From Candidatus Tectimicrobiota bacterium (GTDB lineage: Bacteria > JACPUC01): a stretch of DNA of 64,000 nucleotides. The DNA lies in contig JACPUC010000019.1 of the NCBI GenBank assembly GCA_016192455.1, forward strand, positions 248,001-312,000, read 5' to 3'. Below are positions 1 to 64,000 of the stretch, one piece after another. Position 1 is the first letter of the stretch. Each line of letters begins with the position of its first letter. The notes under the pieces were generated by a model. The model saw only the letters and a program-made list of their open reading frames with translations. It was not told where the DNA came from and did not search any database. Made by a program: the position numbers and the translations under genes.

Positions 1-602
1 GCGAGGTCGGCGATCTGCGCCTCCAGGCTGGGGTGGGCGTGCGTCGCCGAGAAGTCGGGGTGGTCGTGCACGGGGGCGTGCATGAGGATGCCTTCGCGCG
101 CTTCCCAGGTGAGGTTCAAGCCTGGGAAGTTCGGGTAGCGGTGCTCCAGCACCTCCACCACGCGCAGGCTCTGCCGATTATGTTCGAAGCCCCCGAACTC
201 TTTCATGAGCTCGGCCATCACCCGCTCGCCACAGTGGCCGAACGGCGTATGCCCGAGATCATGGGAGAGCGCCACCGTCTCCGCCAACTCCTCGTTCAGA
301 CGCAGCACCCGCGCAATGGTGCGCGAGATCTGCGCCACCTCCATGCTATGGGTGAGCCGGGTGCGGTAGTAATCCCCTTCGTGGTAGACGAAGACCTGCG
401 TCTTGTACTCCAGGCGTCGAAAGGCCGAGCTGTGAACGATGCGGTCACGGTCGCGCTGAAAGGCCGTGCGGTACGGATGCTCCGGCTCCGGGAACTTGCG
501 CCCGCGGGAGGCGCCGCTGTGCACCGCGTACGGGGCCAGGCGCTGCGCCTCGCTCGTCTCGTACTCCTGCCGCGTGAGCATCGGGAGCGTTAGGATCGCC
601 AT
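1..602 (-). CDS. dgt: dGTPase-like HD-domain triphosphohydrolase, partial (3' end off the left edge)
   Basis: Reads leftward from an ATG at 602 and has no stop before the window ends, so about 200 N-terminal residues are visible. The product matches deoxyguanosinetriphosphate triphosphohydrolase-like proteins, which cleave dNTPs to the deoxynucleoside and triphosphate. Seen directly: an N-terminal RQEYE-type segment, then [14 protein letters not shown], the metal-binding His in TRLTHSMEV, and the HD pair in [13 protein letters not shown] (around residues 95-107), followed by a FEHNRQSLR segment. These are the family's standard signatures. The TPR gene upstream ends five bases before this start, so the two are probably co-transcribed. 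The C-terminal part cannot be judged. Family assignment is secure; the true substrate is not. Confidence 0.9.
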
Positions 603-607
603 ACTCC

Positions 608-1345
608 TCAACCCTGCGACCCCTTGAGCCGCACCTTCAGCGACTCGATCTTCAACGACAGGTCCATCCCCGCCGCCGCGTCGGGATACGCCTCATTCAG
701 TTCGCTGTAACTCTTCAGCGCCGCCTGAAGGTTGTTCATCTGCTCGTAGCAGCGGGCGATTCCCAACAGCGCCTCGCCCTTGGCGCGCGCGCCGGCTTGC
801 TCGAGGATACGCCGATAGGAGTCGACGGCGGCGTCATATCGCTTTTGGGCGTGCAGGGCGTTCGCCTCGCCGAGCTGCGCCAGCTCCCACAGGGGGTGCT
901 CGCCGGGCTTGAGGTCCTGGGCTAGGGCGCGGTAGATCTCCGCACCCTGTTCGTAGTTCCCCCGTTCCACCTCGAGACTGGCGAGGGAGAAGCGCGCCAG
1001 CGTCGCCATCGGCAGCGAGCTGTACATGGCGCTGAGGGTGCGCAGCTTCTGGGCGGCTGCCTCCCACACCTCGCCGGCGTTCTCTTTCTTGCCCTCGTCA
1101 TTCCCGCCCGCGTCATTCAGCGTGGCGAGCACGGCGCTGTAAGCACTTGCGGCGCGGGCGGCGCGTGCCTCGCGGTAGCGACGCACCCCCGTCACCGCCA
1201 GGGCCGCCGCCAGCACCACGACGATGCCGACGAGCACCGCGCGGTTATGCCGGCGCACAAAGAGCTCGGCGCGCGTGTAGGCGCTCAGAAACTCGTCGGG
1301 CTCCTTCAATAACGTCTTCCGTGTCTTTCGTCGAGTTCTCGCCAA
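608..1345 (-). CDS. Membrane-anchored tetratricopeptide-repeat protein
   Basis: A 245-residue protein with a basic N-terminus, one hydrophobic segment at about residues 36-54 and a helical C-terminal part of TPR-like repeats (about residues 110-235, with [19 protein letters not shown] as a clear unit). The layout resembles the YfgM/TPR_21 group of single-pass proteins whose TPR domain faces the periplasm, which in E. coli assists the Sec translocon. The start is a TTG at 1345 preceded by an AGAGAGGA ribosome-binding site eight bases upstream; no ATG is better placed. It is followed after five bases by the dGTPase gene. The repeat protein call is firm, the YfgM-like role is inference. Confidence 0.75.
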
Positions 1346-1448
1346 TGTGCGTGTCCTCTCTACCTGGAAGTTCGTCGTACGCTAGCACTTCATCAGGTGA
1401 TTTTCAAGCCACCGACCCCTGGCCCTGTCGCGCCGCGCGACGCACACC

Positions 1449-1465
1449 GCGCCCCGACGGGGCGC
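1449..1465 (-). terminator. GC-rich hairpin at the end of the GT39 gene
   Basis: A perfect 7-bp stem (GCGCCCC/GGGGCGC) with a three-base loop begins at the last base of the GT39 stop codon. There is no T-run after it, so it is only terminator-like. Confidence 0.3.
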
Positions 1466-3114
1466 TAGGCGCCGTCGCGGCGCCGGTAGACCTCGATGCC
1501 ATCGAAACGCAGGTGCGGCGTCGGCGGCTGCGGGTCAACGTCCTGGTCCCACCGGTAGATGCTGCGCGGCGCGGCCGGCACCACCACCCCCACCTTCACG
1601 TAGTGCTCCCGAAGGTACCGCACGAGCCACGCAAAGATGCGCTTCGGCGACCTCTCCCGCACCAGCCACGAGGTCCAGACCTTGACGAAGACGATGTAGC
1701 GCGGCGCCGCGGCCTCGATCTCGCGGATCATCTCCTCCTGCATGCGCCGGGCGAAGGGGTAGTCCTGCATGAGGGCGTAAAGATGAATGTAGCCCGTGGC
1801 CGAGAGCCGGTCGGCGTAAAAGTAAATCTGCGGCTCCGATCCGAGGACGGCGATGCGGTCCTCCTTCGTGGTGCGCGCCTTGATGTAGTCGGCGATGACG
1901 AGCGACTCCGGGAAGGGGTTGAGGCCGTAAGTGGCTCGCGTCGCCTCCTGGGGAGTCACGGCGAAGAGGTAGCGCCGTTCGTTCACGACCCCTTGCAGCA
2001 GGGCCAGCAGCATGATGCCGACGCCGATCGCGCGCGCGGCGTTCGGCGGGAGGCGACGCCGCAGCGCGGCCTGGCGCCCCGCCAAGCGCTGCAGGGCGCG
2101 AACCCCCAGGCCGACAAGCAGTGCGGCGGCCGGCAGCAGGAGAACGAAGTAGTGCGGCCGGAAGAAGTAGCCGGGAGTCGTCGCCAGAAAGGAGGCGATG
2201 ACGACGAGCCACATGGTGCGTGCCGAGCGCCAGGCGCAAGGCCACGCCAGCGACACCAGGCCGACGCCCGCCAATCCCCAGAGCAGCGGCGCCGCCGCCA
2301 CGATGCGGCCGCCGTTGCTCTGGAGCTGCCGCGCTCCCACCGCCAGCGGCAGGGAGACGACATACTCCTTGGCATAGGTGAAGGTCCAGAACCAGAACTT
2401 CTCGAATGCCCCGGTCAGCCAGAGAGCGACACAGGTCCCCAGGAGGGGAAGGCTGGCCGTGGCGGCGACGAGCGCCGCCTGCCGCAGCCGACGTTTCCCC
2501 GGCGAGTCTGCATAGGTGATCAGCGGCAGGGCAATGCCGAGGAGAACAAAGAGGAAGCCGGGCTGCTTCATGAGGAAGCCAAGGCCTAGGAGCAGGCCGC
2601 TCAGCGCTATCGCAGAAGCCTTGCCGGACTCCATGCCGCGCAGCAACAGGAGCAAGCCTGCCAGCGCCGGCAGGACGACGAAGTGCTCCGCCTGGGCAAA
2701 GATGCCTTGCACCGACCTGCTCAACGACAGCAGCGCGAAGCTCGCCGCAGCCAGAAGGCCGATCTCTTCGTCAAAGAGACGCCGACCCAAGCGCCAAAGG
2801 AGCAGGGTGGTCCCCGCATTGATCAGAAGCAAGCCAAGGTGAATGCCGACCAGGGTCTGGCCGAAGAGGCCCATGATGAGGGCGTAGGCGAAGTAAACGC
2901 CGGGCAGCTTGTACTGGTAGGCCAGCGTGTAAGGGGGGTAGCCTTTCAGGAGGAGCTGCGCCATGTAGGCGTTCTCCCCCTCGTCGCGCTCCATCGGCGC
3001 CTCGAGAAGCCGCGTGCGGATCAGCGCCGCGCCGAGAAGAATCGCCGCCATGATCAGCCAGGGCGCCAGGCGGGCGAACCGCGCCCGGTATCGAATTATG
3101 CGCGACCCTTGCAC
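1465..3114 (-). CDS. GT39-family membrane glycosyltransferase (PMT/ArnT-like)
   Basis: A multi-pass membrane protein of about 549 residues. The first transmembrane segment is followed by the acidic first-loop motif MERDEGENAYMAQLL and then GYPPY, the pattern of the GT39/PMT_2 family (protein O-mannosyltransferases, ArnT), where the acidic residue is catalytic and the sugar donor is a polyprenyl-phosphate sugar. About ten hydrophobic segments follow, then a soluble C-terminal part (about residues 400-549). The acceptor here could be lipid A, a glycan or protein. I use the GTG at 3114, which gives a short basic cytoplasmic tail before the first helix; a TTG at 3174 would add 20 residues, and neither has a strong ribosome-binding site. 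It is divergent from the ECF sigma gene, with which the longer version would come close. Confidence 0.8.
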   Translation of the reverse strand: MQGSRIIRYRARFARLAPWLIMAAILLGAALIRTRLLEAPMERDEGENAYMAQLLLKGYPPYTLAYQYKLPGVYFAYALIMGLFGQTLVGIHLGLLLINAGTTLLLWRLGRRLFDEEIGLLAAASFALLSLSRSVQGIFAQAEHFVVLPALAGLLLLLRGMESGKASAIALSGLLLGLGFLMKQPGFLFVLLGIALPLITYADSPGKRRLRQAALVAATASLPLLGTCVALWLTGAFEKFWFWTFTYAKEYVVSLPLAVGARQLQSNGGRIVAAAPLLWGLAGVGLVSLAWPCAWRSARTMWLVVIASFLATTPGYFFRPHYFVLLLPAAALLVGLGVRALQRLAGRQAALRRRLPPNAARAIGVGIMLLALLQGVVNERRYLFAVTPQEATRATYGLNPFPESLVIADYIKARTTKEDRIAVLGSEPQIYFYADRLSATGYIHLYALMQDYPFARRMQEEMIREIEAAAPRYIVFVKVWTSWLVRERSPKRIFAWLVRYLREHYVKVGVVVPAAPRSIYRWDQDVDPQPPTPHLRFDGIEVYRRRDGA

Positions 3115-3260
3115 GGCGAACCCCGGTGGCTTGTCAAACTCTGGTGAGGGCGCATCGCACGCGTCTCGAAACAAATGGTGTCGCCCGATGGCCCGGCTTA
3201 TCGACCCTCATCCCTGCCATGGAACCCCCTGTCGTCTACTCGGTGAGGAAAGGAGTTGAT

Positions 3261-3878
3261 GTGGGGGATGCTGCCGCGCCGGACGACAACCTCCTGGTGG
3301 CGCGCTGCCTGGCGGGAGACGCCACGGCGTACGAGCCTCTCGTTCGACGCCACCAGGCGGGCGTGCAGCGCCTGGTGCGCCGCTACCTCGGGCGCGATGA
3401 CGAGGCGGTGGATGACATGGCGCAGGAAGTCTTCGTGAAGGCCTACTACTCGCTCGACAGCTTTCATGGTCGCTCCAGCTTCACGAGCTGGCTCTACCGC
3501 ATCACCGTCAACCAGTGCCTCGACGAGCTGAAGCGCCGGCGGCGCAGCGCCAGGCGTTTGCAGGAGACCGCGGCGGAGCTCGTCCCTCACGGCCCCTCCA
3601 CAGTGGCGAACGCGCCGGAGGGTGAAGGTCCGCCGGCGCCGCATCCCGACCCAGCGCCGCCGTTCGAGGGAGCCCTGCGGGAGGCGATCGAGCACCTGCC
3701 GCTGCCGCAACGCAGCGTTGTCATTCTAAAGGAACTCGAGCAGCTCAGCTATCAGGACGTGGCGGCGGCCCTGCGCACCTCGGTGGGCACCGTGAAGTCC
3801 CGGCTGGCGCGCGCACGCGCCACGCTGCGCCGCCGCTTGGAGCCGCTGCTGCACCATCGACAAGGCCATACCCCATGA
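3261..3878 (+). CDS. ECF-family RNA polymerase sigma factor
   Basis: A sigma-70 family protein of about 205 residues with only regions 2 and 4, the hallmark of extracytoplasmic-function sigma factors. Region 2 covers YEPLVRRHQAG to LYRITVNQCLDELKRRRR with the DDMAQEVFVKAY core; region 4 covers EAIEHLPLPQRSVV to SVGTVKSRLARAR with a helix-turn-helix. A 40-residue Pro-rich linker separates them. The GTG at 3261 is chosen because AGGAAAGGAG sits six bases upstream; an in-frame ATG at 3219 has no such site. Its stop overlaps the start of the zinc-finger anti-sigma gene (ATGA), and a Spy-like sensor protein follows. The layout resembles CnrYXH-type metal-stress systems, so it probably responds to an envelope or metal signal. 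Confidence 0.9.
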   Translation: MGDAAAPDDNLLVARCLAGDATAYEPLVRRHQAGVQRLVRRYLGRDDEAVDDMAQEVFVKAYYSLDSFHGRSSFTSWLYRITVNQCLDELKRRRRSARRLQETAAELVPHGPSTVANAPEGEGPPAPHPDPAPPFEGALREAIEHLPLPQRSVVILKELEQLSYQDVAAALRTSVGTVKSRLARARATLRRRLEPLLHHRQGHTP

Positions 3879-4342
3879 CCTGCCGCACCTGTCGCACCTC
3901 CTTCGCTGACTACCTCGGGGGCGTCCTGCCGCCGCGGCGCGCCGCCAAGCTCGAGGCGCACGTGGCGCGCTGCGCCGCCTGCGCCGCCGGCTTGGAGGAG
4001 GAACGGCGCCTCACCGAGGCCCTCCGCAGTCTGGTCGACCAGCCGCTCCCCGGTCGTGACCTGTGGCCCGCCATCGCGGCGCGGCTGGCGCGCGAGCGAC
4101 GCGTTGAGTCAGCGCGCAGCGTTTGGGATGCTCTCTTCAGTCTCGGCCTGCGGCTGGTCCCCGCCTGCGCGGCCGTGCTGCTCCTGAGCCTCGGCCTCTC
4201 CCTTTACCAGGCCGGGCGCCTGCAGCGCTCCACGCTGAGCCTGCGCAGGGACCTCCAGGCGGCCCCCGCCACCATCGTGGCAAGCCTGCAGGAGCCGACG
4301 GCGAACGACCTCGTGAGCTGGCTCACGGTTGAGAAGGACTGA
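3875..4342 (+). CDS. Zinc-finger anti-sigma factor with one transmembrane segment
   Basis: A 155-residue membrane protein. The cytoplasmic N-terminus has the ZAS signature HVARCAACAAG (His29, Cys33, Cys36; H-x3-C-x2-C) with further cysteines at positions 3 and 6. One hydrophobic helix at about residues 87-110 is followed by a short periplasmic tail. Proteins of this type bind and hold the cognate ECF sigma factor until a periplasmic signal releases it. Its ATG overlaps the sigma stop by four bases, so the pair is translationally coupled, and the Spy-like gene starts two bases after its stop. The partner assignment is from gene order. Confidence 0.88.
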   Translation: MTCRTCRTSFADYLGGVLPPRRAAKLEAHVARCAACAAGLEEERRLTEALRSLVDQPLPGRDLWPAIAARLARERRVESARSVWDALFSLGLRLVPACAAVLLLSLGLSLYQAGRLQRSTLSLRRDLQAAPATIVASLQEPTANDLVSWLTVEKD

Positions 4343-4344
4343 TT

Positions 4345-4968
4345 ATGGACAACGCTTCCCCCACCACTCCGGGCCTGCCCCCGCCACCGCGTCGGGCACG
4401 CGGCAAGGCCCTCCTGGTGCTCCTCGGGGTCTTCGCGCTGGGGCTGGGGAGCGGCCTGGTGCTGGATCGGGCATGGGTGGCGCGCCGGAACGCGGAGCTC
4501 CTCCCGGGGCCGCCATTCTTCCTGCGGCAGGCGGATGCCATGCACACCTTGATGGAGCAGCTCCACCTCAGCCCCGAGCAGCGGGCGCGCGTCGGCTCGG
4601 CCATCGAGCGCGGCGTGGAACGGTTCCGCGCCATGCGCCAGAACGTCCGCCCCGAGTTCTTCACGATCATGGAGGAGACGCGCGCAGCCATCGAGGCGGA
4701 GCTGACGCCCGAGCAGCGCGAGCGCTTCCGCCGCGACACGGCGCCCTTCATGCGCCACCGCACGCGCTGGATGGAACGCCATCACCGCGAAATGGGGATG
4801 GGCCCCGGCGGCATGGGCGGCATGCGCCAACGGATGGGCATGCCTCCCGGCAGCGAACGCGAATCTGGGCCGGCGGCCGGTCCACCATCTCTCCCAACTC
4901 CTGAATCCAGAGGAGCACCTGTCGAGGAACCCTCAACCCGGCCCGACACGCCGACCCGTAGCAAGTGA
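4345..4968 (+). CDS. Spy/CpxP/ZraP-like periplasmic metal-sensor protein, first of three
   Basis: A 207-residue protein with one N-terminal membrane helix (about residues 21-41) and a periplasmic helical domain holding two copies of the Spy-family signature: LSPEQRARV near residue 76 and LTPEQRERF near residue 120. Members bind metals or act as chaperones; CnrX, which senses Ni/Co for an ECF system, has this fold. A His/Met-rich stretch (MRHRTRWMERHHREMGMG, about 136-153) could bind Cu, Ni or Zn. AAGGA precedes the ATG. As third gene after sigma and anti-sigma it is the likely signal receiver. Oddity: its last 16 or so residues are encoded by a direct repeat that recurs as non-coding DNA at 5613-5665, so the tail may be an accident of duplication. 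Confidence 0.8.
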   Translation: MDNASPTTPGLPPPPRRARGKALLVLLGVFALGLGSGLVLDRAWVARRNAELLPGPPFFLRQADAMHTLMEQLHLSPEQRARVGSAIERGVERFRAMRQNVRPEFFTIMEETRAAIEAELTPEQRERFRRDTAPFMRHRTRWMERHHREMGMGPGGMGGMRQRMGMPPGSERESGPAAGPPSLPTPESRGAPVEEPSTRPDTPTRSK

Positions 4969-4973
4969 GGCTT
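4921..4973 (+). repeat. Direct repeat, copy 1 (53 bp)
   Basis: Matches 5613-5665 at 51 of 53 positions, with a 36-base identical core (4927-4962 and 5619-5654). Here it encodes the C-terminus and stop codon of the first Spy-like gene and lies about 120 bases upstream of the second. Weaker similarity (a shared GCGGCTGACCGCCA block) continues towards the next gene, so the duplicated unit is larger. Confidence 0.85.
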
Positions 4974-5095
4974 TCCATAAGAGTCACGACGTCGTACAGC
5001 CGGTCCTTGCGGCTGACCGCCACTCAGGCAGAACGCGACACAAGGCGCGTGTCAGGAAGATCGCTTCACCCGACACCTCGACCTTTGCGACACCG

Positions 5096-5596
5096 GTGAA
5101 GGAGAGATGCCATGCGTACGACGGGCGCGGTTTTGGCTGCGGGATGGTGGCCGGTGGCTGGGGCGGTCCGGACATGATGAGGCCAGGCATGTTGGGAGCG
5201 GGGATGGGAGGTTTCGGCATGGGCGGCTGGGGCTTCGGCGGCGGTCTGAACCTCACCGACCAGCAGCAGCACGACCTTCAGCAGCTTCATGATACCCATC
5301 GCACCGCTATGATCCAGATGTGGGAGCAGTTCTCCGACGCGCAACGGGCCATGGAAGACTTGCTCCTCCGCGACAATCCCGACCAGACGACCGTCACGGC
5401 CGGAATTGCCGAGGTCAACCGCCTGCGCGACAAGCTGGCGACCTCACACGTCAACACCTGCCTTCAGGTGTTGCAAACGATCCTGACGCCTGAGCAGCGC
5501 GCGCGACTCCATGAGCGCCGCCAGGCGTGGCATGATCAGCGAGGAGTAAATGAATCGGCAGTCTGCGGCTTCGAGAGCCACTCTGCCGCCCCCTGA
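5096..5596 (+). pseudogene. Spy-like Met/Gly-rich paralogue without signal peptide
   Basis: A 166-codon open frame whose body matches the downstream gene at 5804: a Gly/Met stretch (GMLGAGMGGFGMGGWGFGGG), a LNLTDQQQ signature and a second LTPEQRARLHERRQ signature. The downstream copy starts GAAGGAGAG, then ATG, then a signal peptide. Here the same GAAGGAGAG is present, but the ATGs after it (5107 and 5112) are out of frame with the body, and roughly 105 bases that would encode the signal peptide are missing. The only in-frame start is a GTG at 5096 that overlaps the ribosome-binding site itself. The simplest reading is a deletion that decapitated the gene; a cytoplasmic product from the GTG cannot be excluded. 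Confidence 0.6.
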
Positions 5597-5612
5597 ATGT
5601 GGAGGAACCTCT

Positions 5613-5665
5613 GTCGAAGAACCCTCAACCCGGCCCGACACGCCGACCCGTAGCCAGTGAGGCTT
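5613..5665 (+). repeat. Direct repeat, copy 2 (53 bp)
   Basis: Second copy of the 4921-4973 repeat, here lying between the decapitated Spy-like gene and the intact one, about 140 bases upstream of the latter. No open frame uses it on this side. Confidence 0.85.
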
Positions 5666-5803
5666 CCCGCCTCCGTCAGCAGATGCGGCGGCGCCTTGAT
5701 GCGGCTGACCGCCAGTTACGAGAAACGAGTCGCCAGGCGGGTGCCGGAACAATCACTTGCGCCGCCACTCCGACCCGTGTGACTTAACCGAAGGAGAGAA
5801 ACG

Positions 5804-6457
5804 ATGCAGACGACAAAGAAAACCCAGAGCACCAGTGGACGCTGGCTTGTCATCGGCCTGGCCGCCCTGCTCATCCTTGGTGTGGCCACCTACGCCAGCG
5901 CCCAGCGCGGCGGTCGCGGCTATGGCTACGGCATGATGGGCGGTGGCATGGGCGGTCCGGGCATGATGGGTGGTGGCTCCGGTGGCCGGGCCATGATGGG
6001 TGGTGGCATGGGCGGTCCGGGCATGATGGGGCCGGGCATGATGGGCGGCGGGGGCTTCGGCGGCCTTAACCTCACCGACGAGCAGCGCCAGGCTCTCGAC
6101 GATCTCCGTACCAGCCAGCTCACCGCCATGACTCAGACCCGGCAGCAGCTTTCCGACGCCCAACAGGCCCTGCAGGAGCTGCTCCTGGCCGAAACTCCCG
6201 ACCAGGCGGCCATCGACGCCGCTGTCACCGAGGTCAGCCGCTTGCGCACCGAGCTGATGCGCGCCCAGATCAACGCGCGGCTGCGTATCCTGCGGGAGAT
6301 CCTGACCCCTGAGCAGCGCACGGAACTCCGTGAGCGCCGCCAGGAGTGGCTCGACGAGTATGCGACCCAGGAAGCCGTCCCCGGCCGGCGCGGCGGGGGC
6401 CCTGGCTTCGGCATGGGGCATATGGGTGGCGGCCCCGGCTGGATGCACGGCTTCTGA
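5804..6457 (+). CDS. Spy/CpxP-like periplasmic protein with Met/Gly-rich repeats
   Basis: A 217-residue exported protein. The signal peptide ends at ASA-Q (cleavage after residue 33), followed by a low-complexity block (about 35-88) built of GGMGGPGMMGG-type units rich in Met pairs, then a helical domain with LNLTDEQRQAL (about residue 90) and LTPEQRTELRERRQEW (about 168), the Spy/CpxP signature pair. A short GGG/Met/His tail follows. Methionine clusters suggest binding of a soft metal such as Cu(I); this is inference. GAAGGAGAG lies six bases before the ATG. A strong hairpin 40 bases after the stop closes the cluster. It is the best preserved of the tandem copies. Confidence 0.8.
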   Translation: MQTTKKTQSTSGRWLVIGLAALLILGVATYASAQRGGRGYGYGMMGGGMGGPGMMGGGSGGRAMMGGGMGGPGMMGPGMMGGGGFGGLNLTDEQRQALDDLRTSQLTAMTQTRQQLSDAQQALQELLLAETPDQAAIDAAVTEVSRLRTELMRAQINARLRILREILTPEQRTELRERRQEWLDEYATQEAVPGRRGGGPGFGMGHMGGGPGWMHGF

Positions 6458-6501
6458 ACCGGCGCCACGCCGCTTCCAGGAGGCGCTTTGAAGAGCGCCA
6501 G

Positions 6502-6540
6502 ACGCAACAAGGCAGCCGCACCGGCTGCCTTGTTGCGTTT
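6502..6540 (+). terminator. Intrinsic-type terminator of the ECF/Spy cluster
   Basis: A perfect 16-bp stem (6502-6517 with 6523-6538) and a very small loop, 44 bases after the last Spy-like stop. Only three T residues follow at the end of the stem, so the hairpin is excellent but the T-tract is weak. It separates this cluster from the convergent AOR gene. Confidence 0.7.
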
Positions 6541-6668
6541 CGCTCGCCGCCGCGCAGCGGCAGCCTCGCCGAGGAGGGATCCGAAGAGCCTCAGGGGGAG
6601 ACTGGGAACGGGAGCTACCGGGCGCCCTTCGGACCAATGCAGACTGCGTAGCCCCTCTCCCCGCCGGT

Positions 6669-8345
6669 CTACTTGGCGTTCAGGTCATACACTTTATCCA
6701 GCTCGCTGTTGGGCACGTCGAAGACCATCTTGTTCGTGGGGATCGGCTCCACCTTCATGAACTCCGGCAGGTGGTCCGCGGCGCGGGTGTAACCGGCGTC
6801 GCGGTTGAAGGCCCACTCGTCCTGCAGAATCTCCCAGCCCATGTTGCGCAGGTCATCCTTGCTGATGGTCTCGCCCAGGCAGGCGCTGTAGAAACCGGCG
6901 ATCGCCTCCATCGGCGGCTCCTGGAACTGACAAAAGCCGCTGGAGTCGACCACGGCGTTGTAGATCTGCGACTCGCGCGACTTCACGGCCAGCCCTTCCC
7001 AGCTCTTCGTGCCGCCGAACACCAGGCCGGCGGTGTGGTCCGCTCCCATCGGGCTGGTGCAGTAAGTGATGCCGGTGGCGCGCAGAGTCCGCGGCTCCCA
7101 GGCGGGCACGGCCTGCCCCTTGACGACCGGGATGCGCTCGACGTTGAAGGCCCGCCCGGTGACCGCCGCGCCGCTGCCGATAATGCGCCCCAGCGGCGTG
7201 CCCTTCTCCATCTCCGCAAAGAGGTTGCGCATACCGGCCACGTCGCCGAACGGCAGCACGCCGCCGTCCATGGCCACCGCGATGGCCGCCCCGGTCTCGA
7301 TGGTGTCCATCCCCAGCTCGTCGCAGAGGCGGTCGAACTCGGCGATGGCGTCGAGGTCATCAACGCCGCAGTTGGCGCCGAGGAGCGCCAGAGTCTCGAA
7401 CTCGAGGGCCGAGGTGACGTACTCCTTCTTCTCGTTGTAGATGGTGTTCGAGCACTGCACGATGCAGCCGGCCAGGCAGTTGTGCATGCCGCCGCCGCGC
7501 GTCTCGAAGGTGGCGAAGATGGCGTCGGCGTTGATCTTGCTGTGCCCCTCGAAGGAGCCGCTGCGGCGGTTGCGGGTGGGCAGGTTGCCCCACTCGCTCG
7601 CCATGTCCACGACGATGGCGGTGCCCTTGGCGTAAGCGTTCTTCTTGCCGCGCCAAGTGGTGACGAAGTCGCTGATCTTCTTCCGGTAGTCGTCATTCTC
7701 CTCGGCCTTCAGGGCGATGGTGCCATGGTCGTCGATGATGACGGCCTTCAGGCCCTTCGTTCCCATCACCGCGCCGAGGCCGCCGCGCGCTGCGTGGCGG
7801 GTGGGGTAGCGGTTGTCGAGGTCGGTGATGGCGACGCTGGCGTTGCCGTAGCCCAGCTCGCCGGCGGGACCGACCATAAGGAAGGCGGCGCGCTTGTCGG
7901 CGTTCTTGCCGAGCTGCTCGGCGCAGGCGTAAGTGCGCATGAGGCGCAGCTCATCGGCGCGGATCAGTTCGGGACCCTTGGAGGTGATGGTGAGGACGTA
8001 GGTCCCCCGATCCTTCGTGCGCCCCTCGACGATCACCGCCCGGTAGCCGAGGCGCCGCAGCTTCTGGCCGAACTGTCCGCCGGCGTTCGCCTCCTTGATG
8101 CCGTTCGTCAGCGGGCTCTTGCCACCGACGGAGGTGCGCCCCGAGGTCGGGGCCGCCGTGCCGGTGAGGACGCCGGGCGCCAGGATGAGCTTGTTGAACT
8201 CCCCCATCGGATCGCAGTTCCCCGGCACCTCCCTGCGCAGAATCTTGGCGCTGAGGCCGCGACCACCGAAGCGTTCCCACTCCTTCGGGAATTCATCCTC
8301 GCGCACCGTGTGGTCCGTCATGTTGACTCGCAGCAGCTTAGCCAT
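6669..8345 (-). CDS. Aldehyde:ferredoxin oxidoreductase family protein (tungsten/molybdenum)
   Basis: A 558-residue protein of the AOR family, which carry a bis-pterin W or Mo cofactor and one [4Fe-4S] cluster. Seen: the N-terminal GGRGLSAKIL and GGKSPLTNG segments of the AOR N-domain, the cluster-binding NCLAGCIVQC (Cys near 288, 292, 296) and a distal Cys in SSGFCQF near residue 473, with SPMGADHTAG in the C-domain. The cysteine spacing C-x3-C-x3-C differs slightly from the C-x2-C-x3-C of Pyrococcus AOR. No signal peptide, so cytoplasmic. AAGGGTGAT precedes the ATG. It lies downstream of fdhD and formate dehydrogenase on the same strand. Substrate is not deducible; aldehyde or aromatic acid chemistry is possible. 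Confidence 0.85.
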   Translation of the reverse strand: MAKLLRVNMTDHTVREDEFPKEWERFGGRGLSAKILRREVPGNCDPMGEFNKLILAPGVLTGTAAPTSGRTSVGGKSPLTNGIKEANAGGQFGQKLRRLGYRAVIVEGRTKDRGTYVLTITSKGPELIRADELRLMRTYACAEQLGKNADKRAAFLMVGPAGELGYGNASVAITDLDNRYPTRHAARGGLGAVMGTKGLKAVIIDDHGTIALKAEENDDYRKKISDFVTTWRGKKNAYAKGTAIVVDMASEWGNLPTRNRRSGSFEGHSKINADAIFATFETRGGGMHNCLAGCIVQCSNTIYNEKKEYVTSALEFETLALLGANCGVDDLDAIAEFDRLCDELGMDTIETGAAIAVAMDGGVLPFGDVAGMRNLFAEMEKGTPLGRIIGSGAAVTGRAFNVERIPVVKGQAVPAWEPRTLRATGITYCTSPMGADHTAGLVFGGTKSWEGLAVKSRESQIYNAVVDSSGFCQFQEPPMEAIAGFYSACLGETISKDDLRNMGWEILQDEWAFNRDAGYTRAADHLPEFMKVEPIPTNKMVFDVPNSELDKVYDLNAK

Positions 8346-8505
8346 GGCATCACCCTTTCAGTTCGCGTTCGGCCGAAGCCGCGCCGCCCTGTGAACATTG
8401 CCAACGGTGCCCACCCCAGACGCTCCTCCCCGGCCTGCGGAACTCGCCGACCAGCCCGCCTTGCGTCCCCCGTCTCCCCAGACCAGCTCCGAGCGCAAAC
8501 CCAGC

Positions 8506-9399
8506 TCAGCCGGCGAGCTGCGCGGCTCTCTGGGGTAGATTCCGCACCCGCTCCGGATGGGTATAGATATTGAATGCCTCGCCGCGCAGAAAACCGATGA
8601 GGGTCAGGTTCGATTGCAACGCCAGCTCGACGGCCAGGCTGGTCGGCGCGGAGACCGCCGCGATCACCGGGATGCGCGCCATGAGAGCCTTCTGCACGAT
8701 CTCGAAGCTGATCCGCCCGCTCACCATGAGGAGGCAGGAATCGAGGGGGAGGCGATCCCGCAGCAGCATCGAGCCGATCACCTTGTCGACCGCGTTGTGG
8801 CGCCCCACGTCCTCGCGCAGGAGAAGGAGCCGCCCGGCACTCGTGAAGAGCGCCGCCGCGTGCAGCCCGCCGGTCTGCGCGAAGAGTTCCTGCGCCTGAC
8901 GCATCCGGCGGTCCAGCAGCCGCAGCGTGCGCGCCTCGAGGCAGGTGGCGGAGGTCACGGGGGGCGCCGTGGTCATCACCGCCTCGATGCTGGTCTTGCC
9001 GCACACCCCGCAGCTCGACGAGGTGTAGAAGTGGCGGTGCAGCCGTAGCAGGTCCGGACGCCGCTCCATTGCGGTGGCGAGGCTGACGCTGTTGCGCTGC
9101 TCAGGATCCTCGCTGGACTGACAGAAGGAGAGGGCAACGAGATCATCGACCCCCTTCAAGATGCCCTCGCCAAAGAGGAAGCCGACCGCCAGTTCATCGT
9201 CATGTCCCGGCGTGCGCATGGTGATCGAGACCGTCTCCCCATCGAGGCGAATCTCAAGGGGTTCCTCGACGACGAGGGAATCGGGCGCGGCGTTGCTGGT
9301 GGAGCGCTCGACGTGCAGCAGCGCTCCTGGCGTAGCGCCCGCCGCGCGCCGCGGCGCCGGCCCTTGCGCCTCCTGACGCTGTCGCACGATGTCGCGCAT
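8506..9399 (-). CDS. fdhD: Formate dehydrogenase accessory sulfurtransferase FdhD
   Basis: A 297-residue protein with the FdhD signature SSSCGVCGK (CxxC near residues 130-133), the segment REDVGRHNAVDKVIG and a C-terminal VSAPTSLAVELA. FdhD receives sulfur from IscS on the CxxC pair and passes it to the pterin cofactor of formate dehydrogenase, which is required for activity. GGGAG lies just before the ATG at 9399. It sits 75 bases downstream of the formate dehydrogenase alpha gene and upstream of AOR, all on the minus strand, fitting a maturation role in this cluster. Length is normal. Confidence 0.95.
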   Translation of the reverse strand: MRDIVRQRQEAQGPAPRRAAGATPGALLHVERSTSNAAPDSLVVEEPLEIRLDGETVSITMRTPGHDDELAVGFLFGEGILKGVDDLVALSFCQSSEDPEQRNSVSLATAMERRPDLLRLHRHFYTSSSCGVCGKTSIEAVMTTAPPVTSATCLEARTLRLLDRRMRQAQELFAQTGGLHAAALFTSAGRLLLLREDVGRHNAVDKVIGSMLLRDRLPLDSCLLMVSGRISFEIVQKALMARIPVIAAVSAPTSLAVELALQSNLTLIGFLRGEAFNIYTHPERVRNLPQRAAQLAG

Positions 9400-9474
9400 G
9401 CTGCTCCCTGCGCCGTGGGCGTGCTATCCCGCGCCTCTCCCGTGACAAGCCGCCGCCGGCCCCCCTTGCCCCTA

Positions 9475-12177
9475 TTATGCGGTGCTTGCCGCCGTTCTGG
9501 CAACCTTGCGCAGCCTCACCGCCGACACCTTGTACTCCGGGCACTTGGTGACGCCGTCGGCATGCTGGCTGGTGAGGATGTTCGTGCGCACCTCGGGGAA
9601 ATGGAAGGACATGAAGACCTCGCCCGGCGCCACGCGGCGGGAGACGACCGCCGGCGCCCTGACGCTTCCCCGGCGGCTCTCGATCTCCAGGAGGTCACCC
9701 GCCTCGATCTCCAGGAGACGCGCGTCGCGCGGGTGAATCTCGATGCCGTCGAAGGCCTGCAGCTCGAGGTTGCCGGTGCGGCGGGTCATCGTCGCCGAGT
9801 TGTAGTGGTAGAGCTGCCGTCCGGTCACGAGGAGGTAGGGATACTCCTCATCCGGCTCCTCCTCCGGCGGATTGAAGTCGGCGATCGCCAGGTTGGCTTT
9901 GCCCGATGGGGTGCGGAAGTGCTGCTCGTAGAGAATCTCGGTGTCCGGCGCTGTGGGAGTGAGGACGGGCCACTGCAGCCCCTTGCGCTCCAGCCGGGCG
10001 AGGGAGACGCCGGCGAGGTCCGGGCTAAGGGAGGCTACCTCCTCCATCACCGCCGCGGCGTCGGCGTAGCGCATCGGATAACCCATGGCCTCGGCGAGGA
10101 GCATGATGATGTCGCCATCCGCCTTGGCGTTGCCGACCGGCTCGATCACCCTGCGCACCATCTGGATGCGCCGCTCGGCGTTCGTAAAGGTGCCGCTCTT
10201 CTCGAGGAAACTCGACCCCGGCAGCACGACGTGCGCGTACTTCGCCGTCTCGTTCAGGAAGATGTCCTGCACCACCAGGAACTCGAGGCCCTCCAGGGCC
10301 TTGATGACGTGCAGGGTGTTCGGATCGGTCTGCGCCACGTCCTCCGCCATGATGTACATCGACTTCAGCGTGCCGGCGATGGCGGCGTTGAACATGTCGG
10401 GAATCATGTGGCCCGGCTGGCGCTTCATGCTGACGCCCCAGGCGCGCTCGTAGCGCTGCATGACCTCCTCGTCCGCCACCTTCTGGTACATGGTGAGGGT
10501 GCTGGGGAGGGCCCCCATGTCGCTGGCGCCCTGCACGTTGTTCTGGCCGCGCAGCGGGTTGACGCCGCCCCCCGGCTTGCCGAGGTTGCCGGTGAGGATG
10601 GCGAGGTTCGTAAGCGCCCGCACGCCGTCGCTGCCGTGGCTGTGCTCGGTAATGCCGAGGCCGTAGAAGATGCCGGCGGCGCCGCGCGTGGCATAGAGCC
10701 GCGCCGCCTTGCGCAACGTCTCGGCGGGCACGCCGGAAACACGCTCAACGTACTCCGGGGTGAACTTCTGGATGTGCCCGAGGAAGTGTTCGAACCCCTC
10801 GACGCGCTGCTCGAGGAACTCCTCGTCGGCCAGCCCCTCGTTGACGATGACGTGCGCCAGGCCGTTGAAGACCGCCACGTTTGTCCCCGGCTTGAGCTGC
10901 ACGAAGACGTCCGCCCAGCGCCTCAGCTCGATGGCGCGCGGATCGAGGACGATGAGCGCCGCGCCCCGGAAGACCGCCTGCTTGATGCGGGCGCCCACCA
11001 CGGGATGCGCCTCGGTGGGGTTGGCGCCGGTCACCAGGATGCAGTCGCTGCGGTCGATGTCCACGAAGGAGTTCGTGCCGCCGCTCAGGCCGAGGGAGGC
11101 GTTCAGCCCGTAGGCCGAGGGCGAGTGGCAGACGCGCGAGCAGTTGTCGATGTTGTGCGTGCCCAGCGCCGCCCGGGTGAACTTCTGCATCAGGAAGTTC
11201 TCCTCGTTCGTGCAGCGCGACGAGGAGATGACAGCGATGGCGTCCGGACCGTGTTCGGCCTTAATACGCTTCCAGTGCGAGGCGATGAGGGCGATGGCCT
11301 CCTCCCAGGTGGCGGTCTCGAACCTGCCGTGGCGCTTGATGAGGGGATCGGTGAGACGATCGGGCGAGTGCGCGAACTGGTGCGCGAAGCGTCCCTTCAC
11401 GCAGGTGTGGCCGCGGTTCGCCGGGCCGTCCATGGCCGGCTCGATGGCGATCACCCGCTCGTCGCGCACCTGCACGTCGAGGCTGCAGCCGACGCCGCAG
11501 TACGAGCAGGTGGTGGTGACCGTGCGGTCGATGCGCGGCGAGTCGCGGAAGGCCTCCTCCGTCAAGGCATTGGTGGGGCAGGTGGAGACGCAGGCGCCGC
11601 AGCTCACGCAGTCCGAGGTCTGGAACGGCTCATCGAACCCCGCCGCAATCTTCGTCTCGAAGCCGCGCCCGCTGTAGGTGAGGGCGAAGGTCCCCTGCAG
11701 CTCATCGCAGATGCGCACGCAGCGCCCGCAGACGATGCACTCGTTGAGATTCACCTTGATATAAGGGTGGCTGTCATCCGGTGCGTAGCTGTGGCGCGCC
11801 CCGGCATAGCGGCTTTCGCGCACCCCCACGTAGTCGGCCACCCGCTTCAGCTCGTTGCGGCCGTCGGCCCGGGCTAGGGCCTCCGGTGGGTAGTCGGAGA
11901 GGACCAGCTCGACGATATTGCGCACCGCCTTTTTGACCGTGGGGTCCTGGGTGGAGATCACCATGTTGGGGGCGACCGGGGTGGTGCAGGAGGCGACCGG
12001 GTTCTTCGCCCCCTCGAGGCGCACCAGGCAGACGCGGCAGGCGCCGTAGGCTTCCAGGCGCTCGTCGTAGCAGAGCGTCGGCACGTACTGCCCGCGCTCG
12101 CGCAGCACCTCCAGAATCGTCTGACCAGGGCGCGCTGCAACCTGCGCGCCATCTATCGTCATGGGAACCGTCTGCAT
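9475..12177 (-). CDS. fdhA: NAD-dependent formate dehydrogenase, catalytic alpha subunit (Cys type)
   Basis: A 900-residue molybdopterin oxidoreductase that oxidises formate to CO2. Domains in order: an N-terminal [2Fe-2S] ferredoxin domain (Cys near 36, 47, 50, 64), a histidine-plus-cysteine cluster segment, two [4Fe-4S] motifs (CIVCGRCVRIC near 146 and CVSCGACVSTC near 190), then the MGD domain opening with CSYCGVGC near 225, and a C-terminal molydopterin dinucleotide-binding domain. The active-site position in NCSRVCHSPSAYG (near residue 348) is encoded TGC, so the enzyme is the cysteine form, not selenocysteine. No Tat signal, so cytoplasmic. GGAGTG precedes the ATG. The fused NuoE-NuoF gene upstream supplies the NAD site, and FdhD follows. 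Confidence 0.93.
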   Translation of the reverse strand: MQTVPMTIDGAQVAARPGQTILEVLRERGQYVPTLCYDERLEAYGACRVCLVRLEGAKNPVASCTTPVAPNMVISTQDPTVKKAVRNIVELVLSDYPPEALARADGRNELKRVADYVGVRESRYAGARHSYAPDDSHPYIKVNLNECIVCGRCVRICDELQGTFALTYSGRGFETKIAAGFDEPFQTSDCVSCGACVSTCPTNALTEEAFRDSPRIDRTVTTTCSYCGVGCSLDVQVRDERVIAIEPAMDGPANRGHTCVKGRFAHQFAHSPDRLTDPLIKRHGRFETATWEEAIALIASHWKRIKAEHGPDAIAVISSSRCTNEENFLMQKFTRAALGTHNIDNCSRVCHSPSAYGLNASLGLSGGTNSFVDIDRSDCILVTGANPTEAHPVVGARIKQAVFRGAALIVLDPRAIELRRWADVFVQLKPGTNVAVFNGLAHVIVNEGLADEEFLEQRVEGFEHFLGHIQKFTPEYVERVSGVPAETLRKAARLYATRGAAGIFYGLGITEHSHGSDGVRALTNLAILTGNLGKPGGGVNPLRGQNNVQGASDMGALPSTLTMYQKVADEEVMQRYERAWGVSMKRQPGHMIPDMFNAAIAGTLKSMYIMAEDVAQTDPNTLHVIKALEGLEFLVVQDIFLNETAKYAHVVLPGSSFLEKSGTFTNAERRIQMVRRVIEPVGNAKADGDIIMLLAEAMGYPMRYADAAAVMEEVASLSPDLAGVSLARLERKGLQWPVLTPTAPDTEILYEQHFRTPSGKANLAIADFNPPEEEPDEEYPYLLVTGRQLYHYNSATMTRRTGNLELQAFDGIEIHPRDARLLEIEAGDLLEIESRRGSVRAPAVVSRRVAPGEVFMSFHFPEVRTNILTSQHADGVTKCPEYKVSAVRLRKVARTAASTA

Positions 12178-12247
12178 CGAGGTTCACTCCCTACCGCGCG
12201 ACGGGAACACCGCTGGTGCGCGAAAGCACCCCTCCTCCGCCACCGCC

Positions 12248-13981
12248 TCAGGACACCAGCAGCTCCTCCCGGAAATGCCGCATGATGCTCTGGATCGGCG
12301 CCGGGATGCCGCCGCCGTGGGCGCAAAGGCTGCCGAGGCGCATCGTGTCGCAGAGATCGTCGAGGAGCTGGAGGTCGCCCTGCCGCCCCTGGCCGGCCAG
12401 GAACTTCTCCGCCAGCTCGACGCCGCGCCGCGAGCCAATGCGGCAGGGGAAGCACTTGCCGCAGGACTCCTGCTCGCAGAAGAAGAAGAGGTGCCGCGCC
12501 ACCTCGCGCATGTCCATCGAGGTGTCGAAGGCGACGATGCCGCCGTGCCCGAGGAGGCCGCCCACCGCGTCCAGCTCCTCAAACCCGAGACGGGTGTCGA
12601 GGAGGCTGGCTGGGATGATGCCGCCAAGCGGTCCGCCGATCTGCAAGGCTTTCAGCTCCCTGCCCTCCTTCAGGCCGCCGCCGATCTCTTCGACGATGCT
12701 GCGCAGGGTGACCCCCAGCGGCACCTCGTAGAGACCCGGGCGCTCGAACAGTTCGTTGAGCGAGATCGCCTTCGTGCCGCGGCTGCGGTTATGGCCGATG
12801 GCGGCGTACGCCCCGCCGCCGTTGGCGAGAATCCACGGGACCGTCTGCAGGGTCTCGACGTTATTGACCACCGTCGGCTTGCCGTAGAGGCCCTGCTGCG
12901 TCGGGAAGGGGGGACGCGCCGAAACCATGCCGCGCACCCCCTCGATGGAGCGCAGCATCGCCGTCTCCTCGCCGCAGATGTAGGAGCCGGCCCCCTCGAC
13001 GACGCTCACCTCGAAGTTGAATCCACTCCCCTGGATGTTGCGGCCCAGCAGCCCCGCCGCGCTGGCGTCCTCGACCGCCTGCGCCAGGCTGCGGATCGCC
13101 GCCGGGTACTCCGCCCGCACATAGACGTAGCCGCGCTCCGCGCCGATGGCGAAGCCGCACAGGGCCATGCCTTCGAGGATGCTGTGCGGGTCCTGCTCCA
13201 TCAGGTACTTGTCGATGTAGGCGCCGGGGTCCCCCTCGTCGCCGTTGCAGCAGACGTACTTCGGCGTCGCCGGTTCGGCGGCGCAGACCTTCCACTTGGT
13301 GCCGGTGGGGAAGCCGGCGCCGCCGCGGCCGCGAAGCTGCGAGGCGACCACCTGGTCGATCACCTGGGTGGGAGTCATGCGAGCGAGGGCGAAGAGCAGG
13401 GCGTCGTAGACGCCGCGGACGCGCGCCTCGGCCAGACGCGGCGCGCCGCCGCCGAGGAGGTTGCGGAGCACGATGGGCTGCTCCGCCGTGCAGCCGAGCG
13501 CCAGCGGGACGGACTCCGCCGGCTCGCCGCCGGCGCGTAGGTCGTCGACCAGCGCCCGCACCGATTCCTCGTCCATGCCACCGTACACGCTGTCGTTGAC
13601 GCGCACCGACGGAGAGACGTTGCACAGCCCCAGGCAGTAGACCGGCTCCAGCGTGGCGAAACCGTCCGCGCTCGTCTCGCCCAGTTTCACCCCCAGCGCC
13701 TGCTCCAGGCTTCTCACGGTGCGCTCGCAGCCGGAGGCGAGGCAAGCGGTTCCCTGGCACACCCGCACGTGGTAGCGGCCATGGGGGGTGAACTTCAGGT
13801 CGTCGTAGAACGTCGCCACGCCGTAGACGAACGCTTTCGGAACGTAGGTCTCCAGGGCAATCCGCTCGATATCCTCGTTGGTGATCCGCCCGCCGCGCGC
13901 TTTCACCTGCCGGAGCTTCACCAGGGTTGACGGCTCCTCCCCGGCGTAGCGCTGGTTGATCCGGACAACGTTCTTGGACAT
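12248..13981 (-). CDS. fdhB: Formate dehydrogenase beta subunit: NuoE-NuoF fusion
   Basis: A 577-residue protein joining two complex I-type modules. Residues 1-150 are a NuoE-like thioredoxin-fold [2Fe-2S] domain with ligands in CQGTAC and CLGLCN. The rest is NuoF-like: RGRGGAGFPTGTKW near residue 214 for FMN and NAD binding, CNGDEGDPGAY, and the C-terminal [4Fe-4S] site ESCGKCFPC near residue 503 with a later Cys in SLCAHGGG. It passes electrons between the alpha subunit clusters and NAD. Unlike some homologues (HydB, NfnB types) it has no extra C-terminal ferredoxin domain. First gene of the operon, 76 bases below a good promoter; alpha follows after 70 bases. Confidence 0.93.
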   Translation of the reverse strand: MSKNVVRINQRYAGEEPSTLVKLRQVKARGGRITNEDIERIALETYVPKAFVYGVATFYDDLKFTPHGRYHVRVCQGTACLASGCERTVRSLEQALGVKLGETSADGFATLEPVYCLGLCNVSPSVRVNDSVYGGMDEESVRALVDDLRAGGEPAESVPLALGCTAEQPIVLRNLLGGGAPRLAEARVRGVYDALLFALARMTPTQVIDQVVASQLRGRGGAGFPTGTKWKVCAAEPATPKYVCCNGDEGDPGAYIDKYLMEQDPHSILEGMALCGFAIGAERGYVYVRAEYPAAIRSLAQAVEDASAAGLLGRNIQGSGFNFEVSVVEGAGSYICGEETAMLRSIEGVRGMVSARPPFPTQQGLYGKPTVVNNVETLQTVPWILANGGGAYAAIGHNRSRGTKAISLNELFERPGLYEVPLGVTLRSIVEEIGGGLKEGRELKALQIGGPLGGIIPASLLDTRLGFEELDAVGGLLGHGGIVAFDTSMDMREVARHLFFFCEQESCGKCFPCRIGSRRGVELAEKFLAGQGRQGDLQLLDDLCDTMRLGSLCAHGGGIPAPIQSIMRHFREELLVS

Positions 13982-14299
13982 GCACCCTCACCCATCGCGC
14001 CCATGGGAGAACCGCCCACCTGGACGACGGACACCCCCGACCCCGACCTCCGCTTGTAGGCTGATTATAGAAACGCCGCCGCCTTCGCTCAAGGGGTAAG
14101 CGCCGGGCCGCGCTCTCGCCCGCCGAGAGCGGCGCCGGCGCCGCGGAGCGGGGCGCGGCGCTCGTGCCGCGGCCGCGGTAGTGCGTTTCGCAGCCACAGC
14201 AACAGCGTCTCACGGCAAGCCGCCAGCCTTCCTATACTGGCAGGGAAGGTAGAGGCGACGCGGGGAGCGCCGAGCGGCAAACCTTAAGGAGGGCAGGAG
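13982..14299. other. Divergent intergenic region
   Basis: 318 bases between the formate dehydrogenase operon (minus) and the DUF971 gene (plus). It holds the promoter at 14064-14092 for the operon and, for the plus strand, a TATACT at 14233-14238 without a clear -35 partner. Confidence 0.6.
14064..14092 (-). promoter_or_regulatory. Sigma-70-type promoter of the formate dehydrogenase operon
   Basis: On the minus strand, TTGAGC (14087-14092), a 17-base spacer and a perfect TATAAT (14064-14069). Transcription would start near 14057, about 75 bases before the beta-subunit ATG. Confidence 0.55.
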
Positions 14300-14656
14300 A
14301 TGGACCGCTACGCAGCGGCGCCCGTTCCCACCGAGATCAAGCGGGCGGACACCACAAAGCTCAGGGTGCGGTGGAACGACGGGCATGTGAGTGACTATGG
14401 CGGCGCGGCCCTGCGGCGGGCCTGCCGCTGCGCCGGCTGCGTCGATGAGTGGAGCGGGGCGGCGTTGCTCGACCCCAAGACGGTGCCGGAGGACATCTCG
14501 GCGGCGAACGTCAGGCTGGTCGGTCGCTACGGCATCAACATCGAGTGGAGCGACGGCCACGCCAGCGGCATCTACGATTTCCGCCGCCTCCGCAGCCTCT
14601 GCCCCTGCGAGGCATGCCGGCGGGACAACGCCCTGCCCAGCGCCTCTGAAGCGTGA
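14300..14656 (+). CDS. DUF971 family protein (GBBH-like N-terminal fold)
   Basis: A 118-residue protein matching DUF971, the small fold also found at the N-terminus of gamma-butyrobetaine hydroxylase. Visible features: LRVRWNDGHVSDY, the cysteine pair CRCAGC near residues 37-42, NIEWSDGHASGIYDF, and a terminal cysteine set LCPCEAC near residue 102. In other bacteria such proteins are often next to, or fused with, Mrp/ApbC iron-sulfur carrier ATPases and are thought to act in Fe-S or Zn handling; none is next to it here. TAAGGAGGGCAGGAG gives a strong ribosome-binding site. The function is not known. Confidence 0.85.
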   Translation: MDRYAAAPVPTEIKRADTTKLRVRWNDGHVSDYGGAALRRACRCAGCVDEWSGAALLDPKTVPEDISAANVRLVGRYGINIEWSDGHASGIYDFRRLRSLCPCEACRRDNALPSASEA

Positions 14657-14709
14657 GCGAGGAGAGCGCGCCCCTCCGCGCCGCCGCCAGGGGGCCCCCG
14701 TCCGCCGCG

Positions 14710-17202
14710 TCACGCCTCTCCGGCCACCCCCTCACCTTCCGCCGGCGCCGTGGCGCGCTCCACGCAGAGCCCCCCGACCAGGGCGCGCCCGACGGCTGCC
14801 ACGATCCCTGCGGCCAAGAGCACCAGAACATGCCCATGGAGGACGATGAGCCGCACGTACTCTTCCCAGGGGTAGACCTGCGAGGACGTGCCCACCAGCA
14901 CCCCCAGCCGCAGGCCGATCGCCAGGACGGCGGGGAGGAGCGCCGCGGCGATGATCGGCAGGAGGCCCGGCGAGCCTGACGCCAGCCTCAGCCCCCCCAC
15001 GAGCACGGCGACGGGGAGGATCTGGCGCGCCGCAATGACGCTCACCGTCTTCCAGACCTCTGCCGCCGTCGTCGAACCGATGATGAACTGGTCCGTCAGA
15101 TCGAGCAGGCGCAGATCGAAGGAGTTGCCGGGAAGGAAGTAGAGCGCCCAGGCGGCAAGGAGGAGGAGGGAGGCGCGGACTGTTGCCGAGGCGCCGCGCG
15201 CCGCGGCCCAGGCGGCGGCAAGGAGCGGCAGCGCCACCAGGTGCGTGGCGTGGTTGATGCTGCTCGAGGTGCCGAGGTAGAAGGCCACCACCCAAAAGGC
15301 GAGCCACACCTCGCGGGCCGCCTGCAGGCGCCGGCTGGCAACATCCAGGGGAAGCAGCGCCAAGCCGAGGAACAGCGCCCGCAGCTCCACCCCCAGGGGC
15401 AAGGCAACGAGGAGCACCAGGGGCAGACCCAGCAGGGCCGCGGTGGCGCCGTCCCGTACGCAGCCCGGCGCGCCGCGGTGGGCGCGTTGCGAGCGCCAAA
15501 GCTGATACGCCAGCGTCACGAGGAAGAGCGCCAGGAGCAGCATCCAGCGCGCGCCGATGCTGACCTCCATGAAGGTGGTGTAGAACTTCAGCCTGCGCAC
15601 CGCGAGACCCAGCGCGAAGGCGCCGAGCAGGACCAGCCAGGCGGAGCGGCGGCTGCTTCCCCAGGCCACCAGCGGGGCGCCAAGGAGCAGCCAATTGAGG
15701 GGATGGTACGGGCTTGGCGCTAGGTACACCACCGCGAACGCGACGACCACCACGGCGAGGTGGAGATACCCCTGCTCGCTCGGCGCCCAGCGTACCAGGG
15801 CTCGCCACAGGATGGCGGCGGCGGCGGCAAGCAGGATGAGCGCCAGCGGCACGCCGAAGGGATGAGAGAGGATGAAGTTAGCGCTGAACGGCAAATCATT
15901 CGACAGGTAATCGAGGAGGCCAAGCCAGAGCGCCCCTCCCAGGATCACGACGAGCAGGCCGAGGGACGCGAGGAGACGCAAGAGACGCAGCAGCCTGGAA
16001 GGTCCCGCCGGGCCGCCGGGCGCGCGGGCAGCGACAGCGAAGAAGGCCGCCCCGAAGATCACCAGCACAAAGGCGAGGATACCCGAAACGGGGGCCGCCT
16101 GCTTGCCTAGATGGGCGCGCCGCAGCGCTTGCACCTCCTCCCACGCGGGGGACGGGGCGGCGGCGGAAGCGCCGCCGAAGAGGCGCGCGTAAGCGCGGGC
16201 CAGCGACGCTCTCTGCTCGCCGGAGAGCTGCACCAGCTCCACGGCCGGCAGCGCCGGCGTGGGGTAGAACGGCGAAAGGCCCGCCAGCAGCGACAGCGTC
16301 GGCGCCCAATCGATCTGCAGCACCCGCAGCGGACCCGTTGCCCTCACCCCGGGCCCCAGCAGCACGAACGGCGTCTCCACCACCAGCTCCGAGGCATCGG
16401 TGTGGAACCCTCGGTCATCCATGCCATGCTCGGAGCTGATGAAGACGACGTCCTGCTCGGTTGTGAGGCTAACGAGCTCCCGCACGTAGCCGTCGAGCTG
16501 CCGCAGCAGGGAAGGGTACTTCTCCGAGTGGGGCGTCTCCAGGTGACCGAGGTGATCCGCCGAGTAGAACGGCACCACAGCGAGGTCCCAGCGCTCGTTC
16601 TTCAGGAAGCGGTACGCCTGCTGGAAGACGTACTCCCCCTCCTCGCGATACTGGGCGAAGAGGAAGTGCTTCGGTCGGTAGGCGCTGAGATCGCTGTACA
16701 CCCCGTAGGCGAGACGCAGGGAGTTCCCAAAGATGACCACGCGTCCGCCCCGCTGCTGCATCCGGCGGAAGAGGTTCTCCTTGCCGACGGTCGCCGGTTG
16801 GAAGTCCTCTAGGAAGGCGAAGAGATCGGCCGGGGCGCCCATAAACAGGGCGTTGGCGCCGGAGATGGAGAGCGGGAAGCCGAGAACCTCGGAGATGCCC
16901 CACACCCCCTTCCGCCGCAGGCTGGCAAGGAACGGCATGCGCTCGCTGAAGAGGAAGTCCTTGCGCCCGGAGTCGATGAGGAGGATGAGGAGGCGGCCGG
17001 TTCGCGGCAGCGGCGCCGGCTCCCGCGCCAGGGCGGCGGCCGTCTCGTCGCCCTCCCTGCCGGAGAGTGCGCCCCCTCCAAGCAGCGCCGAGCCCGCCAC
17101 GGCCAGGGCGGCGAACATGAGCATGAGCGCCAAGGCAAAGGCGCCGCCCCGCAGGCTGCGGTTTGTCGGCGCCGCGCCCGCTGGGGTCTCAGGGTGTGTC
17201 AT
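14710..17202 (-). CDS. Membrane alkaline-phosphatase-superfamily protein, GPI-ethanolamine-phosphate-transferase-like
   Basis: About 830 residues. After one N-terminal membrane helix comes an extracytoplasmic hydrolase domain of the sulfatase/alkaline phosphatase fold: RLLILLIDSGRKD (metal Asp), SISGANALFMGAP around the nucleophile position, PFYSADHLGHLET (Asp-His pair) and FISSEHGMDDRGFH (usual DHG replaced by EHG). The C-terminal half has about a dozen hydrophobic helices. This order matches eukaryotic PIG-N/PIG-O/PIG-G, which transfer phosphoethanolamine to a lipid-linked glycan. A bacterial version probably decorates a surface glycan or lipid. ATG at 17202 is preferred over a TTG at 17226. 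Neighbouring genes include a heptosyltransferase, supporting an envelope role. The exact reaction is inference. Confidence 0.7.
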   Translation of the reverse strand: MTHPETPAGAAPTNRSLRGGAFALALMLMFAALAVAGSALLGGGALSGREGDETAAALAREPAPLPRTGRLLILLIDSGRKDFLFSERMPFLASLRRKGVWGISEVLGFPLSISGANALFMGAPADLFAFLEDFQPATVGKENLFRRMQQRGGRVVIFGNSLRLAYGVYSDLSAYRPKHFLFAQYREEGEYVFQQAYRFLKNERWDLAVVPFYSADHLGHLETPHSEKYPSLLRQLDGYVRELVSLTTEQDVVFISSEHGMDDRGFHTDASELVVETPFVLLGPGVRATGPLRVLQIDWAPTLSLLAGLSPFYPTPALPAVELVQLSGEQRASLARAYARLFGGASAAAPSPAWEEVQALRRAHLGKQAAPVSGILAFVLVIFGAAFFAVAARAPGGPAGPSRLLRLLRLLASLGLLVVILGGALWLGLLDYLSNDLPFSANFILSHPFGVPLALILLAAAAAILWRALVRWAPSEQGYLHLAVVVVAFAVVYLAPSPYHPLNWLLLGAPLVAWGSSRRSAWLVLLGAFALGLAVRRLKFYTTFMEVSIGARWMLLLALFLVTLAYQLWRSQRAHRGAPGCVRDGATAALLGLPLVLLVALPLGVELRALFLGLALLPLDVASRRLQAAREVWLAFWVVAFYLGTSSSINHATHLVALPLLAAAWAAARGASATVRASLLLLAAWALYFLPGNSFDLRLLDLTDQFIIGSTTAAEVWKTVSVIAARQILPVAVLVGGLRLASGSPGLLPIIAAALLPAVLAIGLRLGVLVGTSSQVYPWEEYVRLIVLHGHVLVLLAAGIVAAVGRALVGGLCVERATAPAEGEGVAGEA

Positions 17203-17387
17203 GCGTGAGGTCCTGCTCGTGAACAATGCCGCCGCTCAGAGATATGCGGCGCCTGCGCCCCTGGTGGCACGCAACTCCCCTCGTGGGAACGGGCAGAGAA
17301 ATGAGACACCCCCGATCACAGCACGGGTGGTAGGAGACCTGGTCGCCGCCACCTCACGCCGGCACCCCCGCGCGCCAGCTCCCTGCG

Positions 17388-18476
17388 CTAGGACGCCCTC
17401 GTCAGGGCCTGCCTGAGGAGCTGACGGGCAGCCTCGTACACCGGCTCCACCTGGAGGTGCACCATGCAGCTATGGTGCGAGCATGTCGCCAGGGCGCAGG
17501 GAGCGCACTCCACTTCGTGGCGCAGCACGCGCACGCGTTCCGCCGGCAGCGCGGGACGAAAGCGGTTCAGCTCGCCCGGACCGAAGAGCGCCACGGTGGG
17601 ACGCTGCAAGGCCGCGGCGATGTGCATCGGACCGGTGTCGTTGGTGATGAAGAGGTCCACGCGCTGGAGGAGCGCCACGAGCTGACGCAGCGTCGTGCTG
17701 CCGCAGGCGACGACGGCATGCCGCAACCCCTGCTCCAGGAGCGCCGCCGCCAGAGGCGCGTCATCCGGCCCCCCGCTGATGAGGAAATCGCAGGCGAACT
17801 CCTCCTGCAGGCGCCGGGCCACCTCGGCGAAGCGCTCCAGGGGCCAGCGATGCGTCAACCGCACGGCGCCCGGCTGCAACCCCACGAGCGGCGCGGCCGG
17901 CCGCCTGCCGTGGCGGCTGAGGAACGCCTCGGCCCAGCGCGCCGCTGCGGGATCAGGCTCCAGCCGCGGCAGCTCCTGCGCGTCAACCTTGACCTCGAGG
18001 GCTTCGCCGAGGAGGCGGAAGAGCTCCAGCTCGTGGCGCGGGTCGTACTCACGCTCCTCGATGGGATGGTCGAAGAAGCTGCCGCGCCCATCGGTGTTGC
18101 GCCCGATGCTCCGCGCCGCTCCGACGAGCCGCGTCAGGAGCCAGATGAGCAGGCGCCCGCGCGACGAGGAGATCGTCTTCAAGCTGACAAAGTAATGAAA
18201 CCGCCGCCGGCGCAGCCTCAGCCCCAGGAGCACATAGGCCCAGGCGCTGCGCAGCAGGCCGCCGGGGCTGGAGGCGTCCGCCGGCGCCGGCGCCAGGTGG
18301 ACGGCGCTGAACCACCCGCACAGCTCGGCCAGGTCCGCGACGCGCGCATGGGTGAGGATTTCAAGCCTGCTGCCAGGATAGGTGCGGCGAAAGGCGTTGA
18401 CCAGCGGCAGGGAGAGGACGAAATCACCGATCCCGGCTATCTGCACGAACAGCGCTGAACGATCAGGGGAGGACAT
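17388..18476 (-). CDS. Glycosyltransferase family 9 (heptosyltransferase-like)
   Basis: A 362-residue GT-B enzyme of family 9, which adds ADP-heptose to the LPS inner core. Seen: the N-terminal GDFVLSLPLVNAFRR loop, VGLQPGA in mid-protein, and the C-terminal donor-site motif FITNDTGPMHIAAALQRPTVALFGP. A Cys/His cluster (CAPCALATCSHHSC) near residue 335 is the common C-terminal cysteine patch of such proteins. The open frame extends far upstream, but the ATG at 18476 gives the normal heptosyltransferase beginning; no strong ribosome-binding site is visible. Same strand as the membrane phosphatase-like gene, 185 bases upstream of it. The family is firm, the acceptor unknown. Confidence 0.87.
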   Translation of the reverse strand: MSSPDRSALFVQIAGIGDFVLSLPLVNAFRRTYPGSRLEILTHARVADLAELCGWFSAVHLAPAPADASSPGGLLRSAWAYVLLGLRLRRRRFHYFVSLKTISSSRGRLLIWLLTRLVGAARSIGRNTDGRGSFFDHPIEEREYDPRHELELFRLLGEALEVKVDAQELPRLEPDPAAARWAEAFLSRHGRRPAAPLVGLQPGAVRLTHRWPLERFAEVARRLQEEFACDFLISGGPDDAPLAAALLEQGLRHAVVACGSTTLRQLVALLQRVDLFITNDTGPMHIAAALQRPTVALFGPGELNRFRPALPAERVRVLRHEVECAPCALATCSHHSCMVHLQVEPVYEAARQLLRQALTRAS

Positions 18477-18969
18477 GGGAACGTCTGCATACGCGCGCGA
18501 CGGTGTCGCCGCCACCCGTGCCGCACCTTCCTTCGAGAGGGACAGTGCGACTATAGCGGCAGGGTGGAGCCAGCGCAAGCATCCTCGCATGGCGTAGCTC
18601 GTCGCTGGAGAACCCCCTGGTCTGGGGGCACCAAGGAGCGGCGTCACCACGCGGGCGGAGCGCGCCGCAACCCGGGCTGGCGATTCCAGCCATCGCGGCA
18701 CAACGGTCAGCCGGTGGCGTCCTGGGTGGTCATCCCGCTCAACTTCCGCCTTGGCCCGGCAACTCCGGCCCCATGAACGACCTGCGCCGGAGCGCGTCGC
18801 GGCAGCAGGAAGACGTGGTCGCGGCCCGGCTTGATTTTCCCGGCCACGCTGCTTATATAGTAGGGACGATTTGCGCTGCGAGCGCGGTAATCCAGGCGTC
18901 GTTCCAACTTGCGCGCATCCTGTTGGCTTCGCTTGCTGCTTTGCTCTCCTGCTCCATGGAGTGTGAACG
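18477..18969. other. Divergent intergenic region before trxA
   Basis: 493 bases between the GT9 gene and thioredoxin. Apart from the promoter at 18831-18859, nothing recognisable is seen; the open frames reading through it are extensions or shadows of neighbours. Confidence 0.5.
18831..18859 (+). promoter_or_regulatory. Sigma-70-type promoter of trxA
   Basis: TTGATT (18831-18836), 17-base spacer, TATATA (18854-18859), in a locally A/T-rich patch. It predicts a leader of about 100 bases before the thioredoxin ATG. Confidence 0.5.
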
Positions 18970-19299
18970 ATGGCCGAGCATATCATCACGTTGAATGATA
19001 CCAACTTCGATGAGGAAGTCGTCCACTCGAGCCTTCCCGCTCTCGTCGATTTCTGGGCTGCCTGGTGCGGCCCGTGCAAGATGATTGCCCCAACCATCGA
19101 GGAGCTTGCCGCCGAGTATGCGGGGAAGGTGAAGATCGGCAAGGTGGACGTCGACCACAACCCGCAGACCGCCTCGCGCTACAGCATCCGCAGCATCCCT
19201 TCCCTCCTCCTGTTCAAGAACGGCAACGTGCTGGAACAGCTCGTCGGAGTGAAGCCGAAAGCAGAGATCAAGAAGGCGTTGGAGCGCTCGATCGCGTGA
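18970..19299 (+). CDS. trxA: Thioredoxin
   Basis: A 109-residue cytoplasmic thioredoxin of standard length. The redox motif WCGPCK lies near residues 31-36 in the context [16 protein letters not shown], and the cis-proline loop is SIPSLLLF near residue 76. It reduces protein disulfides using electrons from thioredoxin reductase. GGAG is eight bases before the ATG and a promoter lies about 110 bases upstream. The next gene (MBL hydrolase) follows 135 bases downstream on the same strand. Highly confident. Confidence 0.97.
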
Positions 19300-19434
19300 C
19301 GCGTCGCGCCCGGCGCTCGACTTGGCCCTGCCTCGGCGGCGGCTCCCGCGCGGCTCCTCCTGCGTGAGGCGACGCCGCGCGGACGTGCGGCGCCCTCGGT
19401 CTCCCTCCCCGCATTGTCTCGAAAGCAGCGTGAC

Positions 19435-20418
19435 GTGGCCCAACCAGTTCCTGAGATGCTGAAGATCGAGTTGCCAACGCCCTTTGCCGTTGGTCCCGTC
19501 AACGTCTACTTTTTCCCCCAGGACGAGCCAACGCTGATGGACACGGGGCCGATGGGGGAGGACTCGCTGGCGGCGCTGCGCCGGGCCCTGCGGGAGATCG
19601 GCTTCGACATCCCGGACATCAAGAAAATCTACATCAGCCACGGGCACCTCGACCACTTCGGGCAGGGCGCCCTGCTGCGCGAGATGAGCGGGGCGACGGT
19701 CTACGCGCACCCGGGCGAGTACGTGCGCATCGAGCATGATCCCGGCGGGCGCCTCTCGGCGCAGAAAGAGATCACGTATCCGCTCCTGCGGGACTTCGGC
19801 CTGCCGGAGGCCGTCATCGAGGGCATGGCTGACTTCTCGAAGGTCTTTCGGCGCTATGCGCGCGTCCTGCTGAACACGGTGCCGCTGGAGGAAGGGGAGG
19901 TGCATCGCTTCGGCAACCTGGAGATGGAGGTCATTCACTGCCCAGGCCATGCACGGGGCCTCGTCTGCTTTTACAACCGCGCCCGCGGCTTCCTGATGGC
20001 CAACGACCACCTCATCAAGCACATCACCCCCAACCCGGTCATGGAGCTGCCCAGCGAGCCGGGGGGAGAGCGGCCGAAGTCGCTCTGGACCTACCTCCGA
20101 TCGCTCCGCAAGGTGCGGAAGCTGAAGCCGCGGCTCGTCTACTCCGGACATGGGGTCGAGATCGATGATGCGGATGCGCTCATCGAGTTCTACTTCCAGC
20201 ACCACCAGCGCCGCCAGCAGCACATTCTCGCCCACCTGCAGAACGGCGGCAAATCGGTCTACGAGCTGTGCACCCTCCTGTTTCCGAAGCTCGAGACCGG
20301 CAGCCTTTACCTCGGTCTCTCGGAGATCATCGGCCACCTCGATATTCTCGAGATGCAGGGGATGGTCCAGAAGGTGTCGGGCAAAGGTTCCAGCCGCTAC
20401 CTGCCCATCGCAGCCTGA
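19435..20418 (+). CDS. Metallo-beta-lactamase-fold hydrolase
   Basis: A 327-residue MBL-fold protein. The start region reads KIELPTPFAVGPVNVYFF, typical of the glyoxalase-II-like group; the metal site is HGHLDH near residue 70 with a later His in HCPGHARGL and Asp in MANDHLIKH. A C-terminal winged-helix-like region (after residue 240) is common in LACTB2/YmaE-like proteins, which can act on thioesters or nucleic acids. The substrate is unknown. The start is uncertain: GTG at 19435 is used; TTG at 19414 and ATG at 19456 are alternatives and none has a clear ribosome-binding site. Convergent with the nucleoside hydrolase gene. Confidence 0.82.
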   Translation: MAQPVPEMLKIELPTPFAVGPVNVYFFPQDEPTLMDTGPMGEDSLAALRRALREIGFDIPDIKKIYISHGHLDHFGQGALLREMSGATVYAHPGEYVRIEHDPGGRLSAQKEITYPLLRDFGLPEAVIEGMADFSKVFRRYARVLLNTVPLEEGEVHRFGNLEMEVIHCPGHARGLVCFYNRARGFLMANDHLIKHITPNPVMELPSEPGGERPKSLWTYLRSLRKVRKLKPRLVYSGHGVEIDDADALIEFYFQHHQRRQQHILAHLQNGGKSVYELCTLLFPKLETGSLYLGLSEIIGHLDILEMQGMVQKVSGKGSSRYLPIAA

Positions 20419-20482
20419 GCTCGCGGCCCCTTTCCCGCCCTGCTTCCCAGGCTCCGACGGCGCTCCCTCCACCTCTTCCTCA

Positions 20483-21490
20483 TCACCCCTTCAGAACACG
20501 CTCCTCGAACATGGCGAAGAAACGCGCCGCATCCACCTCGACGCAGACGCGCGCCTGCGGCGCCGCCGCGGCCGCCTGCGAGGCACGGCGTGGGCGAAGA
20601 TCAGCAATGGTCTGGCCGGCGGTGTACTCCCCTTTCGTCTCCACCAGGACGCGCGTCTCCACCGCGCGCGCCATCTCCGGGACGCAGGCGACCGCCACCG
20701 CCAGGGGATCGTGCATCGTGCAGCCGGGTTGCCCGCGACGCTCGGCTTCGTAGGCCATCACCACCCCGGTGATCTCCCTGACGAAGGCGGCCAGCGCCCC
20801 GCCACCACCGCCCGCCGCCTCGGAGCCTGCCGCGACGCCAAGGTGCGGCTCCAGCATGGCCGGCGTCAGAACCACCCGGTTCGTCGCATCGAGGGGCACG
20901 AACGTGGCGGGAATGCCAAGCTCTAGAACCCTCCGCGCCGCCTCCGGATCGACGCGCATGTTGAACTCGGCCGTTAGCGTCACGTTCCCGTAGGTCTCGA
21001 AGGCGCCCCCCATGATGATGATCTCCTTCGCGCGGCGCATGCCGCCGTCGTCACGCTCGGCGGCGCGCGCCAAGTTCGTCAAGGGGCCGAGCGTGATGAG
21101 ACTGATCTCGCCCGGATTGGCACGCACGATCTCCAGGATCAGCTCATCCCCCCGCTGCTTCAGGAGCGGACGCCGCAGCGGCGGATAGAGGGGCTCGCCG
21201 TCGGCGCCGCGCCGCAGGGTGGCATTGCCGAAGCCATCCCGGCCGTGCACGTGCCGCGCCGTGCGCAGCGGTCGCAGAAGCGGCGCCTCCGCCCCCGCCG
21301 CCACGGGGGGATGCGGCCCCTCGCCAAGGAGCCGCAGCGTGCGCAGCACGTTGCTCGTTGCCTGCTCCAGCGCGACGTTGCCGCACACCGTGGTGATGGC
21401 CTCCACCCGCAGCTCCGGCGAGCGCAGCGCCAGCAGCAGGGCCATGGCGTCGTCGGTTCCCCCGTCCGTATCGATGATGACGCGTTTCAT
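20483..21490 (-). CDS. Inosine-uridine-type nucleoside hydrolase
   Basis: A 335-residue IunH-family enzyme that splits ribonucleosides into base and ribose. The calcium and ribose site DTDGGTDDAMALLLAL (family pattern DxDxGxDD) is at residues 6-21, TVCGNV follows near 35, LGPLTNLA near residue 117, and the C-terminal MHDPLAVA, whose Asp is the last calcium ligand. ATG at 21490 is preferred over one at 21517 because GGGAG lies seven bases upstream of it and it starts directly at the first strand. The TMTC-like gene stops 23 bases upstream, so the two are likely co-transcribed. Nucleoside specificity cannot be read. Confidence 0.9.
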   Translation of the reverse strand: MKRVIIDTDGGTDDAMALLLALRSPELRVEAITTVCGNVALEQATSNVLRTLRLLGEGPHPPVAAGAEAPLLRPLRTARHVHGRDGFGNATLRRGADGEPLYPPLRRPLLKQRGDELILEIVRANPGEISLITLGPLTNLARAAERDDGGMRRAKEIIIMGGAFETYGNVTLTAEFNMRVDPEAARRVLELGIPATFVPLDATNRVVLTPAMLEPHLGVAAGSEAAGGGGGALAAFVREITGVVMAYEAERRGQPGCTMHDPLAVAVACVPEMARAVETRVLVETKGEYTAGQTIADLRPRRASQAAAAAPQARVCVEVDAARFFAMFEERVLKG

Positions 21491-21513
21491 GCTTTCGCTC
21501 CCGGAGCTGCCAA

Positions 21514-23628
21514 TCACTTGGGCGCCAGCCGTTCGGTCTCGCTGCTGGCTTGCCGGCGCTGTGCCGCCGTCCCTCCTCCGGCGGCGAGGAAGGCCGCGAG
21601 GCGCCGCGCCGCCTGCTGCCTGGCGCCGACCGCGAGGAGGGCCATGCCGAGCTTGAAGTCGAGGTCGGACGGCGACGATGGCAGGCGCAGCGCCGCCGAG
21701 AACTCGGCGATCGCCCGCGTCGGCTGCTTCAGCCAGTACCAGACGACGCCCAGCGCGGCGTGGCTGGGCGCATGTTCGGGATGCGCGCGCAGAATCGCCC
21801 GGTAGCGCGCCGCGGCGTCGCGGAGGCGTCCTTGGCGCTGGGCAAGGGCGCCGAGGTTGTAGCGGGTGGGGAGGCTGTCGGGCTGCAGGCGCAGCGCCTC
21901 CTGGTACTGCGCCAGGGCTTTATCGACGACGCCGAGGCGGTACCACGTCGAGCCCAGGGCGTTGATGGCGGAGGCATCCGTTGGCGCTCTCGCCACAAGC
22001 TGTCGCTGCACACCCAGCAGGGCAAGCGGACGGCCGCGGAGCGGCGCCGCCCCAACCATGGCCTCAAGGAACGGGCGAGACTCGTAGGCGATGTAGCGCC
22101 CCTGCTGCCAGGCCAGGATGGCGGCATCCCAGCTTCCGATCTCGCCGAGGTACTGCCCGTAGAGCAGCCGATTGGCCAGGTGCTCGGGATCGAGGGTGAG
22201 CGCCGTGCGCAGCCAGCGCGCGGCGCGATCGGGGCGCTCGCGGGCCGCCTCGAGGAGCGCCAGGTTGCGCAGCGGATCGGCATACCGCGCCTCCAACCAA
22301 GCCGCGACGCGATAGGCGTAAGCGGCGCGCGCGACCTGCTCACGGCGCCAGGCAATGACGCCGTAGTTGTTCCAGGGCCGCGCCTTGCCGGGAGAGCGCC
22401 GCAGCGCATCGCTCCAGAGGGCGGCGTCGCTGCGCCAGACGAAGCTGCGCTGGCGGGTGAGGGCCGCCGTGCCGAGGAGCGTCAGCGCCAGACAGGCCAG
22501 AAGGGCGACACGCCAGCGGCGTTGGAGGGCTTCCCACAACCTCCAGAGCCCGGCGCCCGACGCCAGGGCGAAACCGATGCCGGGGAAGTAGAGGTAGCGG
22601 TCGGCCAGGGGATTCTCGAGCGGCACCACATTCATCACCGGCAGGAGGGCCAGCGCGAACCAAGCCAGGCCAACGGCGACGAGCGCCTGCCGGCGGCGGC
22701 TCCAGAGCAACACCAGCGCCAAGCCACCCAGGACCGCCAAGCTGACGACGAGGGGGGCAAGCGCACTGCCGGGCGTCGCGTAGTCGGCATTCTGCCACAG
22801 CGGCAGAACGAGGCTCTGCACGTAGAACGCCAACACGCGGATCATCACCCCGACGCCGGCAGCCAGCGAACCGGCGAGGGGGGCGATGGGCTTGGCCGCG
22901 GGCGGGGTCATGACGACGAAGCGCACGACCCCATAGGCAAGCGTGGTGAAGAGGAACGCCCCCAGCATCCCCCAGGCTCGGCGCCGCGGTCTGCCGTCCA
23001 GCAGCACCACCGCCGCGCCGAAGAGCAACGGCAGGGTGAGCACCATCTCTTTGGAGAACAGGGCGACGAGGTAGAGGAGGCAGGCCAGCGCGGCGCGCCC
23101 CGTCGCCGAGCGTTGACGCAGCGGCGGCCCGCTCTCCGCGCGCGCCAGCCTCAGCCCGCCGAGGGCGACGCGCAGCGCCAGGACACCTCCCAGGGCGGCG
23201 AGGAGGTCCTCGCGAAAGCCAACCGCGTTGACCGCCTCGCTCAACGATGGGTGCCAGGCGAGCAGGAGTGGCGGCAGGCAGGCGGCGCCGTCGCCGAAAA
23301 GCCGGCGCGCCAACCAGAAGATCGCGGCGAGCACCCCCAAGTGCAGGAGCAGGTTGGTAAGGTGGAAGAGGCCGGCGCGATCCGGCCAGAGCGCTTGCTC
23401 GAGGGCGTAGCTCAAGGTCACCACGGGACGGTAGCTGTACTCTCGGGAGAGCGGAAAGTAGGAACGCGTGAGGAGGTGCGGCAGGTTGCGCCAGTCGCGC
23501 ACCAGCTCCGACTCACCGATCACCACCACATCATCGAAGACGAAGGAGTGGGAGAGCACCGGCAGGTAAACGAGGAAGGTGGCGCAGAGGAGGACGGGAA
23601 GAAACCAGAATGGTGGTGCTGATCTCAT
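21514..23628 (-). CDS. TMTC-like membrane protein: GT-C transferase domain plus TPR repeats
   Basis: About 704 residues in two halves. The N-terminal half (about 1-420) has ten or more hydrophobic helices; its first loop contains FVFDDVVVIGES and SYRPVVTLSYALEQALW, the acidic motif and conserved loop of the TMTC/PMT type of GT-C O-mannosyltransferases. The C-terminal half is a run of TPR units (NALGSTWYRLGVVDKALAQY and LGALAQRQGRLRDAAARY are clear ones). TMTC enzymes use a dolichol- or undecaprenyl-linked sugar to glycosylate proteins, with the TPRs for substrate binding. ATG at 23628 is chosen because it sits directly before the first helix; no strong ribosome-binding site is visible. Substrate unknown. 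Confidence 0.8.
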   Translation of the reverse strand: MRSAPPFWFLPVLLCATFLVYLPVLSHSFVFDDVVVIGESELVRDWRNLPHLLTRSYFPLSREYSYRPVVTLSYALEQALWPDRAGLFHLTNLLLHLGVLAAIFWLARRLFGDGAACLPPLLLAWHPSLSEAVNAVGFREDLLAALGGVLALRVALGGLRLARAESGPPLRQRSATGRAALACLLYLVALFSKEMVLTLPLLFGAAVVLLDGRPRRRAWGMLGAFLFTTLAYGVVRFVVMTPPAAKPIAPLAGSLAAGVGVMIRVLAFYVQSLVLPLWQNADYATPGSALAPLVVSLAVLGGLALVLLWSRRRQALVAVGLAWFALALLPVMNVVPLENPLADRYLYFPGIGFALASGAGLWRLWEALQRRWRVALLACLALTLLGTAALTRQRSFVWRSDAALWSDALRRSPGKARPWNNYGVIAWRREQVARAAYAYRVAAWLEARYADPLRNLALLEAARERPDRAARWLRTALTLDPEHLANRLLYGQYLGEIGSWDAAILAWQQGRYIAYESRPFLEAMVGAAPLRGRPLALLGVQRQLVARAPTDASAINALGSTWYRLGVVDKALAQYQEALRLQPDSLPTRYNLGALAQRQGRLRDAAARYRAILRAHPEHAPSHAALGVVWYWLKQPTRAIAEFSAALRLPSSPSDLDFKLGMALLAVGARQQAARRLAAFLAAGGGTAAQRRQASSETERLAPK

Positions 23629-24039
23629 TGCGTCGTCATCGACAAAGTATGGCGCGCGGCAGGTCCGCGGCTGCCCCGGGCGGCGCTCGCCGCACCGCCG
23701 CGCGTGGTCAGGGAACACCTGAGGGGACTGCTCGGCTGGGCGGCTGGCGCTCCGCCTGCGCGATGCGAGTGCGGCCTCAACCGTGAAGGTACGGGAAGCC
23801 CGGCGGCGCCGTCAACGCCAGCGGCCCGGCGGGCGCGGCCATCTCCTCGGCGCCTCTCCGCGGCCAGGAAGCAACCCCGCGGGCCAGGACATCGTACCCC
23901 TGCCGTGGTGGTCGCACCGATGGTTTGCGCAGAGGCCGCCCTGGGTACCTCAGCATGGTAGTGAGAATCGCATGGCTATGCTAGGATACGAGCGGAAGGC
24001 GCCACCCAGCATCGGCATGGAGAGGAAGGCACCGCGCAG
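23629..24039. other. Divergent intergenic region before cvpA
   Basis: About 410 bases between the TMTC-like gene and cvpA. I see no convincing promoter pair, RNA or open frame with coding character. Confidence 0.5.
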
Positions 24040-24744
24040 ATGAACTGGCTTGATCTCATCATCCTTGCGCTGCTGCTCATCACCACCATCTTCGGCTGGA
24101 TCAACGGCATGGTGCGGGCGCTCTTCGGCTTTGCGGCGCTCATGCTCGGCGTGCTGGCGGCAAACCGCGGGGCCACGGCCGCCGGGCAGCTCGTGGTGGC
24201 TTACCTCACCAGCCCCACGGCGCGCACGGCGTTCTTCTATATCATCATCTTCCTGCTCGTCGCCTTCCTCACCATGATGGTGGGCAAGACCGTCACCAAC
24301 CTGGTGAAGAAGGCCGGCCTGTCTCGCTTCGACCGCTTTTTGGGGGCCTTCTTCGGCTTGGCGAAGGGCTATGCGTTGGCCGCCCTGATCGTCATGCTGA
24401 TCATGAGCGGCTTCGAGGACGGCAAGGCGATCGCCCGCCACTCCCGCCTGGCCCCGGTGTTGCAATCGGCCACCTTGTGGTTCCTAACGAATCTCCCGGA
24501 GGACCTCCGGCAGTTGCTCCCCCACGACGTGGTGGGGTTGACTCCCTCTCCTCGAATGGGAACGAACCCCGACAGCGAATACCGCGAGGCGCTGCAACGC
24601 CTACGTAGCTTCTTTGGCGTCCGCGATGCGCCACAGGAAGCCGAGTCGGCGGCGCCTGCAGTATCAAAGAGTCCCGGCGGTTCGAGTCGCTACTCGGAGC
24701 AGGGCCGCCGCGAACTCGATCAATCGATCGAGCGGAACGACTAA
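24040..24744 (+). CDS. cvpA: CvpA family membrane protein
   Basis: A 234-residue protein with four hydrophobic helices in the first 130 residues, starting NWLDLIILALLL and continuing GWINGMVRALFG, FFYIIIFLLVAFL and RFLGAFFGLAKGYALAALIV, which is the CvpA pattern. In E. coli CvpA is needed for colicin V production and has been linked to envelope homeostasis. The C-terminal 80 residues are hydrophilic and unconserved. AGGAAGG lies ten bases before the ATG. The luciferase-like gene follows 125 bases later on the same strand, with no obvious functional link. Confidence 0.88.
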   Translation: MNWLDLIILALLLITTIFGWINGMVRALFGFAALMLGVLAANRGATAAGQLVVAYLTSPTARTAFFYIIIFLLVAFLTMMVGKTVTNLVKKAGLSRFDRFLGAFFGLAKGYALAALIVMLIMSGFEDGKAIARHSRLAPVLQSATLWFLTNLPEDLRQLLPHDVVGLTPSPRMGTNPDSEYREALQRLRSFFGVRDAPQEAESAAPAVSKSPGGSSRYSEQGRRELDQSIERND

Positions 24745-24869
24745 GGCCCCCCTCCCGCACGTCCCGCGGCGCCGCGCTGCCTGGCTGACGGAGCGGCGCG
24801 GCAGCCGCCCTTGCTGCGTCGCGGTCGCCGCGCCGTAGCTCCCACCCCGGCTTGCGGAAGTGCTCCCTC

Positions 24870-25751
24870 ATGCAGTTCGCCGTCGAGCTGTGGCCCCGCG
24901 CCCCCGCCGCCGACATCGCTTTCCACGCCCGCCAGGCGGAGTACTGCGGCTTCTCGCGCCTCTGGGTGCGCGACATGCTGAGCGTGCCGTGGGAGGTGTG
25001 GACCGCGGTGAGCACCTGCCTGAGCGCCACCGAGCGCATCCGCCTCGGCGTCGACGTGACCAACCCCTACTCGCGCTCGCCGCTGGTCAGCGCCCACGCA
25101 GCCGCGACGCTCCATGAAACCTCGCGGGGGCGACTCGATCTCGGGCTGGGGAGAGGGATCGCCGGATTGCTGAGCCGCATGGGCTACGCCATGCGCGACG
25201 AGGCGCTGGGCGACTGCCTCGTGGCAATCCGCAGACTGCTGCGCGGAGAGAGCGTGACCCTGGAGAGCGCCGCCTTCCGCTTGAAGGATGCGAAGCTGCC
25301 CGTGGCAGCCGGCGCGGCGGGCCTGCCGATCTACTTGGCGGCGATGGAAGAAGAGGTGTTCCGTTTGGCCGCGGAGCAGGCCGATGGGGCGCTGACGATC
25401 TCGTCAAACCCCGCGCTGCTGCGCAAGGCGCTCCTCTGGCTTCGCCAGGACGGCAAGGCGCGTCCGCTCTCGACGTGGCTCCCCTACAGCCTCTCCCGGG
25501 AGGCCCTCGAGGCGAAGATGGGGAACCTGCTGACGCGCCTGCCGCCGCAGCTTCTGGAACTCATGGAGATTGATCCGGCCCGCGACTCCAACGAAGCGCT
25601 GCTGCGCCAGTGCACCATCTGCGGTCTGGACGAGCTGGCGCAGCGGAGCGCCGAGCTGGAGTCCCTGGGCGTCAACGAGATCATCCTCGAGTACCACGAG
25701 CTGGATGATCTCCGCGGCCTGCGCGAGTTCATCGCCGCCCACGCATCGTAG
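24870..25751 (+). CDS. LLM-class (luciferase-like) flavin-dependent oxidoreductase
   Basis: A 293-residue TIM-barrel protein of the bacterial luciferase-like group, whose members use FMN or F420. Typical segments: FHARQAEYCGFSRLWVRDM near residue 20, LSATERIRLGVDVTNPYSRSP near 51, HETSRGRLDLGLGRG near 84, and QADGALTIS near 165. The non-prolyl cis-peptide and flavin contacts cannot be verified by eye. The TTG at 24852 would add six residues; the ATG at 24870 is taken as the start. Cofactor (FMN versus F420) and substrate are open, and the neighbours do not help. Confidence 0.82.
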   Translation: MQFAVELWPRAPAADIAFHARQAEYCGFSRLWVRDMLSVPWEVWTAVSTCLSATERIRLGVDVTNPYSRSPLVSAHAAATLHETSRGRLDLGLGRGIAGLLSRMGYAMRDEALGDCLVAIRRLLRGESVTLESAAFRLKDAKLPVAAGAAGLPIYLAAMEEEVFRLAAEQADGALTISSNPALLRKALLWLRQDGKARPLSTWLPYSLSREALEAKMGNLLTRLPPQLLELMEIDPARDSNEALLRQCTICGLDELAQRSAELESLGVNEIILEYHELDDLRGLREFIAAHAS

Positions 25752-25860
25752 CCGGGCTGCTCTGACGCGGTGCTCATGTTGCCGAGGTGGGCCGAGGCGA
25801 AGGGAGAATGCGCCGGCAGGGGATCAGCGCGCGCCGCGCCTGGAATGGAGGATTGACTGA

Positions 25861-26499
25861 CTACTGGTAGTACTCCCACTGGTCCGGTTTGCCGTCATTG
25901 TTCGTATCGATCTCAACCCGTTCGAGGCGGCCCTGCTCGTTGAAGTGCTGAACGCGGTCGAAGCTGCCGTCGTGGTTCGTATCGATCTCGCTGCGCAGCA
26001 GAACGCGGTTGGCACGAAAATACTGGCGTTGGTCGATCTTCTTATCCTTGTTGGTGTCGAACTCGACGCGGAGAAGCTTGTCCTCGCCGTCGTAGTACTG
26101 GATTTGTTCGGGGATGCCGTCCTGGTCCTCATCAAGCTCAACGCGCACGAGCTTGCCCCCCTTCTCAAAATACTGCCGCTGGTCGATGATGCCGTCGAAG
26201 TTACTGTCGATCTCGAGGCGCACGAAGTTTGGTTCGGCGACCTGCTTCGGCGCCGCTTTCACGGCGGCGCCGGCCTTGCCGCCCTCCGGCGCGGGCGCCG
26301 GCGCCGCAGGTTGGGTCTGAGCCCTCGCCGACGAAGGGGGGAGCAGGCAGCCGGTCACCAGCAGCGCCATCCCCAACAGAACCCCCATGCCGGAGCAACC
26401 CCCGCCACGGCGCCCCCAGCCGCCCTTTCGCCTGCAGCCCGCCGCGCGCGCTTTGGCGGCCTCGCCACCCCGCTCAGCTCGCTCGTTCACACCGCTCAT
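25861..26499 (-). CDS. Lipoprotein with five 25-residue calcium-loop repeats
   Basis: A 212-residue exported protein. A basic N-region leads to a hydrophobic segment ending in the lipobox LVTGC (Cys51), then a Pro/Ala linker and, from residue 92 to the end, five tandem repeats of 25 residues (the last cut to 21). Each has the form LxRVEIDTNxDGxxDQxQYF, with the DxNxDGxxD loop of EF-hand, dockerin and thrombospondin-type-3 calcium sites; the third repeat has lost the Gly (DTNKDKKID). AAGGTGG lies eight bases before the ATG at 26499. It follows the cobalamin cluster on the same strand after 225 bases. Calcium binding is inferred from the loop; a role in adhesion or envelope structure is possible. 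Confidence 0.72.
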   Translation of the reverse strand: MSGVNERAERGGEAAKARAAGCRRKGGWGRRGGGCSGMGVLLGMALLVTGCLLPPSSARAQTQPAAPAPAPEGGKAGAAVKAAPKQVAEPNFVRLEIDSNFDGIIDQRQYFEKGGKLVRVELDEDQDGIPEQIQYYDGEDKLLRVEFDTNKDKKIDQRQYFRANRVLLRSEIDTNHDGSFDRVQHFNEQGRLERVEIDTNNDGKPDQWEYYQ

Positions 26500-26724
26500 A
26501 AGCCGATCCACCTTTGTCGATGCCAGCCTGGACCCAACTCCCGGAATCCACCTCCTGGCCCCCAACCCCTGCAACCCAGCCTGGGCGCAGCTTCGTTCAA
26601 CCGCGCCGCGGGGAAGCGATGTCTGGATTCCCCGCTCCGCTGGCGGCACGGCGGCCGGCGCAGGCGCGCCTGACTCCCCGCCGACGGGCGAGGGCGCCAA
26701 CCCGGGCGACGGCATCGCCGCCCC

Positions 26725-27096
26725 CTAGCGGCCATACCTCGCTTTCAACGCCTCGTAGCGCGCGTGCTTCTCGCGGTCAAGTGTTCCCGCGGCGTCGTAG
26801 AGCTTGCTGAACGTGAAGCGCACGACGGGCTGGTCTTCGGCATCGAGGTAGTGAATGCCGTAGCTGATCTTGCCGCCGAGGCAGAAGCTCGGCGCCTCGA
26901 CGAAGCGGACCGATCGCACCGCTTCCCACTGGAAGTGGATGTGCCAGGAGCCGTTCTCTATCGTCGCCCAGCCACCCGCCTCCTCGTACTTCACCTCGTC
27001 CGCGTTGACGAATCCTTCCGAGATGGCGCGGCTGTCACCGATGATACAGCAGATGTCCGGCATTGCCAGCAGATCACGAAGGAGATCCTGTTTCAT
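26725..27096 (-). CDS. ChuX/HutX-like heme-binding-fold protein
   Basis: A 123-residue cytoplasmic protein. From residue 50 on it follows the pattern of the ChuX/HutX/HemS fold: WHIHFQWEAVRSVRFVEAPS, then SYGIHYLDAEDQPVVRF, then a charged ending REKHARYEALKARYG, comparable to the HI...V..IAFV..P and F.NAEGEAMFKI..R segments of E. coli ChuX. ChuX-type proteins bind heme or a related tetrapyrrole. Its ATG overlaps the cbiA stop by four bases, so it is translationally coupled to a cobalamin gene, which suggests a tetrapyrrole-related job. The match is by eye and remote; it could be a different protein of similar fold. Confidence 0.55.
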   Translation of the reverse strand: MKQDLLRDLLAMPDICCIIGDSRAISEGFVNADEVKYEEAGGWATIENGSWHIHFQWEAVRSVRFVEAPSFCLGGKISYGIHYLDAEDQPVVRFTFSKLYDAAGTLDREKHARYEALKARYGR

Positions 27097-28529
27097 AGCG
27101 AGAATCCCTTCCCACGGCCGGCGCAGGAGGCCACGAATCCGTGGGCAAACTGTGGGTTCGAGCTGAAGTGCAGGTGGACATAGCCACCCAGGCAGCGGCC
27201 GATCTGATACCCTTCGGCGCGGGGGGCGGCGCTTCGCTCCTCGCGCCCGCTGCGCAGGCGGTAGGCGCGCGGCACGCTCGCCGGCATGTCGAGCAGCTCG
27301 GAGTAATGGAACTCATGCCCGCGCGCGCGCATCCCCGCCGGCGCCAGGATGGTCGGCGCCGTCTGCTCCACCTCGACGTAGCCGATGGCGCTCAGGCGCG
27401 GCACCATGCGGGTGCGGCCGGGGAAGACGCCCACCATCTCGTGCTCCGCCCCCGCCGCGTCGATGATCGCCTCGCAGAGGTACATGAATCCGCCGCACTC
27501 CGCGTAGATGGGCTGCTGCGCCGCGGCAAATTGTGTGATGGCCAGGCGCATGCCGCCATTGGCCTCCAGGCGCGCCGCGAACACCTCGGGGTAGCCGCCC
27601 CCCAGGTAGAGGCCCTGGAGGCCGGGGGGCAGGGTGGCGTCCCGCAGCGGGCTAAAGAGCACCAGCTCGGCCCCCAGCCGGCGCAGCAACTCCAGGTTCT
27701 CCTCATAGTAGAAGCAGAAGACCTCGTCGAAGGCAACCCCAATTCGGGGCCGAGCCTGGCCCCTGGGCACGGCAGCCCACCGGGGATCGCCATCCGTGCC
27801 GGCCACGTCGGTCGAGGAGCCGGCGGGCGCCGGGGGGTAGCGACGCGCCAGCGCCAGGAGTCGATCGAGGTCCACGTGCGCCTCGACGGCGGCGGCGAGC
27901 CGCGCGAAGAACTCCGGCGGCAGGCTCAGCTCGGCGCTCGTCACCAGCCCGAGGTGGCGTTCCGGCATGCTGATCGCGTCATTCTGGAGGACGTAGCCGA
28001 GCGCCGAGGAGCGACAGCGCGACCGCATCGCCTCGTCGAGGTAGCGGTAGTGTCCTTCACCCCCAACGCGGTTGAAGATGACGCCGGCCAGGGCAAGGTC
28101 TGGATCGAACTGCTCGAAGCCGAGCACCACGGCGGCGCCGCTGCGGGCCATGCTGCCGGCATCGACGACAAGCACCACCGGCGCGCCGAGGCGCTTGGCG
28201 ATCTGCGCCGTGCTCCCCTCCTCGCTCAGGCCGCTGGAACCGTCGAAGAGGCCCATCACCCCCTCGATGAGGCAGACCTCGGCCTCTCTGGAATACCTGG
28301 CGTAGAGCCGGGCAAGGGCTGGCGGCGAGAGCATCCAGCTATCGAGGTTGTGCGAGGGCACGCCGGCCGCGCTGCGGTGGTGGCCGGGATCGATGAAGTC
28401 CGGCCCGGCCTTGAAGGGCTGCACGCGCACCCCTCGTTTGCGGAGCGCCGCCAGCAGACCGAGGGTGATCGTCGTCTTGCCGACGCCGCTGTGGGTCCCC
28501 GCGATGACCAGCGACCCGGAAGCCGCCAC
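27093..28529 (-). CDS. cbiA: Cobyrinate a,c-diamide synthase
   Basis: A 478-residue enzyme that uses ATP and glutamine to amidate the a and c side chains of cobyrinate. The N-terminal dethiobiotin-synthetase-like domain carries the P-loop GTHSGVGKTT (residues 8-17) and FKAGPDFIDPGHH; GVMGLFDG lies near 95. The C-terminal class-I glutaminase-type domain has the nucleophile in YAECGGFMYL near residue 345 and a terminal His in GYVHLHF. The GTG at 28529 is preferred (AAGGGAG six bases upstream) over the ATG-like extension to 28736, which would read back into cbiB. Overlaps the downstream ChuX-like gene by four bases. Confidence 0.93.
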   Translation of the reverse strand: MAASGSLVIAGTHSGVGKTTITLGLLAALRKRGVRVQPFKAGPDFIDPGHHRSAAGVPSHNLDSWMLSPPALARLYARYSREAEVCLIEGVMGLFDGSSGLSEEGSTAQIAKRLGAPVVLVVDAGSMARSGAAVVLGFEQFDPDLALAGVIFNRVGGEGHYRYLDEAMRSRCRSSALGYVLQNDAISMPERHLGLVTSAELSLPPEFFARLAAAVEAHVDLDRLLALARRYPPAPAGSSTDVAGTDGDPRWAAVPRGQARPRIGVAFDEVFCFYYEENLELLRRLGAELVLFSPLRDATLPPGLQGLYLGGGYPEVFAARLEANGGMRLAITQFAAAQQPIYAECGGFMYLCEAIIDAAGAEHEMVGVFPGRTRMVPRLSAIGYVEVEQTAPTILAPAGMRARGHEFHYSELLDMPASVPRAYRLRSGREERSAAPRAEGYQIGRCLGGYVHLHFSSNPQFAHGFVASCAGRGKGFSL

Positions 28530-28575
28530 CGTTGCTCCCTTCCACGCTCGGCCTGGAGGGCCGGGCAGCAGCCCA

Positions 28576-28639
28576 GCCTTGCAGGCCCCAGGCAGGTGGT
28601 GCAGGCTTACCTCCGCGGCTCGGAGACCACCTGCAAGGC
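28576..28639 (-). promoter_or_regulatory. Structured leader between cbiB and cbiA
   Basis: The 150-base gap before cbiA can fold into an outer 10-bp stem (28576-28585 with 28630-28639) or, using some of the same bases, a 9-bp stem (28592-28600 with 28626-28634) capped by a 5-bp hairpin (28611-28615 with 28621-28625). The stems compete, which could make a switch; it is too small for a cobalamin riboswitch. Confidence 0.35.
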
Positions 28640-28680
28640 ACGAGCTGCGCGCACACTCGAAGAGGGAGCGCCCGCCGCTC

Positions 28681-29643
28681 TTACCAGTTTCCCGACCACC
28701 GCGCGAGGAGGAGGCGCAAGAGCACGCCGGCGGCACTGCCGCACGCGGTCATGATGAGGACGAGCCGGTTGGCGGCTCGGATGTCGCTCCGTGCCAACGG
28801 ACGCTCCTGGTCGCCGAGGCTGGGCTTGCAGGAAGGAACTCCCTGATAGGCGCTTGGCCCGCCGAGCCGCACGCCGAGGGCGCCGGCCACGGCGGCCTCG
28901 GGCACGCCGGCGTTGGGGCTCGGGTGGCGGGCATGATCGCGTCGGACGATGCGCCAGGCCGCGGCGCCGCGCCGCAACGAGAACGAGGCGGCAAGGACGA
29001 GGAGCCCGGCGGCGAGCCGCGCCGGCAGGTAGTTTAGCACATCATCGAGGCGCGCCGCAGCCCAACCGAAACGCTCGTACCGCGGGGTGCGGTACCCCAC
29101 CATGGAATCGAGGGTGTTCACCGCTTTGTAGGCGAGCGCCCACGGAGCACCGCCGACCAGGGCATAGCAGATCGGCGCGAGAACCCCGTCCACGCCGTTC
29201 TCCGCAACCGACTCCACCGCCGCCCGTATCACTTCCTGCTCGGAGAGCTGCGCGGCATCCCGTCCGACGATCATCCCCACGGCGGCGCGGGCCGCCTCGA
29301 GGTCGCCGCGCGCCAGGGCCGCTTCGACGCGCAGGCTCTCCTGCCACAGGCTGCGCGCCGCGAAGGTGGTAAAGAGGAGCCAGACCTCGAGCGCCCACGC
29401 GACGGAGGCCCCGAACGCCGCCGCCAGGCGCTGCAGAGCCACCGTCGCCGCAACGGTTCCCCCCACCGTGAGGAGCACGAGAAGGATGCCGGCGGCGCGC
29501 TGCGTGCCGCGGCGGCCGTAGAGGCGCCGCTCCAGGAGCCGGATGAGCCGGCCGAGGCCGCGAACCGGGTGCGGCATCGCCCGGGGATCGCCGAGCAGCG
29601 CATCGAGGAGCAGCGCCGCGAGGAACGCCGAGATGAGCCACAT
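28681..29643 (-). CDS. cbiB: Adenosylcobinamide-phosphate synthase (CobD/CbiB)
   Basis: A 320-residue inner-membrane protein that attaches aminopropanol (or its phosphate) to adenosylcobyric acid. Family segments are clear: LLDALLGDPRAMPHPVRGLG near the N-terminus, ESVAENGVDGVLAPICYALVGGAPWALAYKAVNTLDSM in pieces from residue 143, YRTPRYERFGWAAARLDDVLNYLPARL near 184, and HPSPNAGVPEAAVAGALGV near 240. About five hydrophobic helices are visible. The ATG at 29643 lacks a good ribosome-binding site. It lies between cobD (129 bases upstream) and cbiA on the same strand. Confidence 0.94.
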   Translation of the reverse strand: MWLISAFLAALLLDALLGDPRAMPHPVRGLGRLIRLLERRLYGRRGTQRAAGILLVLLTVGGTVAATVALQRLAAAFGASVAWALEVWLLFTTFAARSLWQESLRVEAALARGDLEAARAAVGMIVGRDAAQLSEQEVIRAAVESVAENGVDGVLAPICYALVGGAPWALAYKAVNTLDSMVGYRTPRYERFGWAAARLDDVLNYLPARLAAGLLVLAASFSLRRGAAAWRIVRRDHARHPSPNAGVPEAAVAGALGVRLGGPSAYQGVPSCKPSLGDQERPLARSDIRAANRLVLIMTACGSAAGVLLRLLLARWSGNW

Positions 29644-29707
29644 GGCACAGGGCAGAGCCGGGAAGGGGGAGTCGGCGGCACATGGGGCGGCCGGTGAGCC
29701 GCCATCC

Positions 29708-29737
29708 TTCGGCCGACAGCGAGATGGGTCGGCCGAA
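29708..29737. other. 10-bp perfect inverted repeat in the cobD-cbiB gap
   Basis: TTCGGCCGAC (29708-29717) and its exact reverse complement (29728-29737) are separated by ten bases; a second hairpin (GGCGGC/GCCGCC, 29686-29703) stands beside it. Both lie after the cobD stop and before the cbiB start. They could attenuate or stabilise the message. Confidence 0.4.
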
Positions 29738-29772
29738 CCAGAGCGCCGCAGGGGCGCGCCTGCAGTATCAGC

Positions 29773-30891
29773 TCAGGGGGGTGCGGCGCAGCCGTCCTCG
29801 TCGAGGAGGTGCCGCAAGGCCGCCAGCAGCCGCTGGTTGTCGCCCGGCTGGCGCACGGCGATGCGGACGTACCGCTCGCCCAGCCCGCGCACCGTCGTGC
29901 AATCCCGCACCAGCAGCCCCCGGGCCGCCAGGCGGGCGCAAAGCTGGCCGGCGCTGAGGTGGGTCCCCTCGAGTTTCACCAGGAGGAAGTTTGCCTGGCT
30001 CGGCAAGGGGCGCAGGGCGGCGAACGAGCTGAGCTGGGCGAACAGGTTCCGCCGCTCCTCGGCAACGAAGAGCCGCGTCTGCTGCGCAAATCCGTCGGCG
30101 CCGAGCATCGCCAGCCCGGCCACCTGGGCCAGGGTATTGACGGACCAGGGCGGCTGGGCCTCCTGCAAGCGCGCCACCGTGGCCGGCTGCCCGACCAGGT
30201 AGCCGAGCCGCAGCCCGGGGATGGCGTAGAGCTTCGTGAACGAGCGCACCAGGAGGAGCTGGGGGTGCGCCGCCGCCTGCCGGACCAACCGGCTCACCTC
30301 CACGCCGGCGGCAAAATCGGCGAAGACCGCGTCGAGCGCCAGGATGGTGCGCGAGTCCTCGCACGCTTCGAGCACCTCCTGGAGAGCGGCCGGGGAGAGC
30401 ATCGACCCCGTGGGGCTGTGTGGATGACCGAGGAAGAGGAGATCGACCTTGGGGACCTGCCTGACAAGCTCCTGGTGATCGAGGGTAAAGTCCTCCTCGC
30501 GGGCGATGAGGAAGGTGACGGTGGCGCCGACTCGACAGGCGACCGCCTCATACTCACTGAAGGCGGGTACGGGAATGAGGACGCGGCGCGGGCGCAGGGC
30601 CGTGCCGAGCAGATGCAAAAGTTCGCACGAGCCGTTGCCGACGAGAATGGCCTCGGAGCCGACGCCGTACTCTGCCGCGAGACGCTCCCGCAGGCTCTCC
30701 GCCCGCGGTTCGGGGTAGTGCCGCACCAGGCCCGGCGCCTGGGCGAGCACCGTTTCGAGCTGCGCGGGTGGGCCGAGGGGATTGAGGCTGGCACTGAAAT
30801 CGAGGATGGCATCGGGATCGAGAGCCTGCTCCCGCGCGGCACGCCAGATATTGCCGCCATGAACATCCCGCATAGGATCTCGGCGAGGCAT
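29773..30891 (-). CDS. cobD: Threonine-phosphate decarboxylase
   Basis: A 372-residue PLP enzyme of the histidinol-phosphate aminotransferase fold that makes aminopropanol phosphate for the cobalamin nucleotide loop. Seen: HGGNIW near the N-terminus, DFSASLNPLGPP, VGNGSCELLHLL near residue 92, the Asp partner in LALDAVFADF, the PLP-lysine in SFTKLYAIPGLRLGYLVG near residue 219, and YVRIAVRQPGDNQRLL near the end. It could be mistaken for HisC, but the HGGN start and cbiB/cbiA neighbours favour CobD. ATG at 30891 stands three bases after the thioesterase gene; ATG at 30873 is an equally plausible start. Confidence 0.88.
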   Translation of the reverse strand: MPRRDPMRDVHGGNIWRAAREQALDPDAILDFSASLNPLGPPAQLETVLAQAPGLVRHYPEPRAESLRERLAAEYGVGSEAILVGNGSCELLHLLGTALRPRRVLIPVPAFSEYEAVACRVGATVTFLIAREEDFTLDHQELVRQVPKVDLLFLGHPHSPTGSMLSPAALQEVLEACEDSRTILALDAVFADFAAGVEVSRLVRQAAAHPQLLLVRSFTKLYAIPGLRLGYLVGQPATVARLQEAQPPWSVNTLAQVAGLAMLGADGFAQQTRLFVAEERRNLFAQLSSFAALRPLPSQANFLLVKLEGTHLSAGQLCARLAARGLLVRDCTTVRGLGERYVRIAVRQPGDNQRLLAALRHLLDEDGCAAPP

Positions 30892-30894
30892 CTC

Positions 30895-31320
30895 TCAGCG
30901 CCCGCGCGCCTCACCGCGAAAGCGCTGCTCGACGTTGGCGAGGAAGCGGTCGCTCCGCACCCAGACGCGCTCGTGCGTTCCTTCACCGATGAGGCCAGCC
31001 TCGTCATGCGCCTCGACCGTGAAGACGATGCGCCGCCCATCGAAAAAGCGCGTCGTCGCCCGCACCACGACGTCGCGCCCGGGGGGAGTGGCGGCGAGGT
31101 GCTTGACGTGGACCGCCACGCCGACCGTCATCGAACCGTCCGGCAGCGTAGGCGCCAAGGCCCGCAGCGAGGCCTGCTCCATCAGGCCGATCATCACCGG
31201 CGTGGCCAGGACGCTGGCGCCGTTGTTCCCCATATCGTCGGCGGTATGTTTCGATTCCACACGCAGCCGCACCTCTCCCGCCATGCCGAGCGCGAATGGC
31301 GTCTGATTGCCGTTTACCAC
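30895..31320 (-). CDS. Fluoroacetyl-CoA thioesterase (FlK)-like hotdog protein
   Basis: A 141-residue hotdog-fold protein matching the FlK type of acyl-CoA thioesterases. Catalytic-region segments: LATPVMIGLMEQASLRAL (Thr and Glu positions, residues 40-57) and VGVAVHVKHLAATPPG (His near 76), followed by FFDGRRIVFTVEAHDEAG. FlK hydrolyses fluoroacetyl-CoA in Streptomyces, but most homologues are of unknown substrate. GTG at 31320 is preferred over an upstream ATG because AGAGGA stands before it and the protein then starts as FlK does. Located between a CMD protein gene and cobD on the same strand; no clear tie to cobalamin. Confidence 0.8.
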   Translation of the reverse strand: MVNGNQTPFALGMAGEVRLRVESKHTADDMGNNGASVLATPVMIGLMEQASLRALAPTLPDGSMTVGVAVHVKHLAATPPGRDVVVRATTRFFDGRRIVFTVEAHDEAGLIGEGTHERVWVRSDRFLANVEQRFRGEARGR

Positions 31321-31426
31321 CCCGTCCTCTGAAGCTGTGCGAGAAACCCGGCGGCGGCGCGCTCCCGGCAGCCAGCCTTCCCCCCGGCACCACCCCGGCG
31401 CTGCTGCTGACGCGGCGCCTCGAGTC

Positions 31427-31726
31427 TCAGCTCTTGAACGCTTTCGTGGCGGCAACGAGCCCCGGCTGCCCGCCCATCAGGTAGGCGACCTGCACGGTCT
31501 CCCGCACCTCCGCCTCCGAGGCGCCCGCTTCACGAGCCTGGTCCGCCAGCACCGCAACGCCGGTCTCATGGTTCAGGATCGCATCGACGAGCATCATCAT
31601 GAGAATCTTCACCCGCTTCGGCAGGGCGGCATCCCGTAGGACGAGTCCATGAAGGTCCTGCAGCTTTCCGAGCAGCTCCGTGTCGTTGTTCTCCAGCGCA
31701 ATAATAAATGGTGACTTCCTGACCAT
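31427..31726 (-). CDS. Carboxymuconolactone-decarboxylase-like protein without CxxC
   Basis: A 99-residue all-helical protein of the CMD/AhpD family (AREAGASEAEVRETVQVAYLMGGQPGLVAATKAF is covered in pieces from residue 62). In AhpD-type members a CxxC peroxidase pair sits just before the conserved His; here that region reads NHETGVAVLADQ, so both cysteines are absent. It is therefore unlikely to be a thiol peroxidase. Homologues with this loss are often short proteins in mixed metabolic clusters. GAGG precedes the ATG at 31726. It is the first gene of the minus-strand run leading to cobD. Confidence 0.72.
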   Translation of the reverse strand: MVRKSPFIIALENNDTELLGKLQDLHGLVLRDAALPKRVKILMMMLVDAILNHETGVAVLADQAREAGASEAEVRETVQVAYLMGGQPGLVAATKAFKS

Positions 31727-32020
31727 TGCAGACCCTCTTAGGCGGCGCCTGAGCCTCTTCGCTCCCTCAGCCGAGAAGGAAGCCGTGGAAGAACGACCGC
31801 GGCAGGCAGGCTACCAGGTCTCCCCAGCGCCGTCAACGGCGCGCCCGGTTGCTCAGCGGTTCGCAGCGGCTCGCGCACGCCTCTGGGCGCGGGCCGTGAC
31901 GCCGACGCCGGTGCCAGTCGCCGCCAGCTTGGGGAAACGAGCCGGTCTCAGCGCCTGCCCAGTCTCACGAGCTGGCGGCGGGCCGAGGGGAGAGGCCTGG
32001 CGCCTGTCTCAGCCCTCCCC

Positions 32021-32048
32021 TTGTCACCAGGCTCGAATCAACTATACT
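32021..32048 (+). promoter_or_regulatory. Sigma-70-type promoter of the IspH fusion gene
   Basis: TTGTCA (32021-32026), 16-base spacer, TATACT (32043-32048). Each hexamer matches five of six consensus bases. Transcription from here would leave a leader of about 215 bases. Confidence 0.5.
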
Positions 32049-32104
32049 TTCAGTCGAAAGCGTGCGGCTTCAGGCAGCAAATCAGTGAGGGTCAGCAGGC
32101 CACG

Positions 32105-32217
32105 GCCCCAGGAGCTCGCGGGCGTGTTGCCGGCATTTCCTGGGGCGAGACGGAAGAAGGAGCTGCTTCCATGCCCTGCATCCTCCCCTGCCGAGCCTGA
32201 GCACGGCGCGCGGCAGG
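32105..32217 (+). promoter_or_regulatory. Two hairpins in the ispH leader
   Basis: First stem: GCCCCAGGA (32105-32113) with TCCTGGGGC (32138-32146). Second stem: CCTGCCG (32187-32193) with CGGCAGG (32211-32217). They lie between the promoter and the start codon; the second ends about 50 bases before it. Confidence 0.4.
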
Positions 32218-32268
32218 TATCAGGAGTGAGCGGAAAGCAGAGAAGCGTAGGCGAGAAGAGGCAGGAAG

Positions 32269-34047
32269 ATGCCCGTTAAGGTTGGCAAGACGGCCGGGTT
32301 CTGCTGGGGCGTGCGGCGCGCCATGGACATCGTGCTGGACGTGGCAAACCTCCAGGAGGACGAGCTCTACACGGTGGGGCCGATCATCCACAACCACCAG
32401 GTCACCGAGATGCTCGCCAGCAAGCGGGTGAGCATCAGGGAGGAGTTCGATGCTTCGTCCCCGGCGACGGCGGTGGTGCGCACGCACGGCATCACCCCCC
32501 AGAAGCGCCGGCTTCTGCAAGAGGAGAGCGTCACCCTCCACGACGCCACCTGCCCGTACGTGCTGCGCATTCATGGGATCATCCGCAAGTACCAGAGCAG
32601 GGGCTGGGATATCGTCATCGTGGGTGATCGCGGCCATGCCGAGGTGAACGGACTCTACGGCACTTCGAATGAGCGGGCCTACATCGTGGAGAGCGAAGCC
32701 GAGGCCGACCGCCTGCCGCCTCTCACACAGGTGTGCATCGTGGCCCAAACGACGCACAACCAGCAGCGCTTCGCGCGCATCGTCGAGCGGGTGCAGAAGA
32801 AGGCGCCAACCTCCGAGGTCTTCAACACCATTTGCGACGACACCGAGGAGCGTCAGAGCGAGCTGGCGGCCCTGTGCGAGGAGGTGGACGCCATGGTCAT
32901 CATCGGCGGCTCGCACAGCGCCAACACGGCCCGCCTGGCGTCCATCGCGCAGGACAGCGGGCGGCCGACGGTGAAGATCGAGACAGAGGCGGATCTCGAT
33001 GCGAGTTGGGTGCGGCGGTATGGGACCATCGGGGTGATGGCCGGCGCCTCGACCCCCACTTGGGTGATCCGCAACATCGTGGATGCCCTCGAAAGCCTCC
33101 AGCAGGCGTCACGGTCCTGGACTTTCCGCGCCCTCCACCGCCTGGCGCGCCTCGCCACCGCCAGTTACGGCGCCAACGCCGTGGGGGCCCTCTGCCTCGC
33201 CGCCGCCATCTCAATCTGGTTGGGAGCGCCGATCAGCGGCCCCAGTCTGGCGCTCGCTTTTTGCCTCATCTTCAGCTTGCTCGTCCTCTCCCACCTCGCG
33301 GAAGGCTACGATCCCGAGTTCGACGATCCGGTGCGGCGCAGCCTCTTCCGGCATCGGCTCGGCCTGCAGGGCGTGGCCGGCGCGGCGGCTGTGGCGGCGC
33401 TCCTCCTCGCCAGCCCGCTCGGCTGGCAGGGCGGCGCCTGGGGGAGCGTGGGCGTCGTCCTCATCCTCTTCGCCCTGGGGCACGTCGGCCATCCCCAGCG
33501 GCGCGGCTTGCGTTCGCTCAGCCGGGGGCGGGCCAAGCGCGCCTGGGGTCTGGTCTACCGTTCCCTCATCCTCGGCAGCGCCTGGTGGTGCGCCGGCAGC
33601 CTCCTTCCCTGGCTGGCCCAGCGGGCGTTGGCGGCCCGGGCAGGGGTGAGCCTTAGCATAGTTCCGGCCACGTCGACAACGTTCGGGCTGGCGTCGCTGG
33701 CGGCCTTCGGCCTGCCGTTCCTCACGGCGCTGCTCCTCGACCTCGGCGATCGGGAGGCGGACCGCATCGGTGGACGTCCCTCCCTGCCGATCCTCCTGGG
33801 TGAGGTGGCGGGTGAACGGCTCCTGCACCTCGGCAATGCGGTGATCCTCGCGGCCACCGCCGCTGGTGTGGCCGCCGGCTCGCTGCCGGCCGCGGCCCTG
33901 GCGGTCATCGCCCCCCTGGCGGCGCTGTCGGCCCTGCGACTGGCGCAGCGGCGCCGTCTCTACTTCTCCCGCAGCACCGAGGAGATGCTGGCTGCCGGAG
34001 TTCTGCCGCTCTTTGCCGCCGCAACCCTCCTGGCCGCCGTTCTATAG
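32269..34047 (+). CDS. ispH: 4-hydroxy-3-methylbut-2-enyl diphosphate reductase fused to a UbiA-like membrane domain
   Basis: 592 residues, about twice a normal IspH. Residues 1-285 are a complete IspH/LytB, the last MEP-pathway enzyme making IPP and DMAPP: the three [4Fe-4S] cysteines are C12 (GFCWGV), C95 (ATCPYV) and C189 (TICDDT); H41, H73, the catalytic Glu125 (GHAEVNG) and GGSHSANT are all present. Residues 300-592 hold eight or so hydrophobic helices with LDLGDREADRIGGRPSLP near 490, a DxxDxxxD motif like the second Asp-rich motif of UbiA prenyltransferases, and a degenerate first motif around GYDPEFDDP (346-354). No stop or frameshift separates the parts. The membrane half could prenylate an aromatic using locally made precursor. 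RBS: AGAGGCAGGAAG. Confidence 0.85.
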   Translation: MPVKVGKTAGFCWGVRRAMDIVLDVANLQEDELYTVGPIIHNHQVTEMLASKRVSIREEFDASSPATAVVRTHGITPQKRRLLQEESVTLHDATCPYVLRIHGIIRKYQSRGWDIVIVGDRGHAEVNGLYGTSNERAYIVESEAEADRLPPLTQVCIVAQTTHNQQRFARIVERVQKKAPTSEVFNTICDDTEERQSELAALCEEVDAMVIIGGSHSANTARLASIAQDSGRPTVKIETEADLDASWVRRYGTIGVMAGASTPTWVIRNIVDALESLQQASRSWTFRALHRLARLATASYGANAVGALCLAAAISIWLGAPISGPSLALAFCLIFSLLVLSHLAEGYDPEFDDPVRRSLFRHRLGLQGVAGAAAVAALLLASPLGWQGGAWGSVGVVLILFALGHVGHPQRRGLRSLSRGRAKRAWGLVYRSLILGSAWWCAGSLLPWLAQRALAARAGVSLSIVPATSTTFGLASLAAFGLPFLTALLLDLGDREADRIGGRPSLPILLGEVAGERLLHLGNAVILAATAAGVAAGSLPAAALAVIAPLAALSALRLAQRRRLYFSRSTEEMLAAGVLPLFAAATLLAAVL

Positions 34048-34340
34048 ACGTCCGGTCCGCCCACGCTTCGGCCACGCCCGGCCTGGAGGAGAGCGCCGCT
34101 TCCACCGCAGACGCGGCGGGCGTCGACGGTTTCCATATCGCCTTTTCACTTGATCCAATAGCCCTGGATGTACGACAATTCGTGGCAGACGATGCTTGAC
34201 CGTGGTACCCGGTGAGCCCGGCGTCGCCGGATGAACCGCGCAGTCGGCAAGGATGCCGAAGATACTTGTGCGCGCCACGTTCTGGTCCCCTGACGAGCTG
34301 TGCCTGGCTCCGCCATCCCCTCCCCTGAGGAGTGCGCCGA

Positions 34341-36485
34341 ATGGCCCGGCTGCGAGCCACTGAAATCCTCCGCGGCTCGATTCTCGTCGAGGGGACGCAG
34401 GCCGGGAACATCCTCTTCGGCGTCCCCCTCGAGGTCGTTAAGCGCTTCCTCCAGCTCGGCTTGTCGGTGCCGCGCATCCTGGTCAAACCCGAACGGGCGC
34501 TGGTTCGCGGCATTCCCCAGTTTGCGGTGGAGTACCCGCTCTACTATAACCTCTTCGTCTTGGGGAACACCGGCAGAGAGAAGCGCCTGCAACTCGTCTG
34601 CGATGCCGCCGACCAGCAGCCGATCTCCGAGGCGCTGCGTCACACCCTGCTGGGGCCGAACGCAGAGGACTATCGGCGGTACGCCCTCGAGCCGCGCATC
34701 GCCCAACAACTCCTGCGTGAAAGCCACTACTTTGCGCTGAAGTCAGCCGCCGGGGTGCCCCTGGGGACCCCCGACCTGGTGCGCTTCCACTGTTACAACG
34801 AGCAGCGCCAAGTGGAGCTGGATGAGGGGGTCATCATCCAGCGCTTGGAGGATCAGGCCTTCCTGATCATCGATCCCCAGGCCGGCGAGCTGACGGTGCA
34901 CCTGGGCTTCGGAACCCAGACCCCTCCCCTGCCGCTCTATGATCCGCAACGCGTCGACGAAGCTCCCACCTTTGGGTACCGGGTGCTGGGGTCCCTGTCG
35001 GGCTTCGATCCGAAGGGCTACACCACCGGGTACCTCCTCTACATCAACGGTGTGCCGGTGCTCGTCGACGGCCCCGCCTGGCTTGACGAGCACCTGCTGC
35101 GCTGGGGCGTGGAGCACAACGAGATCTACGCCCACATCGTCACCCACTGCCACGATGACCATGCCGGCTGCTTCGCCTCGACCGTCATGCGCCAGCGGAA
35201 GATCACCCTCCTGACGACGCGGGAGATCGCCGAATCGCTCGTCGTGAAGCTCCTTGGAAGCGGCGATGGCTTGAGCGCCGAGGATATCCGCACGTTCATC
35301 TCCTTCCAGTACGTTGACGCGGCGCTCGATGCTCGCGCGGCGCCATTCCGCTTCCTGGGCGCCGACTGGCGCTTCCACTACAGCGTCCACTCCATTCCCT
35401 GCATCGGCTTCGAGGTCTCGATCGGCGACGCCAGCCTCTTCATCTCGGGCGACTCCGCCAGCCTCTCACGGCTGCGCGTCATGCGCGACGAGGCCATCCT
35501 CGACGAGCGGCGCTACCGCTACGTCGTTCAGGAGCTCTCCACGCCGCGCACCGTCCGCCTCATCGACGGCGGCGGCGGCGAAATCCACTTCGACCCGCGC
35601 GAGTTCTCTCCCAGCCGTGACCTCTACTTCGGACACGTGAGCTCGGAGTTGCTCGTCACCAGCGGCTACCAGCTTCTGCGCACGGGAGACACCCAGGACC
35701 TCATCGTCGCCGAACGCCACACGGTGGAGACCATCCAGGCGGTGGCTGACGCGCTGGAGCAGTTCAAGGTGCCGCTCGGCGACCCCTGGAAACGCATCCT
35801 CTTCGCGCAGGGGCGGGCGCTGGCCCTGAAGGAGAGCCACCCCGTCGTGGTGCAGGGGGAGGAGGCTGACGACGTCTACTTCGTTCTCAAGGGGCGGGTG
35901 CGCGTCTTCGTCGATGGCGAGCTGCGCGCCGAGATGGGCGCCGGCTGGTTCTTCGGCGAGCAAGGGGTGCTTGGCAACACGGCGCGCAATGCCACCATCA
36001 TCACCGCCTCGAACACCCTCCTCTTCGCCATTCCCGGCCAGATTTTCCGTGAGTTCGTTGACACCCACCAGCTCAGCAGCGCCTTTGAGACCGTCACCGA
36101 CAGGCGGGCCAGCTTCCTCTCGGTGGCGGAACTGCGCGACCTGCCGGCCGAGCGCCAGATTGCGCTGTCGCAGCACGCGACGAAACGTCGCTTTGTGGCC
36201 GGCAGCGTCATCGCCCGAGAAGGCTCTCCCGGCCACGATCTCTTCATCATCACCCACGGCTCGGTGCGCATCGAGCGCAACGGCGAGCTCATCGCCATGG
36301 TGCGCGAGAACCAGCTCGTGGGGGAGCGGGCCGTCTCGAGTTCGACGCGCGTTCGCAATGCGGATATCATTGCCGACGAGGATGTCGAGCTGTTGGCCAT
36401 CAATGGCCAGCAATTCCTCGAGGTGCTCAAAGACTGTCCGCTGGCCGAGTACAAGCTGGCGCTCCTCTATCGCAGCCGCAGCTAG
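34341..36485 (+). CDS. MBL-fold hydrolase with two C-terminal cyclic-nucleotide-binding domains
   Basis: A 714-residue protein of unusual order. An N-terminal region of about 210 residues has no recognised motif. The MBL domain (about 225-450) carries HCHDDHAG near residue 268 with later His/Asp ligands (HSIPCIGFEV, ISGDSAS). Two CNB (cNMP-binding) domains follow, about 505-615 (QGEEADDVYFVLKGRVRVFVDG, WFFGEQGVLG) and 620-714 (REGSPGHDLFIITHGSVRIERNG, NQLVGERAV). Similar proteins are annotated as cAMP/cGMP-dependent phosphodiesterases; whether it hydrolyses cyclic nucleotides or is only controlled by them is not shown. ATG at 34341 has GAGGAG eight bases upstream. It lies between ispH and ubiD on the plus strand. 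Confidence 0.8.
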   Translation: MARLRATEILRGSILVEGTQAGNILFGVPLEVVKRFLQLGLSVPRILVKPERALVRGIPQFAVEYPLYYNLFVLGNTGREKRLQLVCDAADQQPISEALRHTLLGPNAEDYRRYALEPRIAQQLLRESHYFALKSAAGVPLGTPDLVRFHCYNEQRQVELDEGVIIQRLEDQAFLIIDPQAGELTVHLGFGTQTPPLPLYDPQRVDEAPTFGYRVLGSLSGFDPKGYTTGYLLYINGVPVLVDGPAWLDEHLLRWGVEHNEIYAHIVTHCHDDHAGCFASTVMRQRKITLLTTREIAESLVVKLLGSGDGLSAEDIRTFISFQYVDAALDARAAPFRFLGADWRFHYSVHSIPCIGFEVSIGDASLFISGDSASLSRLRVMRDEAILDERRYRYVVQELSTPRTVRLIDGGGGEIHFDPREFSPSRDLYFGHVSSELLVTSGYQLLRTGDTQDLIVAERHTVETIQAVADALEQFKVPLGDPWKRILFAQGRALALKESHPVVVQGEEADDVYFVLKGRVRVFVDGELRAEMGAGWFFGEQGVLGNTARNATIITASNTLLFAIPGQIFREFVDTHQLSSAFETVTDRRASFLSVAELRDLPAERQIALSQHATKRRFVAGSVIAREGSPGHDLFIITHGSVRIERNGELIAMVRENQLVGERAVSSSTRVRNADIIADEDVELLAINGQQFLEVLKDCPLAEYKLALLYRSRS

Positions 36486-36567
36486 GCGTCCGGCCTGCTC
36501 GCCGCGGGCGCTCTCGCGGGTGTCCGCCGGCGCATCCCTGGCCTCAGCTCATGAACGGGGCAGCACC

Positions 36568-38016
36568 ATGGCATTCTACGATCTGCGTGAGTTCATCGAT
36601 GCGGCCCGCAAGCTCGACGACGTCCTCGAGGTGCGCGGGGCGCACTGGGACCTGGAGATCGGCGGCCTCATGGAGGTCTTCGCCGGCCGGGCCAGCTTTC
36701 CGCTTCTCCTCTTCGACGACATTCCCGACTACCCCCGGGGCTGGCGCATCGCGGCGAACTTCGTGAATGATGCGCGGCGCGCGGCGCTCGCCTTGGGGCT
36801 GCCCCCCGATCTGCCGAAGGTGGAGCTGCTGCGGCGCTGGAAGGAGCGCCTGCCGCACGTCCGCCCCATCCCTCCGCGCCAGATCAGCAACGGCCCCCTC
36901 TTCGAGAACGTGCAGACGGGGGAGGATGTCAACGTCCTCGCTTTCCCCGTGCCGCGCTGGCACGAGCTCGACGGCGGGCGCTACATCGGCACGGCCTGCT
37001 GCGTGGTGACGCGCGATCCCGACGAGGGGTGGGTGAACGTCGGCATCTACCGGGTGCAGGTGCACGACGAGCGCACCCTCGGCCTCTACATCTCACCGGG
37101 CCATCACGGGCGCATCATGCGCGAGAAGTACTGGGCCAAGGGGAAGAGCTGCCCGGTGGCCATCAGCTTTGGGCAGGAGCCCGCGATGTGGATGGCCGCG
37201 GGCCACTCCATCGCCTACGGCGCCTCGGAGTACGAGTTCGCCGGCTGGGTGCGCGACGAGCCGGTGGAGATCGTGACCGGCCCGGTCACCGGCCTGCCGC
37301 TGCCGGCCACGGCGGAGATCGCCATCGAAGGCGACGTGCCGCCGCCGAGCGAGGAGGCCCGCGTCGAGGGGCCGTTCGGCGAGTGGCCCGGGTACTACGG
37401 CCACGGTGCCCGGGTTGAGCCGATCGTGCGGCTGCAGGCCTGTTACCACCGCAACGAACCGATCCTCGCCGGGGCGCCGCCGCTGAAGCCGCCGATCTTG
37501 AACTTCGGCATCCCCTTCGGCGCCGCCGCCATCTGGCAGTACCTCGAGAAGGCCGATGTGCCGGATATCCGCGGCGTGTGGTGTTTCGCGGGCGGCAACG
37601 CGCCGGGAGGAGGCGCGCCGTTCCTCGTCGTCTCGCTGACGCAACGTTACAACGGCCACGCCCAGCAGGCGGCGCTGGCCGCCCTCGGCTGCCGGGGCGG
37701 CGCGTACCACGGGCGCTTCGTCGTGGTGGTCGATGACGACATCGACCCGGCGGACCTCAACGAGGTGATCTGGGCCATCTCCACCCGCTGCGACCCGAAG
37801 ACCGCCATGACGATCATCGATGACTGCTGGAGCACGCCCCTCGATCCCGTCATGCATCCCGATAAAAAAGAGGCGGGCGATTTCACCAACTCGCGGGCGA
37901 TCATCAATGCCTGCCGGCCCTATGCCTGGAAGGACCGCTTCCCGCCGGTCAACGTCATCAGCCCCGAGCTGCGCGACAAGCTGACGACGAAGTGGAAGCG
38001 CCTGCTGGAGCGCTAG
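36568..38016 (+). CDS. UbiD family decarboxylase
   Basis: A 482-residue protein of the UbiD family, which use prenylated FMN (made by UbiX) and a divalent metal to decarboxylate aromatic or unsaturated acids reversibly. Seen: WDLEIGGL near the N-terminus, GRYIGTACCVVTRDP and VNVGIYRVQVHD (metal/prFMN region, residues 130-165), the catalytic-Glu motif EGPFGEWPGYYG near 269, NFGIPFGAAAIW, VVVVDDDIDPADLNEVIWAI near 390, and the family ending DPVMHPDK. The frame continues far upstream, but the ATG at 36568 gives normal UbiD length; only a weak GGGG precedes it. No ubiX is in the window. The position after a UbiA-like fusion suggests quinone or prenyl-aromatic metabolism, as inference. Confidence 0.92.
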   Translation: MAFYDLREFIDAARKLDDVLEVRGAHWDLEIGGLMEVFAGRASFPLLLFDDIPDYPRGWRIAANFVNDARRAALALGLPPDLPKVELLRRWKERLPHVRPIPPRQISNGPLFENVQTGEDVNVLAFPVPRWHELDGGRYIGTACCVVTRDPDEGWVNVGIYRVQVHDERTLGLYISPGHHGRIMREKYWAKGKSCPVAISFGQEPAMWMAAGHSIAYGASEYEFAGWVRDEPVEIVTGPVTGLPLPATAEIAIEGDVPPPSEEARVEGPFGEWPGYYGHGARVEPIVRLQACYHRNEPILAGAPPLKPPILNFGIPFGAAAIWQYLEKADVPDIRGVWCFAGGNAPGGGAPFLVVSLTQRYNGHAQQAALAALGCRGGAYHGRFVVVVDDDIDPADLNEVIWAISTRCDPKTAMTIIDDCWSTPLDPVMHPDKKEAGDFTNSRAIINACRPYAWKDRFPPVNVISPELRDKLTTKWKRLLER

Positions 38017-38102
38017 GCGGGGTGCCGGCGGAAGATTACCTCTGGGACAGCCTTCAGGGGGGACGTGCACAGACCTCATGGGGGGAAACGGTTGCGCCAG
38101 GG

Positions 38103-38140
38103 GGGGGAGGTCTGCGCCGCCGCGCGGGGCAGACCCCCCG
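38103..38140. terminator. Hairpin between convergent ubiD-family and pilB-like genes
   Basis: GGTCTGC (38109-38115) pairs with GCAGACC (38129-38135); after one bulged A the stem extends with a G-run/C-run. No T-tract on either side. It may serve as a bidirectional transcription barrier. Confidence 0.3.
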
Positions 38141-38231
38141 ACGGTTCTGAGGAGGGTTACGCCACCTGCGTGGGGAGCGCCGTCCCGCCGCGCTGAGCCG
38201 CGCCGGCACCAGCCCTCCTACCTGCCTTCGC

Positions 38232-40523
38232 TTACTTAATGGCCACCGCTTTCACCTGCTTCACATCGGTGTCGCCCTTCAGGGCCTTCAGCAGGCCATC
38301 CTGCAGCAGGGTGGCCATCCCCTCCTTAATTGCAAGGCTCTCGATCTCCGCCATGGTGCAGTGCTTCTGGATGAGCGCCTTGGTCGTTTTGCTGCCGATG
38401 AGGAGCTCGTGGATGCCGGTTCGTCCCTTGTAGCCCGACTGCCCGCAAACGTCGCAGCCTTTGCCGCGATAGAGGAGGAAGTTCTCGTCATAGGGGACGC
38501 CGAGCTTCTCCCACGTCTCACTGCCGTAGGCGTGCATGATCTCTTCATACTCCTCTTCGCTGGCTTGATATGGCTCCTTGCACTTCTTGCAGAGCGTCTT
38601 GACGAGACGCTGCGCCAGCACGCCGAGAAGGGCGTCCGCGAAGTTGAAGGGATCGAGGCCCATGTCGAGGAGGCGGGTGAGCGTTTCCACCGCGCTGTTG
38701 GTGTGCAGGGTGCTGAAGACGAGGTGTCCTGTGAGGGAGGCTTCGATGCCCATGCCCGCGGTCTCCTGGTCGCGCATCTCGCCGATCATGATGACATCGG
38801 GATCGGCGCGCAGGAAGGCGCGCATGGCGGCGGCGAAGGTGAAGCCGATCTTCGGCTGCACCTGCACCTGGCGCAGGCCGTACTGGGTGATCTCCACCGG
38901 GTCCTCGGCGGTCCAGATCTTCCGCTCCGGGGTATTGATGTAGCCGAGGGCGGAGTGCAGGGTGGTGGTTTTTCCGGAGCCGGTCGGTCCCACCACCAGC
39001 ACGATGCCGTAAGGCTTCGAAATCATTGCGATGAACTCGCGCAGGTTGCGCTCTGACATGTTCATCTTCTGCAGGGGGATGGGCTCGCTGGCGGCGAGGA
39101 TGCGCATGACCACGTCCTCGTTGCCGCCGGTGGTCGGGATGGTGGCGATGCGCAACTCGATGTCGCGGCCCGGCATGTGGAACTTGATCTTGCCGTCCTG
39201 GGGCTTGCGGCGCTCGGCGATGTCGAGGGAGGACATGATCTTCAGGCGGGAGACCAGGGCGCGTTTGTAGTTCGCCGGCACGCGCTGGTACTCCCGGCAG
39301 CTCCCATCGGTGCGGAAGCGGATCACCGTGTCGCTCTTGCCGAAGTAAGGCTCGATGTGGATATCCGAGGCGCCCATCTGGTACGCATCGATGATGATCT
39401 GGTTGGCGAGCTTCACAATCGTGCTGTCCTGCTCGTCCAGGGTGTCGGCGGGCTCGTCTTCTTGCTCTTCGACCTCGCTCTCCAGTTCGCCGATGAGGGA
39501 CTGGATGGAGGCCGCGGGGTGCCCCTCGCCGCGCGCCGCCTCGAGGAAGCGCAAAATCTCTTCGCGCAGGCTGACGCAGAAGGTGAACTCCTGCCCTTTC
39601 AGGATGCGGCGAATGTCCTCCACCTTGTTGAAGTCGTGCGGATTGTCGATGAGGATGACGATCTTGCCGTTCTCGCGCTTCAGCGGCAGCCAGAGATTCT
39701 TCTTCAGGTAGTTGATGCTCTGGTTCGAGAGTAGGTCGGGGGGGATGATGATCTTCGGATCGAACTCGACGAAGGGGCACTTGTAGAAAGCGCTGAGGGC
39801 TTTCCCCACCTGCTCCTTGGGAATGCGGAGCTTGCTGATGAGCAGGCTCTCCACCGGCACATTGCGCTGCCGGGCTTCCGCGAGAACCTTCTCCAAGTCA
39901 TGCTGGGAGAGGAGGTTCTGCTCCATGAGGTAGCTGAACTTGGTAGGACCTTTCCCTTGGCGCGCCAAGCGATGCTGGTTGTAGAAGGCGACGCCGAGGA
40001 TCTTCGCCACCGCCTGGGCATACTTTACGTCCTGCTCGGAGAACGCACCCCCGGAGCGCTTGTTGATGAGTTCCAGAACACCCAGGATGTACTTCTCTTC
40101 AAAGAGGATCGGCGTGGCGATGATGGCGCGGGTGCGGAAGCCGTTCTTCTGGTCCCAGGAGCTGTCGAAACGCAGGTTTGGCCCATAGCGGCGCAGCTCG
40201 GCGCTGTCATACGCATCAACGATATTCAGCGTGCGGCGATAGCGGGCTGAGAAGCCGGCGATGCTCTGATCAGAGATGGGGACGCGGATTTCACCCATGC
40301 GGTCATAGATGAGCACCTTCGAGTAGAGCTCCTTCGTCTCTCGATCCACGGCGAAGATGCTCACCTGCACGCTGTCAAAGAGATGCAGCAGGTCATCCTT
40401 CATGTCGACAAGGATGCTGTCGAGGTCCTTCGCGGCGTTCAGGCGGTTGACGATGGAAATGAACTCTTCACTGGCGAGCATTTCCAGGCCGCCTCGCAGT
40501 GAAGGTGTGGCAACATCATTCAT
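38232..40523 (-). CDS. PilB/GspE-type secretion ATPase with N-terminal GAF domain
   Basis: A 763-residue assembly ATPase. Residues 20-180 form a GAF domain (IATPILFEEKYILGVLELIN is its core), 195-345 an MshEN domain (RQGKGPTKFSYLMEQ, LSNQSINYLKKNLWLPLKR) which in MshE binds c-di-GMP, and 370-760 the ATPase: Asp box and HIEPYFGKS, Walker A GPTGSGKTT near 512, Walker B LRADPDVIMIGEMRDQET and the His box TGHLVFSTLHTN. A zinc site CKKC...CDVCGQSGYKGR ends the protein. It would power type IV pilus extension or type II secretion. The added GAF domain may tie it to a small-molecule signal. No other pilus gene is in the window. Start ATG at 40523. Confidence 0.92.
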   Translation of the reverse strand: MNDVATPSLRGGLEMLASEEFISIVNRLNAAKDLDSILVDMKDDLLHLFDSVQVSIFAVDRETKELYSKVLIYDRMGEIRVPISDQSIAGFSARYRRTLNIVDAYDSAELRRYGPNLRFDSSWDQKNGFRTRAIIATPILFEEKYILGVLELINKRSGGAFSEQDVKYAQAVAKILGVAFYNQHRLARQGKGPTKFSYLMEQNLLSQHDLEKVLAEARQRNVPVESLLISKLRIPKEQVGKALSAFYKCPFVEFDPKIIIPPDLLSNQSINYLKKNLWLPLKRENGKIVILIDNPHDFNKVEDIRRILKGQEFTFCVSLREEILRFLEAARGEGHPAASIQSLIGELESEVEEQEDEPADTLDEQDSTIVKLANQIIIDAYQMGASDIHIEPYFGKSDTVIRFRTDGSCREYQRVPANYKRALVSRLKIMSSLDIAERRKPQDGKIKFHMPGRDIELRIATIPTTGGNEDVVMRILAASEPIPLQKMNMSERNLREFIAMISKPYGIVLVVGPTGSGKTTTLHSALGYINTPERKIWTAEDPVEITQYGLRQVQVQPKIGFTFAAAMRAFLRADPDVIMIGEMRDQETAGMGIEASLTGHLVFSTLHTNSAVETLTRLLDMGLDPFNFADALLGVLAQRLVKTLCKKCKEPYQASEEEYEEIMHAYGSETWEKLGVPYDENFLLYRGKGCDVCGQSGYKGRTGIHELLIGSKTTKALIQKHCTMAEIESLAIKEGMATLLQDGLLKALKGDTDVKQVKAVAIK

Positions 40524-41102
40524 AGTTCCGGACCTTCAAGAAAAAAGCACCCCACCGAGCCCTCGCGACCAGGCTCCTCGCGAGGGTGGGAACGCCTTCC
40601 CCTCGGCTCCTCCTGTTGTTCGCAGCGCAGCCACCGCGCCTAGCGAGGAGTCCCTGGGCGCCGGATGGGCCAAGCCCGCGGGCCCCGCTCTGCCTCATCA
40701 CCCCCGCAAGCATCGGCAGGAGCTGCCGGCGTTTCCCTCAAGGTATTCTCTCCCAGTTTTATTTGTACCAGTTTTCGCGCAAAATCAATAGATGAAACTG
40801 CCGCCCCCCTGCGAGGGCAGCTTGGCGACCTGGGAGCACTGTTAATACAGCTCCGCCAGGGGCTTCCTTGAGCCGGTCGCAACTTCGCTCTATACTTGGG
40901 CGAGAGGAGAGCGGAGCGCCAGGGCGGGAGCCACGGGGCGCCGCTTCCAAAAGGAGACCCCGGCGGCAGCCGCCCGCTTCTCCACCACCCGCCAGGACGG
41001 GACGGCCGGCCGCGCCGACGAGGCGCCGCCCACGAGGGGCGAGAGTGGCTCTCCCCGCGCCGCGGCCCCGCTATCAGCCGCGCTCAGGCTTCGAAGGACG
41101 CC
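40524..41102. other. Divergent intergenic region, pilB-like to small unknown gene
   Basis: About 580 bases with an A/T-rich stretch at 40745-40800 that contains the candidate promoter at 40760-40788. The rest shows no RNA or coding feature. Confidence 0.5.
40760..40788 (-). promoter_or_regulatory. Candidate promoter of the pilB-like gene
   Basis: On the minus strand TTGATT (40783-40788), 17-base spacer and CAAATA (40760-40765) in an A/T-rich patch. It would give a 230-base leader. No sigma-54-type GG/GC pair was found. Confidence 0.35.
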
Positions 41103-41414
41103 ATGGGGATCGACGTCAATCCACAGGACGAGGGTGTGCTCTTCTTTTTCGCCTTTCTCCGCAGGCTCGTGGAACTGATGGACAGCACCGCACTCAACGA
41201 CCGCATGGAGGCGTTCTCGCTTGCCAAGCAGTTCGACATCCAGCAGCATGACACGAAGGTGACGTCGTTCGTCAAGGGTTTGAAGGATGATGTCTTCCGC
41301 TCGCGCGTGCGGGAGCTGCTCAACGGCACTCCCCACGACGTCATCCAGCGCATCAATCAGGTTCTTCTCGCCCCCGATCCGCCGACCAACCCCTCAGGCG
41401 AGCCCTCGCCATAG
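41103..41414 (+). CDS. Small protein of unknown function
   Basis: A 103-residue hydrophilic protein I do not recognise. It begins MGIDVNPQDEGVLFFFAFLRRLVELMD and is predicted by eye to be mainly helical, with a Pro-rich tail (APDPPTNPSGEPSP). No signal peptide, membrane helix, cysteine or known motif is seen. The ATG at 41103 has AAGGA just upstream; the open frame continues further 5' but without coding character. It lies alone between the divergent pilB-like gene and a convergent Spy-like gene. Whether it is expressed is uncertain, but the reading frame is clean. Confidence 0.5.
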   Translation: MGIDVNPQDEGVLFFFAFLRRLVELMDSTALNDRMEAFSLAKQFDIQQHDTKVTSFVKGLKDDVFRSRVRELLNGTPHDVIQRINQVLLAPDPPTNPSGEPSP

Positions 41415-41650
41415 AGGAGAATACCCCCGCCGCAGCCCGCCGTTCTTTACCTTTCCCCTGTCTGGCCTGTCAGAACAGAGGACGGGGAGGGGGCAGACGT
41501 GCGAAGCTGCTCGCGTGCCTGCAAGATGTTTGCTCCGCGCGCCACCGCTCAGGCAGGCGCAGATGGAGGCGAGGCGCCATGCTCCCCTGCCAGATGCTCC
41601 GCAACCCAACGGCACTCCGTCCTGTTGCGGGGAGCGTCCAGGACAGCACC

Positions 41651-42454
41651 CTAATGGCCCAGCATTTCCAACATCTGCTCCCGCTGCTCAGGGTTTAAGA
41701 TCGACCAGACCGAGCGCAGGTAGCCGATGCGCGCCAGCTCGATCTCGCTGCGCAGCGCCTCGGCCTTGCGGACGAGCGCTGTCACCTTGCCGGCCTCGTA
41801 AGGTTCAGCGAACGCCGCTTGGTGCAGCTCGACCTCTGCAAGGCTCAGCGCGGCGCGTTGCGGGATCATCGCCTTCCAATGCTCGATGCCGCTCTGCCGG
41901 AGCTTCTGCCGCTGCTCCGGCGTCACCCCAAGCTGCGTGGCGAGCATCTGGAAACGGCGCAGGGGTGAGCCAGCCATGGAGCCGCCGCCCATCATCCCAG
42001 GCCCCATCATACCGGCACCCATCATGCCGCCACCCATCATGCCGCCACCCATCATGCCGCCACTCATCATGCCGCCACCCATCATGCCGGGGCCCATCAT
42101 CCCAGGCCCCATCATGCCCGGGCCCATCATGCCGTAGCCCTGGAGACTCCTCCCCTGCATGCCAGGGCTTGCCGCTCCAGGAGACATGGCCCGCGACCCC
42201 GCACTGGCGCCCATCCCTTCGCTGCCCATGCTCCCCGTGCCGGCGCTGCCCGGCACCATCATCCCCGGGGCCATCCCGCCGGGCTGTGCCGACCCACGCT
42301 GCTCGCGTCCCGCCGCCTGCGCCCAGGCGGAGCCCACGGCGCCCCCGACGCCTGCCGCCAGAAGCGCTGCAAACGCAAGGAGGTAGGCCCATCGAACGCG
42401 GACATGCCGGCCCCAGCTCCACGGCTCATCCTGATGTCGAAATGCTCGCTTCAT
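41651..42454 (-). CDS. Spy-like exported protein with long Met/Gly repeat tract
   Basis: A 267-residue protein with an N-terminal signal/membrane segment (about residues 20-46, ending near AWAQA), a Gly/Ser/Met linker, a striking tract of about ten GMMGG/GMMGP units (about 108-157), and a C-terminal helical domain with LGVTPEQRQKLRQ and SILNPEQREQMLEML, the Spy/CpxP signature pair. It belongs to the same family as the genes at 4345-6457 but is more divergent and stands alone. Met-Met-Gly repeats suggest binding of Cu(I) or another soft metal; this is inference. AAAGGAG precedes the ATG at 42454. Confidence 0.75.
   Translation of the reverse strand: MKRAFRHQDEPWSWGRHVRVRWAYLLAFAALLAAGVGGAVGSAWAQAAGREQRGSAQPGGMAPGMMVPGSAGTGSMGSEGMGASAGSRAMSPGAASPGMQGRSLQGYGMMGPGMMGPGMMGPGMMGGGMMSGGMMGGGMMGGGMMGAGMMGPGMMGGGSMAGSPLRRFQMLATQLGVTPEQRQKLRQSGIEHWKAMIPQRAALSLAEVELHQAAFAEPYEAGKVTALVRKAEALRSEIELARIGYLRSVWSILNPEQREQMLEMLGH
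41988..42135 (-). repeat. 15-bp tandem repeats coding GMMGG/GMMGP
   Basis: About ten consecutive 15-base units (plus-strand form CCCATCATGCCGCCA with small variants) lie inside the Spy-like gene. Near-identity at the DNA level suggests recent expansion or contraction by slippage, so length may vary between strains. Confidence 0.75.
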
Positions 42455-42674
42455 CACTACTCCTTTCCGGAGTGTCCCTGCGCCCATCGTTGCGCCTTGC
42501 TGCGAGACCCGCAGCTCACGGAGTGGTCAGGCGCGGCCCCGCCCCAGCTCCGCTGCGGATGCTGGCTGGCTTTCTTTGGAGCCGCCTGGCGGAAGGGCTA
42601 CGCGTAGGCTCCCAGCAACGATCTTCCTGATCATCCCCCGGAGCTGACAGCGCCGGAGACCTCCTTGGCGCTGG

Positions 42675-42703
42675 TTTTCAATTATATCAGATTGTGTTAG
42701 AGT
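42675..42703 (+). promoter_or_regulatory. Candidate promoter of the first livK-like gene
   Basis: TTTTCA (42675-42680), 17-base spacer, TAGAGT (42698-42703), each four of six matches. Supported mainly by the A/T-rich context and distance of about 190 bases to the start codon. Confidence 0.28.
42681..42689 (-). promoter_or_regulatory. Extended -10 promoter of the Spy-like gene
   Basis: Minus strand TGATATAAT, a perfect extended -10 element (TGnTATAAT) without a good -35, about 225 bases before the Spy-like ATG. Confidence 0.35.
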
Positions 42704-42899
42704 GAGCCTTAAAGGATAAAGGAAAGTCTCTCCGCGGTTCTCCTGAGCTGCACCTTCGCGACCTCCGGGTCAATCCCGGCCGAGGCGTGGAGATGCACGC
42801 GATCAGGGAACCCTGGTACGGATATCCCTGCCTGGCGCCGCGGCTCAGGCAGGATTTGCCGCCACTCGCTGCCTCGCCGGATGTGGAGGAGATGAAGCG

Positions 42900-44054
42900 A
42901 TGAAACGTCCAGTTGGTGCTTTGCTCTCTCTTCTTGCCGTCACGATAGCCTTTGTTCTCCCCTCGTTGTCCGCCCGCGCCGCCGAACCGATCAAGATCGG
43001 CTTCTACGGCCCGCTCACCGGTCCCCTTGCCGTGGCTTGCCTGCCGGCGAAGCGCGCGGTGGAACTGGCAGTGAAGCAGGTCAATGAGAAGGGAGGGGTG
43101 CTGGGAAGACCGATCGAAGTCATCTATGCCGATACGAAGTTCGACAACAACGAGTCCATCCGCATCGTCAACCGCTTCATCCGCTCGGATAAGGTGGCTG
43201 CCGTGCTGGGCGATTTCACCAGCACCGGAACGATGGCCACGCTGAGCATCACCCAGCGCGCCAATATCCCCCACATGGACTACAATGCCAACTCCACCGC
43301 CATCACGAACTCCGGCTACAACCACATCTTCCGCCTGGTGGTGAACTCGCACCAGCTTTACAGCGGCCTGGCCTCGTACGCCCAGAAAAAGTTGGGGGTG
43401 AAGCGCGTCGCCATCATGGGATGGGATGACGACTTTGGACGAGCGAACGTGGACGCCTTCACGAAGTACCAGAAAACCAGCAAAGCTTTCGAGATCGTGG
43501 CGCTTGAGTGGTACAACGTGAATACGAAGGAGTTCAAAGGCTTGTTGAGCAAGGTGCTGGCGCAGAAGCCCGACAGCATCATCTTGACGGGGGCGATCGG
43601 CGACTCGGCGCTTATCGTGAAGCAGGCCAGAGAGCTGGGCTATCAGGGCATGTTCCTGGGCGACGGCGGCCAATCGATCCTGCCGTTCCGCAACATCGCC
43701 GGGCCGAGCGCCGATGGCACGGTCGTGGCCACGCAGTACGTTCCCCACTACTATAAAAACCCCCTCGCCGTGGCGTTCGACAAGCAATGGGCCGAGATGA
43801 AATACGAGTCGGACCCGTGGTCCTCGCACGCCTATGACGCGTTCATGCTGCTCCTGGATGCCGTGCAGCGCGCCGGCACGACGGACGGCCCGAAGGTCAT
43901 TGCGGCCCTGCGGGCGACGAAGGACTGGCAAGGGGTCACCGGCACGACGAACTTCTACCCGGATGGGGATGTTGAGAAGCCGGTGTTCATGCAGAAGTGG
44001 GTGGATGGCAAGCTGACCCCCCTGGAGCCGGTGCAGGCCCCATTCAGGAACTAG
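42900..44054 (+). CDS. Liv-type ABC transporter substrate-binding protein (first)
   Basis: A 384-residue periplasmic-binding protein type 1 (LivK/amide-binding family). The signal peptide ends near ARA-AEP (residue 27-28); the mature part begins IKIGFYGPLTGPLA, with AVELAVKQVNEKGGVLGR and VAAVLGDFTSTGTMA typical of the family, and VTGTTNFYPDGDVEKP near the C-terminus. It would deliver branched-chain amino acids, amides or aromatic acids to the permease encoded 2.2 kb downstream. GGAGGAG lies upstream of the ATG. The gene is separated from the second binding protein by 750 non-coding bases, so it may have its own message. Ligand unknown. Confidence 0.9.
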   Translation: MKRPVGALLSLLAVTIAFVLPSLSARAAEPIKIGFYGPLTGPLAVACLPAKRAVELAVKQVNEKGGVLGRPIEVIYADTKFDNNESIRIVNRFIRSDKVAAVLGDFTSTGTMATLSITQRANIPHMDYNANSTAITNSGYNHIFRLVVNSHQLYSGLASYAQKKLGVKRVAIMGWDDDFGRANVDAFTKYQKTSKAFEIVALEWYNVNTKEFKGLLSKVLAQKPDSIILTGAIGDSALIVKQARELGYQGMFLGDGGQSILPFRNIAGPSADGTVVATQYVPHYYKNPLAVAFDKQWAEMKYESDPWSSHAYDAFMLLLDAVQRAGTTDGPKVIAALRATKDWQGVTGTTNFYPDGDVEKPVFMQKWVDGKLTPLEPVQAPFRN

Positions 44055-44347
44055 GCATCCACCGCCCATACCTGTGGTGCGATGGTAAGCCGCGAGGCGG
44101 CGGCGGCTGAACGAGGGCTGAGATGCCGCCACCTCGGGCCGGAGATCCAAGAGCGGGACCTATCGGTGTTAGCCCGTCTACGCCTGCCTGGGCTACCACG
44201 ACAGACAGGTGCGACGCCGGGGGAGGTAGGGGGGCGCTCTGCTTCATGGCACGACCTGCATCGACGAGCGGATGCCCCCGGCCCCTGCGGCGTTCGGACC
44301 CAAGCTGGCGCCGGGGTTTGTCCAGGCCGCCGCCGAGAACAACCGTG

Positions 44348-44375
44348 GCCGCACCCGCGCGGGCGCGCAAGCCGC
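44348..44375 (+). repeat. 28-bp direct repeat, copy 1
   Basis: Identical to 44409-44436; the unit begins GCCGCACCCG and is itself very GC-rich with a GCGCGGGCGCGC core. Start-to-start distance is 61 bases. Confidence 0.8.
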
Positions 44376-44408
44376 CTGACAGAAACCCAGCTCGCACTCA
44401 ACCTATCC

Positions 44409-44436
44409 GCCGCACCCGCGCGGGCGCGCAAGCCGC
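44409..44436 (+). repeat. 28-bp direct repeat, copy 2
   Basis: Exact second copy of 44348-44375. Two copies only; the 33-base sequence between them is unrelated to flanks. Confidence 0.8.
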
Positions 44437-44802
44437 AGCGAGGGAGCTTGGACGATGGCTTGGGCAATGCACCTTGCGGCTCAGCCTGGCTGCCAAGCAA
44501 CTGCGCGCGAACGGCTGAAGGCGGAGAGGTCGAAACGATCTTGCCCTGCGCGAGGTGGTGGTGAAACAGCCCCTTGCAAGGGTGGGAAGGATGGCCTTGC
44601 GTCGGGGCGCGATTCATGCCATGCTCAGGTCCCTCCTTGAGAATGGCGCGGCGGGTGGGGGCGAGGCGATTTCCGCTGCTCCCGCGGCCTACCGGCCTGC
44701 GTCCGCGCAGCCGAGAGGGTAGCTCTGTCGAGGCAGGAATCGTTCCGGCTCGTACCTTGGTGATGAACCTTGTGGAGGTTCTGGGGAAAAGGGGGTCTAC
44801 CA

Positions 44803-46026
44803 ATGCACCAACGTAAACCCGCTTGTTGGACAATGTGGTTCTTGGCCGTGGCATCTCTCCTCCTGGTCATTCTTGCCGCCTTCCACGTTGCCGAGGCGCA
44901 AAAACAGAACGTTCCGGAAAAAATCCGCATCGGCTACACAGTCTCGCTCAGTGGGCGTTTCACGCCCATGGTCGGCACCTTCAAGAAGCTGGGTGATAGC
45001 TGGGCTGAGCTGGTCAACCAGCGCGGCGGCATCTACATGAAGGAGTACGGCAAGAAGCTGCCGGTCGAGTTCGTGGTCTATGACGACAAGAGTGATCCGG
45101 CTGTCTCCACAAAGTTCTACGAACGCCTCATCACGCAGGACAAGGTTGATTTCCTGCTCGGCCCGTTTTCAAGCCACATCTCCTTCGCCGCCAGCACCGT
45201 GGCTGAAAAACATAAGGTCCCCATGATCCTTATTTGCGCCAATGACCTGAAAATCTTTGAGCGCAACTACAAGTACAGCGCCACCAATCTTGCGGAGGCC
45301 AACCAAGAGTTTTACCGTTACCTCGAGATTCTCAAGTCTGAAGGCAAGGCAAAGACCTTGGCGATGATCGCCGAGGATACGCTCCATTCAACGGGCGTCC
45401 TAACGGGTGGCGAGGCAAAGGCGAAGGAGCTGGGACTGCAAGTCGTGTTCAAGGAGATCATGCCGGCGACGACCCGCGACTTCACGGCCATCATCACGCG
45501 GCTGAAGGCGTTGAATCCCGACGTGGTCATGGTCGAAGCCTTCCCGGCCTTTGAGATTCCCTTTGGGAAACAGGCCTACGAGCTGAAACTTCAACCGAAG
45601 GAACTCTACTTCGGTCATATCACGAAGGCTGTGGTGAACGCCCTGGGGCCTTCGGCTGAAAACCTTGCCAGCACCACCTATTGGGCCGAGGAATGGAAAG
45701 ACAACGCCGGCGTGGCTGACTACATGGCCATCCTCGAAAAGACCGGCATCAAGTGGGATGAGTATATGGAATCCGCCATCCGCATGGCGGCCTATCAAAG
45801 ACTGCAAGCCGTGCTTGAGAAGGTTGGCTCGCTGGATCGTGAAAAAATCCGCACGGCGATGTGGGAAACTACCGTGCCAACGATCAGCGGCAATGTTTCC
45901 ATCAACCAGCAGGGCCTCGGCACCCTCGTCGGCAGCCCAGTCCAAGTGCGCGGCGGGCGTTTCATCTCCATCTATCCAGTGGAGAACGCCAAGAAGAATC
46001 ACATTTTCCCGAACCCTTGGAAGTGA
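44803..46026 (+). CDS. Liv-type ABC transporter substrate-binding protein (second)
   Basis: A 407-residue periplasmic-binding protein type 1. A hydrophobic signal (WFLAVASLLLVILAAF) ends near AEA-Q, and the mature part starts KIRIGYTVSLSGRFTP. Family segments: YDDKSDPAVSTKFYERLI, VDFLLGPFSSHISFAA and PDVVMVEAFPAFEIP. It is only distantly similar to the first binding protein, so the two probably bind different ligands for one permease. Its sequence is clearly less GC-rich than its neighbours: the line at 45241 is 30 of 60 G+C against 39 of 60 at 47401 in livM, hinting at a separate origin. AAGGGGG precedes the ATG at 44803; livH starts 213 bases later. Confidence 0.9.
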   Translation: MHQRKPACWTMWFLAVASLLLVILAAFHVAEAQKQNVPEKIRIGYTVSLSGRFTPMVGTFKKLGDSWAELVNQRGGIYMKEYGKKLPVEFVVYDDKSDPAVSTKFYERLITQDKVDFLLGPFSSHISFAASTVAEKHKVPMILICANDLKIFERNYKYSATNLAEANQEFYRYLEILKSEGKAKTLAMIAEDTLHSTGVLTGGEAKAKELGLQVVFKEIMPATTRDFTAIITRLKALNPDVVMVEAFPAFEIPFGKQAYELKLQPKELYFGHITKAVVNALGPSAENLASTTYWAEEWKDNAGVADYMAILEKTGIKWDEYMESAIRMAAYQRLQAVLEKVGSLDREKIRTAMWETTVPTISGNVSINQQGLGTLVGSPVQVRGGRFISIYPVENAKKNHIFPNPWK

Positions 46027-46239
46027 GAAGGCGGTCACGCCGCGTGGCAGGCCCTCTCCTCTGTGATGGAGGTCCCCGTACAACCGGGAGAGGCAGGCGT
46101 TCGCCGCAGGCTCCCGGTTGAAGCGATGGCGCGAGGGGACGCGTGTCCCCTCGCCTTCCTCTGTCTGGCAGCCGTCGCGTCGAACCCATCGCCGCCACGG
46201 CTCAGCGATCGTGGCGGTCGCGCCCGGGGTGGAAGGAAC

Positions 46240-47112
46240 ATGCTGCTCGGACAGATCGTCTACGGACTGGTGATCGGCTCGATTTACAGCCTCATTGCGA
46301 TCGGCTTCAGCATGGTGTTCCAGGCGATCGGGCTGCTGAACTTCGCGCACCAGGAGTTCATGATGCTCGGCGGCCTCATCGGCTACACGCTCGCCGTCAC
46401 GCTGAACTTGCCCGCGCCTCTGGTCGTGCTCCTTGCCGGGCTAGGGGCGGGCTGCATCGCGGTGGCGATTGAGAAGGTTGGCATCAGCCCCATCCGGCAC
46501 CGCGGCGGGGCGGAGATCAACCTCATCATCGCGACCATCGGCTGGGGCATCATCCTCAGCAACGCCGCCATGCTGACGTGGGATGCCTACCCCCTTGGCT
46601 ATCCGCAAAGGTTTCAAGGCAAACCCCTCAACCTCGGCGGCATCTCCATCGTGCCCCAGAACCTGGTGATTCTCGGCGCCGGCATTCTCCTCATGATCCT
46701 CTTGCAGCTCTTCTTCAAGCGCACCTGGACAGGCCAGTCGATGCGCGCCGCCGCGGAGGACTCGCCCACCGCCGCGCTGATGGGCATCGACACGGACCGC
46801 ACGGTGTCGTGGACCTTCTTTATCAGCGGCGCGCTCGGCGGCATCGCCGGGGTCTTCGTTTCCTCGATCTTCTACGCCTCCTTCGAGATGGGGCTCATCG
46901 GTCTGCGCTGCTTTGCGGCGGCGGTGCTCGGCGGCTTCGGCAACATCGTAGGCGCCATGTTCGGCGGCCTCATCCTCGGCATCATCGAAACCCTCGGGGC
47001 GACGTACATCTCCTCCGCCTACAAGGACGTGATCGCCTACGGCATTGTCATCGTCATCCTGCTGATTCGGCCAACCGGCATCTTCGCAGCGCGCCGAACC
47101 GGGCTTACCTGA
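46240..47112 (+). CDS. livH: Branched-chain amino acid-type ABC permease LivH
   Basis: A 290-residue inner-membrane permease with about eight hydrophobic helices. It opens LGQIVYGLVIGSIYSLIAIG, followed by LNFAHQEFMMLGG, and the EAA-like loop MRAAAEDSPTAALMGID near residue 167, all LivH hallmarks. It forms the channel with LivM. GGAAGG precedes the ATG at 46240; the open frame upstream of that is not coding. livM starts 21 bases after its stop, so livHMGF is one operon. Confidence 0.94.
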   Translation: MLLGQIVYGLVIGSIYSLIAIGFSMVFQAIGLLNFAHQEFMMLGGLIGYTLAVTLNLPAPLVVLLAGLGAGCIAVAIEKVGISPIRHRGGAEINLIIATIGWGIILSNAAMLTWDAYPLGYPQRFQGKPLNLGGISIVPQNLVILGAGILLMILLQLFFKRTWTGQSMRAAAEDSPTAALMGIDTDRTVSWTFFISGALGGIAGVFVSSIFYASFEMGLIGLRCFAAAVLGGFGNIVGAMFGGLILGIIETLGATYISSAYKDVIAYGIVIVILLIRPTGIFAARRTGLT

Positions 47113-47133
47113 GTCGCAGATACGGACGCCGCA

Positions 47134-48153
47134 ATGAGGCCACGGTTCACCTACGGCGGGGAGCTCTTCCTGTGGCGCTGGCTGCGCCTGACGATGGCAA
47201 ACCGCTACGTCATCTCCCCCTTCGCCATCATCACCATGCTGGCGGCCCTGCTGCTGCCATTGCTGCTGGACCCCTTCGGCTTCTTGATCCTCTTCCTTGA
47301 TAACATCCTGGTCTTCGTGCTCCTGACGCTCGGCCTGCAGCTCATTCTCGGTTACGCGGGCATCCTCAACCTCGGTCATGCGGCGTTCTTCGGGCTCGGC
47401 GCCTACACCTCCGCCATCCTCACGAAGACGCTCGGCGTTCCGTTCCCTCTGGCGTTCCTCGCCTCCACTCTCATGGGCCTGCTGGGCGGCCTGCTCATGT
47501 GCCCGATCATTCGGCTCCGCGATGTCTACTTCGCCATGGCCTCCTTTGCGTTCGGCATCGTCGCCTACGTCGTCTTCAGTGAGTGGCGCGAGCTCACCAA
47601 CGGCCACATCGGCATCCGCGCCATCCCGCCCGCCCGCCTCGCCGGCATCGATTTTACCAGCTCGTTGAACTTCTACTACCTCGTCCTGCCCTGCGTCATC
47701 GTGCTCTACCTCGTCTTCCGGCTCCTCCTCATCTCGCCGTTCGGCACCTCGCTCAACGCCATTCGCCAGAGCGAGCTGGCGGCGCGCAGCGTGGGCATGC
47801 ACCTCGCCGCCATCAAGGTCAAGACGATCCTCATCGGCGCCGCGGCCGCGGGCGCGGCAGGCAGCCTCATCACCCATCTGCAAGGATTTGTCAGCCCCGA
47901 GTTGTTTAACTGGCCGCAATCGATCACCCTCGTCACGATGATGGTCATCGGCGGTATCGGCAGCTTTCCGGGAGCGATCATCGGCACCTTTGCGATCCAG
48001 TTCATGTCGGAGTACCTGCGTTTCCTCGTCGAGTATAAGATGCTCATCTACGGGGGCGTTCTGGTCTTCTTCATGATCTTCCTGCCCAAGGGGATTGCCG
48101 GGGTGGTCCGCGCCCTGGTGGTTGCGGCCCTGGAGCGCAGATCGGCACGGTAG
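47134..48153 (+). CDS. livM: Branched-chain amino acid-type ABC permease LivM
   Basis: A 339-residue permease with about nine hydrophobic helices. Family landmarks: LGLQLILGYAGILNLGHAAFFGLGAY in pieces near residue 67, LRDVYFAMASFAFG near 129, SPFGTSLNAIRQSELAARSVGM near 198 (the coupling loop to the ATPases) and MVIGGIGSFPGAIIGTF near 269. Pairs with LivH. Nine bases or so separate it from the first possible livG start. Start ATG at 47134 is clear though its ribosome-binding site is weak. Confidence 0.94.
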   Translation: MRPRFTYGGELFLWRWLRLTMANRYVISPFAIITMLAALLLPLLLDPFGFLILFLDNILVFVLLTLGLQLILGYAGILNLGHAAFFGLGAYTSAILTKTLGVPFPLAFLASTLMGLLGGLLMCPIIRLRDVYFAMASFAFGIVAYVVFSEWRELTNGHIGIRAIPPARLAGIDFTSSLNFYYLVLPCVIVLYLVFRLLLISPFGTSLNAIRQSELAARSVGMHLAAIKVKTILIGAAAAGAAGSLITHLQGFVSPELFNWPQSITLVTMMVIGGIGSFPGAIIGTFAIQFMSEYLRFLVEYKMLIYGGVLVFFMIFLPKGIAGVVRALVVAALERRSAR

Positions 48154-48179
48154 ACCGGTAGGTGGCGGAGCCAGACGCC

Positions 48180-49034
48180 ATGGGAGTGCTGACGACACGG
48201 CAGGTAGTGAAGCGCTTCGCGGGGCTGGTCGCCGTCGACCACGTCGATCTCGAGGTGCAGGAGGGTGAGGTGCGCGGCATCGTCGGCCCCAACGGCGCCG
48301 GCAAAACCACCCTCTTCAACCTGATCTCCGGCTTCTATCCTGTAACGTCCGGGCGCATCGAGTTTCTCGGCAAGGATATTACCACCACCTCGGCCCACCG
48401 ACGGGCCGGCCTCGGCATCGGCCGGACCTTCCAGGCAACGCAGCTCTTCTCAGAGATGACCGTGCTCGAGAACGTGGCGACTGGGCGTCATACCAGCACC
48501 AGGAACGGCGCCTGGGCGGCCGTATTACGCAGCCGCGCCTTTCGCCGCAGCCTGCAGCGCGACCGCGAGCTGGCTGAGGAGATCATTGACTTCGTGGGAT
48601 TGCGCGGCACCGGAAGCCTGCTGGCGAGCAGCCTGCCCTATGGCCAGCAGCGCCTGGTGGAGATCGCCCGCGCCATCGTGAACCAACCGCAGCTCCTCCT
48701 CCTCGACGAGCCGGCCGCGGGCATGAACCTGCACGAGATCGAGGCGCTCAATGAACTGATCCGGAAGATCAACGAGACGAGGATCAACGGCACGCGCGTG
48801 ACCATCCTCGTCGTCGAACACAACATGCGCGTCATCATGAACATCTCGCACCGCATCTCGGTCCTCGATTTCGGGGAAAAGATCGCCGAGGGTCCGCCGA
48901 AGGAGATTCAGCAGAACGAGCGCGTCATCGCAGCCTATTTGGGAAGTACCACCGGCGGCAACGCCAGCTTGGGGAGCAGCACAGGTCTCGCGGCGGCGGG
49001 CGGCAGCAGCGGGGGAGGAAGGGCTGGTGCTTGA
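48180..49034 (+). CDS. livG: ABC transporter ATP-binding protein LivG
   Basis: A 284-residue ATPase. Walker A GPNGAGKTT lies near residues 36-44, the Q-loop region GIGRTFQATQLF near 82, the signature region LPYGQQRLVEIARAI (degenerate SGGQ, as normal for LivG) near 155, Walker B LLLLDEPAAGMN near 172 and the switch His in VVEHNMRVIM near 206. The Gly/Ser-rich tail after residue 260 (GGNASLGSSTGLAAAGGSSGGG) is an unusual extension. ATG at 48180 is used; a GTG at 48162 would add six residues. Its stop overlaps livF by eight bases. Confidence 0.94.
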   Translation: MGVLTTRQVVKRFAGLVAVDHVDLEVQEGEVRGIVGPNGAGKTTLFNLISGFYPVTSGRIEFLGKDITTTSAHRRAGLGIGRTFQATQLFSEMTVLENVATGRHTSTRNGAWAAVLRSRAFRRSLQRDRELAEEIIDFVGLRGTGSLLASSLPYGQQRLVEIARAIVNQPQLLLLDEPAAGMNLHEIEALNELIRKINETRINGTRVTILVVEHNMRVIMNISHRISVLDFGEKIAEGPPKEIQQNERVIAAYLGSTTGGNASLGSSTGLAAAGGSSGGGRAGA

Positions 49035-49734
49035 GCTGCGGGGCGTCGAGGTTGGCTACGGCAGGGTGCCGGTGCTGAAGGGTATCTCCCTCGAACTCCC
49101 CGAAGGGCAGATCGTCACGCTCATTGGCTCCAACGGGGCCGGCAAAACCACCACCCTGAAGACGATCACCGGCATCCTGCGCCCGCACGCCGGCACCATC
49201 CTCTTCGATGGTCGCCCGATCAACGGCATCAGCCCCGTTGAAGCAGTCTCCCGCGGCATCGCCCTGGTGCCGGAAGGGCGGCGCATCTTCGCCTCGCTGT
49301 CCGTGCAGGAAAACCTGCGCATGGGCGCCTTCAGCCGCGCCGACCGAAAGCAGGCGTGGATGAGGCAGCTCGACGGGATGTTCGAGCTCTTTCCCCACCT
49401 CGCGCAGCGCCGGCATCAGCTCGGCGGCACCTTGAGCGGCGGCGAGCAACAGATGCTGGCCATCGCCCGCGCCCTCATGTCGAACCCCAGGCTCCTCCTC
49501 CTCGACGAGCCTTCCATGGGACTGGCCCCCCTCCTCGTAGAGCAGATATTCGCCATCATCAGGGACCTGAATCGCCGCGGCGCCACCGTGCTCCTGGTGG
49601 AGCAGAACGCCCGCATGGCCCTGTCCGTTGCAAGTGTTGGCTACGTCATGGAGATCGGCTCCATCGTCCTGCACGACACCGCCCGGCGCCTCCTTGATAA
49701 CCCCCAAGTGCAAGCGGCCTACCTTGGCATCTGA
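49027..49734 (+). CDS. livF: ABC transporter ATP-binding protein LivF
   Basis: A 235-residue ATPase of standard length. Walker A GSNGAGKTT near residues 36-44, GIALVPEGRRIFASLSVQEN near 85, the signature LSGGEQQMLAIARAL near 137, Walker B LLLLDEPSMGLAP near 156 and the switch His replaced in context LLVEQNARMA as usual for LivF. Start is GTG at 49027, inside the end of livG, giving translational coupling. Last gene of the liv operon; it is convergent with glgP. Confidence 0.94.
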   Translation: MLELRGVEVGYGRVPVLKGISLELPEGQIVTLIGSNGAGKTTTLKTITGILRPHAGTILFDGRPINGISPVEAVSRGIALVPEGRRIFASLSVQENLRMGAFSRADRKQAWMRQLDGMFELFPHLAQRRHQLGGTLSGGEQQMLAIARALMSNPRLLLLDEPSMGLAPLLVEQIFAIIRDLNRRGATVLLVEQNARMALSVASVGYVMEIGSIVLHDTARRLLDNPQVQAAYLGI

Positions 49735-49770
49735 GCCGGTTCACCCGGGCGCCTGGCGGGCCGACCGGCT
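49734..49770. terminator. Hairpin between livF and glgP
   Basis: AGCCGGT (49734-49740) pairs with ACCGGCT (49764-49770), with an inner CCCG/CGGG pairing. It starts at the end of the livF stop codon and stands between convergent genes. No T-run follows. Confidence 0.35.
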
Positions 49771-49805
49771 GCGCCATCTTCCCCTCCCTTGCTTCCCGGC
49801 GCCTT

Positions 49806-51497
49806 TCAGAGGTAGGCCTTCAGGACGTACTGCTGGATCATGCGGTGCGTGTTGAAGAACGACCCGTTGAGCGCGATGGCGTGCCGCATGATGTCGAGGT
49901 AGCGCGGCAGGTTCTGGTAGAACATCGGCATCACCACGTACTGGAGCTTATCGTAGAGCGCCGAAGCGTCCCGCTTCCTGCCGGCCTCGCTGCCATCCGA
50001 TTGCTCGCTCTCCCCGAACGACCAGCCCGTCAGCCCTTCGATGCACCCCTCGATCCACCAGCCGTCCAGCGTGCTGAGGGAGGGCACGCCGTTGAGGGCT
50101 GCCTTCATGCCGCTGGTGCCGGAAGCCTCCAACGGCGGTTGCGGATTGTTCAGCCAGACATCGGAGCCCGCCGTGATGAGCTTGCCGAACTCAATGTCGT
50201 AGTTCGGCACGAAGACCACGCGGATAACATCCTTCAGCGCCTCCTTGGCCCAGTAAATGTGCTGAATCAACTCCTTGCCGGAGGTGTCGTGGGGATGCGC
50301 CTTGCCGGCAAAGATGATCTGGAACGGACCGGCGTTGCTGGCGATGAGGCGCAAACGGTCGAGGTCGGAGAAGAAGAGGTCCGGACGCTTGTAGGCTGTC
50401 ATGCGTCGCGCGAAGCCGATGGTGAAGACGTCTGTCTCCATGCCGGCATTGGTCAGCCGGTTGACGAACTGGAGAAGGTCGCGCTTAGCGGCTTGGTGTG
50501 CTTGCCACACCTCTTCGGCCGGAATGCTCAGGGCGTAGCGGAGGCTGTAGTTCTCCTCGCGCCAGGTCGGCAGATGCTGGTCGAAGAGGCGGGCCATGGC
50601 CGGGGAAACCCAGGTGCCGGCGTGCACGCCGTTCGTGATCGAATCGATCGTGTACTTCGCAAAGAGGTACTTCGCCACCTCCGCGTGGCGTTTGGCTACC
50701 CCGTTAATGTAGTGGCTAAGGTTCAGCGCCAGGTAGGTCATGTTGAAGTTGTCATCGAAACAACAGAGTTCAAGGGTGTCAGCCACGGCGTGGCGTCCGA
50801 GCACCCGGTTCACGAGTTCGATCGGAAACCGGTCGTGTCCTGACGTCACGGGAGTGTGCGTCGTAAATACACACTGGTGCCGAACGGCATCGAGATCCTT
50901 CGGCAGAACCGTCTGCCGCTCCTCCTTTCGCAGTTCCTCGTTGAGCAGCGCCAGCGTCAGGAAGCTGGCGTGTCCCTCGTTCATATGAAAGCGTTCGATG
51001 CCTTGGTAGCCCAGCGCCCGCAGCATGCGCACGCCGCCGTACCCCAGGATAATCTCCTGGGCCAGGCGGTAACGCTGATCGCCGCCATAGAGGGTGTCGG
51101 TGAAGTTCCGATCTTCCGGCGAGTTTTCGCTCAGGTTGGTATCGAGGAAGTAGACCGGCACGACGAAGTTCTTGATGCCGCGCACGTCAAAACGCCAAGC
51201 CGCAACGTTCACCTGGCGGCCTTCGATCGTCACCGTCACGTGATTGTCCATCTTCACCAACTGGTCCTCGACCACCCATTCCGCCGCTGACTCGTTTTGC
51301 CAGCCTCTGCCGTCGAGCGCTTGGTAGAAGTAGCCCTTGCGATGCAGCAGGGTGACCCCCACCATCGGGATCGACAGGTCCGCCGCGGCCCGGATCGTAT
51401 CCCCCGCCAGGATGCCGAGACCGCCGCTGTACGTCGGAATATCCGCAAGAAGCCCAACTTCCATCGAGAAATAGGCAATACCTCTGTCGCTGTTCAT
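49806..51497 (-). CDS. glgP: Alpha-glucan (glycogen/maltodextrin) phosphorylase, short form
   Basis: A 563-residue GT35 phosphorylase that releases glucose-1-phosphate from alpha-1,4-glucans using PLP. It starts close to the active-site strand ([20 protein letters not shown], residues 9-28), then [12 protein letters not shown] near 166, [13 protein letters not shown] near 214, [13 protein letters not shown] near 290 and the PLP-lysine segment [14 protein letters not shown] near 473. It lacks the N-terminal domain of the 800-residue enzymes, as in the bacterial/archaeal short group. AGGA precedes the ATG at 51497. No other glycogen gene is adjacent. Confidence 0.93.
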
Positions 51498-52138
51498 AAC
51501 TCGGTCCTGCTCTCTCGTCGCTTCAGTTAGTTCACCCGAAACACCGCGCGCCTCATGGCGCCCACGTCTCGTTCCGGCCGCGGGTTCTCAAGGTCATTAC
51601 AAGGACGCACCAGCACTTCGTTGCAAACGAGCGGTTCGCGCCTCGATCGTGGGGCTGCCGCGGAGGAATCCTCTCCCTTGCCGCACCCCATCCGCCTCGA
51701 CGCGGCCCCTGCCGCCCGGCGCTGACGGAATGCAGTCTATCACAAACAGGAAGGTTGCGAGACGGCAAGGCAGCCGCAGGCACCACGGAGGGGCATGGGA
51801 ACATCGCGCCGCCGGCGCCTTCGGTCGCCTCCCGCGCCCCGTACCACGTGCACCGGGGCGCATTCTCCCTTGTCCTCAGGGTTGAACATGGGAGAGAATG
51901 GGGCCGTCCCAGGGCGCGTCCCGCTCGGCTCAGCGGTGCAGGAGGCCGCGGCGCCGCGCGCGGCAGCGCTCCTGCCGCTGCGGCGCGGGCGCGGGGTTTG
52001 CCGATCGTTACAGCCAGGAGCCTGCAGGCGGACGCACTCTCTCAAGCAGGGCCGTCATCTTCCCCCGTCATGCTCCCCGGCCCAGACGCCTGGACGAGCA
52101 TGGCGAAGAGCGATAGACCGAGCGTGAGGAGAAGAGCA
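51498..52138. other. Divergent intergenic region, glgP to DUF3891 gene
   Basis: About 640 bases. I see no promoter pair good enough to name, no RNA gene and no frame with coding character. Confidence 0.5.
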
Positions 52139-52960
52139 ATGATCATCCACGACTGGAACGGCGACCTCATGGTCATCTACCAGATGGATCACGGTGATCT
52201 GGCCGCCCAGTTCGAGCGGTCCTGGGGGAACACCACCTTCGCCCCAGCCGAGCCCAGCCAGGCGATGGCCCATGCCACCTCCTGGCACGACAACGGCTGG
52301 ATCGAGTACGACGCGAAGCCCCGCGTCAATCCACAGACGCGCCGCCCTTACCGGCTGCATGAGGTGCCGGCCACCGAGCACTTGGAGTTCTACAAGGCGG
52401 GCATCGGCAAGGTGATCCGTGAGGATGCGTACGCGGGCCTCCTGGTGAGCATGCACCTGACGGGCCTCTACCAGCAGCGCTACGGGCTCGACGGCGGCAT
52501 GCCGAGCTTCATCGAGCGCGCCGCCCCGGAGGCGCGGGAAAACGTGCGCGCCTTCATCGCCCAGCTCGAGCGCGAGCAGGCCGAGCTGCGCGCCCGCCTG
52601 CAGCACAACCCTGCGTATGCCGCCGCCGTGGAGGACCGCTGGCTGTGGACGAACTACCGCCTCCTGCAGGTGTTCGACCAGATCTCGCTCTTCTTCTGCT
52701 TCTTTCGTCCCGGCGCGACACGCACGATCAAGGCCGCGCCCCGCACCTACGACGGCGCGGAGGTGACCCTTCGGGTCACGGCCCTGGATGCCTCGCGCGT
52801 CGTCGTCGTCCCGTTCCCGTTCGCCCATGCCGAAACCGAGGTGACGCTGCGCGTCAAACGGCTCCCCAATCGCACCTATGCCGATGACGACGACGTGCGA
52901 GCCACGCTAAACGCGGCTCCATTCCAGGCGCTCCGATATATCCTCGCGGCCGTGGCGTGA
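52139..52960 (+). CDS. DUF3891 family protein
   Basis: A 273-residue protein matching DUF3891 from its first residue: MIIHDWNGDLMVIYQMDHG, LAAQFERSWGN, the His-Asp segment ATSWHDNGWIEYD near residue 50, EHLEFYKAGIGK and the histidine in GLLVSMHLTGLYQQRYG near 105. The conserved His/Asp pairs suggest a metal-dependent hydrolase of HD type, but no member function is established that I can cite. ATG at 52139 has AGGAG seven bases upstream; the upstream extension of the frame is not coding. It stands alone, with panE 185 bases downstream. Confidence 0.82.
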   Translation: MIIHDWNGDLMVIYQMDHGDLAAQFERSWGNTTFAPAEPSQAMAHATSWHDNGWIEYDAKPRVNPQTRRPYRLHEVPATEHLEFYKAGIGKVIREDAYAGLLVSMHLTGLYQQRYGLDGGMPSFIERAAPEARENVRAFIAQLEREQAELRARLQHNPAYAAAVEDRWLWTNYRLLQVFDQISLFFCFFRPGATRTIKAAPRTYDGAEVTLRVTALDASRVVVVPFPFAHAETEVTLRVKRLPNRTYADDDDVRATLNAAPFQALRYILAAVA

Positions 52961-53145
52961 GCGCCTCCCCGGGCGTTCGAACGACAAGGGAAAGCAGGCA
53001 AGGAGCATCCCGTTCCTCGGCAGGAGACGAGGAGCAGGCGCCGGCGGCTCAGGCACAGGTTGCCCGTGCGTCTCGCACTCTCACCGCGGCCGGCGACAAT
53101 GATACCTCGAGATCTCCAACCACTCGCTGAGAGGAGCGTTCCACT

Positions 53146-54078
53146 ATGACTGTACTCGTGGTCGGCTGCGGCTCCCTGGGGGGGCTCTACGCGGCCGCGC
53201 TCACCCGCGTCGGCGAGGTGTGGGCGTTGGATGCCTCCCAGGAACACGTTGCCGCCATCAACGCCGGGGGTCTGCGCCTCCGCGGCCTCGAGGAGATGAC
53301 GGCGCCGGTGCGCGCCACGGCGGACCCCGCCTCCCTCGCCGGAGAGCGCTTCGAGCTCGTCATCGTGGCGGTGAAGTCGACCGCCACGCGCGCCGCCGTG
53401 CGGGCGGTCGCCTCCTACCTCAAGGGCGCGCCGGTTCTCTCCATCCAGAACGGTCTCGGCAATGAAGAGATCATCCGCGAGGAGGTTGAGGGACCGGTCC
53501 TGCAGGGTGTGTCGTTGCTGGCCGCGCTGCTGACCGGGCCGGGGGAGGTGAAGAAGAACCTCGATGGCCTCACCTACATCGGACCGTTCATGAGCGACAG
53601 CGGCCTTCAGGCGACGCGCGCCCAGGCGGACGAAGCCGGCGCCTTGCTGCGCGCCGCCGGCATGGAGGTGGAGGTCCGCGACGATATCCGCGACGTGGTG
53701 TGGACGAAGTTGATCATGAACTCGACGATCATGCCGATGCGCATGCTCACCCGGCTCGACAGCGTGGGCCTCGTCAGCGTCGCCCCGGTGCGCGCCCTCA
53801 TCGAGGAGATGGCGACGGAGGGCACGGCCGTGATGGCGAAGATGGGGTTGCGCCCCGTCTTCGATCCGCTCTACGTCCTGCAGCGGGCGGCCAAGGAGCG
53901 CACCTCGCCCCATGCCGGCTCGATGAGCCGCGATGTGGCCGCCGGCGTGCAGACGGAGATTGACTTCCTGACCGGCGCCATGGTCGCCGCGGGCGAGCGG
54001 CTGGGGGTGCCGATGCCGAAGTCGAAAGCGTTCTACCAAATCTTCAAGGGCTTTGAGGCTTCGTTCCTGAAAGGTTGA
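53146..54078 (+). CDS. panE: 2-dehydropantoate 2-reductase (ketopantoate reductase family)
   Basis: A 310-residue NADPH-dependent reductase of the PanE/ApbA family. The dinucleotide-binding motif VVGCGSLGGLYAAAL is at residues 5-19, LSIQNGLGNEE near 100 and the catalytic Lys in VWTKLIMNSTIMP near residue 188, followed by the C-terminal helical domain with MSRDVAAGVQTEIDFLTGAMV near 262. In pantothenate synthesis it makes pantoate from ketopantoate, but many paralogues act on other 2-keto acids, and no pan gene is adjacent. GAGAGGAG lies upstream of the ATG. Its last 46 bases overlap the end of comEC on the other strand. Confidence 0.88.
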   Translation: MTVLVVGCGSLGGLYAAALTRVGEVWALDASQEHVAAINAGGLRLRGLEEMTAPVRATADPASLAGERFELVIVAVKSTATRAAVRAVASYLKGAPVLSIQNGLGNEEIIREEVEGPVLQGVSLLAALLTGPGEVKKNLDGLTYIGPFMSDSGLQATRAQADEAGALLRAAGMEVEVRDDIRDVVWTKLIMNSTIMPMRMLTRLDSVGLVSVAPVRALIEEMATEGTAVMAKMGLRPVFDPLYVLQRAAKERTSPHAGSMSRDVAAGVQTEIDFLTGAMVAAGERLGVPMPKSKAFYQIFKGFEASFLKG

Positions 54079-56765
54079 GGGCCCTGCCGCGCCGCGGGCG
54101 CCAGCGTTCGCCCCAGGGAGCTGCCCGGCTCTCCTGCCACGACCAGGGGCTCCCGTGTCTGCGGCCTGCGTTCCAGAACCTCCACCTGCGGCGCGGCGCG
54201 GGGAACGGTGGGGAGCAGTCGCAGGGTGCGTCCATCCGTCTCCACGACAATGGCGCCTTGCGCCGCCGTCGTGTAGAGCGGGATGCCATGCTCCGCGTAG
54301 CGGCGCACCACGCTCGGCGCTGGATGGCCATAGCGGTTGTAGAGGCCCGCCGAGACGACCGCCGCCCGCGGACGCACGACGTCGAGAAACGCCGCCGTGC
54401 TGGAGGTGCGGCTGCCATGGTGCGGCACCTTCAGGATCGTGCTGGCAAGGTCGGCGGAGGAGGCCAGCAGCCACCTCTCGGTCTCCGCTCCGATATCGCT
54501 CGTGAAGAGCACGCTCGCCCCCCCGAAGACGAGACGCAACACCAGGGAACGATGGTTCTCGTCGGAGAGGCGTCGCCTGTCATGGGGGGGCGGAGTCTCG
54601 CCGGCGCTGAGGACCGCAACATACGTCGCCTCACCGAGGGGGATGCGCATCCCCGCCCGCAGCGCCCCAAGCCGCGCGCCCGCCTGTCGGGCGGCCACTT
54701 CCAGCTCGGAGGTGTCGAAGCTGCGCGGCGCCGCCGTGTTGGTCCACACCTCCCGCACCCCATAGCGCTCGATGAGGAAGGGCAGCCCGCCGGTATGGTC
54801 GCCATCGCGGTGCGTGGCCACCGCCACGTCGAGGCGTCGAATGCCGCGCGCCCGCAGGTACGGGGCGACGATGGCGGCGCCGGCATCGTCGCCGCCCTTC
54901 CAGCGACTGCCGGCGTCGACGAGGAGGACGCGTCCATCCGGCAGCTCCGCCACGGCGGCATCCCCCTGCCCCACGTTGAGGAAGGCCACCCTGAGGAGCC
55001 CCGTCGCCCGACGCGGCAGGTAGGGCGGCAGCGCCAGCAGCAGCATGGCGGCGAGGGCTGCAACCCCGCCGCAGCGCAGCATGCGCGCCGCTCTCCCCGC
55101 GGCAACCCAAGCCGCGCTCAGCAACCCCAGGCCCAGGTACGCCAGCGCCAGAACCGCCAGCGAGGGCGTGACGACGTGGAGCACCGCCCCAGGCAGCGCT
55201 GGCGCCAGCTCGCTCACCTTCAGGAGCAGCGTGGTGCACAAGGCGCTGGCCTGCAACGGCAGCCACGCGGCGCTTGGCGAGAGGAGCCCCACCATAGCGC
55301 CCAGGAGACCGCTCGGAACGGCAAGCGAGGCCAGGGGAACCGCCAGGAGGTTGGCAGGCAAGCTCCAAGGATAGACGACGCCGAAGTGGTAGGCGAGGAT
55401 CGGCAGGGTGGCGAGCCAGGCCGCCAGCGAGACGAGGAAGGAGAGCATCAGCTTCCGGCTCCACCACCGGGGTTGCTCCAGCCCGGCCTGCCGAAACGGG
55501 TTCCGCGCCTCTCGCAGGCGCAGCAACCGCAGCGCCACGGCAATCCCCGCCACGGCCCCAAAGGAGAGCTGGAATCCCGCCTCATAAACGGAGCCTGGCA
55601 TCCACAGCAGCACCACCAGCCCGGCAAGCGCCAGGCTATGGAAGACGTAGCGCTGTCGATCCACCACATGCGCCCCGTAGAAGGCGGCTCCCATGAGGAG
55701 CGCGCGCGTGGTGGAAACTTGAAACCCGACCAGCGCGGCGTAGAAGAGCATCGGCCAGAGCGCCGCGAATGCCGCCACCCGCCGGGAGCTGACGCACCAG
55801 GCCCAGCGCCGCACCAGGCAGCCGTTCAGCAGCGCCAGGAACAGACGTACCACGCCGTAGCTGGCCACGCCGACGAAGCCGACGTGCAAGCCGGAAACGG
55901 CCAGGAGATGGGCGAGGCCGCTCTTCGTCAGGTTCTCCTCGTGGGTGCGGGTGAGCTGCCCGCGATCACTGAAAAGGATCGCCCGCATCACCCCCGCCGT
56001 CGGCCGCGCCACCTGCCAACTGAGGAGCTGCTCAATGCGTCGCCTCGCGGCTGCCAGGAACAGGCCGAGCTGCGTCCCCTGGCCGCGCTCGAGGAGGTCC
56101 ACCCGCAGCCACGAGGTGGCCCCACCCCGCACGAAGATGCCGCGTGTTCCCAGGTAGCGCTGATAGTTGAACTCGCCCGGGTTATGAGAGCGGTACGTCT
56201 TGCGCAGCATGACGCCGCGCACCACGATGCGATCGCCGTAGTGAACATACGCCCAGGTCTCGTAGACCTTGAGGAGGACGCGGCCGCTCACCGGCAGGTC
56301 GACGCTGGGGAGGTACGACTTTCCCTCGTAGACCAGGCGCTCGGCCTCGAGTGTCACCAGGACCGCCTCGCGGCGTTGCGTCGGCGGCGCGACGACGCGG
56401 CCATAGAGATCAGCGCGGGCGTCGCGGAGATGGTGCAGGAGATGCTGCCGTGAACGGGGAGCGGCGGTCCACCAGCTTCGGCTGCCGCCCAGCAGAGCCG
56501 CGCCGCTGGCGAGGAGGATGAGGAGGGCCAGCGGGCGCCGCCACGGCGGCGTGGCGCGGCGCCCCCCCAGCAGAGCCGGCAGCAGGGCGAGAGCGGGAAT
56601 GGCCAGCCACCACAGCGCCACGCCGGCCAAGAGGATTCCCGCAACCACTCCGCCCAGCACGGCCAGCATCCGCGCCAGGGGCCCTTGCAGCGCGCGTGCC
56701 ATGACCTCCCCTGGCGGCGTCGCGTTCACAGCTACCACGGCCTGCTCGGAGTCCAGCCTCACCAT
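54033..56765 (-). CDS. comEC: ComEC/Rec2-type DNA uptake channel with MBL nuclease domain
   Basis: A 910-residue inner-membrane protein of full ComEC length, which carries single-stranded DNA into the cell during transformation. Order: a short membrane region, an OB-fold DUF4131 domain (about 100-230, with RSHNPGEFNYQRYLGTRGIF), the Competence membrane domain (about 245-560, opening LLAVSGLHVGFVG) and a C-terminal MBL domain (about 600-880) with VGQGDAAVAELPDG, HRDGDHTGG near 645 and VPHHGSRTSS near 780. All metal ligands of the MBL motif are present, so nuclease activity is plausible. ATG at 56765 with GAGGA five bases upstream is preferred over a TTG at 56789. Confidence 0.92.
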   Translation of the reverse strand: MVRLDSEQAVVAVNATPPGEVMARALQGPLARMLAVLGGVVAGILLAGVALWWLAIPALALLPALLGGRRATPPWRRPLALLILLASGAALLGGSRSWWTAAPRSRQHLLHHLRDARADLYGRVVAPPTQRREAVLVTLEAERLVYEGKSYLPSVDLPVSGRVLLKVYETWAYVHYGDRIVVRGVMLRKTYRSHNPGEFNYQRYLGTRGIFVRGGATSWLRVDLLERGQGTQLGLFLAAARRRIEQLLSWQVARPTAGVMRAILFSDRGQLTRTHEENLTKSGLAHLLAVSGLHVGFVGVASYGVVRLFLALLNGCLVRRWAWCVSSRRVAAFAALWPMLFYAALVGFQVSTTRALLMGAAFYGAHVVDRQRYVFHSLALAGLVVLLWMPGSVYEAGFQLSFGAVAGIAVALRLLRLREARNPFRQAGLEQPRWWSRKLMLSFLVSLAAWLATLPILAYHFGVVYPWSLPANLLAVPLASLAVPSGLLGAMVGLLSPSAAWLPLQASALCTTLLLKVSELAPALPGAVLHVVTPSLAVLALAYLGLGLLSAAWVAAGRAARMLRCGGVAALAAMLLLALPPYLPRRATGLLRVAFLNVGQGDAAVAELPDGRVLLVDAGSRWKGGDDAGAAIVAPYLRARGIRRLDVAVATHRDGDHTGGLPFLIERYGVREVWTNTAAPRSFDTSELEVAARQAGARLGALRAGMRIPLGEATYVAVLSAGETPPPHDRRRLSDENHRSLVLRLVFGGASVLFTSDIGAETERWLLASSADLASTILKVPHHGSRTSSTAAFLDVVRPRAAVVSAGLYNRYGHPAPSVVRRYAEHGIPLYTTAAQGAIVVETDGRTLRLLPTVPRAAPQVEVLERRPQTREPLVVAGEPGSSLGRTLAPAARQGPQPFRNEASKPLKIW

Positions 56766-56835
56766 GGATGTCCTCGGCCAGCACACCAAGAACTGGAGGG
56801 AATGCTTGACATGGTACGCAAAATGTTAAAAGCAG

Positions 56836-56856
56836 CAAGCGAAAAATGTTCGCTTG
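56836..56856. promoter_or_regulatory. Perfect inverted repeat between comEC and mtnP
   Basis: CAAGCGAA (56836-56843), five-base loop, TTCGCTTG (56849-56856). It lies in the divergent control region, just upstream of the mtnP -35 box and about 75 bases before comEC, so it fits an operator better than a terminator, although T-rich sequence follows it. Confidence 0.4.
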
Positions 56857-56864
56857 TCCTTTTC

Positions 56865-56894
56865 TTGACCAGCCGCCGCGCGGGGTGCTATAGT
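56865..56894 (+). promoter_or_regulatory. Sigma-70-type promoter of the mtnP-hemL-ftsB operon
   Basis: TTGACC (56865-56870), 18-base spacer, TATAGT (56889-56894), both five of six matches. Predicted leader of about 160 bases. Confidence 0.55.
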
Positions 56895-57062
56895 TAAGAC
56901 CGTGATGGACGCAGCCGCGCGCCGCGAGGCTCGTGCCGCCGCCGCATGGGAGAAGGATGGAACCGCTGGCGTGCCTCCGTGCGGCACGCTGACGGTGGGA
57001 GCGAGGCGGCGGGCGCCGCGGCGATCGGCCACAGAAACAGCCACCCAGGCCAGGGCAAGGAG

Positions 57063-57944
57063 ATGCGAGGCGTGCGGGTGGGCGTACTGGGAGGGAGTGG
57101 ACTCTACGACCTGCCTGGCTTGTCGGAGACCGAGCAGGTGCCGGTGACGACGCCGTTCGGCGATCCCTCGGATGTCTACGTAAGAGGGAACCTGGGCGGG
57201 GTGGAGGTCTTCTTCCTGGCGCGTCATGGCCGCGGCCACCGCCTCATGCCGACCGAGCTGAACTACCGCGCCAACATCTACGGCTTCAAGCAGCTCGGCG
57301 TGGAGTGGGTCATCGCGGTGAGCGCCGTCGGCAGCCTGCGCGAGGACCTGGCGCCGGGACACCTCTGCATCCCCGACCAGTTTTACGATAATACCCGACA
57401 CCGCCCCCTCACCTTTTACGGCGAAGGCGTGGTGGTGCATGTCGCCATGGCTGACCCCGTCTGCCCGCACCTCTGCGACCTCCTCGCCAGCAGCGCCGAG
57501 CGGCTTGGCGCAACGGTCCGCAAGGGGGGCACCTACCTGTGCATCGAGGGGCCGCAGTTCTCCACGCGGAGCGAATCGCTCATTTACCGCCAGTGGGGCG
57601 TTGATGTCATCGGCATGACGAACATGCCCGAGGCCAAGCTGGCGCGCGAGGCCGAGATTTGCTACGCGACGCTGGCCATGGTCACGGACTACGACTGCTG
57701 GCACGAGTCGGAAGCGAGCGTGGACGTCGATCAGATCCTGCGGGTCCTGCAGCAGAACGCCATGACAGCCCAGGCGATCATCGCCGAGATGCTGCCCCGC
57801 ATCAAACCGTTGCGCACCTGCCCCTGCGCCCGCGCCTTGGAGAATGCCATCCTCACCAATCCGGCGAGCATCCCGTTCGTGCGGCGACAGCAACTCGACC
57901 TGCTGCTCGGCCCCTACCTGCGTACGCGCGAGGGAGACCGCTAG
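57063..57944 (+). CDS. mtnP: S-methyl-5'-thioadenosine phosphorylase
   Basis: A 293-residue phosphorylase of the PNP/MTAP family that converts methylthioadenosine and phosphate to adenine and methylthioribose-1-phosphate in methionine salvage. Seen: [15 protein letters not shown] at the N-terminus, phosphate-site [21 protein letters not shown] in pieces near residue 56, [15 protein letters not shown] near 88, and the substrate site [13 protein letters not shown] near 160 with [21 protein letters not shown] following. GMTNMPEA rather than the GM(S/T)xxPE of purine phosphorylases fits MtnP. ATG at 57063 is taken; a GTG at 57072 has better-spaced AAGGAG. hemL begins one base after its stop. Confidence 0.9.
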
Positions 57945-57945
57945 C

Positions 57946-59226
57946 GTGCCTTCATCTCACGAGCTCTTCGCTGAAGCCCAACGCTGCCTCGTCGGCGGCG
58001 TCAACAGTCCGGTGCGGGCCTACCGCGCCGTGGGTGGCCAGCCGCCGTTCATCGCCCGGGCCGCCGGCGCGCGCATCGAGGACGTGGAGGGGAAGAGCTA
58101 CATCGACTACGTGGGAACGTGGGGCCCGGCGATCCTCGGCCACGCCCACCCCGAGGTGGTGACGGCCATCCAGAAGGCGGCGGAGCAGGGCACGAGCTTC
58201 GGCGCCCCAACCGCTCTCGAAGTGGAGATGGCCTCCCTGCTCATCGAGGCGGTGCCCTCCATCGAGCGCGTGCGCATGGTGAACTCCGGCACCGAAGCCA
58301 CCATGGCCGCCGTACGCCTGGCCCGCGGGTTTACCGGGCGGGACAAGATCATCAAGCTTGCAGGCTGCTACCACGGGCATGCCGACAGCCTCCTCGTCAA
58401 GGCGGGTTCGGGGGTGCTTACCTTCGGCACCCCTGACAGCGCCGGCGTGCCGGCCGACGTCGCCCGCTCCACCATCATCCTGCCCTTCAACGATGCCGCC
58501 GCCGCGCGCCGCGTCTTCGAAGCCGAGGGGAGCAGCATCGCCGGCCTCATCATCGAGCCTGTCGCGGGCAACATGGGCGTGATTCCCCCCCGCGACGGCT
58601 ACCTGGCGGAGCTGCGCGAGATCACCCGCCGGCACGACGCCCTGCTCATCTTCGATGAGGTGATGACCGGGTTCCGCGTCGCCTACGGCGGGGCGCAGGA
58701 GCTTTACGGGGTGCGGCCCGACCTCACCTGCCTCGGCAAAATCATCGGCGGGGGATTGCCGGTCGGCGCCTTCGGCGGGCGGCGTGACATCATGGAGAAG
58801 CTGGCCCCGCTCGGTCCGGTGTATCAAGCGGGAACCCTGTCGGGCAACCCGCTCGCTATGACGGCGGGGATCACGACCTTGCGCCTGTTGCGCCGCGGTG
58901 GGGTCTACACGCAGCTCGAAGCCACCTCCGCGGCCCTCGCCGAGGGCTTGGCCGCGGCCGCGAAGGACGCCGGCATCCCCTGCCAGCTCACCCGGGTCGG
59001 CTCGATGCTCTGCTGCTTCTTCACGGCCGCCCCAGTGCGCAATTACGACGAGGCGCGGCAGAGCGACACAAAGAGGTTCGAGCGCTTCTTCCGCAGCATG
59101 CTCGGGTCGGGAGTCTACCTAGCACCCTCACAGTTCGAGGCCTGGTTCGTCTCCCTCGCCCACAGCATGGACGACATCGCGGCCACGGCTGCGGCGGCCC
59201 GCAAAGCGCTCAAGGGCCTGCGCTAG
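57946..59226 (+). CDS. hemL: Glutamate-1-semialdehyde 2,1-aminomutase
   Basis: A 426-residue PLP enzyme that makes 5-aminolevulinate from glutamate-1-semialdehyde in the C5 tetrapyrrole pathway. Landmarks: [16 protein letters not shown] near residue 15, [16 protein letters not shown] near 110, [16 protein letters not shown] near 140, [11 protein letters not shown] near 233, the PLP-lysine in [17 protein letters not shown] near 263 and [13 protein letters not shown] near 292. Start GTG at 57946 gives the usual beginning ([16 protein letters not shown]); AGGGAG lies about ten bases upstream, inside mtnP's last codons. The start follows the mtnP stop by one base, so the two are coupled. It can supply the cobalamin cluster with tetrapyrrole precursor. 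Confidence 0.95.
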
Positions 59227-59245
59227 GTGGGAGTGCCAGATCGCC

Positions 59246-59602
59246 ATGAGAGAACGTTGGCAAGACCAAGAGAGCACGTATGGCAACGGGTCGCGGCGGC
59301 GCTGGGCCTCGCTCCTCCTCTGGATCAGCGCCGCCTTCTTCGTCGGCATGGCGGTGCTCGCCACGGTCAGCGACAACGGCTTCCTGGAGTGGCTCCATCT
59401 GCGGGCACGGTACGCCCAGCTTGAACAACTCATTCAACGCACCGAAGAGCAGAACGCCAGGCTCGCCGAAGAGATCCATGCCCTGAAGACCAACTACGCC
59501 AGCATTGAACGGTACGCGCGCGAAGAGTTGGGGTGGGTCAAGGACGGCGAGACCGTCTACCTCCTTCCGCATGGAGAACGGAATGACAGCGCTGTCCGGT
59601 AA
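59246..59602 (+). CDS. FtsB/DivIC-like septum formation initiator
   Basis: A 118-residue single-pass protein of the septum formation initiator family. A basic N-terminus is followed by one membrane helix (about residues 22-42, LLLWISAAFFVGMAVLATV), a coiled coil (about 52-85, RARYAQLEQLIQRTEEQNARL) and the family ending IERYAREELGWVKDGETVYLL. FtsB links FtsL and FtsQ in the divisome. It starts 19 bases after hemL and is probably in the same transcript, last gene before the tRNA. Length and layout are normal for the family. Confidence 0.85.
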   Translation: MRERWQDQESTYGNGSRRRWASLLLWISAAFFVGMAVLATVSDNGFLEWLHLRARYAQLEQLIQRTEEQNARLAEEIHALKTNYASIERYAREELGWVKDGETVYLLPHGERNDSAVR

Positions 59603-59810
59603 GCTCGCGAGCTTTCTTCTGCAAGAGGATGCCGTCGTGAGATCGCGGGCGTGATGCTGCGTTGAACGCCGGAGCTCCGCTAACCGGGGCTGGGCTGTCG
59701 GAGGTCTCGGAACAGTCCCTCCACGTGCCGCTGTGGCGGCTCACACTTCTTTGCCAGGAGTCGAAGCCGCGGCGGCGGACGGCGGCTGGCCAGCGCGGGC
59801 ATGCTGCCAT

Positions 59811-59842
59811 AAAAAAACGCCGCGCAAGCACGCTGCGAGGCG
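59811..59842 (-). terminator. Minus-strand terminator beyond the integrase
   Basis: Minus strand: a stem of 4+4 base pairs with one mismatch (59818-59826 with 59834-59842), then seven T residues (59811-59817). It would stop transcription arriving from the integrase gene through the tRNA. Confidence 0.45.
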
Positions 59843-59850
59843 CTTCCACC

Positions 59851-59879
59851 TTGACGCGCGAGATAGATTGCTCTAAGAT
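59851..59879 (+). promoter_or_regulatory. Promoter of tRNA-fMet
   Basis: TTGACG (59851-59856), exact 17-base spacer, TAAGAT (59874-59879), 23 bases before the mature tRNA. Spacing and position are typical for a tRNA gene. Confidence 0.55.
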
Positions 59880-59902
59880 AATCTTGCAACAGAGAGGCAT
59901 GG

Positions 59903-59979
<77 letters not shown>

Positions 59980-59985
59980 ATACAA

Positions 59986-61101
59986 TCAATGGGTTGCGGC
60001 CTCGCCGTGACCCATTTTTTCATGGATTGTCCGAAAATTGTCCGAATTCTGTCCGCGCAGGTAGTTCTGCATGCGCCTCATTGCGTCGCGGAGATCACGC
60101 TCGTTGGTGATGTCGTAGCGGTCGAAAACGCTCCGCGTGCGGTGGCCGCTTACCGCCATCGCCACCGTTTCCGGCACCCCTGCCCGCACCATGTTGCGTA
60201 CCGCCGTACGGCGCAGGTCATGGAAGAGCTTTCCCGGCACCCCAGCCTCCCGGCAGGCGTTCCGCCAGGATTTGCGAAACTCGCGGATCATGCGACCGTC
60301 GCAATGAAAGACGTATTCTGCTAGGAACGTGGTCTTCCCCGCCTTCACTCGTCGCGCTGCCCAACACCGCTCAATCAACTCCCAGAGGTCCCCCTCAAGG
60401 CTGAGGGTGCGTCCCCGCTCATTCTTGGACGCCTCAGGCTTCAGGTGCGCCACACGACCCCCACGGTCAATATCAGACCATGTAAGCGAGGCGATCTCCC
60501 CTTTCCGCCAGCCAGTCAGGTAGGCGAAACGGGTGAAATCCCGCAGGTAGGCAGGGAGTTCTCTCACCACTGGCTCTAATTCGGCATGCTCAAAATACCC
60601 TTGCCTCGCATTCCTTTCGGGAAGCCTTCGTATCCGCGGGCAAGAAGAGACGCGGCCCCGCTCCATCGCAAGCTTGAACGCCTGCCCCAGAAGCTGCGTC
60701 TCCCGGTTGATGGTAGCAGGCTTTCGCCCAGCCTCTAACCGCTGAAGGATATAGCGGTCAACGTCCTCCGCCGTCACATCTACGACCCGTCGTTGCCCGA
60801 AGCTGTCTTCAATAGCGCGGAGATGTGACCGAAACTGTGCTGCACCCTTCCCACCTTGCAGCTCGTAATGCTGCCGAAGAGCTTGAAACAACTCACTCAC
60901 CAGAATGCGCTCTTGCTCAGGGCCTATGAACTGTCGAGCACCAAGCTGATCTGCTGCCACCTCGCGGAGCCTCTTGCGCAGGAAGCGCTCCGCCTCCCTA
61001 CGATCCTCCGAGCCGCTGCTCTCGCGGTATTCCTGGCCACGGAGGCAGTAGGAAATCCACCACCTCCGGCCTCGTCGGAATACCCGGCCTTGACCATGCA
61101 T
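59986..61101 (-). CDS. int: Tyrosine-recombinase integrase
   Basis: A 371-residue site-specific recombinase. The N-terminal region (about 1-55) looks like an arm-binding domain (VFRRGRRWWISYCLRG), 65-165 is the SAM-like core-binding domain, and the C-terminal catalytic domain has Arg in LTGWRKGEIASLTW near residue 200, HDLRRT near 295, GHRT near 318 and the nucleophile Tyr in FDRYDI near 328: the full R-H-R-H-Y set. It would integrate and excise the element at tRNA-fMet. Its stop is seven bases from the tRNA, the classic arrangement. The HTH gene ends three bases upstream of its ATG, so int and the putative excisionase are co-transcribed. Confidence 0.95.
   Translation of the reverse strand: MHGQGRVFRRGRRWWISYCLRGQEYRESSGSEDRREAERFLRKRLREVAADQLGARQFIGPEQERILVSELFQALRQHYELQGGKGAAQFRSHLRAIEDSFGQRRVVDVTAEDVDRYILQRLEAGRKPATINRETQLLGQAFKLAMERGRVSSCPRIRRLPERNARQGYFEHAELEPVVRELPAYLRDFTRFAYLTGWRKGEIASLTWSDIDRGGRVAHLKPEASKNERGRTLSLEGDLWELIERCWAARRVKAGKTTFLAEYVFHCDGRMIREFRKSWRNACREAGVPGKLFHDLRRTAVRNMVRAGVPETVAMAVSGHRTRSVFDRYDITNERDLRDAMRRMQNYLRGQNSDNFRTIHEKMGHGEAATH
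60026..60057. repeat. Three 11-bp direct repeats beside the attachment site
   Basis: ATTGTCCGAA at 60026 and 60037 and the related TCTGTCCGCG at 60048, spaced exactly 11 bases. They lie in the 3' end of int, about 50 bases from the tRNA. Because 11 is not a multiple of three, the repeat is not due to the protein sequence; integrase or Xis arm sites are possible. Confidence 0.5.
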
Positions 61102-61104
61102 ATG

Positions 61105-61455
61105 TCACGCCCTCCTCTGCTGCTGGCGAATGAAGCGTTCGATCCCCAGGGTCGAGAACCGAACGAACTTCCCCTGCCGCACCACGAACGGCAGGCTACG
61201 GGTACGACGGTAGAGCCAGTCCACCGTCACACACAATTTCGCCGCAGCGTCTTCCACAGTCAAGAGGCGGTCCTCGGCAGGGCCTCCCACGGCATGCCTG
61301 CCATCGGCCTGGAGCGCCAGCAGCCGGCCCATGAGCGCGCCCTGGGCGACGGTGAGCTTCGCCAGCAGCGCTGTTGCCGCTTCCGGCGACAAGGCAGTGA
61401 CCTGTGCTGGGTCGCCTGCGATGTCATCGAGAGATGGAACCGGTACAAGACCCAT
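61105..61455 (-). CDS. Helix-turn-helix (excisionase-type) DNA-binding protein
   Basis: A 116-residue protein. The C-terminal half is a MerR-like HTH_17/excisionase domain: LLTVEDAAAKLCVTVDWLYRRTR (helix-turn-helix, about residues 63-85), then LPFVVRQGKFVRFSTLGIERFIRQQQ, the usual wing and recognition pattern of Xis/AlpA-like proteins. The N-terminal 60 residues are Ala/Leu-rich and may dimerise. Placed three bases before the integrase start, it is the probable recombination directionality factor; it could instead be a repressor. Confidence 0.8.
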   Translation of the reverse strand: MGLVPVPSLDDIAGDPAQVTALSPEAATALLAKLTVAQGALMGRLLALQADGRHAVGGPAEDRLLTVEDAAAKLCVTVDWLYRRTRSLPFVVRQGKFVRFSTLGIERFIRQQQRRA

Positions 61456-61622
61456 CTGTTACCGCTCAGGCCCTCTGGACAAAGGAGGGCCATGATTTCA
61501 CCCTACGCGATCTACATGAACAACCTGCAAGCTCTCATCGAAACGTCCATGTACAGAACCTACTCTTGGGATGAGCGTTTACCAGGAGGCTTACCCCCGA
61601 TCTACGTGAGCCGTGCAGCTTG

Positions 61623-62042
61623 TTACTCACTGCCTTCGGGTTCAATCTCCTCGATAGTGCCATCGACGTGCTTTTTTGCAGAGTGAACGATCCTCAGAGC
61701 CTCTGCCCCAAGGTTGGCGGCGCCAAGCCTGCATACCTCGTTGGCGGTGTAAGTCACCAAGCCCTCAGGCACCAACCGCTTCGCCTCCTCCTTAGCCACC
61801 AGCGCCACCTTCTCGTTGAGCACCCCGGACCAGATGATGACGACGCTCTTCCCGGCGCGAAAGCGCTCCTCCGCCTCCTCTACCTGGAGTCGTCGCACGA
61901 TCTCCTGCTTGTGCTCGCGCAGGGTGGCGCGCAGCTCTTCAGAGACGGCGCCGGGCGGCGCATTGAGGCGGAGTTTCTCCCCACACACCTCATACTCCAC
62001 GCCCAGGTCGCGCAGTCTTGCCAACAGTTCGGTCGCCATCAT
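61623..62042 (-). CDS. TubC N-terminal docking-domain-like protein
   Basis: A 139-residue protein. Its first 50 residues (ELLARLRDLGVEYEVCGEKLRL, APPGAVSEELRATLREHKQEIVRRL) match the TubC_N docking domain, first known from NRPS/PKS subunit contacts but also present in small proteins of mobile elements next to primase-helicases. The remaining 90 residues, with SVVIIWSGVLNEKVALVA, are not recognised. Its ATG overlaps the stop of the primase-helicase gene upstream (ATGA-type), so it probably works with that protein, perhaps as a docking partner. No biosynthetic assembly line is near. Confidence 0.65.
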   Translation of the reverse strand: MMATELLARLRDLGVEYEVCGEKLRLNAPPGAVSEELRATLREHKQEIVRRLQVEEAEERFRAGKSVVIIWSGVLNEKVALVAKEEAKRLVPEGLVTYTANEVCRLGAANLGAEALRIVHSAKKHVDGTIEEIEPEGSE

Positions 62043-64000
62043 ATCTCGATGATCTCCCGATCCTCTTCATCGTTCTCTGCGTCCTCCCCGTCTCCGCCGT
62101 GAGTCCTCAAGGTTAAGTCCCGCAAATCGCCGTCACCTCTGTCACCGCCGTCATCGTCTTGTGAATTCAATGAGTTACAGGTGACACCCTGGAGTGCCGG
62201 TGACTGGGCGCAGGCCGTCTCTACCGCCTCGTCGTCACCTTCGCCGTCACCGCTAAGTTGTTGATGTTTTTGGCGCTTTGTTGAGTCGTGCTGCCGGGTG
62301 ACGCGGGTGACGGCGTTTCGCGCCTCTTTGCGAATAATGATGCTACGGCGCTTCTTCGAGCGATCCCACTCAACGCTGATCCCCACTTGGCGCAAGCCAG
62401 GGGCGAGACGCCGCAGGCGCTGCGCAAGGGTGCTGGCATTTCTTGGCCAGCCGCGCCGCTTGGTAAGCGATTCTTTCCCCTGATCCCCCAGCATCCCTTC
62501 GAGGGCGCCCAGAAGCTCGGTCGCCATCCCGAGCCATTCGGAATCCCGTTTTTCCATAAACTCCTCAAGCACCAGAGCGACCTCATCGACCTGCAGCAGC
62601 TCCTCCACGGCACCTCTCCGGTTGCCCTCGTATGCTTGGAGGAATTCGCCGCTCTTCCAGGGCAGGGCTTCCTCGGCTGCGGCGACCCACCGGGCCACGT
62701 CTGCCATGCGCGGTAACCGTGTCAGGTGGGTGCTTCGCAGATTCCGCAACGCGGCGCACACTGCATCGAGGAGCGCGCCCAGTATTCTGGGCTGTGCCTG
62801 TTCGAACCCAAGCCACAGCTCGTCTTCCGTGGTCCGGGCCGTATCGCTCAGATGCGGGAGTTCGACGAAGATCGATCGGTCGGCAAGGTCCTGACGCTGG
62901 GCCGGGTTGTTGATGGCATTGAGCAGCACCGGCCGAGTCGCCTCGAAGATGATCTCGTCGGCATCGGTGTAAAGCTTGCGCGTCCCCAACCCGCCGCCTG
63001 TCGCCATGCGGCAGAGCGCGTCCGAGAGCCACGGGGCGATGGTTCCCAGGTTGTCGAACCCTAGAATCCATGCCTGGGATGCCGACACCACCAGATCTCG
63101 CTCTTCGCGGGGTGCGGAGCGAGCTGGCGCGGCGTTTGGGTCCACGAGCGCACGCAGCAACCTGGCGGTGGTCGATTTGGCGCTTCCCTGCTCACCCGTG
63201 AGGACGAGCACTGGATATGGTCCCATGCCCCTCAACACCGCCAGGAGCCAGCCGACCACTAGCCTGAAGTCATCCTCGCCTGAGAGGTTCAAGAATCCCC
63301 GCAGCTCCATGATGGAGCCGCCACGAAGCGGGGCTAGAAGAGGACGCATCCCGCCACCGCGGGTGAACTTCACCGGAGGACTCGTGACCAGCCGCCACCC
63401 CTCCGCGGTGAGTTCGACGGCCCGCCATTCTGCATCGCAGAGGTCCAAGTAGATGACGCCCTCTTTCCGCGCAACGCGCAGGAAGACGGACTCCTCGCGC
63501 CCCTCGAACTGGGCCTGCGCCTCCAGCGTGGCCAACGCCTCCTGAAGCGCGGCGGCATTCGCCGACCTTCGCCCTTGGCTGTAAAACCGGTACCGCAACC
63601 ACCGCTCAAAACCGTTACTTCGGATCAGCCACGTTTCTCGGTGCTCGCCGCTCGATAGGCTGGCGTAGGCCCTGCCATCCTTGTCGTGGAAGAGGTTTGC
63701 CTCGCGCGCCAGCTCGACGAGCATCTGAGCCTGGGATGGGTTGCCGCCCTGGTCCTTCGTCTCTTCTTCAGACGCCTCATCCTGAGCATCAGTGATCCTC
63801 GCACCGTGTGCAGCTTGCGGCATCTTTGGATCGAAGGGGGCCGTTGCCTCAATGAGCTGGAGCAGGTCATCCACAGTTGCCCCCTGGTTGAGGAAGTCGC
63901 TGACATCTCCCCCGGTTGCTTCCAGCGGCAGCAAGACGTTCTTCACTTCCGCGGCAACACGTCTCAGCGCCTTGCAGACCTTGACCGCCCCAACTTGGCC
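62039..64000 (-). CDS. Primase-helicase-like replication protein of the element, partial
   Basis: At least 653 residues; the frame is open to the right edge, so the N-terminus is missing (a GTG at 63946 is internal). The first visible part (GQVGAVKVCKAL, VAAEVKNVLLPLEATGGDVSDFL) is the end of a Toprim primase domain. After a linker, a helicase-type ATPase carries Walker A LTGEQGSAKSTTARLL near residue 255 of the visible part and a sensor-like VLLNAINNPAQR. The C-terminus is charged and ends in Asp/Glu-rich sequence (NDEEDREIIEI). Related proteins replicate or stabilise integrative elements and satellite phages. Overlaps the TubC-like gene. Confidence 0.78.
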   Translation of the reverse strand, partial: GQVGAVKVCKALRRVAAEVKNVLLPLEATGGDVSDFLNQGATVDDLLQLIEATAPFDPKMPQAAHGARITDAQDEASEEETKDQGGNPSQAQMLVELAREANLFHDKDGRAYASLSSGEHRETWLIRSNGFERWLRYRFYSQGRRSANAAALQEALATLEAQAQFEGREESVFLRVARKEGVIYLDLCDAEWRAVELTAEGWRLVTSPPVKFTRGGGMRPLLAPLRGGSIMELRGFLNLSGEDDFRLVVGWLLAVLRGMGPYPVLVLTGEQGSAKSTTARLLRALVDPNAAPARSAPREERDLVVSASQAWILGFDNLGTIAPWLSDALCRMATGGGLGTRKLYTDADEIIFEATRPVLLNAINNPAQRQDLADRSIFVELPHLSDTARTTEDELWLGFEQAQPRILGALLDAVCAALRNLRSTHLTRLPRMADVARWVAAAEEALPWKSGEFLQAYEGNRRGAVEELLQVDEVALVLEEFMEKRDSEWLGMATELLGALEGMLGDQGKESLTKRRGWPRNASTLAQRLRRLAPGLRQVGISVEWDRSKKRRSIIIRKEARNAVTRVTRQHDSTKRQKHQQLSGDGEGDDEAVETACAQSPALQGVTCNSLNSQDDDGGDRGDGDLRDLTLRTHGGDGEDAENDEEDREIIEI

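Follow-up and report, generated by a model that had tools for sequence, protein, structure and literature searches.

An IspH-UbiA fusion protein of Candidatus Tectimicrobiota with conserved IspH residues and an altered first UbiA aspartate motif

IspH catalyzes the final step by which bacteria make their isoprenoid precursors, and the MEP pathway is a target for drugs and for bioengineering. Proteins in which IspH is joined to a UbiA domain were named as a Rosetta-stone fusion by Rao et al. in 2015, who described 47 sequences as class PT_UbiA_5, reported two DxxxD sites, found all hosts to be sulfate-reducing anaerobes and proposed a membrane placement together with a coupling of the pathway ends; expression of the intact IspH-UbiA protein was unsuccessful (PMC4746011). 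A C-terminal extension of similar size is also carried by the IspH-RPS1 fusions of Clostridia and Fusobacteria, in which it consists of S1 repeats. The UbiA fold and the second Asp motif are found in AfUbiA and ApUbiA (4tq3-4tq6, 4od4, 4od5) and in the DGGGP synthase of M. jannaschii (6m31, 7bpu), none of which is fused to IspH; AfUbiA also has a complete first motif (PMC4106721). In UBIAD1 with HMG-CoA reductase (8djk) a UbiA-fold protein is bound to an enzyme that acts early in isoprenoid synthesis, in this case as separate chains in the mevalonate pathway of animals.

We analyzed a stretch of 64,000 nucleotides from a Candidatus Tectimicrobiota genome (the window), which encodes a protein with the same domain order as the fusions of Rao et al., a C-terminal domain of UbiA fold and a DxxxD second motif. 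The original prediction had taken this architecture to be unfamiliar, a premise that fails because it had already been published (PMC4746011); the architecture is not new and the window protein is a somewhat unusual further member of the known IspH-UbiA fusions. In contrast to the published fusions with their two DxxxD sites and their exclusively sulfate-reducing, anaerobic hosts, it has no normal first motif and its host carries two oxidases and no dsrA above cut-off. What we add here is a tree that is most simply read as one fusion and one loss, the oxidase-bearing host and a first UbiA motif that is variable whereas the catalytic residues of IspH are invariant. The protein and its parts lie in the window as follows:

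32269..34047 (+): ispH-ubiA fusion reading frame, 592 aa (ORF listing, codon-position GC)
32269..33108 (+): IspH domain, residues 1-280; no other LYTB-family gene was detected in the genome (PF02401, TIGR00216, Foldseek)
33115..34044 (+): predicted UbiA-fold membrane domain, about residues 283-592 (AlphaFold2 model, structural alignment, partial PF01040 match)
33289..33330 (+): position of the first Asp motif, residues 341-354 (SHLAEGYDPEFDDP), with Asn changed to Ser, the first Asp to Glu and the last Asp to Pro (family alignment)
33487..33489 (+): Gly407, aligned to the active-site Tyr139 of AfUbiA (alignment; identity of the site from PMC4106721)
33559..33561 (+): Arg431, at the position of AfUbiA Lys146 (family alignment)
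33739..33789 (+): second Asp motif, residues 491-507 (DLGDREADRIGGRPSLP), complete (family alignment)

The frame starts with ATG, ends with TAG and holds 592 codons with zero ambiguous bases, and it runs without interruption from IspH into the roughly 300 helix-rich membrane residues that had been predicted to follow. As the host genome is a draft in 31 contigs, one might suspect that a sequencing or assembly error has fused two adjacent genes. However, GC3 stays even across the junction (0.83-0.93 along the whole frame), stops are present in both other frames, and the identical junction is found in 32 other proteins. Thus there is no sign of the deleted stop near residue 285 that would have explained the fusion away, and with 32 independent copies and an even GC3 we reject an assembly or frameshift artefact, which we consider extremely improbable.

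The N-terminal half is matched by PF02401 (LYTB) at residues 3-275 over the whole profile (289.8 bits, E 2.4e-86, cut-off 24.5) and by TIGR00216 with 268.8 bits, above the equivalog cut-off of 187.85, and IspH structures are its best Foldseek matches. Unlike in the IspH-RPS1 fusions with their S1 repeats, NF000907 matches the IspH part only. Cys12, Cys95, Cys189, Glu125 and the GGSHSANT motif (213-220) are all located where they had been predicted, and C12, C95, E125, C189, H41, H123, S217, N219 and S261 are identical in 31 of the 31 fusions covering the region, the window protein included. By family match, cluster cysteines and glutamate the domain thus has the sequence hallmarks of an HMBPP reductase, and because its catalytic residues are wholly conserved the N-terminal half would be expected to convert HMBPP into IPP and DMAPP via a [4Fe-4S] cluster. 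A profile search detected this single LYTB locus in the host genome (4.46 Mb, 88% complete).

For the C-terminal half, the UbiA-like membrane domain of the original prediction was borne out by the predicted fold and not by the domain search. PF01040 covers residues 440-562 only, which correspond to profile positions 124-235, and with 26.5 bits (29.2 for the domain alone; E 4.6e-6) the match stays below the gathering score of 34.2. A PDB sequence search with the C-domain profile returned DGGGP synthase and chlorophyll synthase only, both over the second half only. The AlphaFold2 model of the C-domain (pLDDT 85, pTM 0.85; full-length model pLDDT 80, pTM 0.75) has ApUbiA 4od4 as its top Foldseek match (E 4e-4), and VIA-align gives a Z of 18.4 both for 4od4 and for AfUbiA 4tq4, the latter with an rmsd of 3.5 over 248 aligned residues. 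Soluble trans-prenyl synthases are nearly as similar (Z about 16-17), as is to be expected since the two families share their fold (PMC4106721). With the Pfam match alone being weak it is the predicted fold that settles the assignment, and according to the model the C-terminal half belongs to the UbiA superfamily. Such a domain would insert in the cytoplasmic membrane and hold IspH at the inner face.

The residues on which UbiA enzymes depend are well described: substitutions at N68, D72, D198, D202 and Tyr139 abolish or strongly cut binding or function in AfUbiA and in MenA of E. coli, with N68A and D72A abolishing GPP binding in AfUbiA, and changes of the Tyr and of the equivalents of N68 and D72 destroying the function of MenA (PMC4106721). 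At the positions N68/D72/D76/Y139/K146/D198/D202 the window protein shows S341/E345/P349/G407/R431/D494/D498. Residues 341-349 read SHLAEGYDP and fit neither NDxxDxxxD nor NxxxDxxxD, whereas the second motif is complete (D494, D498) and the stretch D491xxD494xxxD498R..G502R.SLP is present exactly as it had been noted before. Tyr139, which AfUbiA shares with 97% of UbiA sequences (PMC4106721), is replaced by Gly407 in an alignment that is uncertain around residues 400-430, where the model has a low pLDDT at 409-426. The Asn-to-Ser change at S341 is the same as in human UBIAD1 N102S, which affects the residue homologous to AfUbiA N68 (PMC4106721), blunts activity and reduces the affinity for GGPP (PMC9314443). 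A Glu at the Asp72 position of motif I also occurs in the heme O synthase of the host (NQYLERDLD). Arg at the second position of motif I was considered as a mark of degeneration and dropped; the genome's own MqnP-like UbiA reads NRLFDAEID.

We surveyed these positions in 33 fusions including the window protein, using AfUbiA numbering (PMC4106721). Position 202 is Asp in all 33, position 146 is Lys in 30 and Arg in two, position 198 is Asp in 23 and Glu in seven, and Tyr139 is kept in 24. At the first motif, Asn68 is found in 16 fusions and Tyr in its place in 13, position 72 is divided between Asp (15) and Glu (13), and nine have Asp or Glu at position 76. The set of N68, D/E72, D198 and D202 is complete in 10/33 and incomplete in the window protein; a near-complete site is present in the fusions L007, L033, L035 and L055-L060. 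Across the fusions the catalytic residues of IspH are invariant, whereas the first UbiA Asp motif varies.

The 32 other proteins with IspH followed by the C-domain belong to several phylum-level groups and comprise five draft genomes (L007-L010, L027) and 27 further sequences. With one genome taken per family, 6 of the 59 sampled genomes carry the fusion, the genome of the window included, and in the phylum-level groups of the other five carriers it is found in 3/3, 1/1, 7/7, 1/1 and 15/17 examined genomes. The host's own phylum-level group is represented by a single genome in the comparison set, so that almost any gene family of the host is sparsely sampled. A tree of 61 IspH domains (30 fused, 31 unfused) shows two label changes compared with about 21 in shuffles and would fit most simply with one old fusion plus one loss, the direction depending on the root of the tree. 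The loss would be located in a Desulfobulbaceae-like clade nested among the fusions, and at the unfused ispH loci of this clade a search with the C-domain profile did not find a split-off C-domain. The shared C-domain profile and the IspH tree point to common descent of the window protein with the other fusions, its own fork being weakly supported. The host has two COX1-family heme-copper oxidases, and dsrA gave no match above cut-off in its 88% complete genome; judged from this incomplete gene content it is probably an oxygen-respiring organism rather than a sulfate reducer. Thus, sulfate-reducing anaerobes are not the only hosts of the fusion.

What the membrane half does can be read in different ways. 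Of the four side chains that coordinate Mg, two are altered in the window protein, as is the active-site Tyr, and its membrane half is therefore probably a weak or dead prenyltransferase; a prenyl diphosphate could still be held by the second Asp motif, which is kept, and by a basic residue. An altered site with a kept second motif favors a role as membrane tether in which ligand binding is residual at best, and we give roughly even weight to the reading that the sole detected IspH of this genome carries, from an old fusion, a UbiA-fold domain which is more likely a tether than part of a two-reaction enzyme. The clade that retains IspH without the UbiA domain is in line with such a tether, as are three further, ordinary UbiA-family genes in the genome (an MqnP/UbiA-like prenyltransferase, heme O synthase and one more). 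However, the replacement of Asp72 by Glu and of Lys146 by Arg is conservative, and the region of motif I is dense in acidic residues (E345, D348, E350, D352 and D353) that could rebuild a Mg site. Moreover, part of the family may be active given the near-complete sites in some fusions, and the strict retention of Asp202 (33/33) and Lys/Arg146 (32/33) is left unexplained by a mere tether.

A second reading, proposed by Rao et al. (PMC4746011) and in the original prediction, is that the protein is two enzymes in one, with IspH giving C5 units and the UbiA domain being an active prenyltransferase; a local prenyl synthase would couple them. In any case the two halves would need a separate polyprenyl synthase to connect their reactions, and two PF00348 prenyl synthase genes are present elsewhere in the host genome. 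The complete second Asp motif, the acidic E345 at the first one, the relatives that retain nearly all active-site residues (L033, L035, L055-L060) and a UbiA fold that persists over wide divergence agree with it, and an active transferase is possible above all in L007, L033, L035 and L055-L060, as judged from their residues. For the window protein we find it rather doubtful, considering the change of Asn to Ser and of Tyr to Gly, the loss of the last motif I Asp, the lack of a conserved neighbor gene naming an acceptor at the five fusion loci compared and the failed expression of the intact protein by Rao et al. (PMC4746011). Thus, of the original idea that one polypeptide joins the two ends of a pathway the fusion itself stands, but catalysis of both steps is doubtful here, as only the second motif is complete and both the first Asp motif and the near-universal Tyr are altered. 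Since the strictly kept D202 and K/R146 lie on the diphosphate side, there is also room for ligand binding, and the UbiA domain might bind a prenyl diphosphate and feedback-regulate IspH. It would then be the bacterial and covalently linked parallel to UBIAD1, which senses GGPP and is bound to an enzyme from early in the isoprenoid pathway (PMC9314443). It would fit that conservation is strongest on the diphosphate side, the Tyr and Asn positions close to the scissile bond being variable, and that 8djk is among the structural matches of the C-domain (Z 16.9). Yet this is an argument from analogy, the likeness to UBIAD1 with HMG-CoA reductase being one of working principle and not of membership, and given the loss of GPP binding in the AfUbiA mutants N68A and D72A, a protein with an eroded motif I should bind less well too; we regard a sensor as unlikely. 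With similarly low confidence we suggest that in several lineages the UbiA half may have given up prenyl transfer and now serve the MEP pathway as a prenyl-diphosphate-binding domain for regulation or anchoring, which would be by analogy the bacterial counterpart of UBIAD1 with HMG-CoA reductase.

Whichever reading applies, the residue survey sharpens the Rosetta-stone proposal to whether the UbiA half is an enzyme at all, and it indicates pairs for comparison, namely a near-complete site (L033, L035, L055-L060) versus the eroded site of the window protein. If it is true that the eroded form binds prenyl diphosphates and alters IspH activity, the fusion would provide feedback control at the point where the MEP pathway ends.

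We also looked at the neighboring genes. The five fusion loci L007-L010 and L027 have nothing obvious in common around the fusion, so that the neighborhood does not help in naming an acceptor and this approach was given up. In the window, the next gene downstream (34332-36485, +) encodes about 700 aa in which two cNMP-binding domains at the C-terminal end (PF00027, E 2e-33) are oddly combined with a weak metallo-beta-lactamase-like region that contains HCHDDHAG. It is followed on the same strand as the fusion by a gene for a UbiD-family decarboxylase (PF01977, ~36565-38016, +), for which the nearest NCBIfam model is phenylphosphate carboxylase beta, below cut-off. A partnership of this UbiD with the fusion via prenylated FMN was considered and dropped, as UbiD lies beside the fusion in no relative. 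Upstream and on the opposite strand are cobalamin-type genes (28681-29643 and 27093-28736, -), namely CobD/CbiB (PF03186) and a protein that by its sequence resembles cobyrinate a,c-diamide synthase; an aminotransferase gene lies nearby (29773-30891, -). Among the relatives, the fusion of genome G063 (L055:1498-3557, -) is spread over two overlapping frames, so that most of IspH and the C-domain are read in different frames, a frameshift that is either real or a sequencing error. At another locus (L043:721-2325) a CMP-kinase-like domain is fused ahead of IspH in a protein of 535 aa, which resembles CMP-IspH, one of the types in the list of Rao et al. from 2015 (PMC4746011).
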